This document shows positions 1 through 47,006 of a DNA stretch of 47,006 bases, piece by piece. The DNA is from Terriglobia bacterium (lineage in GTDB: Bacteria > Acidobacteriota > Terriglobia > UBA7540). The position numbers and the translations under genes were made by a program. Each line of letters begins with the position of its first letter. The stretch's first letter is position 1. The stretch is from contig JAIQGH010000039.1 of assembly GCA_020072655.1 (NCBI GenBank), forward strand, positions 1 through 47,006, in the 5' to 3' direction. The notes beneath the pieces are model-generated. The model was not told the origin of the DNA, did no database searches, and was given only the letters and a program-made list of their open reading frames with translations.

Positions 1-568
1 GAGCGCGGATTTCGGCGGCCAGCTCGGGATCGCCCGCGTCCATGAGCGCAAAGGCGTCGTGAATCAGTGCGCGGCAATGGTCCGCCGCAGGACGCGAAGG
101 CGGAAAGATTTCGAATTGAACGGCTGGGTCGGAATCCATGAACCGGGCGGAAAGGCTGAAGATGCGGCGGGCGCCACATTTCCCGCTGCCGCTCTGTCCG
201 TCAAGCTGAAGGATCCGGCGCGAGGCCAAAATAAAAGCGCCCGGTCGGGGGGGAAGACCGGGCGCTCGAAGTCGTGCGGTCGGTGTCTCCTCCTCCCATT
301 TCTCGGCGACCATCCAAAGACCGCTCACCTCAATACCCTTGCGGTCGGTCAGGCCGGTGGTTTCGATTTTGTAACCTTGGCAATTGGGATAGCTGGTGAC
401 GATCAGCAGGCCGATCCAGGCAGCGTTGCGTTTGATGTACTCGATGGTTTTCTCGTGGGTGCGACGGTTAAGTGTACCCACGAAAACGTTGGGGCGCGGC
501 TCGATAAACCAGCGTTTAAGCATTCCGCGAATGGCATCGGGCATGTCGTGGGCGATGATGACCGTCAT
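1..568 (-). CDS. cas2: Cas2 (type I-E), open frame continuing past the window edge; partial
   Basis: Cas2 is the integrase partner of Cas1 that captures spacers into the CRISPR array. The first ~91 codons match the I-E (CT1978-type) Cas2 family: an N-terminal beta strand reading TVIIAHDMPDAIRG, then a RWFIEPRPNVFVG block and a closing GLWMVAEKW strand. The ATG at 568 overlaps the cas1 stop (ATGA), which fixes the start. The frame has no stop codon: it stays open to base 1, adding about 95 codons after the normal family end (~95 aa). This tail includes a hydrophilic, protein-like stretch ending in MDAGDPELAAEIRA. It lacks the ETTG-type motif expected of the known Cas2-DEDDh exonuclease fusions, and I do not recognise it. 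A terminator-like hairpin sits where Cas2 should end. The tail could be a fused domain, a separate gene starting near 139 in the same frame, or chance reading of GC-rich DNA. The Cas2 part is secure; the extension is not. Confidence 0.85.
   Translation of the reverse strand, partial: MTVIIAHDMPDAIRGMLKRWFIEPRPNVFVGTLNRRTHEKTIEYIKRNAAWIGLLIVTSYPNCQGYKIETTGLTDRKGIEVSGLWMVAEKWEEETPTARLRAPGLPPRPGAFILASRRILQLDGQSGSGKCGARRIFSLSARFMDSDPAVQFEIFPPSRPAADHCRALIHDAFALMDAGDPELAAEIRA
228..265 (-). terminator. Rho-independent terminator-like hairpin at the end of the cas operon
   Basis: A perfect 10-bp inverted repeat (GCGCCCGGTC at 237-246 and GACCGGGCGC at 256-265) has a 9-nt loop. On the minus strand it is followed at once by TTTTATTTT (plus 228-236). 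GC-rich stem plus T-tract is the classic intrinsic terminator layout and suits the end of the minus-strand cas transcript. Oddly, it lies inside the still-open cas2 frame. Confidence 0.72.
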
Positions 569-1398
569 GCAAACAGTTCCTCCAAGTCTTTGGGAATTTT
601 TTGGAGCAGCCTTTCCTGTTCGACGCGGTCCTTGAGCAGCGTGCGAACCAGTTCGCCCTTGTCGTTGGGGTTCTGGCGCATGGCCTGAAACGCCGCCGGA
701 AAAGTCGTGATTTCTTTGTAAAGGTCAGCCACATCGTAGATGAACGGTAGCGTGCCGCCTTCGTGGACGAATCCCAGCGACGGCAAGTAACCGAGCGAGC
801 AAACGACGGCCGCGCACAACGCGTAGAGGCTGGCGTTGGCAGCAGAAAGCGCGCGATTGACATTGTCGGCCAGATTCCAGTTCGATTTGTCGTAATTGCG
901 CCCTTTCCAAGTAACCCCGTACTGCTGGCCGAGTTCACTGTACTTGGCGCGCACGCGCAACCCCTCCATGCCGCGCAACTCGGCAATGGAATACGCCTGC
1001 ACATCCACGCCGGGAAACCGGTGGGTAAACATGCGGCGGGCGATCTCGGCGCGCTTCTTCCTATCGGCCCAAGCAGCGGCGTGTTTGCGGGGCATCAAGT
1101 TGTCGTGATTGGGCGTGATGCCGAAGGCGTAGAAGCGCATCCCGTCCTCGCCGATCCAGCAGACGGGGGTATTGGAATCGGCGCAGGCTTTCATGGCCGC
1201 GTGCGTCACCGTGGTGCCCGGCCCGAGCAGCACGGCTGAGAGCGTGGCGACGGGCAGCCGGTACACCATCCGGTCCGCGCCGATCCACTTGATGCTGGAG
1301 TCATCCACTTCCAGCCGGCCGTGTTCGAGGTAAATCGGCGTCCAGCGGTCCTTCGCCGGCGTCAGCGTCTCCAAGGGCGGTTTTTCGAAGATGGGCAT
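565..1398 (-). CDS. cas1: Cas1 (type I-E adaptation integrase)
   Basis: Metal-dependent DNA integrase that, with Cas2, inserts new spacers into the CRISPR array. The 277-aa length is typical. The conserved metal-binding residues are present: Glu145 (RGMEGLRVR), His212 (LGFVHEGG), Asp222 and Asp225 (IYDVADLYK). The N-terminal beta domain carries DRWTPIYLEHGRLEVDD and the LLGPGTTVTH motif typical of I-E Cas1. It starts at ATG 1398, 3 nt after the cas5 stop, and ends overlapping cas2, so adaptation genes are translationally coupled to the Cascade genes. No catalytic residue is missing, so it should be active. Confidence 0.96.
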   Translation of the reverse strand: MPIFEKPPLETLTPAKDRWTPIYLEHGRLEVDDSSIKWIGADRMVYRLPVATLSAVLLGPGTTVTHAAMKACADSNTPVCWIGEDGMRFYAFGITPNHDNLMPRKHAAAWADRKKRAEIARRMFTHRFPGVDVQAYSIAELRGMEGLRVRAKYSELGQQYGVTWKGRNYDKSNWNLADNVNRALSAANASLYALCAAVVCSLGYLPSLGFVHEGGTLPFIYDVADLYKEITTFPAAFQAMRQNPNDKGELVRTLLKDRVEQERLLQKIPKDLEELFA

Positions 1399-1401
1399 GG
1401 A

Positions 1402-2136
1402 TCACACATCCGGAATCTTGCCGACTACGAGATTCACCCGACGAACAGCATAGTCGCGCCCCTCTGCGCTGGAACCTGATGTACCGAAGGAGACCGGTTG
1501 GTCATTGTAAGAGTCCGTCCCCGCGTTGAAGTTCGCAACTTCCTCCAGACGGGTGAATTGTTCGATAGCAGCGTTGCCAATCAATGCGCGTTCAGCTTCT
1601 GGTTGCGTTTTGAACATGCCACGGAAAATCGGTTCGGCTGGGATGCAACTCTTGCGCCCAAACCAGACACCCCAGATGGGGTCTTCGAGCGCAGCGACGG
1701 CGCGCTCTAGCATAAACCGGTCGCCTGCAAGGATAACGCCATAGCGTGCGTCGTTAAGGTATTGGCGGTGGCTGACCGTGGGATTGTCGCATGGCCCTCC
1801 AGATGCCTTGCGTGGGATGAACTGCCGTTGCGTCTTCTTATCGTAGCCACCGCCTGTGGTGTGGAAGTCCTCCAGGCGAAGGACGGGCAGCAGCCCACCC
1901 GCTCTTAGCACATTACGTGGGATGGTAATGCTGCTCATCTTCAACGCCGCCAGCTTAGGGAGCATGTCGCGCTCTTCAGGCGAGCCTTTGGCCAGACCCA
2001 TCGCGGCAGAGATCAGGCCGATGACGCCGCTCTTGGTCGGGTGCAATTCCGTGGTGCGGCGCTGAAACCGGCTGGAAAAGCCCCACGATTGCAGCGGGGC
2101 GTCCAGAAGTAGCGCAAGGTACGCAGTGTCAGACAT
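1402..2136 (-). CDS. cas5e: Cas5 (CasD, Cascade subunit)
   Basis: Cas5e caps the 5' handle of the crRNA in the Cascade complex. The N-terminus MSDTAYLALLLDAPLQSWG is the Cas5 signature. It is followed by RRTTELHPTKSGVIGLISAAMG, the family's helix after the first strand. Near residues 105-140 lies HTTGGGYDKKTQRQF with a YLNDARYGV block, as in other I-E Cas5 proteins. I chose ATG 2136 over an upstream in-frame start at 2187, because the extra residues have no family counterpart and 2136 gives an 8-nt overlap with the cas7 stop. Length 244 aa. The C-terminus (YAVRRVNLVVGKIPDV) is intact. Confidence 0.94.
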   Translation of the reverse strand: MSDTAYLALLLDAPLQSWGFSSRFQRRTTELHPTKSGVIGLISAAMGLAKGSPEERDMLPKLAALKMSSITIPRNVLRAGGLLPVLRLEDFHTTGGGYDKKTQRQFIPRKASGGPCDNPTVSHRQYLNDARYGVILAGDRFMLERAVAALEDPIWGVWFGRKSCIPAEPIFRGMFKTQPEAERALIGNAAIEQFTRLEEVANFNAGTDSYNDQPVSFGTSGSSAEGRDYAVRRVNLVVGKIPDV

Positions 2137-3226
2137 GGCGCAGAATCTCCTCGCAGAATTCGTCGAGCGGCTTGTCCGGAATGGCAATTTCCGCCGACGG
2201 CTTGATGCCCCAGGTTTTCTTCAACTGCTCGTGATGCTCCTTGAGCGCCGCGACAGAGGTGTCTATCAGTCCGCTCTTGGAGGACACCGGTTTTTCAAAA
2301 GCATTAATCAGTTGCAGAGGTTGGCCTTTGTCTTTTACAAGACCGAGCACGTAGCCCGGCATGGTGTGGGCATTCATCGAGTTTTTCCGCGCGCTGGGAA
2401 CAGCGAGAATGGTTGCGCGGAGGAAGGCGTCCACGACCGTTCGGCGGTCCTCCGCCGAGAGCGCACCAAGGTGAGAGTCATCCCCCAACAGCCCGAGATT
2501 CAGCGCGACGTAGCGGTAGTAGACTGCTGAAGTAAACTCCAGCGTTCCCATCATCCCGCTACCCGCCCGATCTTCTTCTTCAACCGTTGGGTCTTCGCCC
2601 TGCCGGTCGTCCACCGCCGTGTAAAAGTCGATGTCGTTGTCGGCGCGATGAGTTGACAAGGCATGACTGAACATCGCCGCCCCTTCCACAGTGAGTGAGT
2701 GGTCCGTGGCCACCATGCGTCCAAAGAGCGCGATATCAGCGGCATCTTTCAGCTTTGCCTCCTGGACCTTGCTCGCGGCGGACTTGATCTTCTTGTCCGA
2801 GGCCTTTGTATCCTTGCTCTCCTTGAGAATCGTGGCCAACTCCTTGCCGATTTCCTCACGTTCGGAGGGTGAAAGAAACATGAGCGTTTTGACTTTGAGA
2901 ATGCCCTTGTTCTTGAATGCGCTCTCGTCGACGGTTGCCAACCCGTCGCAGAACTTCTTGGAAGCCTCTCGCGCTTTGTCAGCCGGAGCACCATGCCGCT
3001 CGGCGGCTTCGGCTATAGGCTGGACGATGAGCTTGCTGCGTTCCCCCTTAAACAACTCCGGACACAGTTCTTTGGCTTGCAGTCGGATCGCCCGCTTCAG
3101 GCACTGGCTGGAAATGCGAGCGCGTGTGACGCCGCCGAACGTCGCCGTCTTGGGCGCCCCCACGTCGTCGCGGTTCAGGCACGAGACGGGGAACGATTGC
3201 AGGATGTGCAGTTCGATGAGTTTCAT
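2129..3226 (-). CDS. cas7e: Cas7 (CasC/Cse4, Cascade backbone)
   Basis: The backbone subunit, six copies of which line the crRNA spacer in type I-E Cascade. The 365-aa protein opens with the family signature: IELHILQSFPVSCLNRDD, then GAPKTATFGGVTRARISSQCLKRAIR (RRM core and thumb region). The middle carries FGRMVATDHSLTVEGAAMFSHALSTHRADNDIDFYTAVDD, and the C-terminal half has ARKNSMNAHTMPGYVLGLV. All are typical of Cas7e. The minus strand shows GAGAGGAA 5 nt before the ATG. It follows cas6e after 31 nt, one of the few non-overlapping junctions in the operon, and overlaps cas5. Confidence 0.96.
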   Translation of the reverse strand: MKLIELHILQSFPVSCLNRDDVGAPKTATFGGVTRARISSQCLKRAIRLQAKELCPELFKGERSKLIVQPIAEAAERHGAPADKAREASKKFCDGLATVDESAFKNKGILKVKTLMFLSPSEREEIGKELATILKESKDTKASDKKIKSAASKVQEAKLKDAADIALFGRMVATDHSLTVEGAAMFSHALSTHRADNDIDFYTAVDDRQGEDPTVEEEDRAGSGMMGTLEFTSAVYYRYVALNLGLLGDDSHLGALSAEDRRTVVDAFLRATILAVPSARKNSMNAHTMPGYVLGLVKDKGQPLQLINAFEKPVSSKSGLIDTSVAALKEHHEQLKKTWGIKPSAEIAIPDKPLDEFCEEILRHV

Positions 3227-3257
3227 GTCAGTTCCTCTCGTTTGATTTGGATCTTCC

Positions 3258-3887
3258 TTATGAGACTGGCGCGATCACCAGCAGGCCGAAGCCGAACGCC
3301 TTGGCCGAGCCGATGCCGCGCGTGAAAGCTTCGTGAAACTTGGCCGGGTCCGTCACCGTCAGCACGCCCTGAAACTCCACGGCACTGTGCAGGCCGTTCT
3401 GCCCGTTCTTCTCAAAATACTCCCTGCCACGGGAAAACGTGCGGAGCTTGGCTTCATCCACAGTGAAGCCGCCATGGTCTCCCTTGCGCTTGATCCACTC
3501 TACAAGTTCCTCGCGCTTCCCCAACGGGATGCGCCGACCGTTTTTCGTCAACGAGCCGTCGGACCGTTCCTTGGAGACTTTCTTCGTGGGGTTCGCGCAG
3601 AGTTGGAACGCATACTGGCTGCGCGTGAAATACGTTTCCGGAATGGGTTTCGTCTTCCAGCTTTCTGCGTCCCCCGGACACCAATCGGGCCGCACCGGTT
3701 GCGCGGGTGAGACGATCAGCAATCGGAAGCCCTCCGGGCGCTGGTCGAGCCGCGTCAGAAACTCGCGCCGCTCACCATTGCGGCCGGGGAAGGCCTTCCA
3801 TACTGCCTGATGCCAGTCGTAGCAATCGCGCAAGCGCAGCCGGGCGGCGGTGGCGAAATCGAGGATGACTTGGGTGAGATGGGTCAT
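3258..3887 (-). CDS. cas6e: Cas6e (CasE, pre-crRNA endoribonuclease)
   Basis: Cleaves the pre-crRNA within repeats and stays bound to the 3' hairpin in Cascade. His26 in YDWHQAVWKAFPG lies where the catalytic His of E. coli CasE (CasE His20) falls. The C-terminus GIGSAKAFGFGLLVIAP is the glycine-rich loop typical of Cas6. Length 209 aa. I chose ATG 3887, giving a 4-nt ATGA overlap with cse2, rather than the upstream start at 3989, which would run inside cse2. Its place between cse2 and cas7 is unusual: in E. coli and S. thermophilus I-E loci it follows cas5. Confidence 0.93.
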   Translation of the reverse strand: MTHLTQVILDFATAARLRLRDCYDWHQAVWKAFPGRNGERREFLTRLDQRPEGFRLLIVSPAQPVRPDWCPGDAESWKTKPIPETYFTRSQYAFQLCANPTKKVSKERSDGSLTKNGRRIPLGKREELVEWIKRKGDHGGFTVDEAKLRTFSRGREYFEKNGQNGLHSAVEFQGVLTVTDPAKFHEAFTRGIGSAKAFGFGLLVIAPVS

Positions 3888-4390
3888 GGCGTGGCCTCCG
3901 ATACACTCACAGCAGCGGGCTCTTCGCTTCCCGGCGAACCCCAGTATTCCTGCGCCCAGCGGGCTTTCACGTTGTCGCCCCAGTAACAAAGATCAGCGAA
4001 AAGCTCCTCGTAGTTGATCGGTATCCCTTTGGCTCTTGCGGCGAGAACTACGGGACGCAGTCGCTCGCAAATCTCGTCGCGGTCGCAAGAGAGCAGGCGT
4101 CGGAATCGGCCATCGAACGATTCGTTCTGTTTTTTGAGCCGCAGGCAGGTCGTTCCGAGATTGCCGTTGTCGGTTTCGTCAGGATGGTAAGCGAACAGGC
4201 CGACAACGGCTTCGATGCGGGGATTGCCGATGCCGCCCACGCGCGCCAGCAAGGGCCAAGCGCGGGGGAGTTTGGTGGGACTCAACGCGCAGCGCAGATC
4301 AGCCATCGCACCCCGGTCGTTCTTGAGTCGGCGTAGGTGGGCCAACAAGCGTGCGGCGGCTTCCTTGGGATCGAATTGATCGGCACTCAT
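3884..4390 (-). CDS. cse2: Cse2 (CasB, Cascade small subunit)
   Basis: The alpha-helical small subunit, present twice in the belly of type I-E Cascade, where it stabilises the R-loop. The 168-aa sequence shows the family pattern: an N-terminal LLAHLRRLKNDRGAMADLRCALSPTKLPRAWPLL region, then the NLGTTCLRLKKQ and FDGRFRRLLSCDRDEICERLRPVV helices. It starts at ATG 4390, 2 nt after the cse1 stop, and ends overlapping cas6e. The acidic tail of about 15 residues looks like an unstructured extension. Confidence 0.92.
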   Translation of the reverse strand: MSADQFDPKEAAARLLAHLRRLKNDRGAMADLRCALSPTKLPRAWPLLARVGGIGNPRIEAVVGLFAYHPDETDNGNLGTTCLRLKKQNESFDGRFRRLLSCDRDEICERLRPVVLAARAKGIPINYEELFADLCYWGDNVKARWAQEYWGSPGSEEPAAVSVSEATP

Positions 4391-4392
4391 GC

Positions 4393-5946
4393 TTAAACCT
4401 CCTTTTCGGTTCCAACCTCGGCTGATTCGGCGGGCGCAGCGAACAATGTCTTCAGCCCCAAAGCATACGCGCGTATCTGGCGTGGTGTCTCACGCGTGCA
4501 GGCCCTTTCATACGCCGCACGGGCGGCGCGCCAGAGGGATTGTCCCCAAGCGGTCTTGTTCCACTCGGATTTCAGCCCAAGGCTTTCGGGAGCGGCCGCA
4601 ACCTCCAGCAAGCGCGGCAAGGCACTTTCGATGTCCGTCCAGAACTGGGCGGCGGCGTTGCTCTGGATTTGCTGGCGCCGGTTTTTCATTTCGGGCCGGT
4701 CAAGATTGTCACCGAGTTCCTTGTGGTAAACTGAGGCGGCCCGCTTGACGCGAAACGCCATGGTTTCCGCCAACCGTACTCCAGCTTCGTAAACCATCTG
4801 GCTAGGTTCTTTCAGCATCGCGGAAGGGACATGGAACACGGACTCCGTCGTATCCAGCGGTTTGGCTTTGTTGGCGACCAGGCCCCCCACCCAAAGATCG
4901 AATGCTTCCTGGTCGTCAGCGATGTTCTGCAGCGCGGCAGGGCCGCCGGGATTTTGGCCGACAGCTTTGACGGTCAGGGCGTGCAACTCGCGCCACGCGG
5001 CCTCGTCGATCGAAGCCGGTAATAGGACACGCGTAGGCTGGCCTTTCACGGTCCGGGTGACAATCGTAGCGGAAGGCTCGCGCCATCCATCAGCATAGGA
5101 CTCATATTCCAGCCCGTTGGCGAGGATGAGAGATCGGCAATCATCCGCAAGCCAAATTGCGCGGGTTAGCGGAACAAGTCGACCTAAGTAAGTGCGGTTG
5201 GAGTTCCGCACGGCTTCGGCGTCGGCAAGTCGCTGGGGCATCAACTCCCAGACCGCTCTGCCCCAGGAGTCCTGCCCGAAGAACTGCTCGGCCTGCCGTT
5301 TGGTCATAAGGTTTTTGTGCAGAGTGGCGAGTAGATTGTCGCCTCGGAGCAGCGCGTGCAACATCCCGCCGGCAAGGCACGGCGCATGGTCGCTCGATCC
5401 TTTGCCGGCCGTTTCCTTACCGTTCCATAACGCCACTCCGATGCGACCACCGGGAGAAAAACACTGGAATGTCGTCAGCATCAAAGCGAGTTCGCCAGGC
5501 GTGAAAGCCCGCTCTGAGCCACCCGCGTTGTCAAAAAGCGTTGTGTTGTTGCCCGTGGCCAGCGCGAGATCGAGCTTGCTGGTCGAGTTGCCTTCATCGT
5601 CATCATCGCCATTGGACTTGGTCGTAGCCTTCTTTAAGTTGGCAGCCTGCGAGAAGCGCTGGCCGTTGCCGAACAACTCGAAGGCGTGTCGCCAACGATT
5701 GAGGTATTCGAGCGCCGACGGCACTATGCGTGGTCGGCACGCCTCCCAGTGGTCTTGGTCGCTTGGGCCGTCGAGCGCCGCCTGCGCGATGCAAATCAGC
5801 AGCCGCACCAGGGCGATGCGTTCATGCGGGCGGACAGCAAGGTCTCGAATCTCATGGCCTCGCTCGAACGCTTCGCGCAGGCTGACGGTTCCCGGTTTGC
5901 CCTCATTCCACACAATCGGAATCCAAGCTTCAGTCGTAAGATTCAT
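4393..5946 (-). CDS. cse1: Cse1 (CasA, Cascade large subunit, PAM recognition)
   Basis: Large Cascade subunit that reads the PAM and recruits Cas3. The N-terminus MNLTTEAWIPIVWNEGKPG with SLREAFERG is characteristic. A glycine-containing loop (FSPGGRIGVALWNGK, about residues 160-175) corresponds to the PAM-sensing region. The C-terminal four-helix bundle is seen in the WTDIESALPRLLEVAA to AWGQSLWRAARAAYERAC part. About 517 aa. ATG 5946 overlaps the end of cas3 by 17 nt; upstream ATGs at 5967 and 5958 are possible but add only a few residues without family support. Confidence 0.94.
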   Translation of the reverse strand: MNLTTEAWIPIVWNEGKPGTVSLREAFERGHEIRDLAVRPHERIALVRLLICIAQAALDGPSDQDHWEACRPRIVPSALEYLNRWRHAFELFGNGQRFSQAANLKKATTKSNGDDDDEGNSTSKLDLALATGNNTTLFDNAGGSERAFTPGELALMLTTFQCFSPGGRIGVALWNGKETAGKGSSDHAPCLAGGMLHALLRGDNLLATLHKNLMTKRQAEQFFGQDSWGRAVWELMPQRLADAEAVRNSNRTYLGRLVPLTRAIWLADDCRSLILANGLEYESYADGWREPSATIVTRTVKGQPTRVLLPASIDEAAWRELHALTVKAVGQNPGGPAALQNIADDQEAFDLWVGGLVANKAKPLDTTESVFHVPSAMLKEPSQMVYEAGVRLAETMAFRVKRAASVYHKELGDNLDRPEMKNRRQQIQSNAAAQFWTDIESALPRLLEVAAAPESLGLKSEWNKTAWGQSLWRAARAAYERACTRETPRQIRAYALGLKTLFAAPAESAEVGTEKEV

Positions 5947-8527
5947 CGGACTCCTCATGAAGCGCACGCGGCAAACGCTCGCGTTCGATGATGATACCCT
6001 GATCGGGGTGATATGAAAGCCCTGTCTGCTGTTCGTCGCCGGACCAGCGGATGTTGCCAGCCGGTTGCAGCAGTCCGGTGGCGGTGGGTTGCGAAACGTG
6101 ATTGGTCAACCAGCCCGGTGGCTTAGTGAGACCGGTCGCAACGGCCCAGCGCGGCACACGGACGAGATTGCGATGGATGGCTTTGACGGCGTCAAAGTTC
6201 CAGTCGCGGTCATGGGCTGTGATTACCGCGCCGTCGAGCAGGCAGAGACGCGCCGAGTGCCGGTCAAGCGAGGTGATCTCCGTCGCCAGAAGCAATTGGG
6301 CCATCGGGTAGGTACTGAAACGGGTCTGAATGCCTTCCTCGTCCGGCAAGGCCGGGTTGTTCCAGATGGTGGTGGCGTTGAGGGCTTGCCGGGCCATTTT
6401 CTCTTTTTGCTTCTCCAACTGTTCTCGCAGTTCCTGCCAGGCGGGCGGCTCGGCGGCGGTGGGGTCGGCGTAGGTGGCTTCGAGAATCGGGCGGATGTCG
6501 TCGGGCAACGTGATCGTCGCTCTCCCGCGCCACTGTTGGAGCGAACGCAGTAGGATGTAGGGCGCATAGACACGTGCGCTCTTGCCCAGAGCCCGGCGAA
6601 GTTCCTTCTCGCTCGCGTCGCGCAGTGAGGCATCATCCGAGTGCGGCATCTGAATCCAGACTTCGGGTTGTGGACAGGGACGGAGGGGCCGGTCGTGGCG
6701 CCACAGACGGCCGATCCGTTGTAATAGCATGTCGGTCGGAGCGAGGTCCGTAATTAGCAGGTCGGCGTCGATATCCACACTCTGCTCGGCAACTTGGGTT
6801 GAAACCAAGATGCAGCCGTTGGGCCGATTAGTGGAGTCCTTGCCGAGTCGGATCATCCAGTCGGTTTCGAGCTGTTCGCGGCGGAAAAAAGGAAAGCGAG
6901 AATGCAGCAGCGCGACGCTGGGACCGCCTTGGAAATTGGCGCTCTGAAGTGCCCGGTAGGTCTCTTGGGCCTCATCGACCGTGTTGTGAATCCACAGCAA
7001 ACATTCGCCGTCGGAGGCGCGATCGATGGCCTCTTCCACCGGCAAGGCAGCGGAGACGTTGCGTATCTGAATCGTCTTCGCTGGCGGTGCCTCGCACGTG
7101 CTCTCGATGAGTGAGCTTGCCACACCGGAAACTAGCGGATAACCCGCGCTGAGCGGTTGCTGGTCGGCCAGTCCGAGCAACTCGTGGCGTCGCTTTCCCG
7201 TGAGAGTGGCGGACAAGATGATGACGGTGCATTGCAGTTCGCGCAGCCGTTTCGCCATCGCGTCAATGAGCGTGCTGGTGTAAAGATCGTAGGTGTGCAC
7301 CTCATCGAGGATCACCACCTTTCCGGCAAGTCCGAACTGCCGGACGAAGAAATGCTTGGCCGCCACAATACCCAGCAACGCTTGGTCTATCGTGCCAACA
7401 CCAAACGGCGCGAGCAGCGCCCGCTTAGCTGACGCGAACCAGGAGCGCCCGGCGTGGACATGATTCCTTGCTTCCTCGTCATTCGCGATGGCCGGGGACA
7501 GTTGTGCTGGCGGGTCGGTCTCGGCAAGCCAGGAGGCGCTGTGGGCGAGCCGCACTGCTGCCGGGCTAGCGCAAATCCGATCAACGAACGGCTGCACACG
7601 CAGATGAATCCGGTTACTGGTCACTTGTGTCGGCAACGCGAAATACAACCCGGTCGCTTTTCCTGTCGCGATGAGTCGATGCGCTGCCGCCAGCGCCGCC
7701 TCCGTCTTGCCGCAGCCCATCGGCCCTTCGATGACGTAAGTGCCTGGCTCTCCCACCACCTGGTCGGTTGTTGTCTGTAAGCTGTTCGCCTGCGGGATTT
7801 CAGGGAATAACTCAGCGAATTCGGTCAATTGCCTTACTTCAACTGATCTCCAGTTGATCGTGGCCAACGCCGTCTGCGCTCGGCGACGCCGCTCCGACAC
7901 GTCCCAACGCGCATCGAGTGGGAAGTGCCTCTCGTCTGAACCGATCCAGTCGGCAATCGTAATCAGCCCGGCCACGAACCAGATTGTTGCATCGCCGGGC
8001 GACTGATCCGGCAACGGTCCGAATTCCCTCATGAGTTCCGCCGCCAATCGGCAGCGTTCCTCTTCCCACGGTTCCTGCACTTGCACCCGTTCACCTTTGA
8101 TCCGTCCATGGTGCGTACCGACGGCCGCCGCCCAGATTTGGAGTCGAGGGCTTTGGAGCAACTCCTGCACGGTAAATTGGCTGATCCTGGCGTGGTCAGA
8201 CTCCCGCATGCTCCAGCCTTCCTTCAGCGCACGATCCCTCAGCGCGTGATGCACCAACCACGCTTCGTTCTTCCGTTGAAACCCCGGCGAGACCTTGCCG
8301 ATGTCATGCAGCGCGGCAAGAGTGGCGGCGCCGGGCGGGATGAGCATTTGGAGTTGGGGCGGGAGCAAGGCCAGCAGCGCTTCGGCGACGCATCCGACGT
8401 TCAGGCAGTGGTCGCGGACGCTGATGCCGGGCCGGCCATCTTCGGTCGTCTTCGCCCAACATTCCTCGTGGCGCAAAACCTTGGCCGTCGCGAAGGACTT
8501 TCTGTCTCCTCTCGGTGGAGCTGGCAC
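5930..8527 (-). CDS. cas3: Cas3 (HD nuclease-helicase fusion)
   Basis: Cascade-recruited nuclease-helicase that degrades invader DNA. The N-terminal HD domain has His40 (SVRDHCLNVG), His74-Asp75 (LHDIGK) and THHGR near 138-142. The SF2 helicase follows with Walker A GPMGCGKTEA (~270), DEVH box (VVILDEVHTYD), SAT motif (ILSATL) and motif VI QRIGRLWRHDRP. Length up to 865 aa, normal for an HD-Cas3 fusion. The longest frame begins at GTG 8527 without a good ribosome site. A GAGGAGA a little downstream suggests that initiation at an internal TTG (about codon 18) is also possible. First gene of the cas operon; the 264 nt upstream carry two perfect inverted repeats. Confidence 0.94.
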   Translation of the reverse strand: MPAPPRGDRKSFATAKVLRHEECWAKTTEDGRPGISVRDHCLNVGCVAEALLALLPPQLQMLIPPGAATLAALHDIGKVSPGFQRKNEAWLVHHALRDRALKEGWSMRESDHARISQFTVQELLQSPRLQIWAAAVGTHHGRIKGERVQVQEPWEEERCRLAAELMREFGPLPDQSPGDATIWFVAGLITIADWIGSDERHFPLDARWDVSERRRRAQTALATINWRSVEVRQLTEFAELFPEIPQANSLQTTTDQVVGEPGTYVIEGPMGCGKTEAALAAAHRLIATGKATGLYFALPTQVTSNRIHLRVQPFVDRICASPAAVRLAHSASWLAETDPPAQLSPAIANDEEARNHVHAGRSWFASAKRALLAPFGVGTIDQALLGIVAAKHFFVRQFGLAGKVVILDEVHTYDLYTSTLIDAMAKRLRELQCTVIILSATLTGKRRHELLGLADQQPLSAGYPLVSGVASSLIESTCEAPPAKTIQIRNVSAALPVEEAIDRASDGECLLWIHNTVDEAQETYRALQSANFQGGPSVALLHSRFPFFRREQLETDWMIRLGKDSTNRPNGCILVSTQVAEQSVDIDADLLITDLAPTDMLLQRIGRLWRHDRPLRPCPQPEVWIQMPHSDDASLRDASEKELRRALGKSARVYAPYILLRSLQQWRGRATITLPDDIRPILEATYADPTAAEPPAWQELREQLEKQKEKMARQALNATTIWNNPALPDEEGIQTRFSTYPMAQLLLATEITSLDRHSARLCLLDGAVITAHDRDWNFDAVKAIHRNLVRVPRWAVATGLTKPPGWLTNHVSQPTATGLLQPAGNIRWSGDEQQTGLSYHPDQGIIIERERLPRALHEESDESYD

Positions 8528-8564
8528 ACGCGAGATGTTACCAAAATGTCAAGCCAAAGCAAAG

Positions 8565-8594
8565 TCTGATATAAGCGCACCGGTTCATATCAGA
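8565..8594. promoter_or_regulatory. Inverted repeat upstream of cas3 (candidate operator)
   Basis: Perfect 8-bp inverted repeat TCTGATAT (8565-8572) and ATATCAGA (8587-8594) with a 14-bp spacer. The cas3-proximal half overlaps a TTATAT sequence that could be the -10 element of a minus-strand promoter about 40 nt before the cas3 GTG; the matching -35 is weak. Position and symmetry fit a repressor site controlling the cas operon. Confidence 0.45.
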
Positions 8595-8604
8595 GCCAAA
8601 GGCA

Positions 8605-8626
8605 TGGATTTGCACACTCAAATCCA
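8605..8626. promoter_or_regulatory. Second inverted repeat upstream of cas3
   Basis: Perfect 8-bp inverted repeat TGGATTTG (8605-8612) and CAAATCCA (8619-8626) with a 6-nt spacer, 10 bp beyond the previous repeat. It could be a second operator for the cas promoter or a small hairpin. It has no T-tract on either strand, so it is not an obvious terminator. Confidence 0.4.
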
Positions 8627-8791
8627 AAGCACTTACTGGAGTTGTTGGAGGAAACCGGGCCTGTGCGCGACTCAGAGCGTTACTCGCGGTTGTCGTCGCA
8701 CGAGACTGTGGTCTGCGCCGCTCGAACTACAAGGACGAGCTTCTCGATGCGGGTCGCCTTGCTGGGTTGGATGGAACGGAACTGATGTTGC

Positions 8792-10138
8792 TCAGGCAAG
8801 CTCGCCATCGATGATCTCGCGGACCAGTTTGCAGACTTCCTTGGTGGTCTCATTGCCGGATAACTCGGCTACCAAGCCGCGCCGGACGGCCTCTTTCAGG
8901 TGGGCGGCAAATTCGCTGTCCCAATAGTCTTCGTCTGAGATTTCGCCCTCGCGCCTCAATTCCAGCACACAGCTCGAAACCTCAGCAATCCCGTGCTGAA
9001 TGAGACTGGCCTTCCGGGCCTGGCGGTCCTTCTCTGCCTGCCGCTTTTCGATCTCTGCGCTCGCATCTCGGACGGTTGGCTCCAGAGCTTCCTCGCCTTC
9101 AGCTTCGGAAGTGCCAAGAGGGAGTTCGGCTAGTATCTCCGCACACTCCCGGCGAAGCCGGGTTTCGTCCCGGTCGGTTCGGCTCCAAGGTAGCTCGCGG
9201 ATTGCCCAATCGAGCAGTCGGGTATCCAGTAGCCGCTTCCCAACCGCCAGACGCACGGGCTCTACAGCCTCTTGTACTGTCACGCGAATTTCGCACACGT
9301 CTGCAAAGCTATCTAGGCGCCGAAGGGCCTCCCGGATCGCAACCGTCGCCCGCACCTTTTCAGCCTCTGTCGCAAGATAGCGTATGCTGCTCAATGCCTC
9401 TTCCGTGAGCGTCTGACGGCGTTCCTGTGCGTCCCGCTCGGCTCGGAAGGGTTCGACCAAGGCTTCAAGGCTGCGGGCAAGAATGGCGCCCATGCGAGGT
9501 TCCTCGGCGGGCTGCCGCTTTTCGATCTCGCCCTCCAAGCCCCCTAGCACTTCCTTGCGCTGAGTGGCTGAAAGCCATCGGTACTCGTAGGTGGATAGAG
9601 CCTGGCTCGCTTTCGTCTGCCATCGGCAACGGAAAGCGGCCAATGCCTGCTTGGACTCGCGTTTCTCCCGCTCCTCGGCTTGTTCCCGCTCCTGACGCGC
9701 CCTCTGCTGGGCTCTCTCAACCTCCAGCTGCTCCCGCTCCAGTTCAATCTCTGCCTCGCGTTGGACGGCCTCATCTTCGCGGGCCTGGGCCTCGGCCTCC
9801 AGTCTGTCTGCTTCCTTTTGCTCTTCCGCCCGTAGCTTCTCCAGCTCCCGCCGTGCACGGTATTCTTGGGCTTCAAGAGTCAACTCCTCCACCCGCTCAC
9901 GGCGATTCTGTAGGACCGGTGACGGCTCACGGACAGGCCGGGGCTGCCGTCGCTGCTCCCGTAAGGCTTCGATGCTCTCGGCCACTATTCGAAGGTGGCC
10001 GCCTGGAGTTCGGAATCCTTGCACGTGGCCGTCAGCCGCCATGCGTTTGAGCGTAGGGATCGATACCCCTAGCAGCATCGCGGCCTCACTAACGGAGCAA
10101 GACTCGGCGCGGGATCGGATTTTCACGGATTCTTTCAC
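8792..10138 (-). CDS. Excisionase-type HTH protein with long charged coiled coil, function unknown
   Basis: 448 aa. Residues ~13-60 form a winged helix-turn-helix of the MerR/excisionase type (SVSEAAMLLGVSIPTLKRMAADGHVQGFRTPGGHLRI). Residues ~80-200 are an uninterrupted, highly charged coiled coil rich in Glu, Arg and Gln. The C-terminal ~240 residues are helical and match no family I can name. The HTH predicts DNA binding; a long coiled coil suggests oligomerisation or scaffolding. It reads toward the cas operon on the same strand, 264 nt before cas3. Direct repeats TTTCACGG (10121-10128 and 10133-10140) overlap its start and could be its own binding sites. The start is GTG 10138 or GTG 10126; neither has a strong ribosome site. 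It could regulate the island, the cas genes, or excision. Confidence 0.75.
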   Translation of the reverse strand: MKESVKIRSRAESCSVSEAAMLLGVSIPTLKRMAADGHVQGFRTPGGHLRIVAESIEALREQRRQPRPVREPSPVLQNRRERVEELTLEAQEYRARRELEKLRAEEQKEADRLEAEAQAREDEAVQREAEIELEREQLEVERAQQRARQEREQAEEREKRESKQALAAFRCRWQTKASQALSTYEYRWLSATQRKEVLGGLEGEIEKRQPAEEPRMGAILARSLEALVEPFRAERDAQERRQTLTEEALSSIRYLATEAEKVRATVAIREALRRLDSFADVCEIRVTVQEAVEPVRLAVGKRLLDTRLLDWAIRELPWSRTDRDETRLRRECAEILAELPLGTSEAEGEEALEPTVRDASAEIEKRQAEKDRQARKASLIQHGIAEVSSCVLELRREGEISDEDYWDSEFAAHLKEAVRRGLVAELSGNETTKEVCKLVREIIDGELA

Positions 10139-10278
10139 GGTTTTGTTTGCCGTTTTTTCGCGCTTTTTAAGGGTTTCCTGTCAGCCACTGGAAGCAAGTT
10201 TTTCCGGTTTTTCACGATTTTTCCAACTTTCGCGTGGATTGTTGGTTTGTGCGCACGTCTGCATATGACACGTCGTCA

Positions 10279-10740
10279 TCATCGTCGGTCGGTCCCGTGC
10301 TGGCGTCGGCGTTGCCAGATTTCCTGGGCAAACTCTTGCCGTTTTGACTTCGGTGTTTCGTGGATGATCTTTCCGCCCGCATCGTGCGCGCCTCGCTGGT
10401 GGGCCATAGCCGCCTGGACATACTGGGCGAGATTGCCCGCGCCGGGATTGTACTGGCGCGTGCGCCTTCCTTGGCCTGCCCTGGCCGCCGCGATTCCAAG
10501 GCGTGTGTTACAGCTCTTGCAGAGCCATCGCAGGTTCTCGCGTGATCCGTTCGACTCGTCGCCGTCAATGTGATCAATGACCAGAAAGCGGGTCGATCCG
10601 CACAAGGCACACTTGGGGGGCAGGGGCGGGCGACACTCGGGCGCACTGGCTCTATACCGCTTCGCCCGGTCAGTGATCTCGTGAGCTGGCTTTCGCCATG
10701 ACGCGCCACACGCTTGGCGCGCTACTCTTCCCCCTGGTTG
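10279..10740 (-). CDS. HNH endonuclease, start codon missing or frameshifted
   Basis: The frame carries a zinc-type HNH core: CALCG, then LVIDHIDGDESNGSRENLRWLCKSCNTRLG, giving the two CxxC pairs, the DH motif and the Asn. HNH proteins of this kind cut DNA and are common in phages and islands. The frame is open from 10740 but has no ATG, GTG or TTG before TTG 10605, which would delete the first zinc Cys pair. A neighbouring frame has an ATG at 10699 (MAKASSRDH then stop), so one base lost or gained around 10670-10690 would restore a full-length gene starting there. It is therefore a frameshifted gene, a sequencing error, or initiation at an unusual codon. The C-terminus after the core is basic and helical. 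Confidence 0.6.
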   Translation of the reverse strand, partial: QPGGRVARQACGASWRKPAHEITDRAKRYRASAPECRPPLPPKCALCGSTRFLVIDHIDGDESNGSRENLRWLCKSCNTRLGIAAARAGQGRRTRQYNPGAGNLAQYVQAAMAHQRGAHDAGGKIIHETPKSKRQEFAQEIWQRRRQHGTDRR

Positions 10741-11036
10741 TCATCCTCTTCTTCGGATTCGCCAGCAAGGTCGGCGATTTCCTCAAGGCGGTCCTGCAAA
10801 CTTTCGTTCTCTTCCTCCAGTTCCTTAATTCGCTCGACCAATTCACGTCGCGTTTGTACGGGCATTTTCCTTACTCCTTTCGGATTCACTACCTGAATGT
10901 GTCGCCTCTCGGCGTACTCCTGCAAAGATTCGTCGTCAATCTCGTCGGCTCGATCCACGTCGCCCAAGACATCGCGGGTGAATCTAACCGCCTTGGCCTT
11001 TCGGGACTCAAGCTGCTTACGGGTCAGAGTCTTCAT
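10722..11036 (-). CDS. Small acidic coiled-coil protein, unknown function
   Basis: 104 aa from ATG 11036 (MKTLTRKQLESRK). The middle contains the motif IQVVNPKGVRKMPVQTRRELVERI, then a predicted coiled coil (ELEEENESLQDRLEEI) and a very acidic tail (ESEEEDDNQGEE). I recognise no family. It sits between two other small island genes on the same strand, and its stop overlaps the region where the HNH gene should begin. An upstream in-frame start at 11081 exists, but the extra residues look untranslated. The acidic tail resembles those of DNA-mimic or nucleic-acid-associated small proteins, but that is only an impression. Confidence 0.6.
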   Translation of the reverse strand: MKTLTRKQLESRKAKAVRFTRDVLGDVDRADEIDDESLQEYAERRHIQVVNPKGVRKMPVQTRRELVERIKELEEENESLQDRLEEIADLAGESEEEDDNQGEE

Positions 11037-11108
11037 GGTTCTAAGGTAAATGGGACAGTGAATGGCCGTCCAGCCACGCAACTTGGCGAGATTTTCGGAT
11101 ACAGAAAA

Positions 11109-11513
11109 TCAACCAATATTGCGAGGTGAGTCATCCCTATCGGGCCGCCTGCGCCTTCGGGAAATGGCCGCACGCAACCCTTTTTCGGCTAGGTAGCGTC
11201 CATAAGTATCCAAGTTGTCGTAGCCTAGGATTTGTAGCCGGAGTACGTCCTTGACGGTTTTTCCTTGCTCGACCATTTGGACGGCGGCATCTAGTCGAGG
11301 ATCGTTCGGGCGTCCCCGCCTTGGCGGAAGTGCCTGCCGGATTACTCTCAGAACTTGTTTCTTGAACCCTGCTGGGTCGCGGGCAAGCCGGTCTTGGAAG
11401 CGGCTCTTGAGCCCCTTGGCGAACTGGCTTACAGTATCCTCAACGTCCTGGGCGGAAACTGCTCTTCTGCCCTTGCCCAAGAGCCATCGAAACTTCGCGG
11501 TTTTGTACTCCAT
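11109..11513 (-). CDS. Basic protein of unknown function next to the attachment site
   Basis: 134 aa, strongly basic (ends RRRRRPDRDDSPRNIG). Around residues 65-100 it has GRPNDPRLDAAVQMVEQGKTVKDVLRLQI, which resembles a helix-turn-helix of the kind found in recombinase or transposase accessory proteins, though I cannot assign a family. No tyrosine or serine recombinase active-site motif is visible, so it is not an integrase. It is the first gene of the minus-strand island cassette, about 110 bp from the tRNA-Gly fragment. A perfect inverted repeat lies directly before its start (11516-11536), suggesting autoregulation. Confidence 0.6.
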   Translation of the reverse strand: MEYKTAKFRWLLGKGRRAVSAQDVEDTVSQFAKGLKSRFQDRLARDPAGFKKQVLRVIRQALPPRRGRPNDPRLDAAVQMVEQGKTVKDVLRLQILGYDNLDTYGRYLAEKGLRAAISRRRRRPDRDDSPRNIG

Positions 11514-11515
11514 TT

Positions 11516-11536
11516 GTACTCCATTAACAGGAGTAC
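11516..11536. promoter_or_regulatory. Inverted repeat directly upstream of the 134-aa island gene
   Basis: GTACTCC (11516-11522), 7-nt spacer, GGAGTAC (11530-11536). A further GGAGTAC copy lies inside the start of the gene (minus 11511-11505). A palindrome two bases from the start codon fits an autorepressor operator. Confidence 0.45.
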
Positions 11537-11625
11537 TGGAGTAGCCCCTTGAAACTAGGAGAGTTGTAATCGCCGGAAATCAACGCTATAGACCCTATGT
11601 TCTGTATTTTCAATTTAGGTTCAAT

Positions 11626-11670
11626 TTCCCAAGCTGGACGTCGCGGGTTCGATCCCCGTCCCCCGCTCCA
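11626..11670 (+). other. 3' fragment of tRNA-Gly(CCC): island attachment-site scar
   Basis: Forty-five bases match the 3' part of a tRNA-Gly: anticodon loop TTCCCAA with anticodon CCC at 11628-11630, 3' anticodon stem, variable loop, T stem-loop GCGGG-TTCGATC-CCCGT, acceptor strand CCCCCGC, discriminator T (usual for Gly) and encoded CCA. There is no D arm, 5' acceptor strand or 5' anticodon stem upstream, so this is not a tRNA gene. A duplicate beginning at the anticodon loop and running to CCA is the standard attL/attR product of tRNA-targeting integrases. Its orientation places the intact tRNA, and the rest of the element, to the left of base 1. Confidence 0.8.
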
Positions 11671-11785
11671 AAGCCAGAAGCCGCCCGACTTTGATCTGTT
11701 CCCTCGATTCGAAGCTGTCGTTTGCGGGCCGCGCCATTTAGGGTAGACTGTCGCCGCTTCACCATCCTCTTCAGGGGGCGATTAC

Positions 11786-12745
11786 ATGGCTCGTCGCAAG
11801 GAGATCATCGTCGGCGTGGATATGGGCGGCACTAGCTTGCGCGCTCTGGTTGTGAACGAGGAAAACCGAATTCTGGCGGTGGGAAAGACTCCTACCGTTC
11901 GCGCGCAGAAGCCTGAGAACCTGATCGAAGATATTGCTGCCCAGGTTTTCGATGCGGTGGAATCGGCGGGGCTGCGGCGCGGTGACCTGCATGCAGTGAG
12001 CGTCGGCGCGCCCGGGGCGGTGGACCCCTCCAGCGGCTTGGTGCATGAGGCCCCGAACCTCGGCTGGAAGGACGTGAAGCTCGGCCCGAAGCTCAGCAAG
12101 CTGCTGGGTGTTCCGGTCTTGGTCGAGAACGACGTCAACGTGGGCGTGGTCGGCGAGCACACGCTGGGGGCCGGCCGGGGTGTCGAGGAACTCGTCGGAA
12201 TCTTTATCGGCACCGGGATTGGCGGAGGCATCATCTCGCGCGGTGAGCTCTATGAAGGATGTCGCGGGGCGGCGGGTGAGATTGGCCACCTGATCCTCGA
12301 GGTCGGCGGCCCGCGTTGCGGGTGCGGCCGGCGCGGCTGCGCGGAGGCCCTGGCCAGCCGGACGGCCATGGAGCGCGACGTCCGCGCGGCGATCCGACAG
12401 GGTGCCAAGAGCTGCGTCCTGGAAATGATGAGGGAGCGGAAAAAGGAGCGTATGACCAGCAGCATCATCGCCCGGGCGCTCAAGGAGAAGGACCGCGTGG
12501 TGCACGAAGTGTTGCGACGCGCGGAGCATTACCTGGGGATTCTGGTGGCGAGCGTCCACGGTGCTGATCAGGTCCGCAAAGACCAGGCCCCCCTTCATGA
12601 AATTGATCTTGCCGTAAAATTCCAGGGCCTTGGGGGAGAGGAGATCCCACCCCAGCCCGGTGAGACGCTGGCCCGCTGGGCGCCGTGGTGCTCGCGCGGA
12701 AGCGCCTGCGCTCTTAGTCAGAGGGATTCCATGAAGACCAGGTAG
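11786..12745 (+). CDS. ROK-family sugar kinase, C-terminus replaced (truncated)
   Basis: Glucokinase-type ROK protein: ATP-dependent phosphorylation of glucose or a related sugar. It has the N-terminal phosphate loop [12 protein letters not shown], the catalytic Asp in VENDVNVG, the glycine-rich [10 protein letters not shown] and the zinc motif H...CGCGRRGC ([21 protein letters not shown]). The ribosome site is an AGGGGG 8 nt before ATG 11786. Homology ends at about residue 256 (YLGILVASV), where ROK proteins continue into an NLLNPE..VLGGG segment. The remaining ~63 codons are unrelated and derive partly from an inverted glgA fragment. About 65 C-terminal residues of the second subdomain are lost, so the product is probably inactive. 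This could be a genuine rearrangement or a misassembly. Confidence 0.8.
12554..12664 (-). pseudogene. glgA: Inverted internal fragment of glycogen synthase (glgA)
   Basis: On the minus strand these 111 bases read [18 protein letters not shown] followed by [18 protein letters not shown], the block just before the NTVSPTY motif of bacterial glycogen synthases (GT5). Nothing on either side continues the glgA frame: the left flank is the ROK gene in reverse and the right flank is unrelated. It is an isolated scrap of about 37 codons joined head-on into the ROK gene. Confidence 0.65.
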
Positions 12746-14112
12746 GACGTGCCCCAGAGGTGCGTGGGGATGGACCCGCGAGGTTGGGAGGTGACGATGA
12801 TGTTGAACCCCCGCGCGGCGGAGGCCACGCGCGCCAGCGGATCGTCCTGCCGGTCGGCCGGGCCAAGCTCCGGCTCGACGAGCGCCAGCGATTCGAGGAC
12901 CGGGTAGACGATCTCTCCGGCGTTCGTCATGGCGATGTCCAGGCCGTCGCACACGAACTCAAGCTGGGCATCAATCTCGTAAAAGTGCCAGGCCAGACAC
13001 GCGCAGAAGTTCACGGCCTTCTCAAACTGCGCGAGCGATTTCTCGTCGGCGCGGACCAGCCGCCGATCGAAGACCAAGACGACCCGCCGCTCGTCCTCGC
13101 GCGTGAACTCGCGCACCTTGAGGTGCTGCGCTTTGGCGCTGGCCTTCCAGTCGACATGTCGCGCCGTGTCGCCTTCCTGAAAGTCGCGGATGGCGTAAAG
13201 GTCGTGGCCGCGCCCTTTGAAGAAACTCTCCACTTCGCCAGAAATCAGCGGCAGGATTTCGTAGAATTCTTCTGTGGGCTGAACGTTCGGCAACGCCAGA
13301 ATCTCACGGCTCAACGGCACTTCCCGCGATTTGCGAAGGAAACCGAATGGGAATTTCGAGCTCACCCGGAAACCTTCCTGCGTGTACCGGCCGCGGCGTG
13401 GAAACGTGAGCTCGACGTGTTGCGTGACTTCTGACCGGCGAGGAATATACGGCGCATAAACAGGTTCGTCGAGAATGCGTTGGCGTTTTGCCGCCGCGGC
13501 TTTGGCTGTTTTTTTTCTCTTTTCCTTGTCCTCTTTGGCCGCAACCGTAACCGAAAAGGATGGGAAGAGCCATTTCCGGTTGCTGAGCGTCACCCGGCAA
13601 ATCATCGGCTGCTGCGCGAAGATGTGGTCGGGAAGCAGAAAATCCAGTTCGAGTTCCGTCAGCACAATGTAAGAGAGGATTCCGGAAACCAGAATCCCCG
13701 CCAGCAGGCTTGCCAGGATGATGAAGAGCAAGTTGTTCCCGGTATTGAGCGCGGACACAGTAATCAGCGCAATGAGCATCAGGTAGACTGCCCCTTCGCG
13801 CGTGAACTCGAACTCAATTTTCATCATCCAGCGTTCGAGGGCCGTGCGACGGGCAAGGTAGGGCACAACTTTCACGGCGACGACCGCGGTGAGCGCCAGC
13901 GCAAGGAGCGCTGTCCAAAAGGCTTCCCGCAGCCGGCCGGCTTCGCGCAGGGCGGTCGAATAGAGCGCCAGCAGGAACGAAAGCCCCAGCCCAAAGAGCG
14001 CCAGAAAGAAGCGCCGCCATGCGGGCCGGTCGATGTGCACCATCCGGTAGCGGGCCAGGAGCCAGAGGTCTCGCATCACGCCGCCGCTCGAAGGTTGAGG
14101 GGACGTGGTCAT
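12718..14112 (-). CDS. DUF58 membrane protein
   Basis: 464 aa. Four hydrophobic segments lie in the first ~165 residues (two near 35-85, two near 110-165). A cytoplasmic region follows with the DUF58 signature ([36 protein letters not shown], ~305-340) and a von Willebrand A-like C-terminal part beginning [12 protein letters not shown]58 proteins are usually encoded beside MoxR AAA ATPases and are thought to act with them in protein maturation or stress response. Here the MoxR gene lies 2.2 kb away on the same strand, separated by an oppositely oriented glucosidase gene. A Lys/Ala-rich insert near residues 195-210 ([17 protein letters not shown]) is unusual. Confidence 0.88.
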
Positions 14113-14354
14113 AATGGAGCTATTCTAGCCCAGCTTTGGCCTGTTCGTAGCCCTTGATGAAGCTTCGCGCCTCGGCGTGAAAGCGTGGGTGAGCATGATT
14201 CCGGCTCGTCGCGCTGACCGTTGCATGGAGAAGCGCCTGGGGGTATTTTGTGGGGTGGGCGAAAGGGAAATTCCCGACGAGACCTTGCGTGCCGCTGAGG
14301 AGGCTCTTTTCGAAGAGCTTCCTCACTAGGCAAGCAAGGAAGGAGGCAAGCAAA

Positions 14355-16121
14355 TTGTCAAAGCACAAGCGCCGACTCATCCTGGCCGGGCTCGCCATCA
14401 CATCCATCGGACTTTCGATTACGGAACCGGACTTAATATTCCCGACATCGCAAGAAGCTCCAGCCCGGCAAGCAGCACAGGAAGCTAACCCCGCACCCTG
14501 GTGGAAGCACGCCGTCATCTATGAGATTTATCCGCGCAGCTTTCAGGACACCAACGGCGACGGCATTGGCGATCTCCAGGGGATCAGCGAGCGCCTGGGT
14601 TACCTGCAGGACTTGGGTGTTAATGCCATCTGGTTGTCGCCGATCTATCCCTCGCCGCAAGTGGATTTTGGCTACGACATTTCCAAATACGAAGCCATCG
14701 ACCCCATGTACGGCACGATGGCGGACTTTGACAACCTGCTGGCAGAAGCCCAAAAGCACGACATTCGCGTGCTGATGGATATGGTGCTCAACCACACCTC
14801 GGATCAGCACCCTTGGTTTATCGAGAGCCGCAGCTCGCGAGATAATCCCAAGCGCGACTGGTACATCTGGCGAGACGGCAAGGGGCCGGGCATTTCTCCC
14901 AACAATTGGCAGAGTCTTTTCGGCCACTCCGCCTGGCAGTACGACCCCTCCACCCAGCAGTGGTATTACCACAAGTTCTACCCGCAGCAGCCGGATCTGA
15001 ACTGGCGCAATCCTGAGGTTCGCAAGGCGATGTACGACGTCTGCCGCTTCTGGCTGGACAAGGGCGTGGGAGGCTTCCGGCTCGATGCCATTGAAACCCT
15101 GTTCGAGGACACCCGGCTTCGCGACGAGAAGATTCTCCCTGGCAGAAACGCCTATGGCGATCCCAACGAGGACGAATCGCGCACGGTCGACTTGCCGGAG
15201 ATCCACGAGGTGATGCGTGAACTACGACAGGTGGCGGACAGCTATCCCGGCGACCGCGTGCTGGTGGGCGAGACCTACACCCGCACCACGCACGACCTGC
15301 TGTCGATGTACGGGCTGGACGGGCCCGAACTGCAGTTGCCCATGGACACTCAGGTGGGGTTCATCGACAACAAGCTGGATGCGGGCGCGTTTAGGCAGAG
15401 GATCTCCGCCGCGGAAAACGACCTCGATGGTCACGTGCCCCTGTTCTTGTTTGACAATCACGACAACCCGCGGAGCTGGGACCGCTACGGCGACGGCATG
15501 CACAACGAAGCCATCGCCAAGATTCTGGCCACCGTCTTGCTGACGACCCGCTCCGCGGCGCTCATGTACTACGGCGAGGAGATCGGCATGGTCACCACGC
15601 CCCCCAAGACCCGCGCCGAGGTGCAGGACCCCATTGGCAAAATCGGCTGGCCCAAGGAGAAGGGGCGCGACGGCGAGCGCACGCCCATGCAGTGGGACGG
15701 CAGCAAGGACGCCGGCTTCAGCACCACCGACCACACCTGGCTGCCCGTCGCGCCCAACTACCCCACGATCAACGTTCAAGTAGAATCGCGCAACCCCGGC
15801 TCGCTGCTGACTTGGTACAAGGCATTGATTGCCTTGCGCCGCAGTCATCCGGCATTGCACCTAGGCTCGAACATCATGGTGAATGCAACCGACCCGAACA
15901 TGCTTTCTTACCTTCGAAAGAACCCGGGCAACGGGCCTTCAGTTCTGGTAGCGATGAACTTCACCGCCCACCTCCGCATCGTCTCCTACGACCTGAAAGC
16001 CCAAGGCATCGAGGGCGCAACCGGCAAAGCGCTCGCCCAAAATGGTGGCGTCGCCAAGGCGGTGGAACTAAGCCACGTCGCATTGCCGCCCTTTGCGGTG
16101 CTGGTGGCAGAAGTGCAGTGA
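14355..16121 (+). CDS. Secreted GH13 alpha-glucosidase (oligo-1,6-glucosidase/trehalose synthase-like)
   Basis: Retaining glycoside hydrolase acting on alpha-linked glucosides. The (beta/alpha)8 barrel begins [29 protein letters not shown]. Catalytic residues are Asp in [12 protein letters not shown] (~243), Glu in VLVGETY (~305) and Asp in [10 protein letters not shown] (~369); region I is [15 protein letters not shown] start at TTG 14355, because GGAGG lies 9 nt upstream and the N-terminus becomes a clean signal peptide (basic start, then [15 protein letters not shown]). A longer frame from 14250 lacks this logic. 588 aa with a C-terminal beta domain. It is the only plus-strand gene inside a minus-strand DUF58/MoxR pair. 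Substrate cannot be decided from sequence alone. Confidence 0.88.
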
Positions 16122-16133
16122 GCCGCGGTCGAA

Positions 16134-16264
16134 GACAGACGGCAGACGGCAGAAGGCAGAAGGCAGAAGGCAGAAGGCAGAAGGCAGAAGGCAGAAGGCA
16201 GAAGGCAGAAGGCAGAAGGCAGAAGGCAGTGTTCCTTCCTGGGTGCGGCTAGCTCGTGCAACCG
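16134..16264. repeat. Heptamer tandem array (GGCAGAA)n with conserved right flank, copy 1
   Basis: About 12 copies of GGCAGAA follow the glucosidase stop. The right flank CCTTCCTGGGTGCGGCTAGC and CTCGTGCAACCG also occurs at the second copy (19587-19675), so array and flank form one dispersed repeat family. It is not a CRISPR: units are 7 bp with no spacers. Confidence 0.85.
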
Positions 16265-16312
16265 CGGATAACTGCGGCGCCTAATCCAACATCCGAGATT
16301 TGAAATCCAAAA

Positions 16313-17284
16313 TCAGAGTGGGATGGCTGTGGAGTCGGTGATTTCCTTCAGGATGGCTTCGGCCTGGTCAGATTTCTTGAGCGTCGAGATGAAGCGCGAG
16401 CTGACGACGCAGCGGTGGGCCAGGACGGGCAAAATGAGGCGCTTGAAATCATCGGGGATCGAGTAACTGCGGCCCTCCAGGAGAGCGAGCGCCTGCGCGG
16501 CGCGGTAGAGCATCATGGAGCCGCGTGGGCTCACGCCCAGGCTTAGGTATTCGTGCTGGCGGGTCTTCTCGACGATGGCCAGCGTGTAGTTCATGAGGTG
16601 ATCATCCACGCTGACGCGGCGCACGGCCTGCTGGATTTCGACGACCTCGTCGGCGCTCATCACCGGCTCAATCTTGGCGAGCGGCTCGGAATCGGCGAAA
16701 TTGCGCAGGATTTCCTTCTCGCTGGCCGTGCCGGGATAGCCGATGCGGAGCCGCATCAGGAAGCGGTCGAGCTGCGACTCGGGCAGAGGATAGGTGCCAT
16801 GGTGCTCGATCGGATTCTGGGTCGCCATCACCATGAACGGCTGCGGCAGCGGATACGTGCGGTTGTCCGCAGTGACCTGATATTCGTTCATGGCCTCGAG
16901 CAGCGCGCTCTGCGTCTTGGGCGTCGTGCGGTTAATTTCGTCGGCCAACACGATGTTGGCGAAGACGGGGCCGGGGCGGAATTCGAAGCGCTGGCTCTGC
17001 TGGCTGAAGACACTGACGCCGATCACGTCGGAGGGCAACATGTCGGAGGTGAACTGGATGCGCTGGAACGCGCAGTTGAACGAGCGTGCCAGCGAGTGCG
17101 CGAGCGTGGTCTTGCCCACTCCCGGTACATCTTCGATGAGCAGGTGGCCCCGGGCGAAGAGCGTGACGAGCGCAAGCTGGATCACTTCGTTCTTGCCGCG
17201 AATGACGGATTGGATGGATTGTCGGAGCCGCGAGAGCAGTTCGGTTGAAACGGGCGCCTGATTGTTGACTTCAGCCTTGTGCAT
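16313..17284 (-). CDS. MoxR-family AAA ATPase
   Basis: 323-aa MoxR ATPase, a chaperone-like AAA+ protein that usually works with DUF58/VWA partners. Walker A GVGKTT (in IEDVPGVGKTTLAHSLA), Walker B VLADEINRTTPKTQSALLEAM, sensor 1 MATQNP, and the PLPESQLDRFLMRL arginine-finger region are all present. The C-terminal lid has VSPRGSMMLYRAAQALAL. The first ATG (17284) gives a short N-terminal extension before the SIQSVIRGKNEVI helix. The DUF58 partner is on the same strand beyond the GH13 gene. The end of the gene abuts low-complexity AAATCCAAAATC-type intergenic DNA. Confidence 0.93.
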   Translation of the reverse strand: MHKAEVNNQAPVSTELLSRLRQSIQSVIRGKNEVIQLALVTLFARGHLLIEDVPGVGKTTLAHSLARSFNCAFQRIQFTSDMLPSDVIGVSVFSQQSQRFEFRPGPVFANIVLADEINRTTPKTQSALLEAMNEYQVTADNRTYPLPQPFMVMATQNPIEHHGTYPLPESQLDRFLMRLRIGYPGTASEKEILRNFADSEPLAKIEPVMSADEVVEIQQAVRRVSVDDHLMNYTLAIVEKTRQHEYLSLGVSPRGSMMLYRAAQALALLEGRSYSIPDDFKRLILPVLAHRCVVSSRFISTLKKSDQAEAILKEITDSTAIPL

Positions 17285-17354
17285 GCGCGCCGGGCCGCGC
17301 CGCGCGGCCCATCTAGACCTGACCGGCGGAATTTGTTATCTTGAATCGGTTGCC

Positions 17355-17429
17355 GGGCGGTTAACTCAGCGGTAGAGTGCTATCCTCACACGGTAGAAGT
17401 CACAGGTTCGAATCCTGTACCGCCCACCA
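17355..17429 (+). tRNA. tRNA-Val (anticodon CAC)
   Basis: Complete cloverleaf: acceptor GGGCGGT pairs with ACCGCCC (17419-17425), D stem ACTC/GAGT, anticodon stem CTATC/GGTAG with loop CTCACAC (anticodon CAC reads GTG, Val), T arm ACAGG-TTCGAAT-CCTGT, discriminator A and encoded CCA. 75 nt including CCA. Confidence 0.96.
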
Positions 17430-17668
17430 TGGTCCACTGCATCCCGACCCGTCGGCCCATTCTAGCGAAAACTCCCCAGGGTGACCACGATTTTCGCGTT
17501 CTGTTGCTCAAGCGACTAACTAGCGGGAGGTTCCGACTGAGCACTTTGCAAATGCCCACCCGCGGCTGTAGACTGCCCACTCAGCTCTCAAACCCAGGCT
17601 CTATGCTAGTATCGTGAGTCTTGCAGGGTGGTCATCCGTTTCCCTTTGTCCCTCGCCGGGAGGCGGCC

Positions 17669-18751
17669 GTGCTGAAAATCGGGATTGTGGGACTTGGGCA
17701 AGTCGGCAAGACGACGCTCTTTCGCACGCTGACCCGCGCGCACGGCACGGGGCTAGGCTCGGCGCGGCCGGAAGCCCACGTCGGAATTGTGCACGTGCCT
17801 GATCCGCGCTTGGACCGGTTGGCGGAGATGGTTCATCCTCAACGCAAGGTTTATGCGAGCGTCGAGTACGCTGATACACCGGGGAGTGTGATTGACCTGG
17901 CGCGGACGGGCGCGCAAACGGCTACGCTCCGCGAGATGGACGCGCTCGCGCATGTCGTGCGGGCGTTCGAAGATGAGTCCGTTCCCCACCCGGCAGGTAG
18001 CGTTGATCCGCAACGCGATGTTGAGAACGTGGAACTGGAACTTGTGCTATCGGACCTTGCTTTGGTTGAGAAGCGCCAGGAGCGCCTGGAAAAGGATCTG
18101 AAGAAGCAGAAGAGTCCCGCGCTCGAGAAGGAGCACCATGTACTTCAGCTTTCGAAACAGGCGCTCGAGAAGGAAACGCCTCTGCGCGAGCTGTCTCTCG
18201 GCCCGGAGGATGAACGTCTCATCAGAGGGTTCACGTTTCTCAGCTCCAAGCCGATGTTGTATGTCCTGAACCTGGGCGAGAGGGACGCGGCGAAGACCGA
18301 CGCCGCCGAATCTTTCGCCAGCGAAGCGGGGCTGAAGCAGCGCGCGAAAACGGCGGTGACCGCCGTCTGCGGGAAAATCGAAGCTGAGCTTGCCGAGCTG
18401 AGCGACGAGGAAGCCGCCGAATTTCTTGCGAGTTACGGCCTGAAGGAGTCGGCTATCGCGCGCGTGGTGCGCTCCAGCTACCATTTGTTGGGGATGATTT
18501 CGTTTTTCACCACCGACGGCGGAGAATGCCGGGCCTGGACGATTCGCGCCGGGACGACCGCCGTCGAAGCGGCGGGCGAAGTTCATACGGATTTGCAGAG
18601 AGGGTTTATCCGAGCTGAAGTGGTCAGGTTTGATGACCTCTCTGCCGCCGGCAGCATGGCCGAAGCCCGCCACCGCGGCACCGTCAAGATCGAGGGCAAG
18701 GAATACGTTTTGCACGACGGGGAGGTCGTGCACTTTCGGCATTCGGGCTAA
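17669..18751 (+). CDS. YchF-like (OLA1-type) GTPase/ATPase, divergent
   Basis: P-loop NTPase of the Obg/YchF group, which binds ribosomes and hydrolyses ATP or GTP. The P-loop is GLGQVGKTTLF rather than the usual GLPNVGKSTLF. The G3 motif is DTPG, and a coiled-coil domain (LVEKRQERLEKDLKKQ) is inserted as in YchF. The C-terminal TGS/DUF933 region is well kept (ECRAWTIRAGTTAVEAAGEV then HTDLQRGFIRAEVVRFDD). A NxxE-like site reads LNLGE. I use GTG 17669, with GGGAGG 4-9 nt upstream; this gives 360 aa, near the family's ~363. The altered P-loop suggests a specialised paralogue rather than the housekeeping ychF. Confidence 0.85.
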   Translation: MLKIGIVGLGQVGKTTLFRTLTRAHGTGLGSARPEAHVGIVHVPDPRLDRLAEMVHPQRKVYASVEYADTPGSVIDLARTGAQTATLREMDALAHVVRAFEDESVPHPAGSVDPQRDVENVELELVLSDLALVEKRQERLEKDLKKQKSPALEKEHHVLQLSKQALEKETPLRELSLGPEDERLIRGFTFLSSKPMLYVLNLGERDAAKTDAAESFASEAGLKQRAKTAVTAVCGKIEAELAELSDEEAAEFLASYGLKESAIARVVRSSYHLLGMISFFTTDGGECRAWTIRAGTTAVEAAGEVHTDLQRGFIRAEVVRFDDLSAAGSMAEARHRGTVKIEGKEYVLHDGEVVHFRHSG

Positions 18752-18756
18752 GAGAA

Positions 18757-18837
18757 GTGACCAGTGACGAGTGACAAGTGAAAGGCAAGGAGCCCAGGGT
18801 TGCCTCTGGCTCGTCACTTGTCACTGGTCACTCGTCA
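18757..18837. repeat. Low-complexity GTGAC-type inverted repeat
   Basis: The YchF/ZIP intergenic space holds a left arm made of GTGACnnGT units (18757-18780) and a right arm of the complementary CACTTGTCACTGGTCACTCG type (18814-18837). The arms are imperfectly complementary around a ~33-bp centre and could form a long hairpin. It resembles the other degenerate intergenic repeats in this window. Confidence 0.6.
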
Positions 18838-18841
18838 CCGT

Positions 18842-19582
18842 ATGAATTACCTCTGGATCAGCCTGGCGCTCGGAACCCTGGCGGGCCTTGCCAATCTGTC
18901 GGGCGCCACGATCGTGACGGCCCGACCGTGGAGCCGCACTTTTCTCACCTATTTCATTGCCCTCGGCTCGGGCTTCATGCTGGCGACTGTTCTCACCGAG
19001 ATGCTGCCGGAGAGCCTGCGCCTCGCCGCCGAGAAAGCGCCCGTGCTCATCTTGCTCGGGTACTTCATCGTGCATATTTTCGAGCATTCCTGGCCTGCGC
19101 ACTTCCACTTTGGCGAGGAAACCCACGCGGACGAGTTCTTGAACGTCTCCGTAGCTTATACGGCTTTAGGCGGGCTGACGATTCATACTTTCTTCGATGG
19201 GGTCTCCATCGCCTCCGGTTTTCTGATTTCCAACTGGCTGGGGACGGTCATCTTTGGTGCGGTGATCTTGCACAACATTCCCGAAGGATTCACCATCGCT
19301 TCCATCATGACGGCGGCGCGCAAGAGCCGCGGCGCGGGACTTTGGGCCGCCGGGTTGCTCGGCCTCTCGCGCCTGGTAGGCATCCTGGCCATGGCGCTTG
19401 CGCACCGATTCGTCAGCTATGGCCTGGCGATATCCGCCGGCGTGACGCTTTACGTCGCGGCCTCGGACCTGATTCCGGAAGTGAACAAGAATCCCGGCCC
19501 GAAGATCGCCTTCACCGTGGCAGCGGGCGTGGCGCTAATGATTCTGCTGCGGTTCCTGTTTTTCGGGCCTCTCGCCCAGTGA
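18842..19582 (+). CDS. ZIP-family metal transporter
   Basis: 246-aa integral membrane protein with about eight hydrophobic segments. The metal-path helices carry HTFFDGVSIASGF (TM4-type) and LHNIPEGFTIAS (TM5-type), the HxxxD and HNxPEG motifs of ZIP zinc/divalent cation importers. A His-rich loop (HIFEHSWPAHFHFGEETHADE) lies between the third and fourth segments, where ZIP proteins often hold a metal sensor. ATG 18842 begins right after the intergenic inverted repeat; a 14-codon longer frame runs through that repeat and is unlikely to be real. Zinc is the most likely ion, but iron or manganese cannot be ruled out. Confidence 0.9.
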   Translation: MNYLWISLALGTLAGLANLSGATIVTARPWSRTFLTYFIALGSGFMLATVLTEMLPESLRLAAEKAPVLILLGYFIVHIFEHSWPAHFHFGEETHADEFLNVSVAYTALGGLTIHTFFDGVSIASGFLISNWLGTVIFGAVILHNIPEGFTIASIMTAARKSRGAGLWAAGLLGLSRLVGILAMALAHRFVSYGLAISAGVTLYVAASDLIPEVNKNPGPKIAFTVAAGVALMILLRFLFFGPLAQ

Positions 19583-19586
19583 CCGA

Positions 19587-19675
19587 GGCAGAAGGCAGAA
19601 GGCAGAAGGCAGAAGGCAGAAGGCAGAAGGCAGAAGGCAATGATCCTTCTTGGGTGCTGGCAACTCGTGCAACCG
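19587..19675. repeat. Heptamer tandem array (GGCAGAA)n with conserved right flank, copy 2
   Basis: About 7.5 copies of GGCAGAA directly after the ZIP gene, then the same right-flank sequence as copy 1 (CCTTCTTGGGTGCTGGCAAC, CTCGTGCAACCG), followed by AAAATCCAAAATC-type simple sequence. Copy number differs from copy 1, as expected of a slipping repeat. Confidence 0.85.
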
Positions 19676-19798
19676 GCGGCGATCCTGGCGAGTAATCGAA
19701 AATCCAAAATCTAAGATCCGAAATCAGGGAACACTGTCAAATGTTGAATGTAAACTGTAGGGCGAATTCTGACTCCTGGCTTCTGACTTCTTCTTGAA

Positions 19799-20155
19799 AT
19801 GTATTCCGACAAAGTTCTCGACCACTTCCATCACCCTCGTAACGTCGGCGAAATCGAGAATGCTACCTCTGCTGTCGAGGTGACAAACCCTGTGTGCGGC
19901 GATGTGATCGGTCTCTGGGCGCTGGTTCAGGATGGGCGAGTGGCCGAAGCCAAGTTCAAGGTGGCAGGCTGTGTCCCGGCTGTCGCCTGCGGATCATGGC
20001 TCACGGAATGGATGCGCGGGAAATTACTGGCCGAACTGGCGGAGCTCACTGCAGACCAGATCGAAGCCGCGCTCGACGGCCTGCCCTCTGCTTCTCACCA
20101 TGCATCCGCCCTGGCTGCCGACGCCCTGAGGCATCTCCTCGAAAAGCTGTTGTAA
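19799..20155 (+). CDS. IscU/NifU_N-like Fe-S scaffold protein
   Basis: 118 aa. IscU-type scaffolds assemble Fe-S clusters on three Cys and one Asp. The sequence opens MYSDKVLDHFHHPRNVGEIE (family signature), has the first Cys and Asp in NPVCGD, and the second Cys in VAGCVPAVACGS. The third ligand Cys, normally in a HCS-type motif near the C-terminus, is absent: the local sequence is SASHHASALA. It may use His instead or have another role, such as a carrier or a decayed copy. No cysteine desulfurase lies nearby. The ATG at 19799 has no clear ribosome site. Confidence 0.85.
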   Translation: MYSDKVLDHFHHPRNVGEIENATSAVEVTNPVCGDVIGLWALVQDGRVAEAKFKVAGCVPAVACGSWLTEWMRGKLLAELAELTADQIEAALDGLPSASHHASALAADALRHLLEKLL

Positions 20156-20211
20156 GGGAGGGCGCTGCCCTCGTGCAGGCCAGTGCAGAGCGCAACTCTG
20201 CGCCTCGACCG

Positions 20212-20796
20212 CTACTGGCTGGCCAGACGGTGATAGGTTTCTGGATTGTCGATGTCGGCGAGTATTCCCGGGTCGTCCACCTCGACTAGTTTTGTGGTCT
20301 GCTGATGTCGCCGAACCACGGTGTTGGCTCCAATTTCCGGAGGCAGGGTGTTCAATTCCGCGAAGAGTTCCTTTCCAATGACCACGGGATGTCCGTGTTG
20401 GCCATGATGGGTGGGAATCGCCGCAACGACCCCCGGCTCGCCCAACGCCGCGGTGAGCGTGCGGACGGTCCCTGGCGCCACCAAGGGGTGGTCCACCAAG
20501 CACAGCACAATCGCCGCAAGGTCGGACGCGGCGAGTGCTCGCAGTCCCGCCTGCAGTGATGACGTTTGCCCCAGCCGATAGTCGGCGTTGACGACCACCT
20601 CGGCGCCGCGCAGGTTGACGGCGCGTCGGATTTCCTCTGCGTGGTGCCCCAGAACCACCGTAATGTGCTCGATGCCCGCTTCGCGCAGCGTGCGGATGAT
20701 GCTTTCCAGGAAGCTTTGCCCGCGGTAGGTGAGCAGGGCCTTGTCGCGCCCCATACGGGAGGACTCACCGGCGGCGAGAATCAGTCCGGCAACCAT
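20212..20796 (-). CDS. MocA-like molybdenum cofactor nucleotidyltransferase
   Basis: 194-aa NTP-transferase with the nucleotide loop LILAAGESSRMGRDKALL and the LCLVDHPLVAPGTV metal site, as in MocA/CoxL-type enzymes that attach CMP to molybdopterin. HHGQHGHPVVI fits the cofactor-binding segment of this family. It follows xdhC on the same strand 114 nt downstream, and the pairing supports a role in maturing a xanthine or CO dehydrogenase type molybdo-enzyme, which is not encoded in the window. MobA-type GMP transfer is a less likely alternative. Confidence 0.85.
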   Translation of the reverse strand: MVAGLILAAGESSRMGRDKALLTYRGQSFLESIIRTLREAGIEHITVVLGHHAEEIRRAVNLRGAEVVVNADYRLGQTSSLQAGLRALAASDLAAIVLCLVDHPLVAPGTVRTLTAALGEPGVVAAIPTHHGQHGHPVVIGKELFAELNTLPPEIGANTVVRRHQQTTKLVEVDDPGILADIDNPETYHRLASQ

Positions 20797-20910
20797 ATAA
20801 GGGAGGGGTTAGGGAGTAGGGAGTAGGAAATAGGAAAAGGCAACCCGGCCCAGGCTAACTAGTATCTGCCGCCGCCGGCCGTCAACTCCCAAGCCCCTAA
20901 TTCCTGCTTC

Positions 20911-21735
20911 CTACTTCCTACTTCCCACTTCCGATTTCCGCTGCGCTGACAAAGACGCGACTGATGCCGCGCCCCGCCGCACGGCAATCATTTCGGCCAC
21001 GATAGCGACCGCAATCTCTTCCGGCGTCAGCGCGCCGATATCAAGTCCCACAGGCGAATGCACTCGCTCGATCTTCTCCGCCGGCACGCCTTCGCCTTCG
21101 AGCACCTTGGCGATTTCAATGAACTTGCGCTTCGAGCCGATCATGCCGATGTAGCGGGCCGGCGTCGTGAGCGCCCAGCGCAGGCACGTCAGGTCGCCCT
21201 TGTGTCCGCGGGTGACGAGGATAATGAAAGAGAAACCGTTGACCTTAATCTTGGGGAAGATTTCTTCCCACGGTCCGGCGTATGTTTCGGCGGCCTCCGG
21301 GAAGCGCTCCTTATTGGCGAAGGCTGGGCGATCGTCGATGACCACGGTGTCAAACCCTGCGATGCTCGCAACCTTGGAAAGATAAAGCGAAACGTGTCCG
21401 CCGCCGAAGATGTAGGCCGTGGGTGTGGCGAGAATAGGCTCGACGAAGATATCCAGAGAGCCGCCACAGATCAGGCCGTTGTCATACTCGGGCTGGTTGT
21501 TGAGGTTGAAGTGCAGGCGGCGCGGCTTCTCCTCCCGCATCACCTCCTGCGCGGCAGTCCATACTTCCGCTTCGACGCAGCCGCCGCCTACCGTGCCGAC
21601 AAGCGAACCATCGTCGCGGACCAGGATTTTCGAGCTTTCGTAGCTGGGAATCGAGCCCTGCACCTGAATGATGGTAGCGAGCGCCGCCTTGCGGCCCTCT
21701 TTTCTCAACTTCGCGATTTCTGCAAAGATGTCCAT
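20911..21735 (-). CDS. XdhC/CoxI-family molybdo-enzyme maturation factor
   Basis: 274 aa. XdhC/CoxI proteins bind molybdenum cofactor and help insert it, in sulfurated form, into xanthine dehydrogenase family enzymes. Visible marks are the N-terminal ALATIIQVQGSIPSYESSKILV with GTVGGGCVEAEV, the central LICGGSLDIFVEP, and a Rossmann-like C-terminal domain starting AYIFGGGHVSLYLSKVASI, then YIGMIGSKRK and VHSPVGLDIGA. The last ~12 residues (SAQRKSEVGSRK) are encoded within the adjacent low-complexity CTTCC/ACTTCC repeat, so the stop codon lies in repeat DNA. It forms a likely operon with the downstream mocA-like gene. Confidence 0.9.
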   Translation of the reverse strand: MDIFAEIAKLRKEGRKAALATIIQVQGSIPSYESSKILVRDDGSLVGTVGGGCVEAEVWTAAQEVMREEKPRRLHFNLNNQPEYDNGLICGGSLDIFVEPILATPTAYIFGGGHVSLYLSKVASIAGFDTVVIDDRPAFANKERFPEAAETYAGPWEEIFPKIKVNGFSFIILVTRGHKGDLTCLRWALTTPARYIGMIGSKRKFIEIAKVLEGEGVPAEKIERVHSPVGLDIGALTPEEIAVAIVAEMIAVRRGAASVASLSAQRKSEVGSRK

Positions 21736-21843
21736 AGCAGCCCTTCAGTAGGTTAAACGGCGGCTATGCCGGTGTCAACGAAAGTCGCTTGGAACCCTGC
21801 AGCGCACCCGGTACAATGCCTCCCACACGCGAGGTGATTCCCC

Positions 21844-22443
21844 ATGAGTGGAGAGCAAATTGGTCCCAGTCGAGGCTACTATGCCCTGGCGGCCGCGGTT
21901 TTCATCGGCGGCTGGGTGTTTTTCGGCATCTTTCTCTTCAAGAACCTGAGCGGTCTTAGTGGCAGGCTCCAGCAGGTCGTAGTCCCAGGCAAAGCGCAGC
22001 TCACCCTGCAAGCACCCGGCGAATATACGATCTACTATGAATACCAGAGCGTCGTCGGCTCCAAGGTTTATTCGACGAACCGAACCTTTTCCGGCCTCGA
22101 CGTGAGTCTTGTCGCCGTGGGCACGGGAGAGCCGATCGCCCTCTCGCAAACCGACGCCAACTCCACTTATACCGTAAGCGGGAGGTCGGGTTTGTCGGTT
22201 TTCGACTTCAGGATCGCCCGGCCGGGCAAGTACGAACTCTCCGCACGCTACCCCGAAGGTCAGGAAGGGCCGGAAATCGTCCTCGCCGTCGGGCAGGGTT
22301 TTGTCAGTGGGATTCTCACTACGGTGTTCGGAGGATTGGCTATCGTTTTTGGCTCAATGGGCCTGGCGGTGGCCATCGCCGTCATCACGGCCGTCAAACA
22401 GCACAACGCAAAGAAGAGGGCCCAGGATCGCTACGCCCTCTAA
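21844..22443 (+). CDS. Membrane protein with extracytoplasmic beta domain, unknown
   Basis: 199 aa. A transmembrane helix at ~13-33 (ALAAAVFIGGWVFFGIFLF) is followed by about 120 residues of alternating beta pattern (AQLTLQAPGEYTIYYEY, SLVAVGTGEP, YELSARYPEG). A second membrane helix lies at ~155-180 (ILTTVFGGLAIVFGSMGLAV), and the tail is basic. The middle domain should face the periplasm. A GAGGTGA sequence lies 8 nt before ATG 21844. No family recognised; layout resembles small acidobacterial and planctomycete envelope proteins, which is only an impression. Confidence 0.72.
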   Translation: MSGEQIGPSRGYYALAAAVFIGGWVFFGIFLFKNLSGLSGRLQQVVVPGKAQLTLQAPGEYTIYYEYQSVVGSKVYSTNRTFSGLDVSLVAVGTGEPIALSQTDANSTYTVSGRSGLSVFDFRIARPGKYELSARYPEGQEGPEIVLAVGQGFVSGILTTVFGGLAIVFGSMGLAVAIAVITAVKQHNAKKRAQDRYAL

Positions 22444-22563
22444 GCCCTGGCTATCCTGCTCTGCCCGGTTCCCGGCATTCCCCCGTGCTGTCGCTTCCTG
22501 CGCGACCGCCGAGGGAGGTAGAATCATGCTTCTGCTATCAGAATCCAATTGGGGAGTTCATCT

Positions 22564-23592
22564 ATGAAGGCCGTTCGGTTTCACGAGCATGGTGGCCCGG
22601 AAGTCCTCAAATACGAGGACGCGCCGGACCCGAAGATTCAGGCCAACGAAGTTCTCGTCAAAGTAAAAGCCTGCGCGCTGAACCATCTCGATATCTGGCT
22701 GCGCGGGGGTGTCCGTCGCTGGCAACTCTCGATGCCGCACATCGTGGGCAGCGACATCTCGGGCGAAGTCGCCGAGGTCGGCGCGCTGGTCACGCGCGTG
22801 AAGCCAGGCGACCGCGTGCTACTCTCACCCGGCATCAGTTGCGGCCAATGCGAAGCCTGCTTCAAAGGCCTCGACAGCGCCTGCCGCAGCTACACGCTCT
22901 TTGGCGTGATGGTGGACGGCGGCTACGCGGAGTATGTGAAATCGCCGGAGATGAACGTCATTCCCATTCCCGGCGATCTGAGCTTCGATGAGGCAGCGGC
23001 TGTCCCACTCGTCTTTGTCACCGCATGGCACATGCTGTTCACGCGTGCCGGATTGAAGCCGGGCGAGGAGGTGCTGGTGATCGGCGCGGGCTCGGGCGTG
23101 GGGATTGCGGCGATTCAAATCTGCAAGTTGGCCGGGGCGCGCGTCATCGCCACGGCAGGCGCGGACTGGAAGCTCGAGAAAGCCCGCGGCCTGGGCGCTG
23201 ATGAGGTCATCAATCACAGCAAGCAGTCGATTGCCGACGAAGTCAAGCGGCTCACCGCCAGGCGCGGTGTGGATGTTGTCTTCGAGCACGTCGGCGCCGC
23301 GGTTTGGGAAGATTGTTTCGAGTCGCTCGCCACCTATGGACGACTGGTGACTTGCGGCACCACCTCTGGGCCGGAGGTGAAGCTTAACCTGCAAGTTCTG
23401 TACGGCCGGCAACGGTCCATTCTGGGCTCGTTCATGGGCGGTAAAGGCGAATTACTGGAAGCCCTCAAGCTCATCGGCCAACGCCGGCTCAAGGCAGTGA
23501 TTGATTCCGCCCTCCCGCTCGCCGACGCGCGCGCTGCGCAGGAGAAAATGGAAGGCCGGAATTTCTTTGGGAAGATATTGCTCCGCCCGTAG
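22564..23592 (+). CDS. Zinc-type medium-chain dehydrogenase/reductase
   Basis: 342-aa MDR protein. The GroES-like domain (residues 1-130) carries a structural zinc site CGQCEACFKGLDSAC, and the Rossmann domain begins EEVLVIGAGSGVGIAAIQIC. The C-terminus GRNFFGKILLRP is typical of the quinone-oxidoreductase/alcohol dehydrogenase branch. It should be an NAD(P)H-dependent alcohol dehydrogenase or alkenal/quinone reductase. The usual catalytic-zinc Cys near residue 40 is replaced (KACALNHLDIWLRGG), so only structural zinc is expected, favouring a reductase role. I start at ATG 22564. Confidence 0.87.
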   Translation: MKAVRFHEHGGPEVLKYEDAPDPKIQANEVLVKVKACALNHLDIWLRGGVRRWQLSMPHIVGSDISGEVAEVGALVTRVKPGDRVLLSPGISCGQCEACFKGLDSACRSYTLFGVMVDGGYAEYVKSPEMNVIPIPGDLSFDEAAAVPLVFVTAWHMLFTRAGLKPGEEVLVIGAGSGVGIAAIQICKLAGARVIATAGADWKLEKARGLGADEVINHSKQSIADEVKRLTARRGVDVVFEHVGAAVWEDCFESLATYGRLVTCGTTSGPEVKLNLQVLYGRQRSILGSFMGGKGELLEALKLIGQRRLKAVIDSALPLADARAAQEKMEGRNFFGKILLRP

Positions 23593-23635
23593 TGCGACTC
23601 GCTCGGCGCCTCACGGCCATAGGGGGAGTGGGAGC

Positions 23636-24550
23636 CTACTTCGTAGGTCCGAGGCTCTTGAAGAAACCTTCCACTATCGTGTTGAACCGCTGCGGGTCAT
23701 CCACGAAGAGGGCATGACCCACGCCGTCCATAACTTCGACCTGTGCCCCGGCGATCCGCCGCTGCGTATCCTTTACTGTTTCCTCTCCGGGACGCCGGAC
23801 GGTAACGATCACCGTCGGCTTGGTGATGCTTGCGAGGTCCGGGCGGAAATCCGACGCGACGTATTCGAGCATCAAAGCAATCGCGGTCGGGGTGGGCGTG
23901 CGAAGCGTGGCGCGCGTGATGCGGTCGAGGTATTCCGGAGGTTGCGGCTTCTTATACATTCCGCGCACGAACTGCGCCGCCGCAGCGGGCCGGTCGCGCT
24001 GAAGCCGCATGGAGCGGTTAAGCACTTCTCGAATGACGTCGGGCTGCGGGTCCAATCCCGCGGCGCCGTCCACGAGCACCAAGCCAGCGATGGTGTCGCA
24101 GCCGAACTGCTTCACATAGGCGACCAGTTCCTTGACTGCCAACGACCAGCCGACGAGAACGACCGGCGCGAGCTTCAGTTGATCCACCACGGCCTTGATA
24201 TCGCGGGCGCGAGCTTCCGGGTAATTTCCCTCGCTGGCTTGCGAAGAAAGTCCTTGTGACCGCGGGTCCATGGCCACGACGCGGCGGGTTTTGGCGAAAT
24301 GCGCGATTTGCTGCTCCCAGATCTCTGCCGGCATCGTCCAGCCGGGAACGAAAAGAATGGGCGCGGTCCTGCCAGCCTGGCCCGTGGGCCCCGCTTCGAG
24401 GTAGCGAATTCTCACACCGTCTCGAGTGGTGACGAAGCCGTCGCGCGTGCCCGCGAGAGGAGAGTGCTGGCCGAACGCGGGGGTGGCCGGCGTGAGGGCG
24501 CAAACAAAAGCTAAGAGTGCCCGAGGACAGATCGCAGTCAGTCGGCGCAT
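23636..24550 (-). CDS. Secreted alpha/beta hydrolase
   Basis: 304 aa from ATG 24550. A Sec signal peptide ([18 protein letters not shown]) precedes an alpha/beta hydrolase fold: oxyanion segment [16 protein letters not shown], nucleophile elbow VGWSLAV (Ser), acid in [14 protein letters not shown] with the catalytic His. The elbow has Ala instead of the usual last Gly. The enzyme should act on esters or similar small substrates in the periplasm. A longer frame starting at 24652 is unlikely because it places the signal peptide internally. The end lies 43 nt from the convergent MDR gene. Confidence 0.85.
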
Positions 24551-24646
24551 GGTCGATGTTCCTTGGCGGAGAGTTCGTGCGCAGGGGATTATAGGTTGAA
24601 CCGAGGTGGCAGGAATGTGATAATTCTTTGTGAAGGGCCAAGCGCC

Positions 24647-25147
24647 ATGCAAAGAAGCGAATCACCCGGCTTCGAGGGCCTAGTCTTCGCCAAGCTCGAT
24701 CAAGCCGTGAACTGGGCGCGCAAATCGTCGCTCTGGCCGTTTTCGTTTGGCCTGGCCTGCTGCGCCATCGAGATGATGTCGATGAGCGCCTCGCGGTTCG
24801 ACATTGCGCGCTTCGGCGCCGAAGTTTTCCGCGCGTCGCCGCGGCAGGCAGACCTGATGATCGTCGCCGGGCGCGTATCGCAGAAAATGGCCCCGGTCAT
24901 CAAACGGCTCTACGATCAGATGCCCGAACCGAAGTGGGTGATCTCCATGGGCGCCTGCGCGACTTCGGGAGGCGTCTTCAACAACTACGCCATCGTGCAA
25001 GGTGTCAACCAGTACGTCCCCGTTGATGTGTATGTCCCCGGCTGCCCGCCCCGGCCCGAGCAGTTGATTCACGCCATTATGATGCTGCAGAAGAAGATCA
25101 TGCAGCAGCGCGGATCGTTCAAGCAGGCTGTCCTGGGCAGCAAATAG
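24647..25147 (+). CDS. nuoB: NADH-quinone oxidoreductase subunit B (NuoB), orphan
   Basis: 166-aa NuoB, which holds cluster N2 where electrons pass to quinone in complex I. All four cluster ligands are present: the adjacent Cys pair in [10 protein letters not shown], Cys in GACATSGG and Cys in VPGCPPRPE. The [10 protein letters not shown] and [12 protein letters not shown] motifs are intact. The ATG at 24647 is preceded by GAAGGG. No nuoA, nuoC or nuoD adjoins, unlike normal nuo operons, so this is a detached or extra copy. It could also serve a related quinone-reducing hydrogenase-type complex. Confidence 0.93.
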
Positions 25148-25156
25148 CGGTCAAAA

Positions 25157-25272
25157 ACAGAAACTGGAAATTCGAAATTCGGCCTCTGCCACAGGAGGTC
25201 ATCCCAGGAATTTGTGGCTTGCAGCGGTCGAGGATCGCCAGCCAGTTTCCGTTTTCCAATTTCCGGTTTCTA
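25157..25272. repeat. Degenerate inverted repeat in the nuoB/ygfZ gap
   Basis: AGAAACTGGAAATTCG near 25157 is nearly complementary to CCAATTTCCGGTTTCT near 25257. Both lie in simple GGAAATT/TTTCCG sequence typical of this genome's intergenic spaces. The ygfZ stop lies at the edge of this DNA. Confidence 0.5.
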
Positions 25273-26361
25273 TTTTCGAGTTTCCGTCCTCTGATAGAAG
25301 GGCAAGGTCACGACTTCCCCCGGCACGCCCGAGGCCAGGACAAGCCGCGTGCCGGGCTCGGAGGCTTCGCGCCGGAGGTAGGCTAGCGCGATCGTTTTCT
25401 GCAGAGTTGGCGAAGCGCAGGCGCTCGTGATTTCGCCGACCTCCTTGCCTTCCAGGATGAGTTTTGTTCCTGGCGAGGGCGCGTCGGGTGCGCTCGTCAC
25501 GATGCCGACGAGTTTCCAGTTCACGTGCCCGCGGCTGCGCGAACGCTCGACGATTTCTTGGCCGATATAGCAGCCCTTCGTAAAGCTCACGGCGTTGATG
25601 AGCCCCGCTTCGAGGAGCAACGTGTCCTCGCCGAGTTCCGTCCCGTAATGCGGGATGCTGGCCTCGATGCGGAGCGTTTCAAGAGCCGCCGTCCCGCAGG
25701 GGAGCATGTCGTAAGTTGGCGCCTGGCCGCACGCGGCGCCCCAGACGCCGAGCATCCCCTTCGCGTTTACCCAGACTTCATAGCCCTCTTCCCCTGTGCT
25801 CGAAATGCGCACCACGCGAATGGGGAATCCCGCGAAGTTGGTTTGGAAGTGACCGTATTCGGGAAGGTCGGGCACATCGATGTGCAGAGTCTTCTCGAGC
25901 AGCGGCCGCGCGCGTGGGCCCTGGAACGCCAAGGCGTAAAGCGCCAGCGGTTCGAGGGCAACCTTGTCGGCGATGATGTACCGCCGAAACGTCTGCATCA
26001 CCTTGTCGCGCAAGTTGGCGTCGGTGTCGATCAGGAGGCGGCTTTCGGCGCAATAAATGCGCAGGTCGGCCAGGATATGCCCTTGCGCGTTGAGCATCGT
26101 CGCGTAGATGCCGGCGCCGGGCGCGAGGCTCTTCACGTCGTTGGACACCATGCCGTGCAGGAAGCGGACTCGGTCAGCTCCCGTCACGGCGAACTCGGCC
26201 CGGAATGAACAATCAAACAGGCCCACCGCCCCGCGAACGGCAAGATGCTCCGCGCGCGGGTCGGTGAAGCGGGTGGGGACGACCCCGCCGTGGTATTCGC
26301 CGAGCGTCGCGCCCTGCGAGGCATGATAGTCAGCGAGCGGGCTACGGGTAGCCTCCGGCAT
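25270..26361 (-). CDS. ygfZ: Folate-binding protein YgfZ (Fe-S cluster repair, GcvT fold)
   Basis: 363 aa with a GcvT-like fold. The decisive mark is KGCYIGQEIVERSRSRG (~residues 246-262), the YgfZ motif with its conserved Cys. YgfZ uses tetrahydrofolate to support assembly or repair of certain Fe-S enzymes. The N-terminal half has VSNDVKSLAPGAGIYATMLNAQGHILADLRIY and the C-terminal part GEITSACASPTLQKTIALAYLR. No glycine cleavage genes adjoin, arguing against GcvT itself. It ends 4 nt after the CopD-like stop region, and the two may be co-transcribed. Confidence 0.9.
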   Translation of the reverse strand: MPEATRSPLADYHASQGATLGEYHGGVVPTRFTDPRAEHLAVRGAVGLFDCSFRAEFAVTGADRVRFLHGMVSNDVKSLAPGAGIYATMLNAQGHILADLRIYCAESRLLIDTDANLRDKVMQTFRRYIIADKVALEPLALYALAFQGPRARPLLEKTLHIDVPDLPEYGHFQTNFAGFPIRVVRISSTGEEGYEVWVNAKGMLGVWGAACGQAPTYDMLPCGTAALETLRIEASIPHYGTELGEDTLLLEAGLINAVSFTKGCYIGQEIVERSRSRGHVNWKLVGIVTSAPDAPSPGTKLILEGKEVGEITSACASPTLQKTIALAYLRREASEPGTRLVLASGVPGEVVTLPFYQRTETRK

Positions 26362-26364
26362 GAG

Positions 26365-26787
26365 CTAGAAGCCTCTTAGATAAGCAGAGATCAAAATGAC
26401 TACGGTCGCGGCGCCCAGCGCGATCGCGAGCCACATCTCGCGGCGGGCGCGGAACCGGCCCAGGACCTGAATGGGCAGCGTAAGCAGCAATGAGATCGTA
26501 AACACACAGAAAGCCAGGACGATCTTCACCGTCAGCCATTTCCAGTAGGGCCCCCAAGGGGCCTCCCAGGCTCGGGCGCGGATACCGTAAAGCCCAGAGG
26601 CGATCAATAGCACGATGGCTGACCAGTTCGCCCAACGGAAACGCCCCATCACTACTTTCATCAGCTGGTTGCGCTGCTCGTCGGCGAGCACCTGCAGCGA
26701 GGGCAGTAGGATAACCAGAACGAAGGCGATCCCCCCTACGCCCACCACTGCGCTGACCAGATGAACCCATTGGACAAGTGAGGTCAT
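26365..26787 (-). CDS. Four-helix membrane protein, CopD-like
   Basis: 140 aa with four transmembrane segments (VQWVHLVSAVVGVGGIAFVLVILL, WANWSAIVLLIASGLYGI, WLTVKIVLAFCVFTISLLLTL, LAIALGAATVVILISAYLRGF). A first-helix His (QWVHLV) and a Lys in the third helix resemble the small CopD/DUF2269-type membrane proteins, whose function is mostly unproven. It lies directly upstream of ygfZ on the same strand with a 3-nt gap, so the pair is probably one transcript. Confidence 0.75.
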   Translation of the reverse strand: MTSLVQWVHLVSAVVGVGGIAFVLVILLPSLQVLADEQRNQLMKVVMGRFRWANWSAIVLLIASGLYGIRARAWEAPWGPYWKWLTVKIVLAFCVFTISLLLTLPIQVLGRFRARREMWLAIALGAATVVILISAYLRGF

Positions 26788-26898
26788 TGCACGTTCACCA
26801 ATGCGAACTGGATTCTATGCGTTTCCCGCAGCCGGAGACAAGACAAAATGACGCCTACAGAGGAACAAAGTCAGTCCGACCTAGACCAGAACTGCCGA

Positions 26899-26957
26899 CG
26901 CCAGCCAGTCTGGCTGGCGCACAATCCCTGCATTGCCCCGATCGACTCTATCGGGGC
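26899..26957. repeat. Two adjacent perfect hairpins
   Basis: CGCCAGCC/GGCTGGCG (26899-26906, 26912-26919) and GCCCCGAT/ATCGGGGC (26935-26942, 26950-26957). They lie between two minus-strand genes and could end the transcript of the pterin dehydratase gene, but no T-run follows. The second belongs to the CCCGAT hairpin family seen at 41172, 43100 and 45658. Confidence 0.6.
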
Positions 26958-26975
26958 GGCCGGTGGGCCGGAGAG

Positions 26976-27287
26976 TCAAGCAGTAGCAGGGGCGATTTCG
27001 TCGATGGTTTTGGCGAGGGCGAAATCCCGGTCGGTGACCCCACCTTCGCTGTGGGTGGAGAGTGAAATGCCGACGATGCTGTAATTGATCGTTATATCGG
27101 GGTGGTGCCCGGCCTTTTCAGCAGCTTCGGCAATTTTGTTGACAAAACCGATGGCGGGCAAAAAGGATTTGAAGGTGTATTTCTTGTGGAGGGCTTTGCC
27201 TGCGTAATCCCAGCCCTGAATGCTCTTCAACTTTTCGTGAATCTCCGTCTTGCTCAGCGCTGCCACAGCGACTCCTTTTCTCGCCAA
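26976..27287 (-). CDS. Pterin-4a-carbinolamine dehydratase
   Basis: 103 aa. The PCD signature is complete: EKAGHHPDITINYSIVGI with the catalytic His pair, then THSEGGVTDRDFALA. The enzyme dehydrates 4a-hydroxytetrahydropterin, recycling the cofactor of aromatic amino acid hydroxylases; in many bacteria it serves molybdopterin or other roles. The N-terminal FQ-like segment reads LKSIQGWDYAGKALHKKYTFKSF. No phenylalanine hydroxylase gene is near. The start could also be slightly downstream of ATG 27287 (at ALSKTE). Confidence 0.93.
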   Translation of the reverse strand: MARKGVAVAALSKTEIHEKLKSIQGWDYAGKALHKKYTFKSFLPAIGFVNKIAEAAEKAGHHPDITINYSIVGISLSTHSEGGVTDRDFALAKTIDEIAPATA

Positions 27288-27578
27288 GCTCGGAAAGTCC
27301 GTCCGTCTTAGCGGCTACAGGTAGGATTCCAGCCCCATCCCGAGTATAAGAAACCCAGTCGAAACAAGTCAACGCGCAAGCAGAAAGCTGTCCTTCGTCA
27401 GTCGAGTCCCTGCCAGTGCTCTTCCAGTTCATTCGGCCCAACCCCTCAAATCGGAGCCTTTGCAGGTTTGGATGAGATCGCTCGCCCAAGAAATAGGGAC
27501 AAATAGTCGGACCGGCACTAGTTGCGGTTTTCGGGCCGATAGCTACAATGGGGGCACGGACATTTTCGGTGGAAGCCC

Positions 27579-28214
27579 ATGCTTCATGAGGTCATTCCTG
27601 TTGGCATGCTCGCGTGCAATTGCTCGATTCTCGGCGACGAGGAGACCGGCGATGCCGTCGTCATTGATCCGGGAGACGACACCGAACGGGTGCAGGAAAT
27701 CCTTGCCCGGCACAAACTGAAACCCCGCTACATCGTCGTCACCCACGCCCACATCGACCACGTGGGCGGAATTGAGAAGCTTAAGCGGGCGACCGGGGCG
27801 GCGGTCTTGATGCACAAGAGCGACTTGCCTCTTTACCAGAACCTGGCGACGCAAGCGGCCTGGCTGGGCGTGGCGCCTCCGGGGGCTGTGGAAGTGGACC
27901 AATTCCTACGCGAGGGCGATCGGCTGCGCTGGGGCTCACGCGAACTAGAAGTTTTGCACACCCCTGGGCACTCGCCAGGAAGTGTCTGCCTGCACATGCC
28001 GGGGGAGGACGCCAGGATCTTCAGTGGCGACACGTTATTTCAAGCCAGCATCGGGCGGACCGACCTCTGGGGCGGCTCCTTCGATCAAATCATGCGCTCA
28101 ATTCACGAGAAGCTCCTGCGGTTTCCTGACCAAACTCCCGTGTTTCCTGGCCACGGTCCCGTTACAACGATCGGCGATGAGCGCGAAGCCAACCCGTTTT
28201 TGCGGGGGTGGTAG
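27579..28214 (+). CDS. MBL-fold metallohydrolase (GloB/YcbL-like)
   Basis: 211 aa. The metal motif THAHIDHVGG, then HTPGHSPGS, FSGDTLF and FPGHGP give the full glyoxalase II-type ligand set. Proteins of this size lacking the C-terminal GloB domain are YcbL-like thioesterases that hydrolyse S-lactoylglutathione or related thioesters. The start ATG 27579 lies near a possible GTGGAAG site. It is monocistronic and convergent with mreC. Confidence 0.9.
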   Translation: MLHEVIPVGMLACNCSILGDEETGDAVVIDPGDDTERVQEILARHKLKPRYIVVTHAHIDHVGGIEKLKRATGAAVLMHKSDLPLYQNLATQAAWLGVAPPGAVEVDQFLREGDRLRWGSRELEVLHTPGHSPGSVCLHMPGEDARIFSGDTLFQASIGRTDLWGGSFDQIMRSIHEKLLRFPDQTPVFPGHGPVTTIGDEREANPFLRGW

Positions 28215-28387
28215 GGAATCGCCATCACTTACGGCACATGGGCGCAACTGCCCTCGAAAAGAGGCAGAACGGTCGCCTGCGTGGTTGGGATAGTGCGCGC
28301 CGGCGGTGACGGTCGTAGGTCTTCGGCGGACGGCGGGCAGGACCGGCAGGGTCCCAAGCCAGATCTTTGCCGGAGGCAATCGACCAT

Positions 28388-29308
28388 TCAGGGGTGGGAG
28401 GGTGCGTTACGCGCCTCGACGTCGGCCGAGCGTGGCTTCTGGACGACGAGGACTGATTCCAAGCTGTCGAGCGAAGCGGCAGGCTTGATGATAATGGTCT
28501 TATAGATGTTTCCCTCACGGACTTCCGATACCGTGCCGATCGGCAATCCTTTGGGGTAGATCTGGTCCAAGCCCGAGGTCAGCACGTGCTCGGCAACCTC
28601 CACCGTTGCCTCGTTCATTACATAGTAAAGCTGACAAGCATTGACTGCCGCGCCTTTAACGATACCCTGAACCCGGCTCTTTTCGAGCGCGGCGGCGGCG
28701 CCGCTCGAGGGATCGGTGATCAGCAGGACTTGCGCCGTGTGCGGAAAGACGGCGATGGTTTTGCCCACGATGCCTTCGGGCGTGAAGACGCCAAGATCGG
28801 TCGTGAGCCCGGCATCGCTGCCCTTGTCAATGTAAATCGTCTTGGAGGCTTCCCCGGGGCTTGCCCCAATGACTTCCGCGGCGAGGGTGGGGAAGGGAAG
28901 CCGCTCTTTGAACTTCAGCAGAGTGCGGAGGCGGCGGGCTTCCGCGGCCTGCTCGGTGAGGTCTTGGATTTCCCTTTGAGCCGCTGTGAGCCGAACCCGC
29001 AGCTCGCGGTTCTCCTGCTGAGCCGCCCACAGGTCGCGGTAGGTTCGGACGGCCCCGGTCGTGCCGTCCAACGCACCGTGGAAGGCCCGCTCAAACGGGT
29101 CCATCACGGCTACCGCCCAGACTTGGATCAGGCGAGCCTTGTGATTGCGGGTGATCTGCGCGGAGAGAAGGAGAATCTGCGCCACCATCAAGGCGAGCAA
29201 AAGGAAAAAGGCTCGATGGCGGGAGACAAAAGCCTGAACCTTCTCCGGAGCCTCGCGCACCGGCGGGTGCTCGAGTTGCTGGAATTCGGGCGAGCGGGCA
29301 AATCCCAT
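28388..29308 (-). CDS. mreC: Rod-shape protein MreC
   Basis: 306 aa. One membrane helix near residues 32-52 (AFFLLLALMVAQILLLSAQI) is followed by a coiled coil (ENRELRVRLTAAQREIQDLTEQAAEARRLRTLL) and the double beta-barrel periplasmic domain (AEVIGASPGEASKTIYIDKGSDAGL, EGIVGKTIAVFPHTAQVLLITDPSSG). MreC links MreB filaments to the wall synthesis machinery. It follows mreB on the same strand with an 89-nt gap. No mreD, pbp2 or rodA follows; the next gene is convergent. Confidence 0.95.
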   Translation of the reverse strand: MGFARSPEFQQLEHPPVREAPEKVQAFVSRHRAFFLLLALMVAQILLLSAQITRNHKARLIQVWAVAVMDPFERAFHGALDGTTGAVRTYRDLWAAQQENRELRVRLTAAQREIQDLTEQAAEARRLRTLLKFKERLPFPTLAAEVIGASPGEASKTIYIDKGSDAGLTTDLGVFTPEGIVGKTIAVFPHTAQVLLITDPSSGAAAALEKSRVQGIVKGAAVNACQLYYVMNEATVEVAEHVLTSGLDQIYPKGLPIGTVSEVREGNIYKTIIIKPAASLDSLESVLVVQKPRSADVEARNAPSHP

Positions 29309-29397
29309 CTCGAAAGCCCCCGTCCCCGGCGGCGTAGCGCAACGGTGGTGCCTCGCTCTTCCTCGCCACGGCGCTCGGAGACGCTCGGCACGATCCT

Positions 29398-30423
<1,026 letters not shown>

Positions 30424-30475
30424 TCCCACGGATAACCCCGTTTCAATTGGCTGGAATGACGCGCGGCGGGCGTCC

Positions 30476-31777
30476 TCATTCGACCACAATACTCTTGCGG
30501 ATCGTGTGCATATCTCCCCGGCGGTTTTGCGCGGTGATCGTAATCTGGTTGGCGCCGGACCTCGCGAGTTGCGAGGTGAAGTGGCGGAAAGTCCCGTCCG
30601 GCGCAATGGAGAAAACCTGCTCATTGTTGATGATCACCGTGGAGCCGGGCTCCGTCTTTCCCACCACCTCGAGCACGCGGCCATGCTGGATGATGTTGGT
30701 GACCTCCAGGTAGGCTTGAGTGCCGGATTCCACCTGCTGCACCAAGCTGAAGCGGTTGGCCATGCTGGGCTGGCTCTCGACGCCCTTGGCGTCAATCGAG
30801 CTGACGACCCAATAGTACGTCCCCTCCTCCAGCCCCGCCACCCGCGCCGTCGTCTTGCCCACCACCTTTCGATCGACCACGAGGTTGGAAAACATCCCCG
30901 ACGGTGAAATCTGCAGCCGATAGGCGGCCGCCTCCGCAACACTGCTCCAGGCAAAATCCAGGTTGGCGGATTTCGGGTCCTGCGACATGGTCAGCGCCAT
31001 GTTGGCGGGCTCGCTGAGCTCCGGAGGAGCAATGACCCTCTGTCGCACCAGCCCTGCCTTGTCCCGGTCAAAGGTCGCCTGCTCGTACTGGCCCAGCCGG
31101 ATGGTGGTGGACCCTCGGGTCACCGTCGCTTCGCCTTGCTGCACGGTCAATTCATGCACGTTGCGGTCGGGGTCGTTGCGAACCGTGGCACGGCTTTCTT
31201 CCGCAAGCGTGGCCACGGCGTTCTCAATGGTGAGCCGTGACGTCGACCCCGGGACCTCGAAGCGCCCGGTCGAGAGGTCCACGGCGCCGGAAGAGACCTG
31301 CACGGCCACGCGCGTGGCCTTGGTGACCGGGTCCTCTTTGCTCTCTTCCACGACGATCAACGAATCGGGCTTCAACATGTAATTGGTGCCGTCGGCGAAG
31401 ATGATGCGCGCGACGCCTTCGCTCCCCGTCTGCACGTAGTCGCCCTTTTCCAGGTTGGTATTGTAGTCCGCGCGAATCCATTGCGCCGACTGCGCCTTAC
31501 GCACGCGCACCGTGCCGTCGAGGTTGACAAAGTGAGCCTCGCGCTTGGAGGCCGCCGCTTCCGTCGAGGAGGGCCGCACCAGCCCGGCGGAGACCGCCGC
31601 CAGCAGGTCTCTCGCCTTCTGGCTGAAATAGTTCGGCGCAATCAGATAGAGGATGACGCCGAAGCCTACCAGCGCCAGCACAGCGTAAAAGGCGATGGTG
31701 CGATAGGAAATCGTCGTCCATTCCACTTCGTACGCGCGCTGCGGCTGCTCGGGCAAGGGAGATCGGTTTGCGCCCAT
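30476..31777 (-). CDS. FecR-domain membrane-anchored protein with FN3-like and Ig-like repeats
   Basis: 433 aa. A single transmembrane helix (~30-50, [20 protein letters not shown]) anchors a periplasmic FecR domain (~95-230: [37 protein letters not shown], then a [14 protein letters not shown] block). A fibronectin-like segment follows ([17 protein letters not shown] ... [17 protein letters not shown]), then a final beta domain ([19 protein letters not shown]). FecR domains sense envelope signals or bind surface polymers. It precedes mreB by 52 nt on the same strand, so it may be part of the cell-shape transcript; its role there is unknown. Confidence 0.85.
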
Positions 31778-31975
31778 GGCTTTCTTGACCTGCGCGCCTA
31801 TTGTTTCTCAAAGCGTTAGCAGGGTCAAGGGTTTTGGCAGCCCCAGGCCGGGTTTCTCGTGCCAAATTCGGCCTCAGGCGGCCCAGACCTCGCCCGGAAC
31901 TGAAGGGTTGCTCTCGCCCGCGGGCCCCGGTAGAATCCATCGCTGGCAGTTATCCCGGTACCCGGCAGGTGATGG

Positions 31976-32497
31976 ATGACGGAATGGAGTGGCCCGCTTC
32001 GAGTACGTCCGGCGAGGGTCGAAGATGCCAAGGAAATCGCCCGCATCTACAACCAGGGCGTGCAAGACCGCACGGCGACATTTGAGAACGCCTACGTGAC
32101 GCCGGAGGAGCGTTACCTGTGGCTGGTGGCCCGGCCCGACCGCTATCCCGTGCTGGTGGCGGAAGTGAAGCATACGCTGATGGGTTGGGCGTCGCTGACC
32201 CCCTACAGCCCCCGCCACTGTTACGACGGCATTGCCGAGCTTTCCCTTTACATCGACCGCAGCCTGCGTGGCCACGGCGTGGGCCAGGAATTGATGAAGG
32301 CCATGCAGAACGCGGCGCGCGAGAAGGGTTACCACAAACTGATTGGACGGATCATGGCTGACAACGAGCCCGCCCGCAAGCTCTGCCAGTTGACGGGTTG
32401 GCGCGAGGTGGGCCTGCACGAGAAGCACGGTAAGCTGGGCGGCGCGTGGCACGATCTGGTCCTGGTCGAATTTCCGATTCCGGAAAACCGCAAATAG
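31976..32497 (+). CDS. GNAT-family N-acetyltransferase (PAT/YwnH-like)
   Basis: 173 aa. N-terminal VRPARVEDAKEIARIYNQGVQDRTATFE is the phosphinothricin acetyltransferase-like signature. The acetyl-CoA loop lies at SLRGHGVGQELMKAM, and NEPARKLCQLTGWREVGLHEKHGKLGGAWHD is the conserved C-terminal block. It should acetylate a small amine or amino acid such as methionine sulfone or an antimetabolite. Diverges from the FecR-mreBC cluster, sharing a ~200-bp spacer. Confidence 0.9.
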   Translation: MTEWSGPLRVRPARVEDAKEIARIYNQGVQDRTATFENAYVTPEERYLWLVARPDRYPVLVAEVKHTLMGWASLTPYSPRHCYDGIAELSLYIDRSLRGHGVGQELMKAMQNAAREKGYHKLIGRIMADNEPARKLCQLTGWREVGLHEKHGKLGGAWHDLVLVEFPIPENRK

Positions 32498-32557
32498 CTC
32501 AAAGGTTCTTGTTGGGTGTACCTGCCGGGCAACCAGCCGCCCTCCGTTTCTTCACCC

Positions 32558-33574
32558 ATGCGTTGGTTTACGGCCACAATCCGCCTTCTGATTGGCGCGG
32601 CGTGCCCGATCCTGTTGATGCCGCCTTTGCTCGCTCAGCATCCGGCCGCCGCGCCGCGCGAGCGCACGCTGCTCTTGGTGGGCGACCTGATGCTTTCGCG
32701 CTCCGTCGGGGCGCGGATGCAATCCGCGAACGACTGGACCTTACCCTTCCAGCAGATCGCCCCGACCCTCGCCGCGGCGGATCTCGCGTACGGAAATCTG
32801 GAGTGCCCCATCTCCAACACGGGCCGCAACCGGCATCACCTCTGGTCGTTTCGCGCCGACCCACGGGTTATCGAAGGATTGAAGCTCGCGGGCTTCGACG
32901 TGCTGTCACTGGCCAACAACCATGTTGACGACTGGGGTCACCCGGCGCTGCTCGACACGCAGCGGCGGTTGCGCGAGGCGGGCATCCGAACGGTGGGCGC
33001 GGGCGCGAACGATCTTGAAGCGCATTATCCCGTGCTGGTCGATCTGGGCGGCCTGCGGATTGCTTTCCTGGCGTACGTCAACGTCGAGCCAAAGGAGTCG
33101 ACAGCCGCGCCGGACCGACCGGGCGTGGCTTGGCTCGAGCCGGAGCGCGTGTTCGCGGACATCCGTTTTGCGCGGCCGCTCGCGGACCTGATCATCGTGG
33201 GACTGCACTGGGGGGTTGAGTATGCCGCCCGGCCCAGCCGTGATCAGACCGAACTCGCGCACCAGATGATTGATGCGGGCGCGGACCTGGTTGTCGGCGG
33301 GCATCCCCATGTCGTCCAGTCGCTGGAACAGTACAAAGGGCGGTGGATCGCCTACAGCCTCGGTAATTTTATTTTTGACCAACACGACCCGCCCACACAC
33401 CGCGGCTTGATCCTGAAGGTAAGCGTGAAAGGTAAGCAGATCGCCGGGGTCACGCCGCTTCCCACTCGGATTGACGGGTCCTACCGCGCGGTTCTGGCCC
33501 CAGCCAAGGAAAAGCGCCAGGAGGCCCGCGAGGCCAAGGCGCCCGTGCGGGCCAATTCCCCTGGCACTCGGTAG
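32558..33574 (+). CDS. CapA-family (poly-gamma-glutamate synthesis type) metallophosphoesterase-like protein
   Basis: 338 aa from ATG 32558. An N-terminal hydrophobic segment (TIRLLIGAACPILLMPPLLAQ) is a signal peptide or anchor. The CapA domain follows with LLLVGDLMLSRSVGARM, GNLECPISNTG, LSLANNHVDDWG, GLHWGVEYA and GGHPHVVQS, the metallophosphoesterase-like ligand set of this family. CapA proteins act in capsule or exopolymer synthesis. The C-terminal ~35 residues are Ala/Lys/Arg rich and look disordered. An alternative start at 32516 adds 14 residues. Confidence 0.9.
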   Translation: MRWFTATIRLLIGAACPILLMPPLLAQHPAAAPRERTLLLVGDLMLSRSVGARMQSANDWTLPFQQIAPTLAAADLAYGNLECPISNTGRNRHHLWSFRADPRVIEGLKLAGFDVLSLANNHVDDWGHPALLDTQRRLREAGIRTVGAGANDLEAHYPVLVDLGGLRIAFLAYVNVEPKESTAAPDRPGVAWLEPERVFADIRFARPLADLIIVGLHWGVEYAARPSRDQTELAHQMIDAGADLVVGGHPHVVQSLEQYKGRWIAYSLGNFIFDQHDPPTHRGLILKVSVKGKQIAGVTPLPTRIDGSYRAVLAPAKEKRQEAREAKAPVRANSPGTR

Positions 33575-33694
33575 CCGAGAGCCCTGCGGCCGCCGCCCGA
33601 GCGGGGCGTTGGTTCCCCCGCAATCCGTGGTATCCTACGCGCAACGACGCACGGGAGAGGCATGTCGAGACGGAAACAAACCAGGGGGTCTTCG

Positions 33695-35207
33695 ATGAGA
33701 GATTTCATACGGCGTCGAGGAGCAATCTTGGCGTTGGCGCTCGGCTTGGCGCTGATTTCACTTGCTTGCGGGGGTGGAAACACGCCGGCCGACGTGATCG
33801 GACCCAGTACGGGCACGACTTATGCGTTCATTGCTGATGCGCCACCACTCAACAGCAGTATTCTGAGGTTCCAGATTACTCCCCTCTCCCCGCAGGTGAG
33901 GGGCGCCTGAACAACGTCAGCTGCCAGAAAACAGTAATAGCCTTTCCGTGGACATCGACCTGAACCAGCTCCAGCTCAAGAGCGCGTTCCTCAGTATGCA
34001 GGAGGTCAATTCGGGCACTTACGGCGGCGTGCGGCTGACCTTCGCGAATCCCGACCTGAAAATGCTGCTGGCGGACGGGTCCGTGCGGGAACTGAGCGGG
34101 CCGACGGGTCCAAACAGTCTGCCCCTTAGCCCCACGACCATCACGATGGCATTTGCGAGCCCCCTCAGTATCACCGCCAACAGCAACGTCAGCTTCCTCA
34201 TCGATCTCAATGCGCGAGACTCGATTAAAACCACAGCGGGCGCGGTGACTGGAATTTCTCCCGTTGCGAGCGTGGCGCAACTGCCCGCATCCGGGACGCA
34301 GCCCATCGAGGACCTTCAGGAAACCACCGGCTTGATCAGCAGCCTCAGCAAGTCCTGCCCATCCGGCAGCATCACGCTGACCGACTCCCTGACGGGCCTG
34401 GCCATTACGGGCATCCAGTTTGATGGGACGACGGAATTCGCGACGGGTCTCAATTGCAATACATTGGCCAATAATCAACTCGTTGAAACCGACGTCGAGC
34501 TGCTGCCCTCCACCGGGCAGAGCGTGAAGTTCTTCGCCAAGACAATTGAGCTGGCCAGCGATGTGGGAGGCCAAGTGCTCGAAGGCACCGTCTTCCAGGT
34601 CAACAATCCGACCCAGGCGAATACGAGCCAGTTTGTCTTGCTGGTAACCGACGCCGTGAATCTCGCCAACGCCGCTAGCGGAAGCTTCGTCACCGTCACT
34701 GCCGATCTCACGGAAGTGACCTTCGACATCGAATCAACTGGCCTGACGGTTGACCCAACCGCCTTCGCCAGCGGCGCTGACCTCATTGCCGGGCAGACGG
34801 TGGAAGTGCGAGTGACGTCCGACGTCACAGTGCCGACTAGCGTCACTTGTGCCAATGTCTCCGACAATTGCACAGCCTCGGCCAACACGATCCGGCTGAA
34901 GGAGAGTACCGTGACGGCGCAGGTGACTGGTACCCTCCCCTTCACACTCGGCAGCCTGCCCAGCCTCTTCGGAGGCACGGCTCTGTTCCGACCGCTGAGC
35001 GCCGATTGCCAGTCTTGCGCTGTCAGCTCGATTAACGTCGTTACTTCGGACCAGACGGTATTCGAAAATCCCGGCGGCATAACGGGGCTCCAGATTGCGA
35101 ACACGGTCGCGGTTCGAGGCTTGCTTATCAAGAACGGGTTCGCTGGCCCCAACCCGCCTGGGACGGGGTCCCCACAGCTTGTAGCTGCCAGGGTCCGGGT
35201 CCTTTGA
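33695..35207 (+). pseudogene. Lipoprotein (DUF4382-like), split by a frameshift and hairpin
   Basis: The first part starts at ATG 33695, preceded by GGGGG, and encodes a lipoprotein signal (RRRGAILALALGLALISLAC, lipobox SLAC). It runs through YAFIADAPPLNSSILRFQIT, then stops at 33910. A second part, open from 33900 in another frame, continues VDIDLNQLQLKSAFLSMQEV and SGTYGGVRLTFANP, typical of secreted DUF4382-like beta-sandwich proteins, to a stop at 35207. At the junction sits the inverted repeat CCCCTC/GAGGGG (33881-33903). Part of the gene (~15 codons) appears replaced by the repeat, with a +1 shift. Each half is clean, so the break is recent or an error. The last third is rich in Val, Thr and Ser, with repeated TSDVTVPT-type strands. 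Confidence 0.7.
33881..33903. repeat. Short palindrome inserted in the lipoprotein gene
   Basis: CCCCTC (33881-33886), 11-nt loop, GAGGGG (33898-33903). It marks exactly where the two reading frames of the lipoprotein gene separate, so it is likely the insertion that broke the gene. Confidence 0.55.
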
Positions 35208-35318
35208 CCTTTGGATCCAGAGAGGGCGGCGCGGGAGATGGAGGCCGAAGGCCAGACAGAGTTGGCGTCTAGTCCAACCTAGCCCGGTAAGGGCGGCGGG
35301 CGTTTTCCTTGAATAGCT

Positions 35319-36734
35319 TTAGCCAGGATGCGTTGCTGCCTTGCATGCATCCTTCACAATTGGCAAGCCGTGGGCTTGCCAGGCGTCGAGCCCTCCGACC
35401 ACATTCATCACCTGCTGGAATCCCGCCGCCTTGAGGATGCTGGTAGCGATCGAAGACCGGTAGCCGCTCTTGCAGTGGGCGGCGATGGGCTTCGAGCCGT
35501 CGAGATCTGGGTGGCAGTCGCGCAACTGATGTAGGGGCTTGAGCACTGCCCGCTCGAGATGCGCGGTTTCCCACTCCATCGGCCGACGGACATCGATCAC
35601 TTGGACGAGGTCGGGCTGGTCGCAGAGTTGCTCGTAGAGCTGTAGGGCCGAGATTTGCGGCACCTCAGCAAGCGGGTGACCGTCCTGCTGCCAAGCAAGG
35701 ACGCCGCCATCCAGGTAGCCCTCGACCTTCTCAATTCCCACGCGCGCCAGCCGGACCATGGATTCCTCCGCGCTCTTCGCATCCTCCGCGACTAGAACCA
35801 GCGACGGCCCTATGCCGATCAGCGTGCCCGCCCAGGAAGCAAACTGGCCTTGCAGGCCAATGTGCAACGAGCCCGGCACGTGACCCGCCCCGAACTTAAT
35901 CGCAGGGCGCGTATCGAGCACGACAGCACCCTCCGCCTGCCGACGAAGCACCTGCGCAGGCGGGAGCGGCACCACATGGGCCACTTCCGCCAGCGTCGGT
36001 GCGCCCCCGCGGTTGATCTCCTTGTCGCGGTAGAAGTATTCCGGTCGCTCCGGGAGATCGGCAGTGACTAACTTGATGAAATCCTCACGGCCCATAGGCC
36101 GCAGCGCGTAATTGAGGGCGCGTTCCTTTCCGATTGTGGAATGTCGCTCCGGGCTGATGTTGCGTCCACAGAGCGAGCCCGCGCCGTGCGCCGGGTAAAC
36201 TTCGACAGTATCCGGAAGCTTGAGCAGCTTCTCGTGCAGGCTGTCGAAGAGCATCGAAGCCAACTCCTCCGGCGTGCGGCCAGGGGAAAGGTCCGGGCGA
36301 CCGACTTCGCCGATGAAGAGCGTGTCGCCGGTCAGGACGGCCCAGGGTTGGGGCGACCGGTCGAGGTCGGTCACCAGTACGGAAATGCTGTCAATGCTGT
36401 GTCCGGGCGTTTCGAGAATGCGCAGCACCGTGCGTCCCAGGCGGAGCTCATCGCCGTCCCGCACCGGCACATGCGGGAACCGCGCGCCCGCCTGCGCGCC
36501 AAGATAGATCTTCGCGCCTGTGCGCCCAGCCAGTTCCTGATGCCCAGAAACGAAGTCGGCGTGCATGTGCGTCTCGATGATGTGTGCGATCTTCAGGTCG
36601 TGCTTCTGGGCCTCCTCGAGATAAATCTCCACATCACGCTGCGGGTCGACGACCGCAGCGACCCCAGCCGAGCCCAGCATATAGGACGCATGGGCGAGAC
36701 AGGCGAGATAAAACTGCTGGAAATACATCTCCAC
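35319..36734 (-). CDS. Persulfide dioxygenase-rhodanese fusion (MBL fold plus two rhodanese domains)
   Basis: 471 aa. N-terminal MBL domain (1-~245) with THMHADFVSGH, ETPGHSIDS and LTGDTLFIGEVGRPD, the mononuclear-iron ligand set of ETHE1-type persulfide dioxygenases. Two rhodanese domains follow. The first (~265-350) keeps VVLDTRPAIKFGAGHVPGSLHI but reads VLVAEDAKSAEE at its active loop, without the Cys. The second (~370-465) has the catalytic Cys in AAHCKSGYRS. Such fusions oxidise glutathione persulfide to sulfite and transfer sulfane sulfur, handling sulfide in the cytoplasm. Acidobacterial and actinobacterial relatives are common. Next to a DUF488 gene on the same strand. Confidence 0.92.
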   Translation of the reverse strand: MEMYFQQFYLACLAHASYMLGSAGVAAVVDPQRDVEIYLEEAQKHDLKIAHIIETHMHADFVSGHQELAGRTGAKIYLGAQAGARFPHVPVRDGDELRLGRTVLRILETPGHSIDSISVLVTDLDRSPQPWAVLTGDTLFIGEVGRPDLSPGRTPEELASMLFDSLHEKLLKLPDTVEVYPAHGAGSLCGRNISPERHSTIGKERALNYALRPMGREDFIKLVTADLPERPEYFYRDKEINRGGAPTLAEVAHVVPLPPAQVLRRQAEGAVVLDTRPAIKFGAGHVPGSLHIGLQGQFASWAGTLIGIGPSLVLVAEDAKSAEESMVRLARVGIEKVEGYLDGGVLAWQQDGHPLAEVPQISALQLYEQLCDQPDLVQVIDVRRPMEWETAHLERAVLKPLHQLRDCHPDLDGSKPIAAHCKSGYRSSIATSILKAAGFQQVMNVVGGLDAWQAHGLPIVKDACKAATHPG

Positions 36735-36769
36735 ACCTCTGTCGTGCTGAATGCTGGTTGGGCGTTTGA

Positions 36770-37315
36770 TTAGGGTATGATGGATTGCTGGCCGCTGTCA
36801 TATAACAATTTGCCGTCTGTGAGACGTACTGTCCGGTGCAGCCGATGGGGCTCGGCTTTGCCCGGGCCGAGAATGTGGATGACCTCAAGACCACGGCAGG
36901 CTGTAAGGTAGTCGGAAACCAGCGAGCGGTGGCACCGCCACCAAAGCACTTCGGCGCACATGTACGCCACGCGCTTTGTCGCCGCAAGCGCCAGCAAGCG
37001 ATCGATCCCTGCGCGGAACTCCGCCGTTGCCATGTAGTCGGCATAGTTGCGGAACCCCGCGCTGCGCAGCGCCGTGTGCGGTGAGTTCGCGTCGCGCTTC
37101 TTCCGAAAACCACCCAGCTCTTTGCCGAGCCACTGATACTCAATGCCGACCGCGGTTAGGGCTTTCTCTAGGTTTTCCTTATTGAATTGCGGGTGCCGCG
37201 CCGAAGCCGGGAACGAGCGGATGTCCGCCAGGAGTTCGATAGAGAATTCCTTCACGAGCGCCACCAATTCTTCCAGCGCGCGCGTCGAATGGCCAATAGA
37301 GTAAATCAGCGCCAT
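36770..37315 (-). CDS. DUF488 domain protein
   Basis: 181 aa. Begins MALIYSIGHSTRALEEL and carries ADIRSFPASARHPQFN and CHRSLVSDYL, the DUF488 signature motifs. The function of this family is unknown; members are small cytoplasmic proteins often near DNA-related or sulfur genes. It lies 35 nt upstream of the persulfide dioxygenase on the same strand and may be co-transcribed. The C-terminus (HRTVRLTDGKLLYDSG) is intact. Confidence 0.88.
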   Translation of the reverse strand: MALIYSIGHSTRALEELVALVKEFSIELLADIRSFPASARHPQFNKENLEKALTAVGIEYQWLGKELGGFRKKRDANSPHTALRSAGFRNYADYMATAEFRAGIDRLLALAATKRVAYMCAEVLWWRCHRSLVSDYLTACRGLEVIHILGPGKAEPHRLHRTVRLTDGKLLYDSGQQSIIP

Positions 37316-37461
37316 GCGAGCAGTTTACCGCAAGCTCCGCGCTGAGGCTTGGAAGACACGCTGCACGGGCGAGTAATGGAGGAGCCCCGCCCTCCACATC
37401 GGAATCCTTGTCTTGACTTCTGCTCAGAGAAGATGCACAATTGAGGCGAAAGTGAGCAGAT

Positions 37462-37809
37462 ATGAGTAGCTCCCGAATTCAGCCAAGCCTGACTAAATCA
37501 GAGTCGGATCTTGTTGACCAGGTAGCCGAGCTTACGCATGCCAAGCGGACCGAGGTCATCAAGAATGCGCTGGCGGTCTATCACTGGTTCGTGCGCCAGG
37601 CCCTCACTGGCGCGCGCGTCATCGCCCGCAAGCCGACAGGTGAGGAGGTGTCTCTGGAAACGCCGGAACTCACCTCGCTGGAAGGCCGGGGCAACAAGCT
37701 ATCGCCTGAGGAACTCGGCCTGCTCGCCAGGAAACTCGCTACCACTAAAGACGCGTACGAAGCCGCTCGGTTGCGTGAGCGCATTACGCGAGGGTTCTAT
37801 GGGATCTAG
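37462..37809 (+). CDS. Ribbon-helix-helix-like DNA-binding protein
   Basis: 115 aa. Residues ~5-50 fit a ribbon-helix-helix or MetJ/Arc-type fold: a polar strand, then SDLVDQVAELTHAKRTEVIKNALAVYHWFV. A short linker with TGEEVSLETPELTS follows, then a helical tail with LARKLATTKDAYEAARLRE. RHH proteins act as repressors or antitoxins. No toxin-like partner is obvious: the next gene (37895) has no known toxin motif. ATG 37462 has a GAGGCG 13 nt upstream. Confidence 0.7.
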   Translation: MSSSRIQPSLTKSESDLVDQVAELTHAKRTEVIKNALAVYHWFVRQALTGARVIARKPTGEEVSLETPELTSLEGRGNKLSPEELGLLARKLATTKDAYEAARLRERITRGFYGI

Positions 37810-37894
37810 GTTTCAGGGGCCGCAGGGATGCAGTACAACCACCTTCGCGACGCGATCATTTCGCGTCTAATCTTACGATTTCGAAGGGTTGGTA

Positions 37895-39483
<1,589 letters not shown>

Positions 39484-39692
39484 ACGGGGGACTGCAGCGG
39501 TGGCGTCTCCGATAGCCGGTCCGATGTGGATGGGAGGATCGGCGTCGAGAAATCGTACGCCCTCGCCCAATTGGCAGCGCAGACGCGTCTTCAATGTCCG
39601 CGGCTCTTTGTCTTCGTGCTATCAGGCTGGTTGAAAACATGCTCGTTCGGGGGGAAAGTCCCGTGTAGCACTAAAGTGCCATAGCAGGATCC

Positions 39693-39721
39693 TTGACGGG
39701 GTACTGGGAGTCGGGTAGACT
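39693..39721 (+). promoter_or_regulatory. Sigma70-type promoter for the sedolisin gene
   Basis: TTGACG (39693-39698), a 17-bp spacer, then TAGACT (39716-39721). Boxes and spacing are close to consensus, and the site lies ~64 nt upstream of the sedolisin ATG. The rest of the 39484-39784 gap shows no gene. Confidence 0.55.
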
Positions 39722-39784
39722 GATTTAGGTAAGGGCTTCGTTCACAACTCAAATTGGATAGAACCTCTCAAGGAGAGACGCGTC

Positions 39785-41053
39785 ATGTCTAGCAAGACTG
39801 TGGCTCTGCAAGTTGCTTTGTGTGTCTTTGCAGGCGCGCTGCTGGCGAAGGCTCAGAGTCAGGGACTCGAGAAAGCGGGTGTGATCGTGCCTGACACAAC
39901 GGTCGAGCACCCGGAAGATATCGGGAAAAGGTCACACACGAATCATCTGATCCTTTATCGCCCCGCCTTAGGGGGAAGCTCACCATCGGGCGAGACACCC
40001 CTCTCACTCGCCTGCGTTTACAATACGTGGGCGTCTACTCTATTCTCCTCCGGCTGCCCGTATAACTCCTCGAGCGCCCCCAACCCCAGCGGCGGAGCTG
40101 GAATCATCGCTATCGTGGACGCTTACGACTACCCGACTGCCGCCCAGGATTTCGTCACCTTTTCAAACCAGTTCAACCTTCCCTCGGGGAACAATTGCAA
40201 CGGCCCTTGTTTCACGAAGGTGATGCCCTTTGGGAAGCCGAAAGGGAACTGCGGCTGGGCGCAGGAAGCGGCGCTGGATATTGATTGGGCGCACGCCATG
40301 GCCCCCTATGCCCAGATTTATCTCGTGGAGGCACTCTCGAACAGCAATACCGACCTGTATAACGCCGTAAAGTACGCGGCAAACATTGTCGGCGTTAAAC
40401 AAATCTCGATGAGCTGGGGCGGGAGCGAATACTCCGGCGAGACCAGTGCCGATGGCAGCGTTTTCAACTCGACCAACGTCGTGTACTTCGCGGCCAGCGG
40501 GGATTCGGGAGGCAAGACGATCTATCCTTGCACCTCTCCCAACGTGGTCTGTGTCGGCGGCACGTCGGTCAATCGCAACAGCCAGCGCCTCTTCACCAAC
40601 GAGACCACCTGGAGCGGCAGCGGTGGCGGGCCAAGCAAATACGAAACCGAGCCTCCGTATCAGGCGCTAAACATCACACCTCAGAATTCACCCAACATCA
40701 ATCTGAACGGCATGCGCGGCGCCCCGGATTTTTCCTTCGACGCCAATCCCAGCACGGGCGTCTCCGTGTACGACAGCACGCGTTGCCAAGGGCTGTCCGG
40801 ATGGCTGGTGTTTGGCGGGACCAGCGTCTCCTCACCTTCGCTCGCGGGTATCGTAAATTGGGCAGGGAGCAATTACACCAGCACCAGCACAGAGCTCAGT
40901 ACCATCTACAGTTGCTACGCCACCGGCTCTTCTTGCTACCCGCTGAATTTTCGCGATATCACTTCCGGGAGCAAAGCGGGCACCTTCAGTCCACAGGTGG
41001 GCTGGGATTTTATTACGGGCGTGGGCAGCAACCTGGGGAGCGTCGACAAGTAG
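39785..41053 (+). CDS. Secreted S53 peptidase (sedolisin)
   Basis: 422 aa. A signal peptide (VALQVALCVFAGALLAKAQ) is followed by the sedolisin fold. The catalytic Glu and Asp lie in GWAQEAALDIDWAHAMAP, the oxyanion Asp in FAASGDSGG, and the nucleophile Ser in FGGTSVSSPSLAG. Sedolisins are serine-carboxyl peptidases active at acid pH, abundant in acid-soil bacteria. The usual ~200-residue N-terminal prodomain is absent: only ~80 residues separate the signal from the catalytic core. AGGAGA lies 11 nt before the ATG. Confidence 0.9.
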   Translation: MSSKTVALQVALCVFAGALLAKAQSQGLEKAGVIVPDTTVEHPEDIGKRSHTNHLILYRPALGGSSPSGETPLSLACVYNTWASTLFSSGCPYNSSSAPNPSGGAGIIAIVDAYDYPTAAQDFVTFSNQFNLPSGNNCNGPCFTKVMPFGKPKGNCGWAQEAALDIDWAHAMAPYAQIYLVEALSNSNTDLYNAVKYAANIVGVKQISMSWGGSEYSGETSADGSVFNSTNVVYFAASGDSGGKTIYPCTSPNVVCVGGTSVNRNSQRLFTNETTWSGSGGGPSKYETEPPYQALNITPQNSPNINLNGMRGAPDFSFDANPSTGVSVYDSTRCQGLSGWLVFGGTSVSSPSLAGIVNWAGSNYTSTSTELSTIYSCYATGSSCYPLNFRDITSGSKAGTFSPQVGWDFITGVGSNLGSVDK

Positions 41054-41147
41054 TTATTTCACCTGACCTAAGCGACACATGGACCGCGCATTCTGCGCTG
41101 TGTGCGGGCGATGGGCACCGCAAGCTGTGCCAATCCGTGCACATCGT

Positions 41148-41430
41148 AAGGGTGTCATTCTGAGGAGTCCCGATGCACTTGATCGGGACGACGAAGAATC
41201 CGCAGTATTGACGACATTGAATTACAGACTCTTCGCTTCGCTCAGAGTGACGGGTAGGGGGTAGCGCAGAGCTGGTGTTCAACTCTGCGGCCCGTGAACG
41301 TGGGCAATCACAAGCCGCAGACTTACAGAACAAGTCTGCGCTACCCGCTACTCTGAGCGCAAACTGCAGACTCTTCGCTTCGCTCCGAGTGACAGCCAGC
41401 GAAGGGCTCAGGATGACAGGGCGCGGACGT
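41148..41430. repeat. Cluster of dispersed palindromic repeats
   Basis: The sedolisin-fumarase gap contains repeat DNA only. CATTCTGAGG...CTCTTCGCTTCGCTCAGAGTGAC (41157-41251) is a common bacterial intergenic repeat motif, seen again near 41371-41424. A GTAGCGCAGA...TCTGCGCTAC element (41261-41344) has internal hairpins GCAGAG/CTCTGC (41266-41271, 41283-41288) and CGCAGACTT/AAGTCTGCG (41316-41324, 41332-41340). TCCCGAT/ATCGGGA near 41169-41188 is a CCCGAT-type hairpin. Confidence 0.75.
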
Positions 41431-41447
41431 TCCCTAGTCCCTAGCGC

Positions 41448-42971
41448 CTAGCCCCTGGCACCCACCTTTTCCAACTCCGCTCCGGTCGTGGCAGCCACGT
41501 CCTCGTGCAGCGAATTGCCGTGCGCGTCCATGGTGACGATAGCGGGGAAGTCCTTGGCCTCGAAGACCCACATCGCTTCCGGGACGCCGAGTTCTTCGAG
41601 CAGATAGACGCCGTGGACTTTGGGCAGGCAACGCGCATAGAACTGCGCCGCGCCGCCGATAGCGTGGAGATACACGGCGCCGAACTCCTTTAGCGCGGCG
41701 AGGGTTTTCGTCCCCATGCCGCCCTTGCCCATCACGGCGCGGATGCCGAAGCGCTTGATGATGTCAGCCTCGTACGGTTCTTCGCGGCTGCTGGTCGTGG
41801 GCCCAGCGGCGTTGGTGCGCCAGCGGTCACCCTCTTTGAGCATCACGGGGCCGCAATGATAGAGGATGGCGCCGCGGAGGTCGCAGGGCGATTCGTGATG
41901 CATCAGATAGCTGTGCGCGCCGTCGCGGCCGGTGATCATGGGGCCGTTGATGAGCACCACATCGCCGACCTTGAGCGCGCGAACTTTCTCTTCTGATAGC
42001 GGCGGCTCCAGTCGAACCTCCCTTCCTGACACCTGGAACCCAACACCCGGCAGCAACTTTTCTACTGGCCGCTCAGGATCGCGATAGAGCCACTTCTTGA
42101 TGGCGCCCGATTCGGCGTCGAGCAGCACGCCCAACCGCCGAAACGCCCAGCAATCATAAGCAACCGAGACGAAGAACGAGGCGGGCAGCCGGTTCGCAGC
42201 GGTAATCTTGCAGCCAATCAACGAAACCTTACCGCCGAAACCCATCGTGCCGACGCCGAGCTTGTTAGCCTCGTCCATGATTTGCTTTTCGAGCTGGGCC
42301 AGCGTGGGGTCAGGATTCGTGTCGTCGAGCGTGCGAAAGAGTTGCAGCTTGGCCAGATGATAGCCCGCCGCTCGGTCGCTGCCGACGCAGACGCCGATGG
42401 CGCCGGGCGCGCAGCCGTGGCCCTGCGCCTTCCACACCGCGTGCAGGATGCACTTGCGCACGCCTTCCAGGTTGCGGTCAGCGCGGCCCAGATGGTCGAG
42501 CTCGCAAGGGACGGAATACTGCGTGTTCATGTTTTCGCAGCCGCCGCCTTTCAGGATCAGCCGCACTTCGATGTCCGGCTCTTCCCACTGCTCGAAGTGC
42601 AGGATAGGCGTGCCCGGCCCGAGATTGTTGCCGCTGTTTTTGCCGGTCACGGAATCCACGGAATTCGGCCGCAGCTTGCCGCGCTTGGTCGCCTCGGCAA
42701 TGGCGTCGAGAATCTGTTTCTTCATCGCCAGTTGGTTCGTGGCGGCGGGCGTCTTGATTTCAAACGTCAGCATGCCGGTGTCCTGGCAGATGGGCCCCTC
42801 GTTGTCGCAGGCCATGTCGATGTTCTGGCCGATGATGGCGAGCGCCTGGCCGGCCTGCGTCGCGGGCTTCTCGGTCTCGAGCGCCCAGGACATCGCCTGG
42901 CGCACGTCGGGCGGCAGGTTCGTGGATGTCTGGATGATGAGTTCGAGCATCGATTCACGAAAGAATTGCAT
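41448..42971 (-). CDS. Class I fumarate hydratase (Fe-S)
   Basis: 507-aa one-chain class I fumarase converting fumarate and malate in the TCA cycle. The 4Fe-4S ligands are in ICQDTGM, GGGCENM and the GCAPGAIGVCVG block. The alpha domain spans ~1-290, and the beta domain begins near KLLPGVGFQ with GPMITGRDGAHSYLM, HCGPV and MGKGGMGTKTL, as in FumA/FumB. The SxG catalytic region around GKNSGNNLGPGTP is present. The first ATG (42971) is assumed; a second lies 7 codons later. Oxygen-sensitive class I type suggests low-oxygen tolerance or redundancy with FumC. Alone on its transcript. Confidence 0.93.
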   Translation of the reverse strand: MQFFRESMLELIIQTSTNLPPDVRQAMSWALETEKPATQAGQALAIIGQNIDMACDNEGPICQDTGMLTFEIKTPAATNQLAMKKQILDAIAEATKRGKLRPNSVDSVTGKNSGNNLGPGTPILHFEQWEEPDIEVRLILKGGGCENMNTQYSVPCELDHLGRADRNLEGVRKCILHAVWKAQGHGCAPGAIGVCVGSDRAAGYHLAKLQLFRTLDDTNPDPTLAQLEKQIMDEANKLGVGTMGFGGKVSLIGCKITAANRLPASFFVSVAYDCWAFRRLGVLLDAESGAIKKWLYRDPERPVEKLLPGVGFQVSGREVRLEPPLSEEKVRALKVGDVVLINGPMITGRDGAHSYLMHHESPCDLRGAILYHCGPVMLKEGDRWRTNAAGPTTSSREEPYEADIIKRFGIRAVMGKGGMGTKTLAALKEFGAVYLHAIGGAAQFYARCLPKVHGVYLLEELGVPEAMWVFEAKDFPAIVTMDAHGNSLHEDVAATTGAELEKVGARG

Positions 42972-43093
42972 AGTTGCCTCCGGGCCTGAGAATCGGGCGG
43001 GTGGTGGTCGGGCAGCGTGCGTCAGACCCCGTTTGGATTATAGCGCCGGAGAATGGTGAATGGTGAATTGGGAATGATGAATGGTGAGTCTTT

Positions 43094-43180
43094 GTAGCGC
43101 CCCGATCCATCGGGGCAGCTTTTCAAGATTTCGGGAACATATTGAAAAGCCGCAACATTGAAGAGCGAATGTTGCGCTAC
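43094..43180. repeat. Composite GTAGC-ended palindromic element
   Basis: Starts GTAGCG and ends CGCTAC. Inside are three perfect hairpins: GCCCCGAT/ATCGGGGC (43099-43115), GCTTTTCAA/TTGAAAAGC (43118-43150) and GCAACATT/AATGTTGC (43152-43175). It lies in the gap before the LRR gene; GAATGGTGAATGGTGAATTGG simple sequence precedes it. Confidence 0.8.
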
Positions 43181-43270
43181 CCTGCTTCACAAGAAAAAGA
43201 GAATCTACCGGCTACCTGCTACAATTCTCTTGGACCGCCCACAATTGCTAGACCGCAAGGGGGGCTGCCT

Positions 43271-44524
43271 ATGAACAGAGTCTTGCGTGGCGTCGGATTG
43301 ATCGCTTGTTTCTTTGCCTGGCTGGGACCAGGATGCGTTCTTGGGGCACAGGCAATACGCTCAGCCGAGAGTCCAAAGATCATCGCTGTCCTTCCCGCAA
43401 ACTTCAAAGGGTGGGCCTGTATTGACTTCGGCGTGGCTGGATCCCCGCGGTTACCTCGCGTAGGAGATGCTTTGATTGTGAGGCCTCGGCAGGGAGCGGT
43501 TCTCAAAACTTCCGATAAGCCAGGCGAGTTTCCCCGTATCTATGAAGCTTGGTTCGAGATAGATGGTCAACGGTGCCCCCTCCCAAATGACTTCAAGAAC
43601 CAAAGGGAAATGCGAATCGTCTACAGCAAACAGACCGTTCAACGCTACTGCGTATTCTACGGTACTGAGAATGACGCGGACGCCGCTGCAGAACCGCCGG
43701 GCTTTGAACCGTCGTCGCACGAGAATCAGGGTGTTTCCGTTGAAGAACGCCGGGCGCTTGTAAGCCTTTATGAGGCCACAGGCGGAGACCATTGGACTCG
43801 TCACGTGGGCTGGTTGGGGCCTCCGGGAACGGAGTGCAAATGGCACGGTGTTCGCTGCTGGTCTGAGCCTAGTGAGCCGGCGTCCGTCACAGGTCTCGCT
43901 CTCTCCCAAAACAACCTCGTAGGCCCTATTCCGCACGCACTTGGGCACCTCTCTCACCTGGACGAACTGATGATTTATGGTAATCACCTTTCCGGGTTGC
44001 TTCCTCAAAAGCTGATTAACCGCTGGCTTTCGGGTTCGCTGCAGATTTCAGCAGAAGCTCCCCTCCTCACAGACGTGTCCAGGATCGAGTTCGAGCTGGA
44101 TCCATCGGCGCTCCTTTGTGGACTAAGCAGAATAAGGCTCAGTTCCAATGGTCACGCAGTCCTGTTCACGAAACGCTGCCGTAACGCAACACCAAAGGAT
44201 CGGACAACATTCTGCGAAATCAAGGAGGGGGAGGTGCCATGGGGACAGTTCGCAGCACTCGCTTGGCTGCTTGAGAAGAATGGTTTCTATGATCTCCAGG
44301 CCAGCTACAGCCGGGATGTGTCAGACTCAACTTTTGAAACAACTCGGGTCATCAGAAACGGCAAGCATTTTAAGGTGGAGAACTATGCCCATGCAGGGCC
44401 CTTTGAGCTGTGGATCGTTCAGACCGGCATCCAAGGCGTCGCGTCATGGGTTGAATGGAAGAAAATCACAACACAACCCGAGTGCCCTAAATGGGACGAG
44501 CCCCTGGGATCGCAACAACAATGA
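43271..44524 (+). CDS. Secreted leucine-rich-repeat protein with DUF6438-like C-terminus
   Basis: 417 aa from ATG 43271, preceded by a GGGGGG-type site. A signal peptide lies at the N-terminus (RGVGLIACFFAWLGPGCVLG). A unique region follows (~30-150), then an LRR N-terminal cap and plant-type repeats (~155-240: EERRALVSLYEATGGDHWT, CKWHGVRCWS, VTGLALSQNNLVGPIPHALGHLSHLDELMIYGN). The C-terminal part (~250-400: ISRIEFELDPSALLCGL... through WLLEKNGFYDL and NGKHFKVENYAHAGPFELWIV) resembles DUF6438, a small domain of unknown function in secreted proteins. Plant-type LRRs in bacteria usually bind ligands or proteins. The combination is uncommon. Frames are intact, so it is probably expressed. Confidence 0.7.
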   Translation: MNRVLRGVGLIACFFAWLGPGCVLGAQAIRSAESPKIIAVLPANFKGWACIDFGVAGSPRLPRVGDALIVRPRQGAVLKTSDKPGEFPRIYEAWFEIDGQRCPLPNDFKNQREMRIVYSKQTVQRYCVFYGTENDADAAAEPPGFEPSSHENQGVSVEERRALVSLYEATGGDHWTRHVGWLGPPGTECKWHGVRCWSEPSEPASVTGLALSQNNLVGPIPHALGHLSHLDELMIYGNHLSGLLPQKLINRWLSGSLQISAEAPLLTDVSRIEFELDPSALLCGLSRIRLSSNGHAVLFTKRCRNATPKDRTTFCEIKEGEVPWGQFAALAWLLEKNGFYDLQASYSRDVSDSTFETTRVIRNGKHFKVENYAHAGPFELWIVQTGIQGVASWVEWKKITTQPECPKWDEPLGSQQQ

Positions 44525-44586
44525 AGGGAGCTGTTGCGAGATTTCCGACAACACACCACCTGGCACGCATGAGGATGCGGAAGCGA

Positions 44587-44672
44587 GTAGCCACGGCACC
44601 GCTTTTGTGCCGTGGGCTTTTGCCGGGCCGCGACCTTACGAACCCACGGCATGAAAAGCATGCCGTGGCTAC
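44587..44672. repeat. GTAGC-ended inverted repeat (30-bp arms)
   Basis: Left arm 44587-44616 begins GTAGCCACGGCA and ends TGCCGTGGG; right arm 44643-44672 is its near-complement, ending TGCCGTGGCTAC. The 26-bp centre is non-palindromic. MITE-like structure without coding content, beside the LOG gene's stop. Confidence 0.85.
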
Positions 44673-44674
44673 CC

Positions 44675-45547
44675 TTACACAAACAGGCGCCGCTGCGGGC
44701 CCCGCAATCCGAGCTCGTGGATCAGGTTCTTCTTGAGAATCCCGAAGGCTTCGTGGGGCGTGTCCGCGAAGCGGACGAGCTTCAGGTCTTCTTCGGTGAT
44801 GGTGCCGGTGTCGAGCATGCCTCGGAAATTGATGATGCTCCGCCAGTATTTCGAGCCGTAGAGCAGGATAGTCGCGCGGTGGCCGAGCTTGCGGGTCTGC
44901 GTGAGGGTGAGGAATTCCCACATCTCGTCCATGGTGCCGAAGCCGCCGGGGAAGACGATGAGCGCCTTGCAGGGCTGCGCAAACCAGAGCTTGCGCATGA
45001 AGAAGTAGCGGAACAGCAGGCTCAGCTCCGGCGTGATGTAGGGGTTGGGTCGCTGCTCCGAGGGGAGCTTGATGTTGAAGCCGATGGAGATTCCGCCCGC
45101 CTCGAAGGCGCCGCGGTTGGCGGCTTCCATGATGCCCGGCCCGCCGCCGGAGCAGACCACCAGAAAGTGGGTCCCGTTCTTGAGCGATTGCGACCACTCG
45201 GTGACCAGTCGCGCCAACTCGCGGGCTTCTTCGTAATAGCGTGACATCTGCAGGGCTGTGCGCGCGGCCTTGAGTTCTGCGGCGCTGGCGGCGAGCTTGC
45301 CATCGTCGCTCCGGTGCTCCAGTTCATGCAGCCGCGTTTGTGCCTCCTCGCGAGGAAGGATGCGCGCTGAGCCGAAAAAAACGACCGTGTTCTGCACCCC
45401 GGCGCGGCGCAGACGCGACTGCGGCAGGAGGTATTCGGAAAGAATGCGCAGTGTCCGCGCGTCGCCGCTTTCCAGGAAGCGCTCGGTCCGGTAGGCGAGC
45501 TGTGGCTGGTGGTTCTGCCCGCGCGCCTTGTTTTGTGGTTTGTCCAT
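44675..45547 (-). CDS. LOG-family protein (TIGR00730, nucleoside 5'-monophosphate phosphoribohydrolase)
   Basis: 290 aa from ATG 45547, preceded by GAGGAA. LOG proteins cleave AMP-type nucleotides; plant-microbe members make cytokinins. Signature motifs are SGGGPGIMEAANRGA and PGGFGTMDEMWE. An ~80-residue N-terminal extension (LAYRTERFLESGDARTLRILSEYL...) marks the long bacterial type. The frame could begin at 45739, but those residues are repeat-like. No ipt or other cytokinin gene is nearby. Confidence 0.88.
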   Translation of the reverse strand: MDKPQNKARGQNHQPQLAYRTERFLESGDARTLRILSEYLLPQSRLRRAGVQNTVVFFGSARILPREEAQTRLHELEHRSDDGKLAASAAELKAARTALQMSRYYEEARELARLVTEWSQSLKNGTHFLVVCSGGGPGIMEAANRGAFEAGGISIGFNIKLPSEQRPNPYITPELSLLFRYFFMRKLWFAQPCKALIVFPGGFGTMDEMWEFLTLTQTRKLGHRATILLYGSKYWRSIINFRGMLDTGTITEEDLKLVRFADTPHEAFGILKKNLIHELGLRGPQRRLFV

Positions 45548-45609
45548 CTGTTCCTCGGTTAGCAATTCCCTTATACAGAATAACAGAGGGTCGGGGATTG
45601 CGGAAGGAA

Positions 45610-45732
45610 ACCGGCTGTAGGGTAATGTGTCAATTTGATGTAGAGGTGGCTTTAGGCCGTCCCGATAGACTTCATCGGGACGAGGTAAACTCGCCGCTAC
45701 AACATCAATCTGACCCACTACCGGCTGTAGGG
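45610..45732. repeat. MITE-like element flanked by a 13-bp direct repeat
   Basis: ACCGGCTGTAGGG occurs at 45610-45622 and at 45720-45732. Between lies a 97-bp palindromic body: a degenerate inverted pair of the GTGTCA..GATGTAGAGGTGG / CCGCTACAACATC..TGACCCAC type surrounds a perfect CGTCCCGAT/ATCGGGACG hairpin (45658-45682). A direct repeat flanking a short palindrome looks like target duplication by a small mobile element. Confidence 0.7.
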
Positions 45733-45778
45733 CATTCAAGGCTTGAATTTGCCGGTGGGGAGTCTAGAATCAGGCGAC

Positions 45779-47006
45779 ATGATTACCACGAAGCGTCTTC
45801 TTTGGATCGGTCTGAGCCTTGTGGCACTCGTAGTCCTGTGGATTGTTGTCGGCAATTTCGCAGCCGGTTGGAGGGAGGCGGCCGTCGCCCGGAGATGGGC
45901 TGAGGTTTCCGGTCGTCGGGGCTCGCTCGCCGAGGCGTACCACGCGTCGCCCATGAATCAATCTGCGGAGGTGCTCGAGGACTTGGCTGCCAAGCTGGGA
46001 ATCGAGGTCGGGCCCCTGGATGCCCCCAATCGGCCCAAGCCGGCCGAGGCGGAGCAGGCCCAACTGCGCGAGATGCACACGGAGCTCAACCGGTTCGTTC
46101 GAGCGCAGCTTGAGCGACCAACTTTGCAGCTCGATCCCCCACCGGCCAAAGTCAGCGAGTATCTTGCCGCACATGAATCCGGACTGGCTGCCATGCGTGC
46201 GCAGGTTCTCGGCCACGAACCGCCCCGCTGGGAAATGGACCTCAGCAGGACGGTCAATGCCCCTATTCCCAACGTCAACGGCGAGCTGGGGCTGCACCAC
46301 ATCCTTGCTTGTGACACTCTGAACAAAGCGCGACAGGGAAGCTACGCCGAGGCGCTGGAAGATCTGGAGGCTTCCTGGCGAATCGGCAGCTCGGTTCGGG
46401 AACGACCGGAACCGCTCTCGCAACTCATGGCGCTTCAGACCGCCACTCTTCAGGCGGGATTGCTGCGGAGGATGCGGGCGGCTCCCCCCATGTGGCAGCA
46501 GCGCCTTCGCGAGCATAATTATCGGAAGTCGTTTCTGGTTTCATTTGAGGCCGACGCCTGGGTGATTTCGGAGTACGCCAGGCAAGAGGGTCGCCCGCCG
46601 TTTGGAGGCGTGGTGGGGGGGATCCCTCGCGTGCTCTTCAAGCCGTATTTCCGGCTCGCGTGTTCCAACTATTCGGACCGGATGAGCAGGGCAGCGGCGG
46701 AACTGAGCCAGAGGGACGTTTGCCCGTTTGACAGTGCGGGTTTTGAGCAACGATTCGGCGGGCCGCTCCCGAAGTGGACCCTCCTAAGCCAGCTCGAAAT
46801 GTGGAGCATCAGCCAGGCCTGGAGTCGCGTGCGTCGGCTGTTGATGGATCTGGAATTGACTGAGAAGATTCTTCGGGTCAGGCAACTGCAGACGGAATCC
46901 AAGCAGAAGACCTGGCCGCGCGAGATCCCGGGGATTGAAACGTCCATCTGTTCGGAGGCTCATTGGGTTTATCGCGTCGCGCCGGATGAGATTCGCCGTG
47001 ACGCTC
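45779..47006 (+). CDS. Membrane-anchored protein of unknown function; partial, no stop in window
   Basis: The frame from ATG 45779 stays open to the edge (409 codons). It begins MITTKRLLWIGLSLVALVVLWIVVGNF, one membrane helix or signal anchor; the rest is soluble and helical, with charged stretches and a few tryptophans. A region near residue 190 (LNKARQGSYAEALEDLEASWRIG) has TPR-like helical pairs. I find no known family. Codon choice and the lack of stops over 1.2 kb make the gene credible. Similar large anchored proteins of unknown role are frequent in acidobacteria and planctomycetes. Confidence 0.75.
   Translation, partial: MITTKRLLWIGLSLVALVVLWIVVGNFAAGWREAAVARRWAEVSGRRGSLAEAYHASPMNQSAEVLEDLAAKLGIEVGPLDAPNRPKPAEAEQAQLREMHTELNRFVRAQLERPTLQLDPPPAKVSEYLAAHESGLAAMRAQVLGHEPPRWEMDLSRTVNAPIPNVNGELGLHHILACDTLNKARQGSYAEALEDLEASWRIGSSVRERPEPLSQLMALQTATLQAGLLRRMRAAPPMWQQRLREHNYRKSFLVSFEADAWVISEYARQEGRPPFGGVVGGIPRVLFKPYFRLACSNYSDRMSRAAAELSQRDVCPFDSAGFEQRFGGPLPKWTLLSQLEMWSISQAWSRVRRLLMDLELTEKILRVRQLQTESKQKTWPREIPGIETSICSEAHWVYRVAPDEIRRDA

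Follow-up and report, generated by a model that had tools for sequence, protein, structure and literature searches.

The type I-E Cas2 gene at the tip of this contig has no stop codon, and the explanation in which we have considerable confidence is that an ordinary Cas2 is joined, by a junction at about position 240–260, to unrelated DNA that carries an in-frame piece of an HExxH-type gene. The window (the whole stretch of DNA that was analysed) is a complete contig of 47,006 bases, C7 of assembly G000, and position 1 is a genuine contig end. Read on the minus strand from 568 to 2, the Cas2e frame has 189 codons counted from ATG 568 and no stop, which confirms the initial annotation's description of a Cas2 frame running open to the window edge; the peptide segments quoted there are present, as is an in-frame ATG at 139. 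The contig end and the operon beside it are laid out as follows.

2–139, minus strand: part of a gene resembling aKG-HExxH peptide beta-hydroxylase, either its start or a 5'-truncated fragment, interrupted by the contig end (71% over 45 aa)
140–235, minus strand: stretch from the hairpin to the ATG, without a match in related Cas2 genes or at the N-terminus of HExxH proteins
236–266, minus strand (that of cas2): intrinsic-terminator-like hairpin with a stem of 11 bp and a loop of 9, then TTTATTTT (−24.6 kcal/mol, z −3.9 versus 200 shuffles)
250–301, minus strand: Cas2e C-terminal extension, about codons 90–106, partly common to the closest relative and without its stop
302–568, minus strand: Cas2e core, about codons 1–89 (PF09707, E 2.4e-20, residues 1–85; TIGR01873, E 8.5e-18, residues 1–84)
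565–1398, minus strand: cas1e (TIGR03638, E 6.9e-96), the sole Cas1 of the assembly
1402–8527, minus strand: the remaining type I-E operon (cas5, cas7, cas6, cse2, cse1 and cas3)

Both its core and its surroundings identify the gene as Cas2e. It scores 64.3 bits with TIGR01873, for which the curated cut-off is 33.15, and it comes after cas1e within the I-E operon. The gene set beside it is complete (cas3, cse1, cse2, cas7, cas5, cas6, cas1 and cas2). Core residues 1–85 and the cas1–cas2 order closing the operon are shared with type I-E Cas2 in general (TIGR01873/PF09707), whereas the usual context, a stop after about 95–120 codons and then a leader and array, which is not part of the definition, is lacking here: within the contig no stop, leader or array follows and the frame is open to the end. 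C7 carries the assembly's only Cas1 and its only Cas2e; no second copy of either was found. A repeated element at the contig end was ruled out, as window positions 1–700 are single-copy in the assembly. Further along the window lie two 7-base tandem arrays with GAAGGCA / AGGCAGA units (16131–16264 and 19586–19675), both followed by a similar sequence of about 35 bases and 92% identical over 90 bases.

Related loci show where Cas2 would be expected to end. The comparison covered 33 further Cas2e loci, of which 12 came from 399 genomes of the class and 21 from 396 genomes of the phylum; the window's own copy was left out. A stop lies 93–120 codons past the Cas2 start in every one of them (in L059 the Cas2 part has 105 codons), and at codons 104–111 in the four closest class relatives, G072, G673, G021 and G525 (80–85% identity). 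None of the 33 is fused. The initial annotation had raised a Cas2 fusion as one reading and suggested checking related I-E loci for a conserved fused architecture; by its own test, which turned on where related genomes end Cas2, that reading fails. In the same four relatives a short leader comes next, and then repeats of the form GTT[C/T]TCCCCAC[G/A]CGCGTGGGGATGGTCC begin 17–50 bases past the stop. A CRISPR repeat follows Cas2e in 31 of the 33 loci: an array was detected automatically past the stop in 28 (27 within 131 bases, one at 580), and L003, L051 and L067 show a repeat ahead of the contig end. At the remaining two, L066 (G457) and L070 (G335), a separate exonuclease-like frame lies directly after Cas2e in another reading frame, replacing the adjacent array; it carries what we take to be an ETTG-type motif and is presumably DnaQ-like in L066 and RNase-H-like in L070. 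On plasmids, none of 70 records with Cas2e matched at least 80% of the 189 residues, and among the 20 plasmid matches listed the match covers only residues 1–96. One of the four closest relatives, G021, carries a 142-base copy (94%) of an internal part of cas1e about 2.7 kb past its own array (L019:18325–18466), adjoining a frame whose end, we assume, resembles a HigB-type toxin.

The point at which the window departs from its relatives can be placed closely. Aligned with G072 DNA, the frame is ungapped over its first 318 bases at 80.5% identity, and identity collapses from frame base 325 on (3/12, then 2/12), at about window 245–250. The hairpin at 236–266, which the initial annotation does not mention, has a stem longer than any other of its kind in the window and in 20 kb of a second contig, C182, and base shuffles gave none; the routine terminator scan allows loops of 8 at most, so this hairpin, with its loop of 9, escaped it. 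Its left arm matches G072 DNA that codes for Cas2 at 10 of 12 bases and, given this likeness, the hairpin may not be simply an imported terminator. A hairpin with the same stem occurs in one viral contig.

Between the Cas2 homology and the tail, the frame is open without reading clearly as a gene. With codon use learned from the window's other cas genes, Cas2 scored 0.41, codons 93–143 scored 0.04, and codons 144–189, the tail, scored 0.31; random sequence scored −0.33 (s.d. 0.16), and an opposite-strand frame across the linker, at 0.15, scored above the linker itself. The linker thus neither scores clearly as coding nor looks like random sequence. Openness of the frame is not evidence of coding, because the simulated chance of meeting no stop over the 45 codons from the end of Cas2 homology to ATG 139 is 0.34–0.64, depending on the null used. 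No promoter was found before ATG 139 by scan, and no ribosome-binding site by eye.

Genome contigs were scanned with window positions 2–148, and two relatives of the tail were found, both in MAGs of other organisms. The better match, 71% over 45 residues, is to residues 97–141 of a 304-residue protein in a Verrucomicrobia MAG (QHNV01000108.1); the second, 48% over 48 residues, is to a protein of 332 residues from an uncultured proteobacterium (CAADGG010000033.1). Both proteins carry the HExxH motif and match TIGR04267 (E 8e-24 for the 304-residue protein, 1.2e-31 for the 332-residue one), and homology to these two members links the tail to that family. The tail differs from the aKG-HExxH peptide beta-hydroxylases (TIGR04267, mod_HExxH) in how little of the protein is there: the window holds just a 46-codon piece, which ends early in the domain and before the HExxH motif, and the motif would fall past the contig end. 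The domain model starts at residue 122 of the 304-residue homologue and the tail match at residue 97, and the approximately 95 residues N-terminal to the matched part have no counterpart in the window. The TIGR04267 profile found nothing in the G000 assembly even at E 1, and the remainder of the gene is absent from that assembly. The HExxH gene had no match in 100 sampled relatives, and in 396 phylum genomes (the window's own included) seven others match weakly. Directly upstream of the HExxH gene at another locus (L039:1–460) are two tandem frames of about 48 codons and similar sequence, neither with an NCBIfam match, a position that would suit precursor peptides for enzymes of this kind.

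Other searches with the tail added no relatives that we retained. Among 101 relatives the 46-residue tail matches only itself, and it has no match in plasmids, phages or viral contigs. At E up to 1, weak matches appeared in 148 other genomes of 396; we read back 19 of these loci (one, L024, gave no output, and L025, L027 and L029 were read at a place other than that listed). A conserved family near the host was rejected here: 18 of the 19 kept their match, and they look like chance similarities in unrelated frames. A match in G053 (L008) was also dropped, as its frame has a stop inside; we take that frame to be aminotransferase-like.

Members of the aKG-HExxH family hydroxylate ribosomally made peptides, and some cleave the backbone (PMC12636437). 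Judged by homology, the tail is a predicted piece of this peptide-modification enzyme family and not of a nuclease, and the spacer-trimming role that the initial annotation had suggested finds no support. Pfam has no match beyond Cas2 in the 189-codon frame. The annotation was right that the tail has no ETTG motif: there is none in its 91 residues, in a frame that is cut and could hold a later domain. Known type I-E Cas2 fusions carry DnaQ (PMC13034035). The window resembles the Cas2–DnaQ fusion of some type I-E systems in having an extra coding segment after Cas2 in an I-E locus; it differs in that the tail matches an HExxH peptide hydroxylase, not a DEDDh exonuclease, and in that there is no conserved fusion.

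Within G000, repeats of the type seen in the close relatives are confined to the left end of contig C182, where seven full repeats occupy 43–436, a partial repeat stands at 1–10 and the leader side is missing. As the assembly's one Cas1 and one Cas2e are both on C7, the C182 array most likely belongs to this I-E system. The array contig (L017, G000:C182, 1–5093) runs into a tyrosine-recombinase-like gene at 4002–5093, which suggests an integrated element adjoining the array.

Under the preferred explanation, the last codons of Cas2, its stop, the leader and the adjacent array would have been lost through the junction at about window 240–260. The foreign DNA would bring a terminator-like hairpin and then, from ATG 139, either the start or a 5'-truncated fragment of a gene resembling those for aKG-HExxH hydroxylases, which would share the Cas2 reading frame by chance and be cut by the contig end; the tail would have no function in adaptation. 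Two of the three readings in the initial annotation, a separate gene from ATG 139 and chance, together fit the evidence, since a terminator-like hairpin and a stretch that does not score clearly as coding part the HExxH-family tail from Cas2; the remaining one, a new fusion partner, does not. Counting against the junction are the tail being in phase with Cas2 and the whole frame being open, as a real fusion would show, together with a linker that scores above random, a hairpin left arm that is Cas2-like, the lack of a promoter or ribosome-binding site ahead of ATG 139 in the searches above, and an HExxH gene seen in part only.

As to the nature of the junction, we tentatively place an assembly artefact first: the last 240–260 bases of the contig would stem from a different locus or organism, and in the true genome cas2 would be followed by a stop, leader and array. 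The junction lies at the contig tip, and the array with these repeats is on a different contig, one broken inside a repeat at the leader side. Neither the 100 relatives nor the remainder of the assembly contains the HExxH family, and the best match of the tail is in the MAG of another organism. The G+C content of the tail, however, is 0.633, not far from the 0.607 of the window.

A real rearrangement is also possible, and we rank it second. A segment with the HExxH gene would have been inserted between cas2 and the leader, or the array moved off, leaving cas2 without a stop. The array does exist elsewhere in the assembly, and a terminator-like hairpin stands where a gene boundary would be; that such loci do get rearranged is seen in G021, with its displaced 142-nt cas1 piece beyond the array. 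However, the arrangement was seen at none of the other loci compared, no insertion-element ends were found, and the assembly contains just one copy of the tail. Should the junction be real, we infer that transcripts ending at the hairpin would carry no stop, so that Cas2 would depend on ribosome rescue, or that read-through would produce a fusion. Our slight lean towards an assembly join is due to the position of the junction at the contig tip and to the array contig being broken on the matching side.

It is unlikely that Cas2e and an aKG-HExxH hydroxylase domain are really translated as one fused protein. The open frame is continuous and in phase, and the missing part could hold the whole domain, given that the domain model begins downstream of the first matched homologue residue. 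However, no other Cas2e locus compared is fused, the frame contains a strong hairpin with a T tail, the linker does not score clearly as coding, and the enzyme class acts on peptides (PMC12636437). A single base error masking the normal Cas2 stop is barely credible: the relatives' stop falls at the same place, but sequence past about 250 matches no close relative's leader or repeat, and all three minus-strand frames are free of stops from 327 to 203, so a single indel could not restore one before the hairpin.

A conserved or functional Cas2 fusion is, by the same comparisons, unlikely, and we consider it very improbable that a Cas2e–HExxH fusion or co-translated pair ties peptide or protein hydroxylation to CRISPR adaptation, for example by modifying Cas1–Cas2. 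If the fusion were real, it would be, to our knowledge, the first link between CRISPR adaptation and the aKG-HExxH hydroxylase family. In a G+C-rich genome, a frame left open at the tip of a contig is easily taken for a new Cas fusion, and comparison with relatives reveals both the expected end of Cas2 and the identity of the extra sequence.

What the first reader, a model, noticed from the sequence alone, without database searches (positions are those of the whole stretch)
11600..11690. tRNA-Gly(CCC) 3' fragment marks the right end of an island carrying the CRISPR-Cas locus
The duplicated piece begins in the anticodon loop and ends at CCA, exactly the pattern left by tyrosine integrases. Everything to the left (cas operon, HTH, HNH, unknown genes) then belongs to one mobile element, and housekeeping genes begin right after. 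No integrase is in the window, so it should lie to the left. This suggests the whole I-E system moves by site-specific integration.
Basis: partly seen in the sequence, partly recalled or inferred. Interest (0 to 1): 0.75.

Follow-up and report, generated by a model that had tools for sequence, protein, structure and literature searches.

The report
CRISPR-carrying genomic island at tRNA-Gly
In this acidobacterium the piece of a glycine tRNA gene is the right-hand scar of a mobile DNA island that carries a whole CRISPR-Cas (type I-E) immune system, and relatives carry the same kind of island at the same tRNA with a different defence gene instead.

Summary
A 46-bp copy of the 3' part of tRNA-Gly(CCC) lies at window 11626-11671. 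The only intact tRNA-Gly(CCC) in the genome is on another contig (C182:5147-5221). It shares those 46 bp exactly and has a tyrosine integrase and an Xis-like gene directly beside its 3' end. Past them C182 runs through replication-type genes into a type I-E CRISPR array. Array, repeat and orientation fit the cas operon, which runs off the left end of the window contig. The right 100 bp inside the scar and the left arm are conserved among related elements; the DNA outside diverges straight after CCA. The best evidence is a sibling element complete on one contig in another genus (NFUN01000059.1). It has the same int, xis, HTH, HNH, two small end genes, arm and att pair in the same order, but a type ISP/IIG restriction enzyme where ours has cas. 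So cas is cargo. Its int family sits at tRNA-Gly across Acidobacteriota (37 of 43 loci). This is a new member of a known kind; the precedent is Vibrio GI-24, an excisable I-E island. Open points: an unsequenced gap between the two contigs, no exact empty site, and no evidence that the island moves today.

The parts
11626..11671 (+). attR scar: 46-bp copy of the 3' part of tRNA-Gly(CCC), anticodon loop to CCA
   Evidence: 46/46 identity to intact tRNA-Gly(CCC) at C182:5147-5221; same scar in sibling elements
11563..11625 (+). right-end arm of the element next to the core (attP arm side)
   Evidence: Conserved in G051, G010 (two scars), G003, with part of it in G014, G009, G017; sequence diverges immediately after CCA
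11504..11543 (+). probable integrase arm-type sites: TGTACTCCATT-type repeats, two direct and one inverted; matching repeats at the left end, C182:5094-5112
   Evidence: Sequence; conserved in sibling alignments on both ends; function inferred
11109..11513 (-). o134: conserved right-end gene of the element, C-terminal part predicted to be helical, HTH-like
   Evidence: 69% (G051) and 52-54% (G010) identical homologues next to the scar; weak AF2 model, pLDDT 62
10722..11081 (-). o119: conserved right-end gene, coiled-coil-like
   Evidence: 68% in G051, 60% partial in G017
10279..10605 (-). HNH endonuclease-like gene
   Evidence: PF13392 1e-5 and PF01844 1.8e-4, both above cut-off; 80% in G051
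8792..10138 (-). HTH448: HTH_17 DNA-binding protein with long charged middle region
   Evidence: PF12728 2.9e-7; 73% in G051 only
5930..8527 (-). cas3 (HD + helicase), cargo
   Evidence: NCBIfam cas3_core 4.6e-59, cas3_HD 1.7e-19
4393..5967 (-). cse1/casA, cargo
   Evidence: TIGR02547 7.7e-40
3884..4390 (-). cse2/casB, cargo
   Evidence: TIGR02548 4.1e-20
3258..3989 (-). cas6e, cargo (the ORF start may lie downstream)
   Evidence: TIGR01907 8.7e-41
2129..3226 (-). cas7e, cargo
   Evidence: TIGR01869 6.1e-84
1402..2187 (-). cas5e, cargo
   Evidence: TIGR01868 5.6e-33
565..1398 (-). cas1e, cargo
   Evidence: TIGR03638 6.9e-96
268..568 (-). cas2e, cargo; the operon ends here with a strong hairpin at about 233-267
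   Evidence: TIGR01873 1.6e-18; hairpin z-score -4.1
1..232 (-). start of a further, unidentified ORF (MDSDPAVQFEIFPP...) running off the contig; the unsequenced gap to C182 begins here
11786..12745 (+). chromosomal flank: ROK-family kinase gene, outside the element
   Evidence: Orthologues in most family genomes; same scar-to-ROK spacing in G003

Best explanation
The fragment is attR of an integrated genomic island (integrative element) in an acidobacterium. The island entered by site-specific recombination between its attP and the 3' half of tRNA-Gly(CCC). Its tyrosine integrase (C182:4002-5093) did this and an HTH-type Xis (C182:3743-4012) would direct excision. Integration left a complete tRNA gene at the integrase end (attL) and a 46-bp copy at the other end (attR, window 11626-11671). 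The island reads: tRNA-Gly(attL) - int - xis - primase-like genes - ORF - type I-E CRISPR array - [sequence gap] - cas2 cas1 cas5 cas7 cas6 cse2 cse1 cas3 - HTH - HNH - o119 - o134 - arm - attR - ROK kinase. At least 16.8 kb are sequenced. The complete I-E system sits as cargo in a slot that in a sibling element holds a type ISP/IIG restriction enzyme. Shown: both att copies, integrase and Xis homology, matching array, conserved ends, sibling without cas, family-wide tRNA-Gly specificity. Inferred: the direct joining of the two contigs, the recombination chemistry, replication and transfer after excision, and present activity.
For: Exact 46-bp repeat, two copies in the genome, in direct orientation once C182 is turned. 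Int PF00589 1.3e-14 and phrog_1 6.7e-53; Xis HTH_17 2.2e-7, right beside the tRNA 3' end. I-E array at the outer end of C182 (7 full repeats, 61-bp period; only such array in the genome). Its repeat is 27/28 identical to that of G185, whose cas1 is 87% identical, and it has the orientation relative to cas that the join requires. Complete sibling in G051 = NFUN01000059.1: int 82%, xis 84%, HTH 73%, HNH 80%, o119 68%, o134 69%, arm 88%, two att copies 100%, same order; cargo is a type ISP/IIG enzyme. Ends conserved inside, divergent outside, in 8 scars. 37 of 43 integrase loci have the tRNA-Gly 3' part within 400 bp of the int end. In the same-genus genome G001 the tRNA-Gly is uninterrupted, with no second copy, no Int and no Cse1. 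Cse1 is in 2 of 39 family genomes and 3 of 396 phylum genomes searched.
Against: C182 and the window contig are not joined by sequence. The window end continues into an unidentified ORF after cas2, so the gap is not only array. No genome with tRNA-Gly followed directly by the ROK gene was found, so the exact empty site is missing. Base composition does not mark the island (GC 0.598 and 0.584 against 0.609 +/- 0.014). Related scars can be stacked in tandem (G010), so more than one element could lie between the two copies.
Confidence: 0.9

Rival explanations
1. The scar and the backbone genes (HTH-HNH-o119-o134) belong to one element, but the cas operon and its array are an older neighbour, or a second element stacked in tandem, so that the I-E system would not move with this integrase.
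For: Tandem scars exist in G010. There is an assembly gap, and an unexplained ORF follows cas2. Close cas relatives elsewhere are chromosomal without this element.
Against: The array is on the integrase contig and the cas operon on the attR contig, with compatible repeat and orientation, so the cas unit lies between the two att copies. No third att copy was found in the genome. In G051 the same backbone on both sides encloses a single cargo slot.
Confidence: 0.07
2. The fragment is only a relic: an old scar or a degenerate tRNA duplication unrelated to the cas region.
For: Such relics exist: G003 keeps a broken integrase between two att copies, and G010 has a 3.9-kb remnant.
Against: 46/46 identity to the intact gene, an intact integrase and Xis, and an arm 88% identical to that of a complete sibling.
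Confidence: 0.03
3. A refinement rather than an opposite: the element is not a plain genomic island but a phage satellite or a mobilisable element that depends on a helper for transfer.
For: Replication-type genes in the three siblings read closely: primase/helicase-like here, O/DnaA_N-like in G051, Prim-Pol in G052. HNH near one end. Small size (10 kb in G051). No transfer genes recognised.
Against: No capsid, terminase or portal gene recognised in the sequenced parts. Right-end genes have no relative in phage collections. Integrase found in only 3 viral contigs.
Confidence: 0.25

Closest known systems
Vibrio cholerae GI-24, a 17-kb genomic island with a type I-E CRISPR-Cas system (PMC6360697)
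   Same: Integrase plus att sites bounding a small island whose main cargo is a complete I-E system with its array; excision of the circle was shown by PCR for GI-24 (paper read)
   Different: Other phylum; GI-24 sits between two protein genes, this one at tRNA-Gly(CCC). Here sibling elements with exchanged defence cargo are seen; excision not tested
Type II-B and III-A CRISPR-Cas islands at tRNA loci in Vibrionaceae (PMC6360697)
   Same: CRISPR-Cas on an island with an integrase at a tRNA locus
   Different: Other CRISPR types, other tRNAs, other lineages
P4-like satellites and P2-like phages with anti-phage hotspots (PMC9122126, seen as title and abstract only)
   Same: Constant mobile backbone with a slot of exchangeable defence systems
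   Different: No evidence here for phage helper functions or packaging; backbone genes unrelated as far as searched
Campylobacter ICE with a CRISPR-Cas9 system (PMC8743540, title and abstract only)
   Same: CRISPR-Cas as cargo of an integrative element
   Different: Conjugative element with Cas9; no conjugation genes were recognised in this island

Membership tests
tRNA-targeting genomic island / integrative element | direct repeat of the tRNA 3' part at both ends, one copy completing the tRNA | tested here: met
tRNA-targeting genomic island / integrative element | tyrosine integrase adjacent to one att site | tested here: met
   PF00589, phrog_1; about 55 bp from the tRNA 3' end
tRNA-targeting genomic island / integrative element | element ends conserved between copies while flanks differ | tested here: met
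tRNA-targeting genomic island / integrative element | empty site in a relative | tested here: inconclusive
   G001 tRNA-Gly is uninterrupted and shares part of the left flank, but its right flank is not the ROK gene in the contig
tRNA-targeting genomic island / integrative element | excision to a circle | not testable with these tools
   needs reads or PCR
Type I-E CRISPR-Cas | cas3, cse1, cse2, cas7, cas5, cas6e, cas1e, cas2e present and open | tested here: met
   NCBIfam matches for all eight
Type I-E CRISPR-Cas | array of about 28-29-nt repeats with 32-nt spacers | tested here: met
   61-bp period, 7 full repeats on C182
Type I-E CRISPR-Cas | array adjacent to cas2 | tested here: inconclusive
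   assembly gap and an extra ORF between them
Phage satellite (PICI/P4-like) | packaging or helper-interference genes | tested here: inconclusive
   none recognised by Pfam or PHROGs in the sequenced parts; no viral relatives of HTH448 or o134
ICE | conjugation genes | tested here: inconclusive
   none recognised in the sequenced parts; gap remains

The most novel reading that the evidence does not exclude
Acidobacteriota harbour a dedicated family of small tRNA-Gly(CCC)-specific integrative elements. Their fixed backbone (Int, Xis, a swappable replication gene, HTH-HNH-o119-o134 right end) serves as a chassis for one exchangeable immune system each, up to a whole adaptive CRISPR-Cas system, possibly used against competing elements for the same site.
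Probability: 0.35. Interest if true: 0.6.

Novelty: new member of a known kind. Interest (0 to 1): 0.45.

Why it matters
It shows in a soil phylum with hardly any genetics how a complete adaptive immune system becomes mobile: within a defined island with both att sites, integrase and Xis identified. A sibling island with the same backbone carries another defence system, which makes the 'defence cargo slot' directly visible. I-E is rare in this lineage (2 of 39 family genomes), so such islands are a plausible route of its gain.

Tried and rejected
Base composition as an island marker: not distinctive. Exact empty site: ROK loci of relatives carry no tRNA-Gly next to them; G020 has a HEAT-repeat gene between tRNA and ROK. 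Bridging the contig gap by searching the window's left end and the ORF there: no second hit. Spacer targets: two seeds in IMG/VR gave nothing, and spacers against all fetched loci gave nothing above chance. Viral origin of the right-end genes: no relatives. Structure of the primase-like protein: model useless, pLDDT 39; o134 model weak; no fold search was made on either. First HNH scan used the wrong frame and was repeated. A first integrase alignment with a wrong reference was discarded.

Full report
WHAT WAS CLAIMED. A 3' fragment of tRNA-Gly(CCC) at 11600-11690 marks the right end of an island that holds the CRISPR-Cas locus; an intact tRNA and an integrase should lie to the left.

OBSERVATION. 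The fragment is at 11626-11671, from the anticodon loop (TTCCCAA) to the acceptor end. The window is one contig (C7) of a 209-contig, 4.36-Mb draft genome. In that genome the inner 28-mer occurs exactly twice: here and inside an intact tRNA-Gly(CCC) at C182:5147-5221, minus strand; 46 of 46 bases agree.

THE LEFT END. On C182 the tRNA 3' end faces a tyrosine integrase gene (4002-5093, PF00589 1.3e-14, phrog_1 6.7e-53). Before it come an HTH_17 Xis-like gene (3743-4012), a gene weakly like a primase zinc domain (3042-3746), a primase/helicase-like gene (1392-2804, phrog_10514 1.5e-6) and an unknown ORF (521-1363). The contig begins in a CRISPR array: repeat GTTCTCCCCACGCACGTGGGGATGGTCCG, period 61, seven full repeats, the only copies in the genome.

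WHY C182 AND THE WINDOW BELONG TOGETHER. First, the two att copies are in direct orientation only if C182 is turned and placed left of the window, as needed for an integrated element. Second, the array is type I-E-like and the window holds a complete I-E operon, cas2 to cas3, that runs off its left end. The repeat differs by one base in 28 from that of G185, whose cas1 is 87% identical, and the array has the same orientation relative to cas as in G185 and G021. Third, a sibling element has homologues of both arms on one contig (next paragraph). The junction itself is not sequenced. After cas2 there is a strong hairpin and then the start of an unidentified ORF that leaves the contig, so the gap holds more than array.

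THE SIBLING. G051 contig C125 (public record NFUN01000059.1, Acidobacteria subdivision 13 MAG; the other integrase relatives are Terriglobia, Acidiferrales and Bryobacterales) carries: intact tRNA-Gly(CCC) - int (82%) - xis (84%) - O/DnaA_N-like replication gene - small regulator-like ORF - unknown ORF - 1143-aa type ISP/IIG restriction enzyme - HTH448 (73%) - HNH (80%) - o119 (68%) - o134 (69%) - arm (88%) - 44-bp att core (100%). It is about 10 kb, on one contig, without cas. Order and orientation equal those of the composite C182 + window map. Hence int/xis and HTH-HNH-o119-o134-arm-att are the backbone, and cas, like the restriction enzyme, is cargo.

THE ENDS. Eight right scars aligned (own, G051, G010 twice, G003, G014, G009, G017) share the core and the DNA on its element side (TATTTTCAATC.A...TTTCCCAAGCTGG) and diverge directly after CCA. 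Left ends share tRNA + TTTCAACAACTT and then arm-type repeats. TGTACTCCATT-type repeats occur at both ends in own, G051 and G010. This is the pattern of attL/attR with core and arm sites; that the integrase binds them is inference.

THE FAMILY. Integrase relatives were found in 40 genome contigs, all Acidobacteriota, and 3 viral contigs. In 37 of 43 the tRNA-Gly 3' part lies within 400 bp of the int end; five of the six exceptions are truncated integrases or contig ends, L137 is a true exception. In the family, 10 of 39 genomes have it at E below 1e-60. Cargo differs: type ISP/IIG R-M in G051 and (split) G052; type III R-M with a DISARM-like helicase beside the right scar of a 48-kb region in G010. 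G003 has a broken integrase between two att copies, 116 bp before ROK, the same spacing as here (115 bp), so the same chromosomal junction was used there. G010 has two scars in series.

CONTROLS. In the only other genome of the same genus held (G001), tRNA-Gly is uninterrupted, there is no second copy, no integrase and no Cse1. It shares part of the left flank, but the contig does not reach ROK, so an exact empty site was not found. Cse1 at this similarity is rare: 2 of 39 family genomes, 3 of 396 in the phylum sample. The other carriers found lie in surroundings without this element, so the operon is not tied to the element; it was picked up by it or left by it. GC content does not separate island from chromosome.

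The fragment is present in relatives without cas, but there it belongs to sibling elements with the same arms, so it supports an element family rather than refuting mobility. An intact tRNA-Gly does exist.

MECHANISM. Most likely: integrase-mediated recombination at the anticodon-loop/T-arm segment of tRNA-Gly(CCC), restoring the tRNA; Xis-assisted excision; replication with its own primase-like genes; transfer by unknown means. Shown: anatomy and family conservation. Inferred: chemistry, replication, transfer, present activity.

KNOWN OR NEW. A small integrase-bearing island with a complete I-E system and proven excision is known: GI-24 of V. cholerae; CRISPR islands at tRNA loci are known in Vibrionaceae (PMC6360697). 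The integrase/backbone family at tRNA-Gly(CCC) in Acidobacteriota, with exchangeable immune cargo, was not met in the papers searched (three searches, subscription papers not held). I file it as a new member of a known kind.

Noticed in passing
window 1-267 (-): After cas2 a strong terminator-like hairpin and then the start of an unidentified ORF (MDSDPAVQFEIFPPSRP...) that runs off the contig; no match in 38 other family genomes. In G021 and G185 the array follows cas2 directly.
   Followed up: partly
window 12556-12745: The ROK kinase matches its relatives only to about residue 257; the same-genus relative's C-terminal residues reappear in another frame at 12664-12708, so the C-terminus is deleted or rearranged.
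   Followed up: partly
window 268-1398: cas1 and cas2 are 83-88% identical to those of G021 and G185 while cas5, cas7 and cse1 are only 50-80% identical: adaptation and interference modules may have different histories.
   Followed up: no
L076-L079 (G010:C18:128212-197349): tRNA-Gly to ROK interval of 69 kb with two tRNA-Gly scars in series, a 48-kb region with ParB and type III R-M, and a 3.9-kb remnant: stacked elements at one site.
   Followed up: partly
L158 12080-12295: A 37% relative of o134 lies about 0.9 kb beyond tRNA-Gly on an IMG/VR contig with the same integrase family.
   Followed up: no
L141 3226-4270: Two relatives of the integrase in opposite orientation on both sides of one tRNA-Gly(CCC).
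   Followed up: no
L004 5312-5476: Remnant (75% over 55 aa) of the GH116-like gene that stands intact left of tRNA-Gly in G001.
   Followed up: partly
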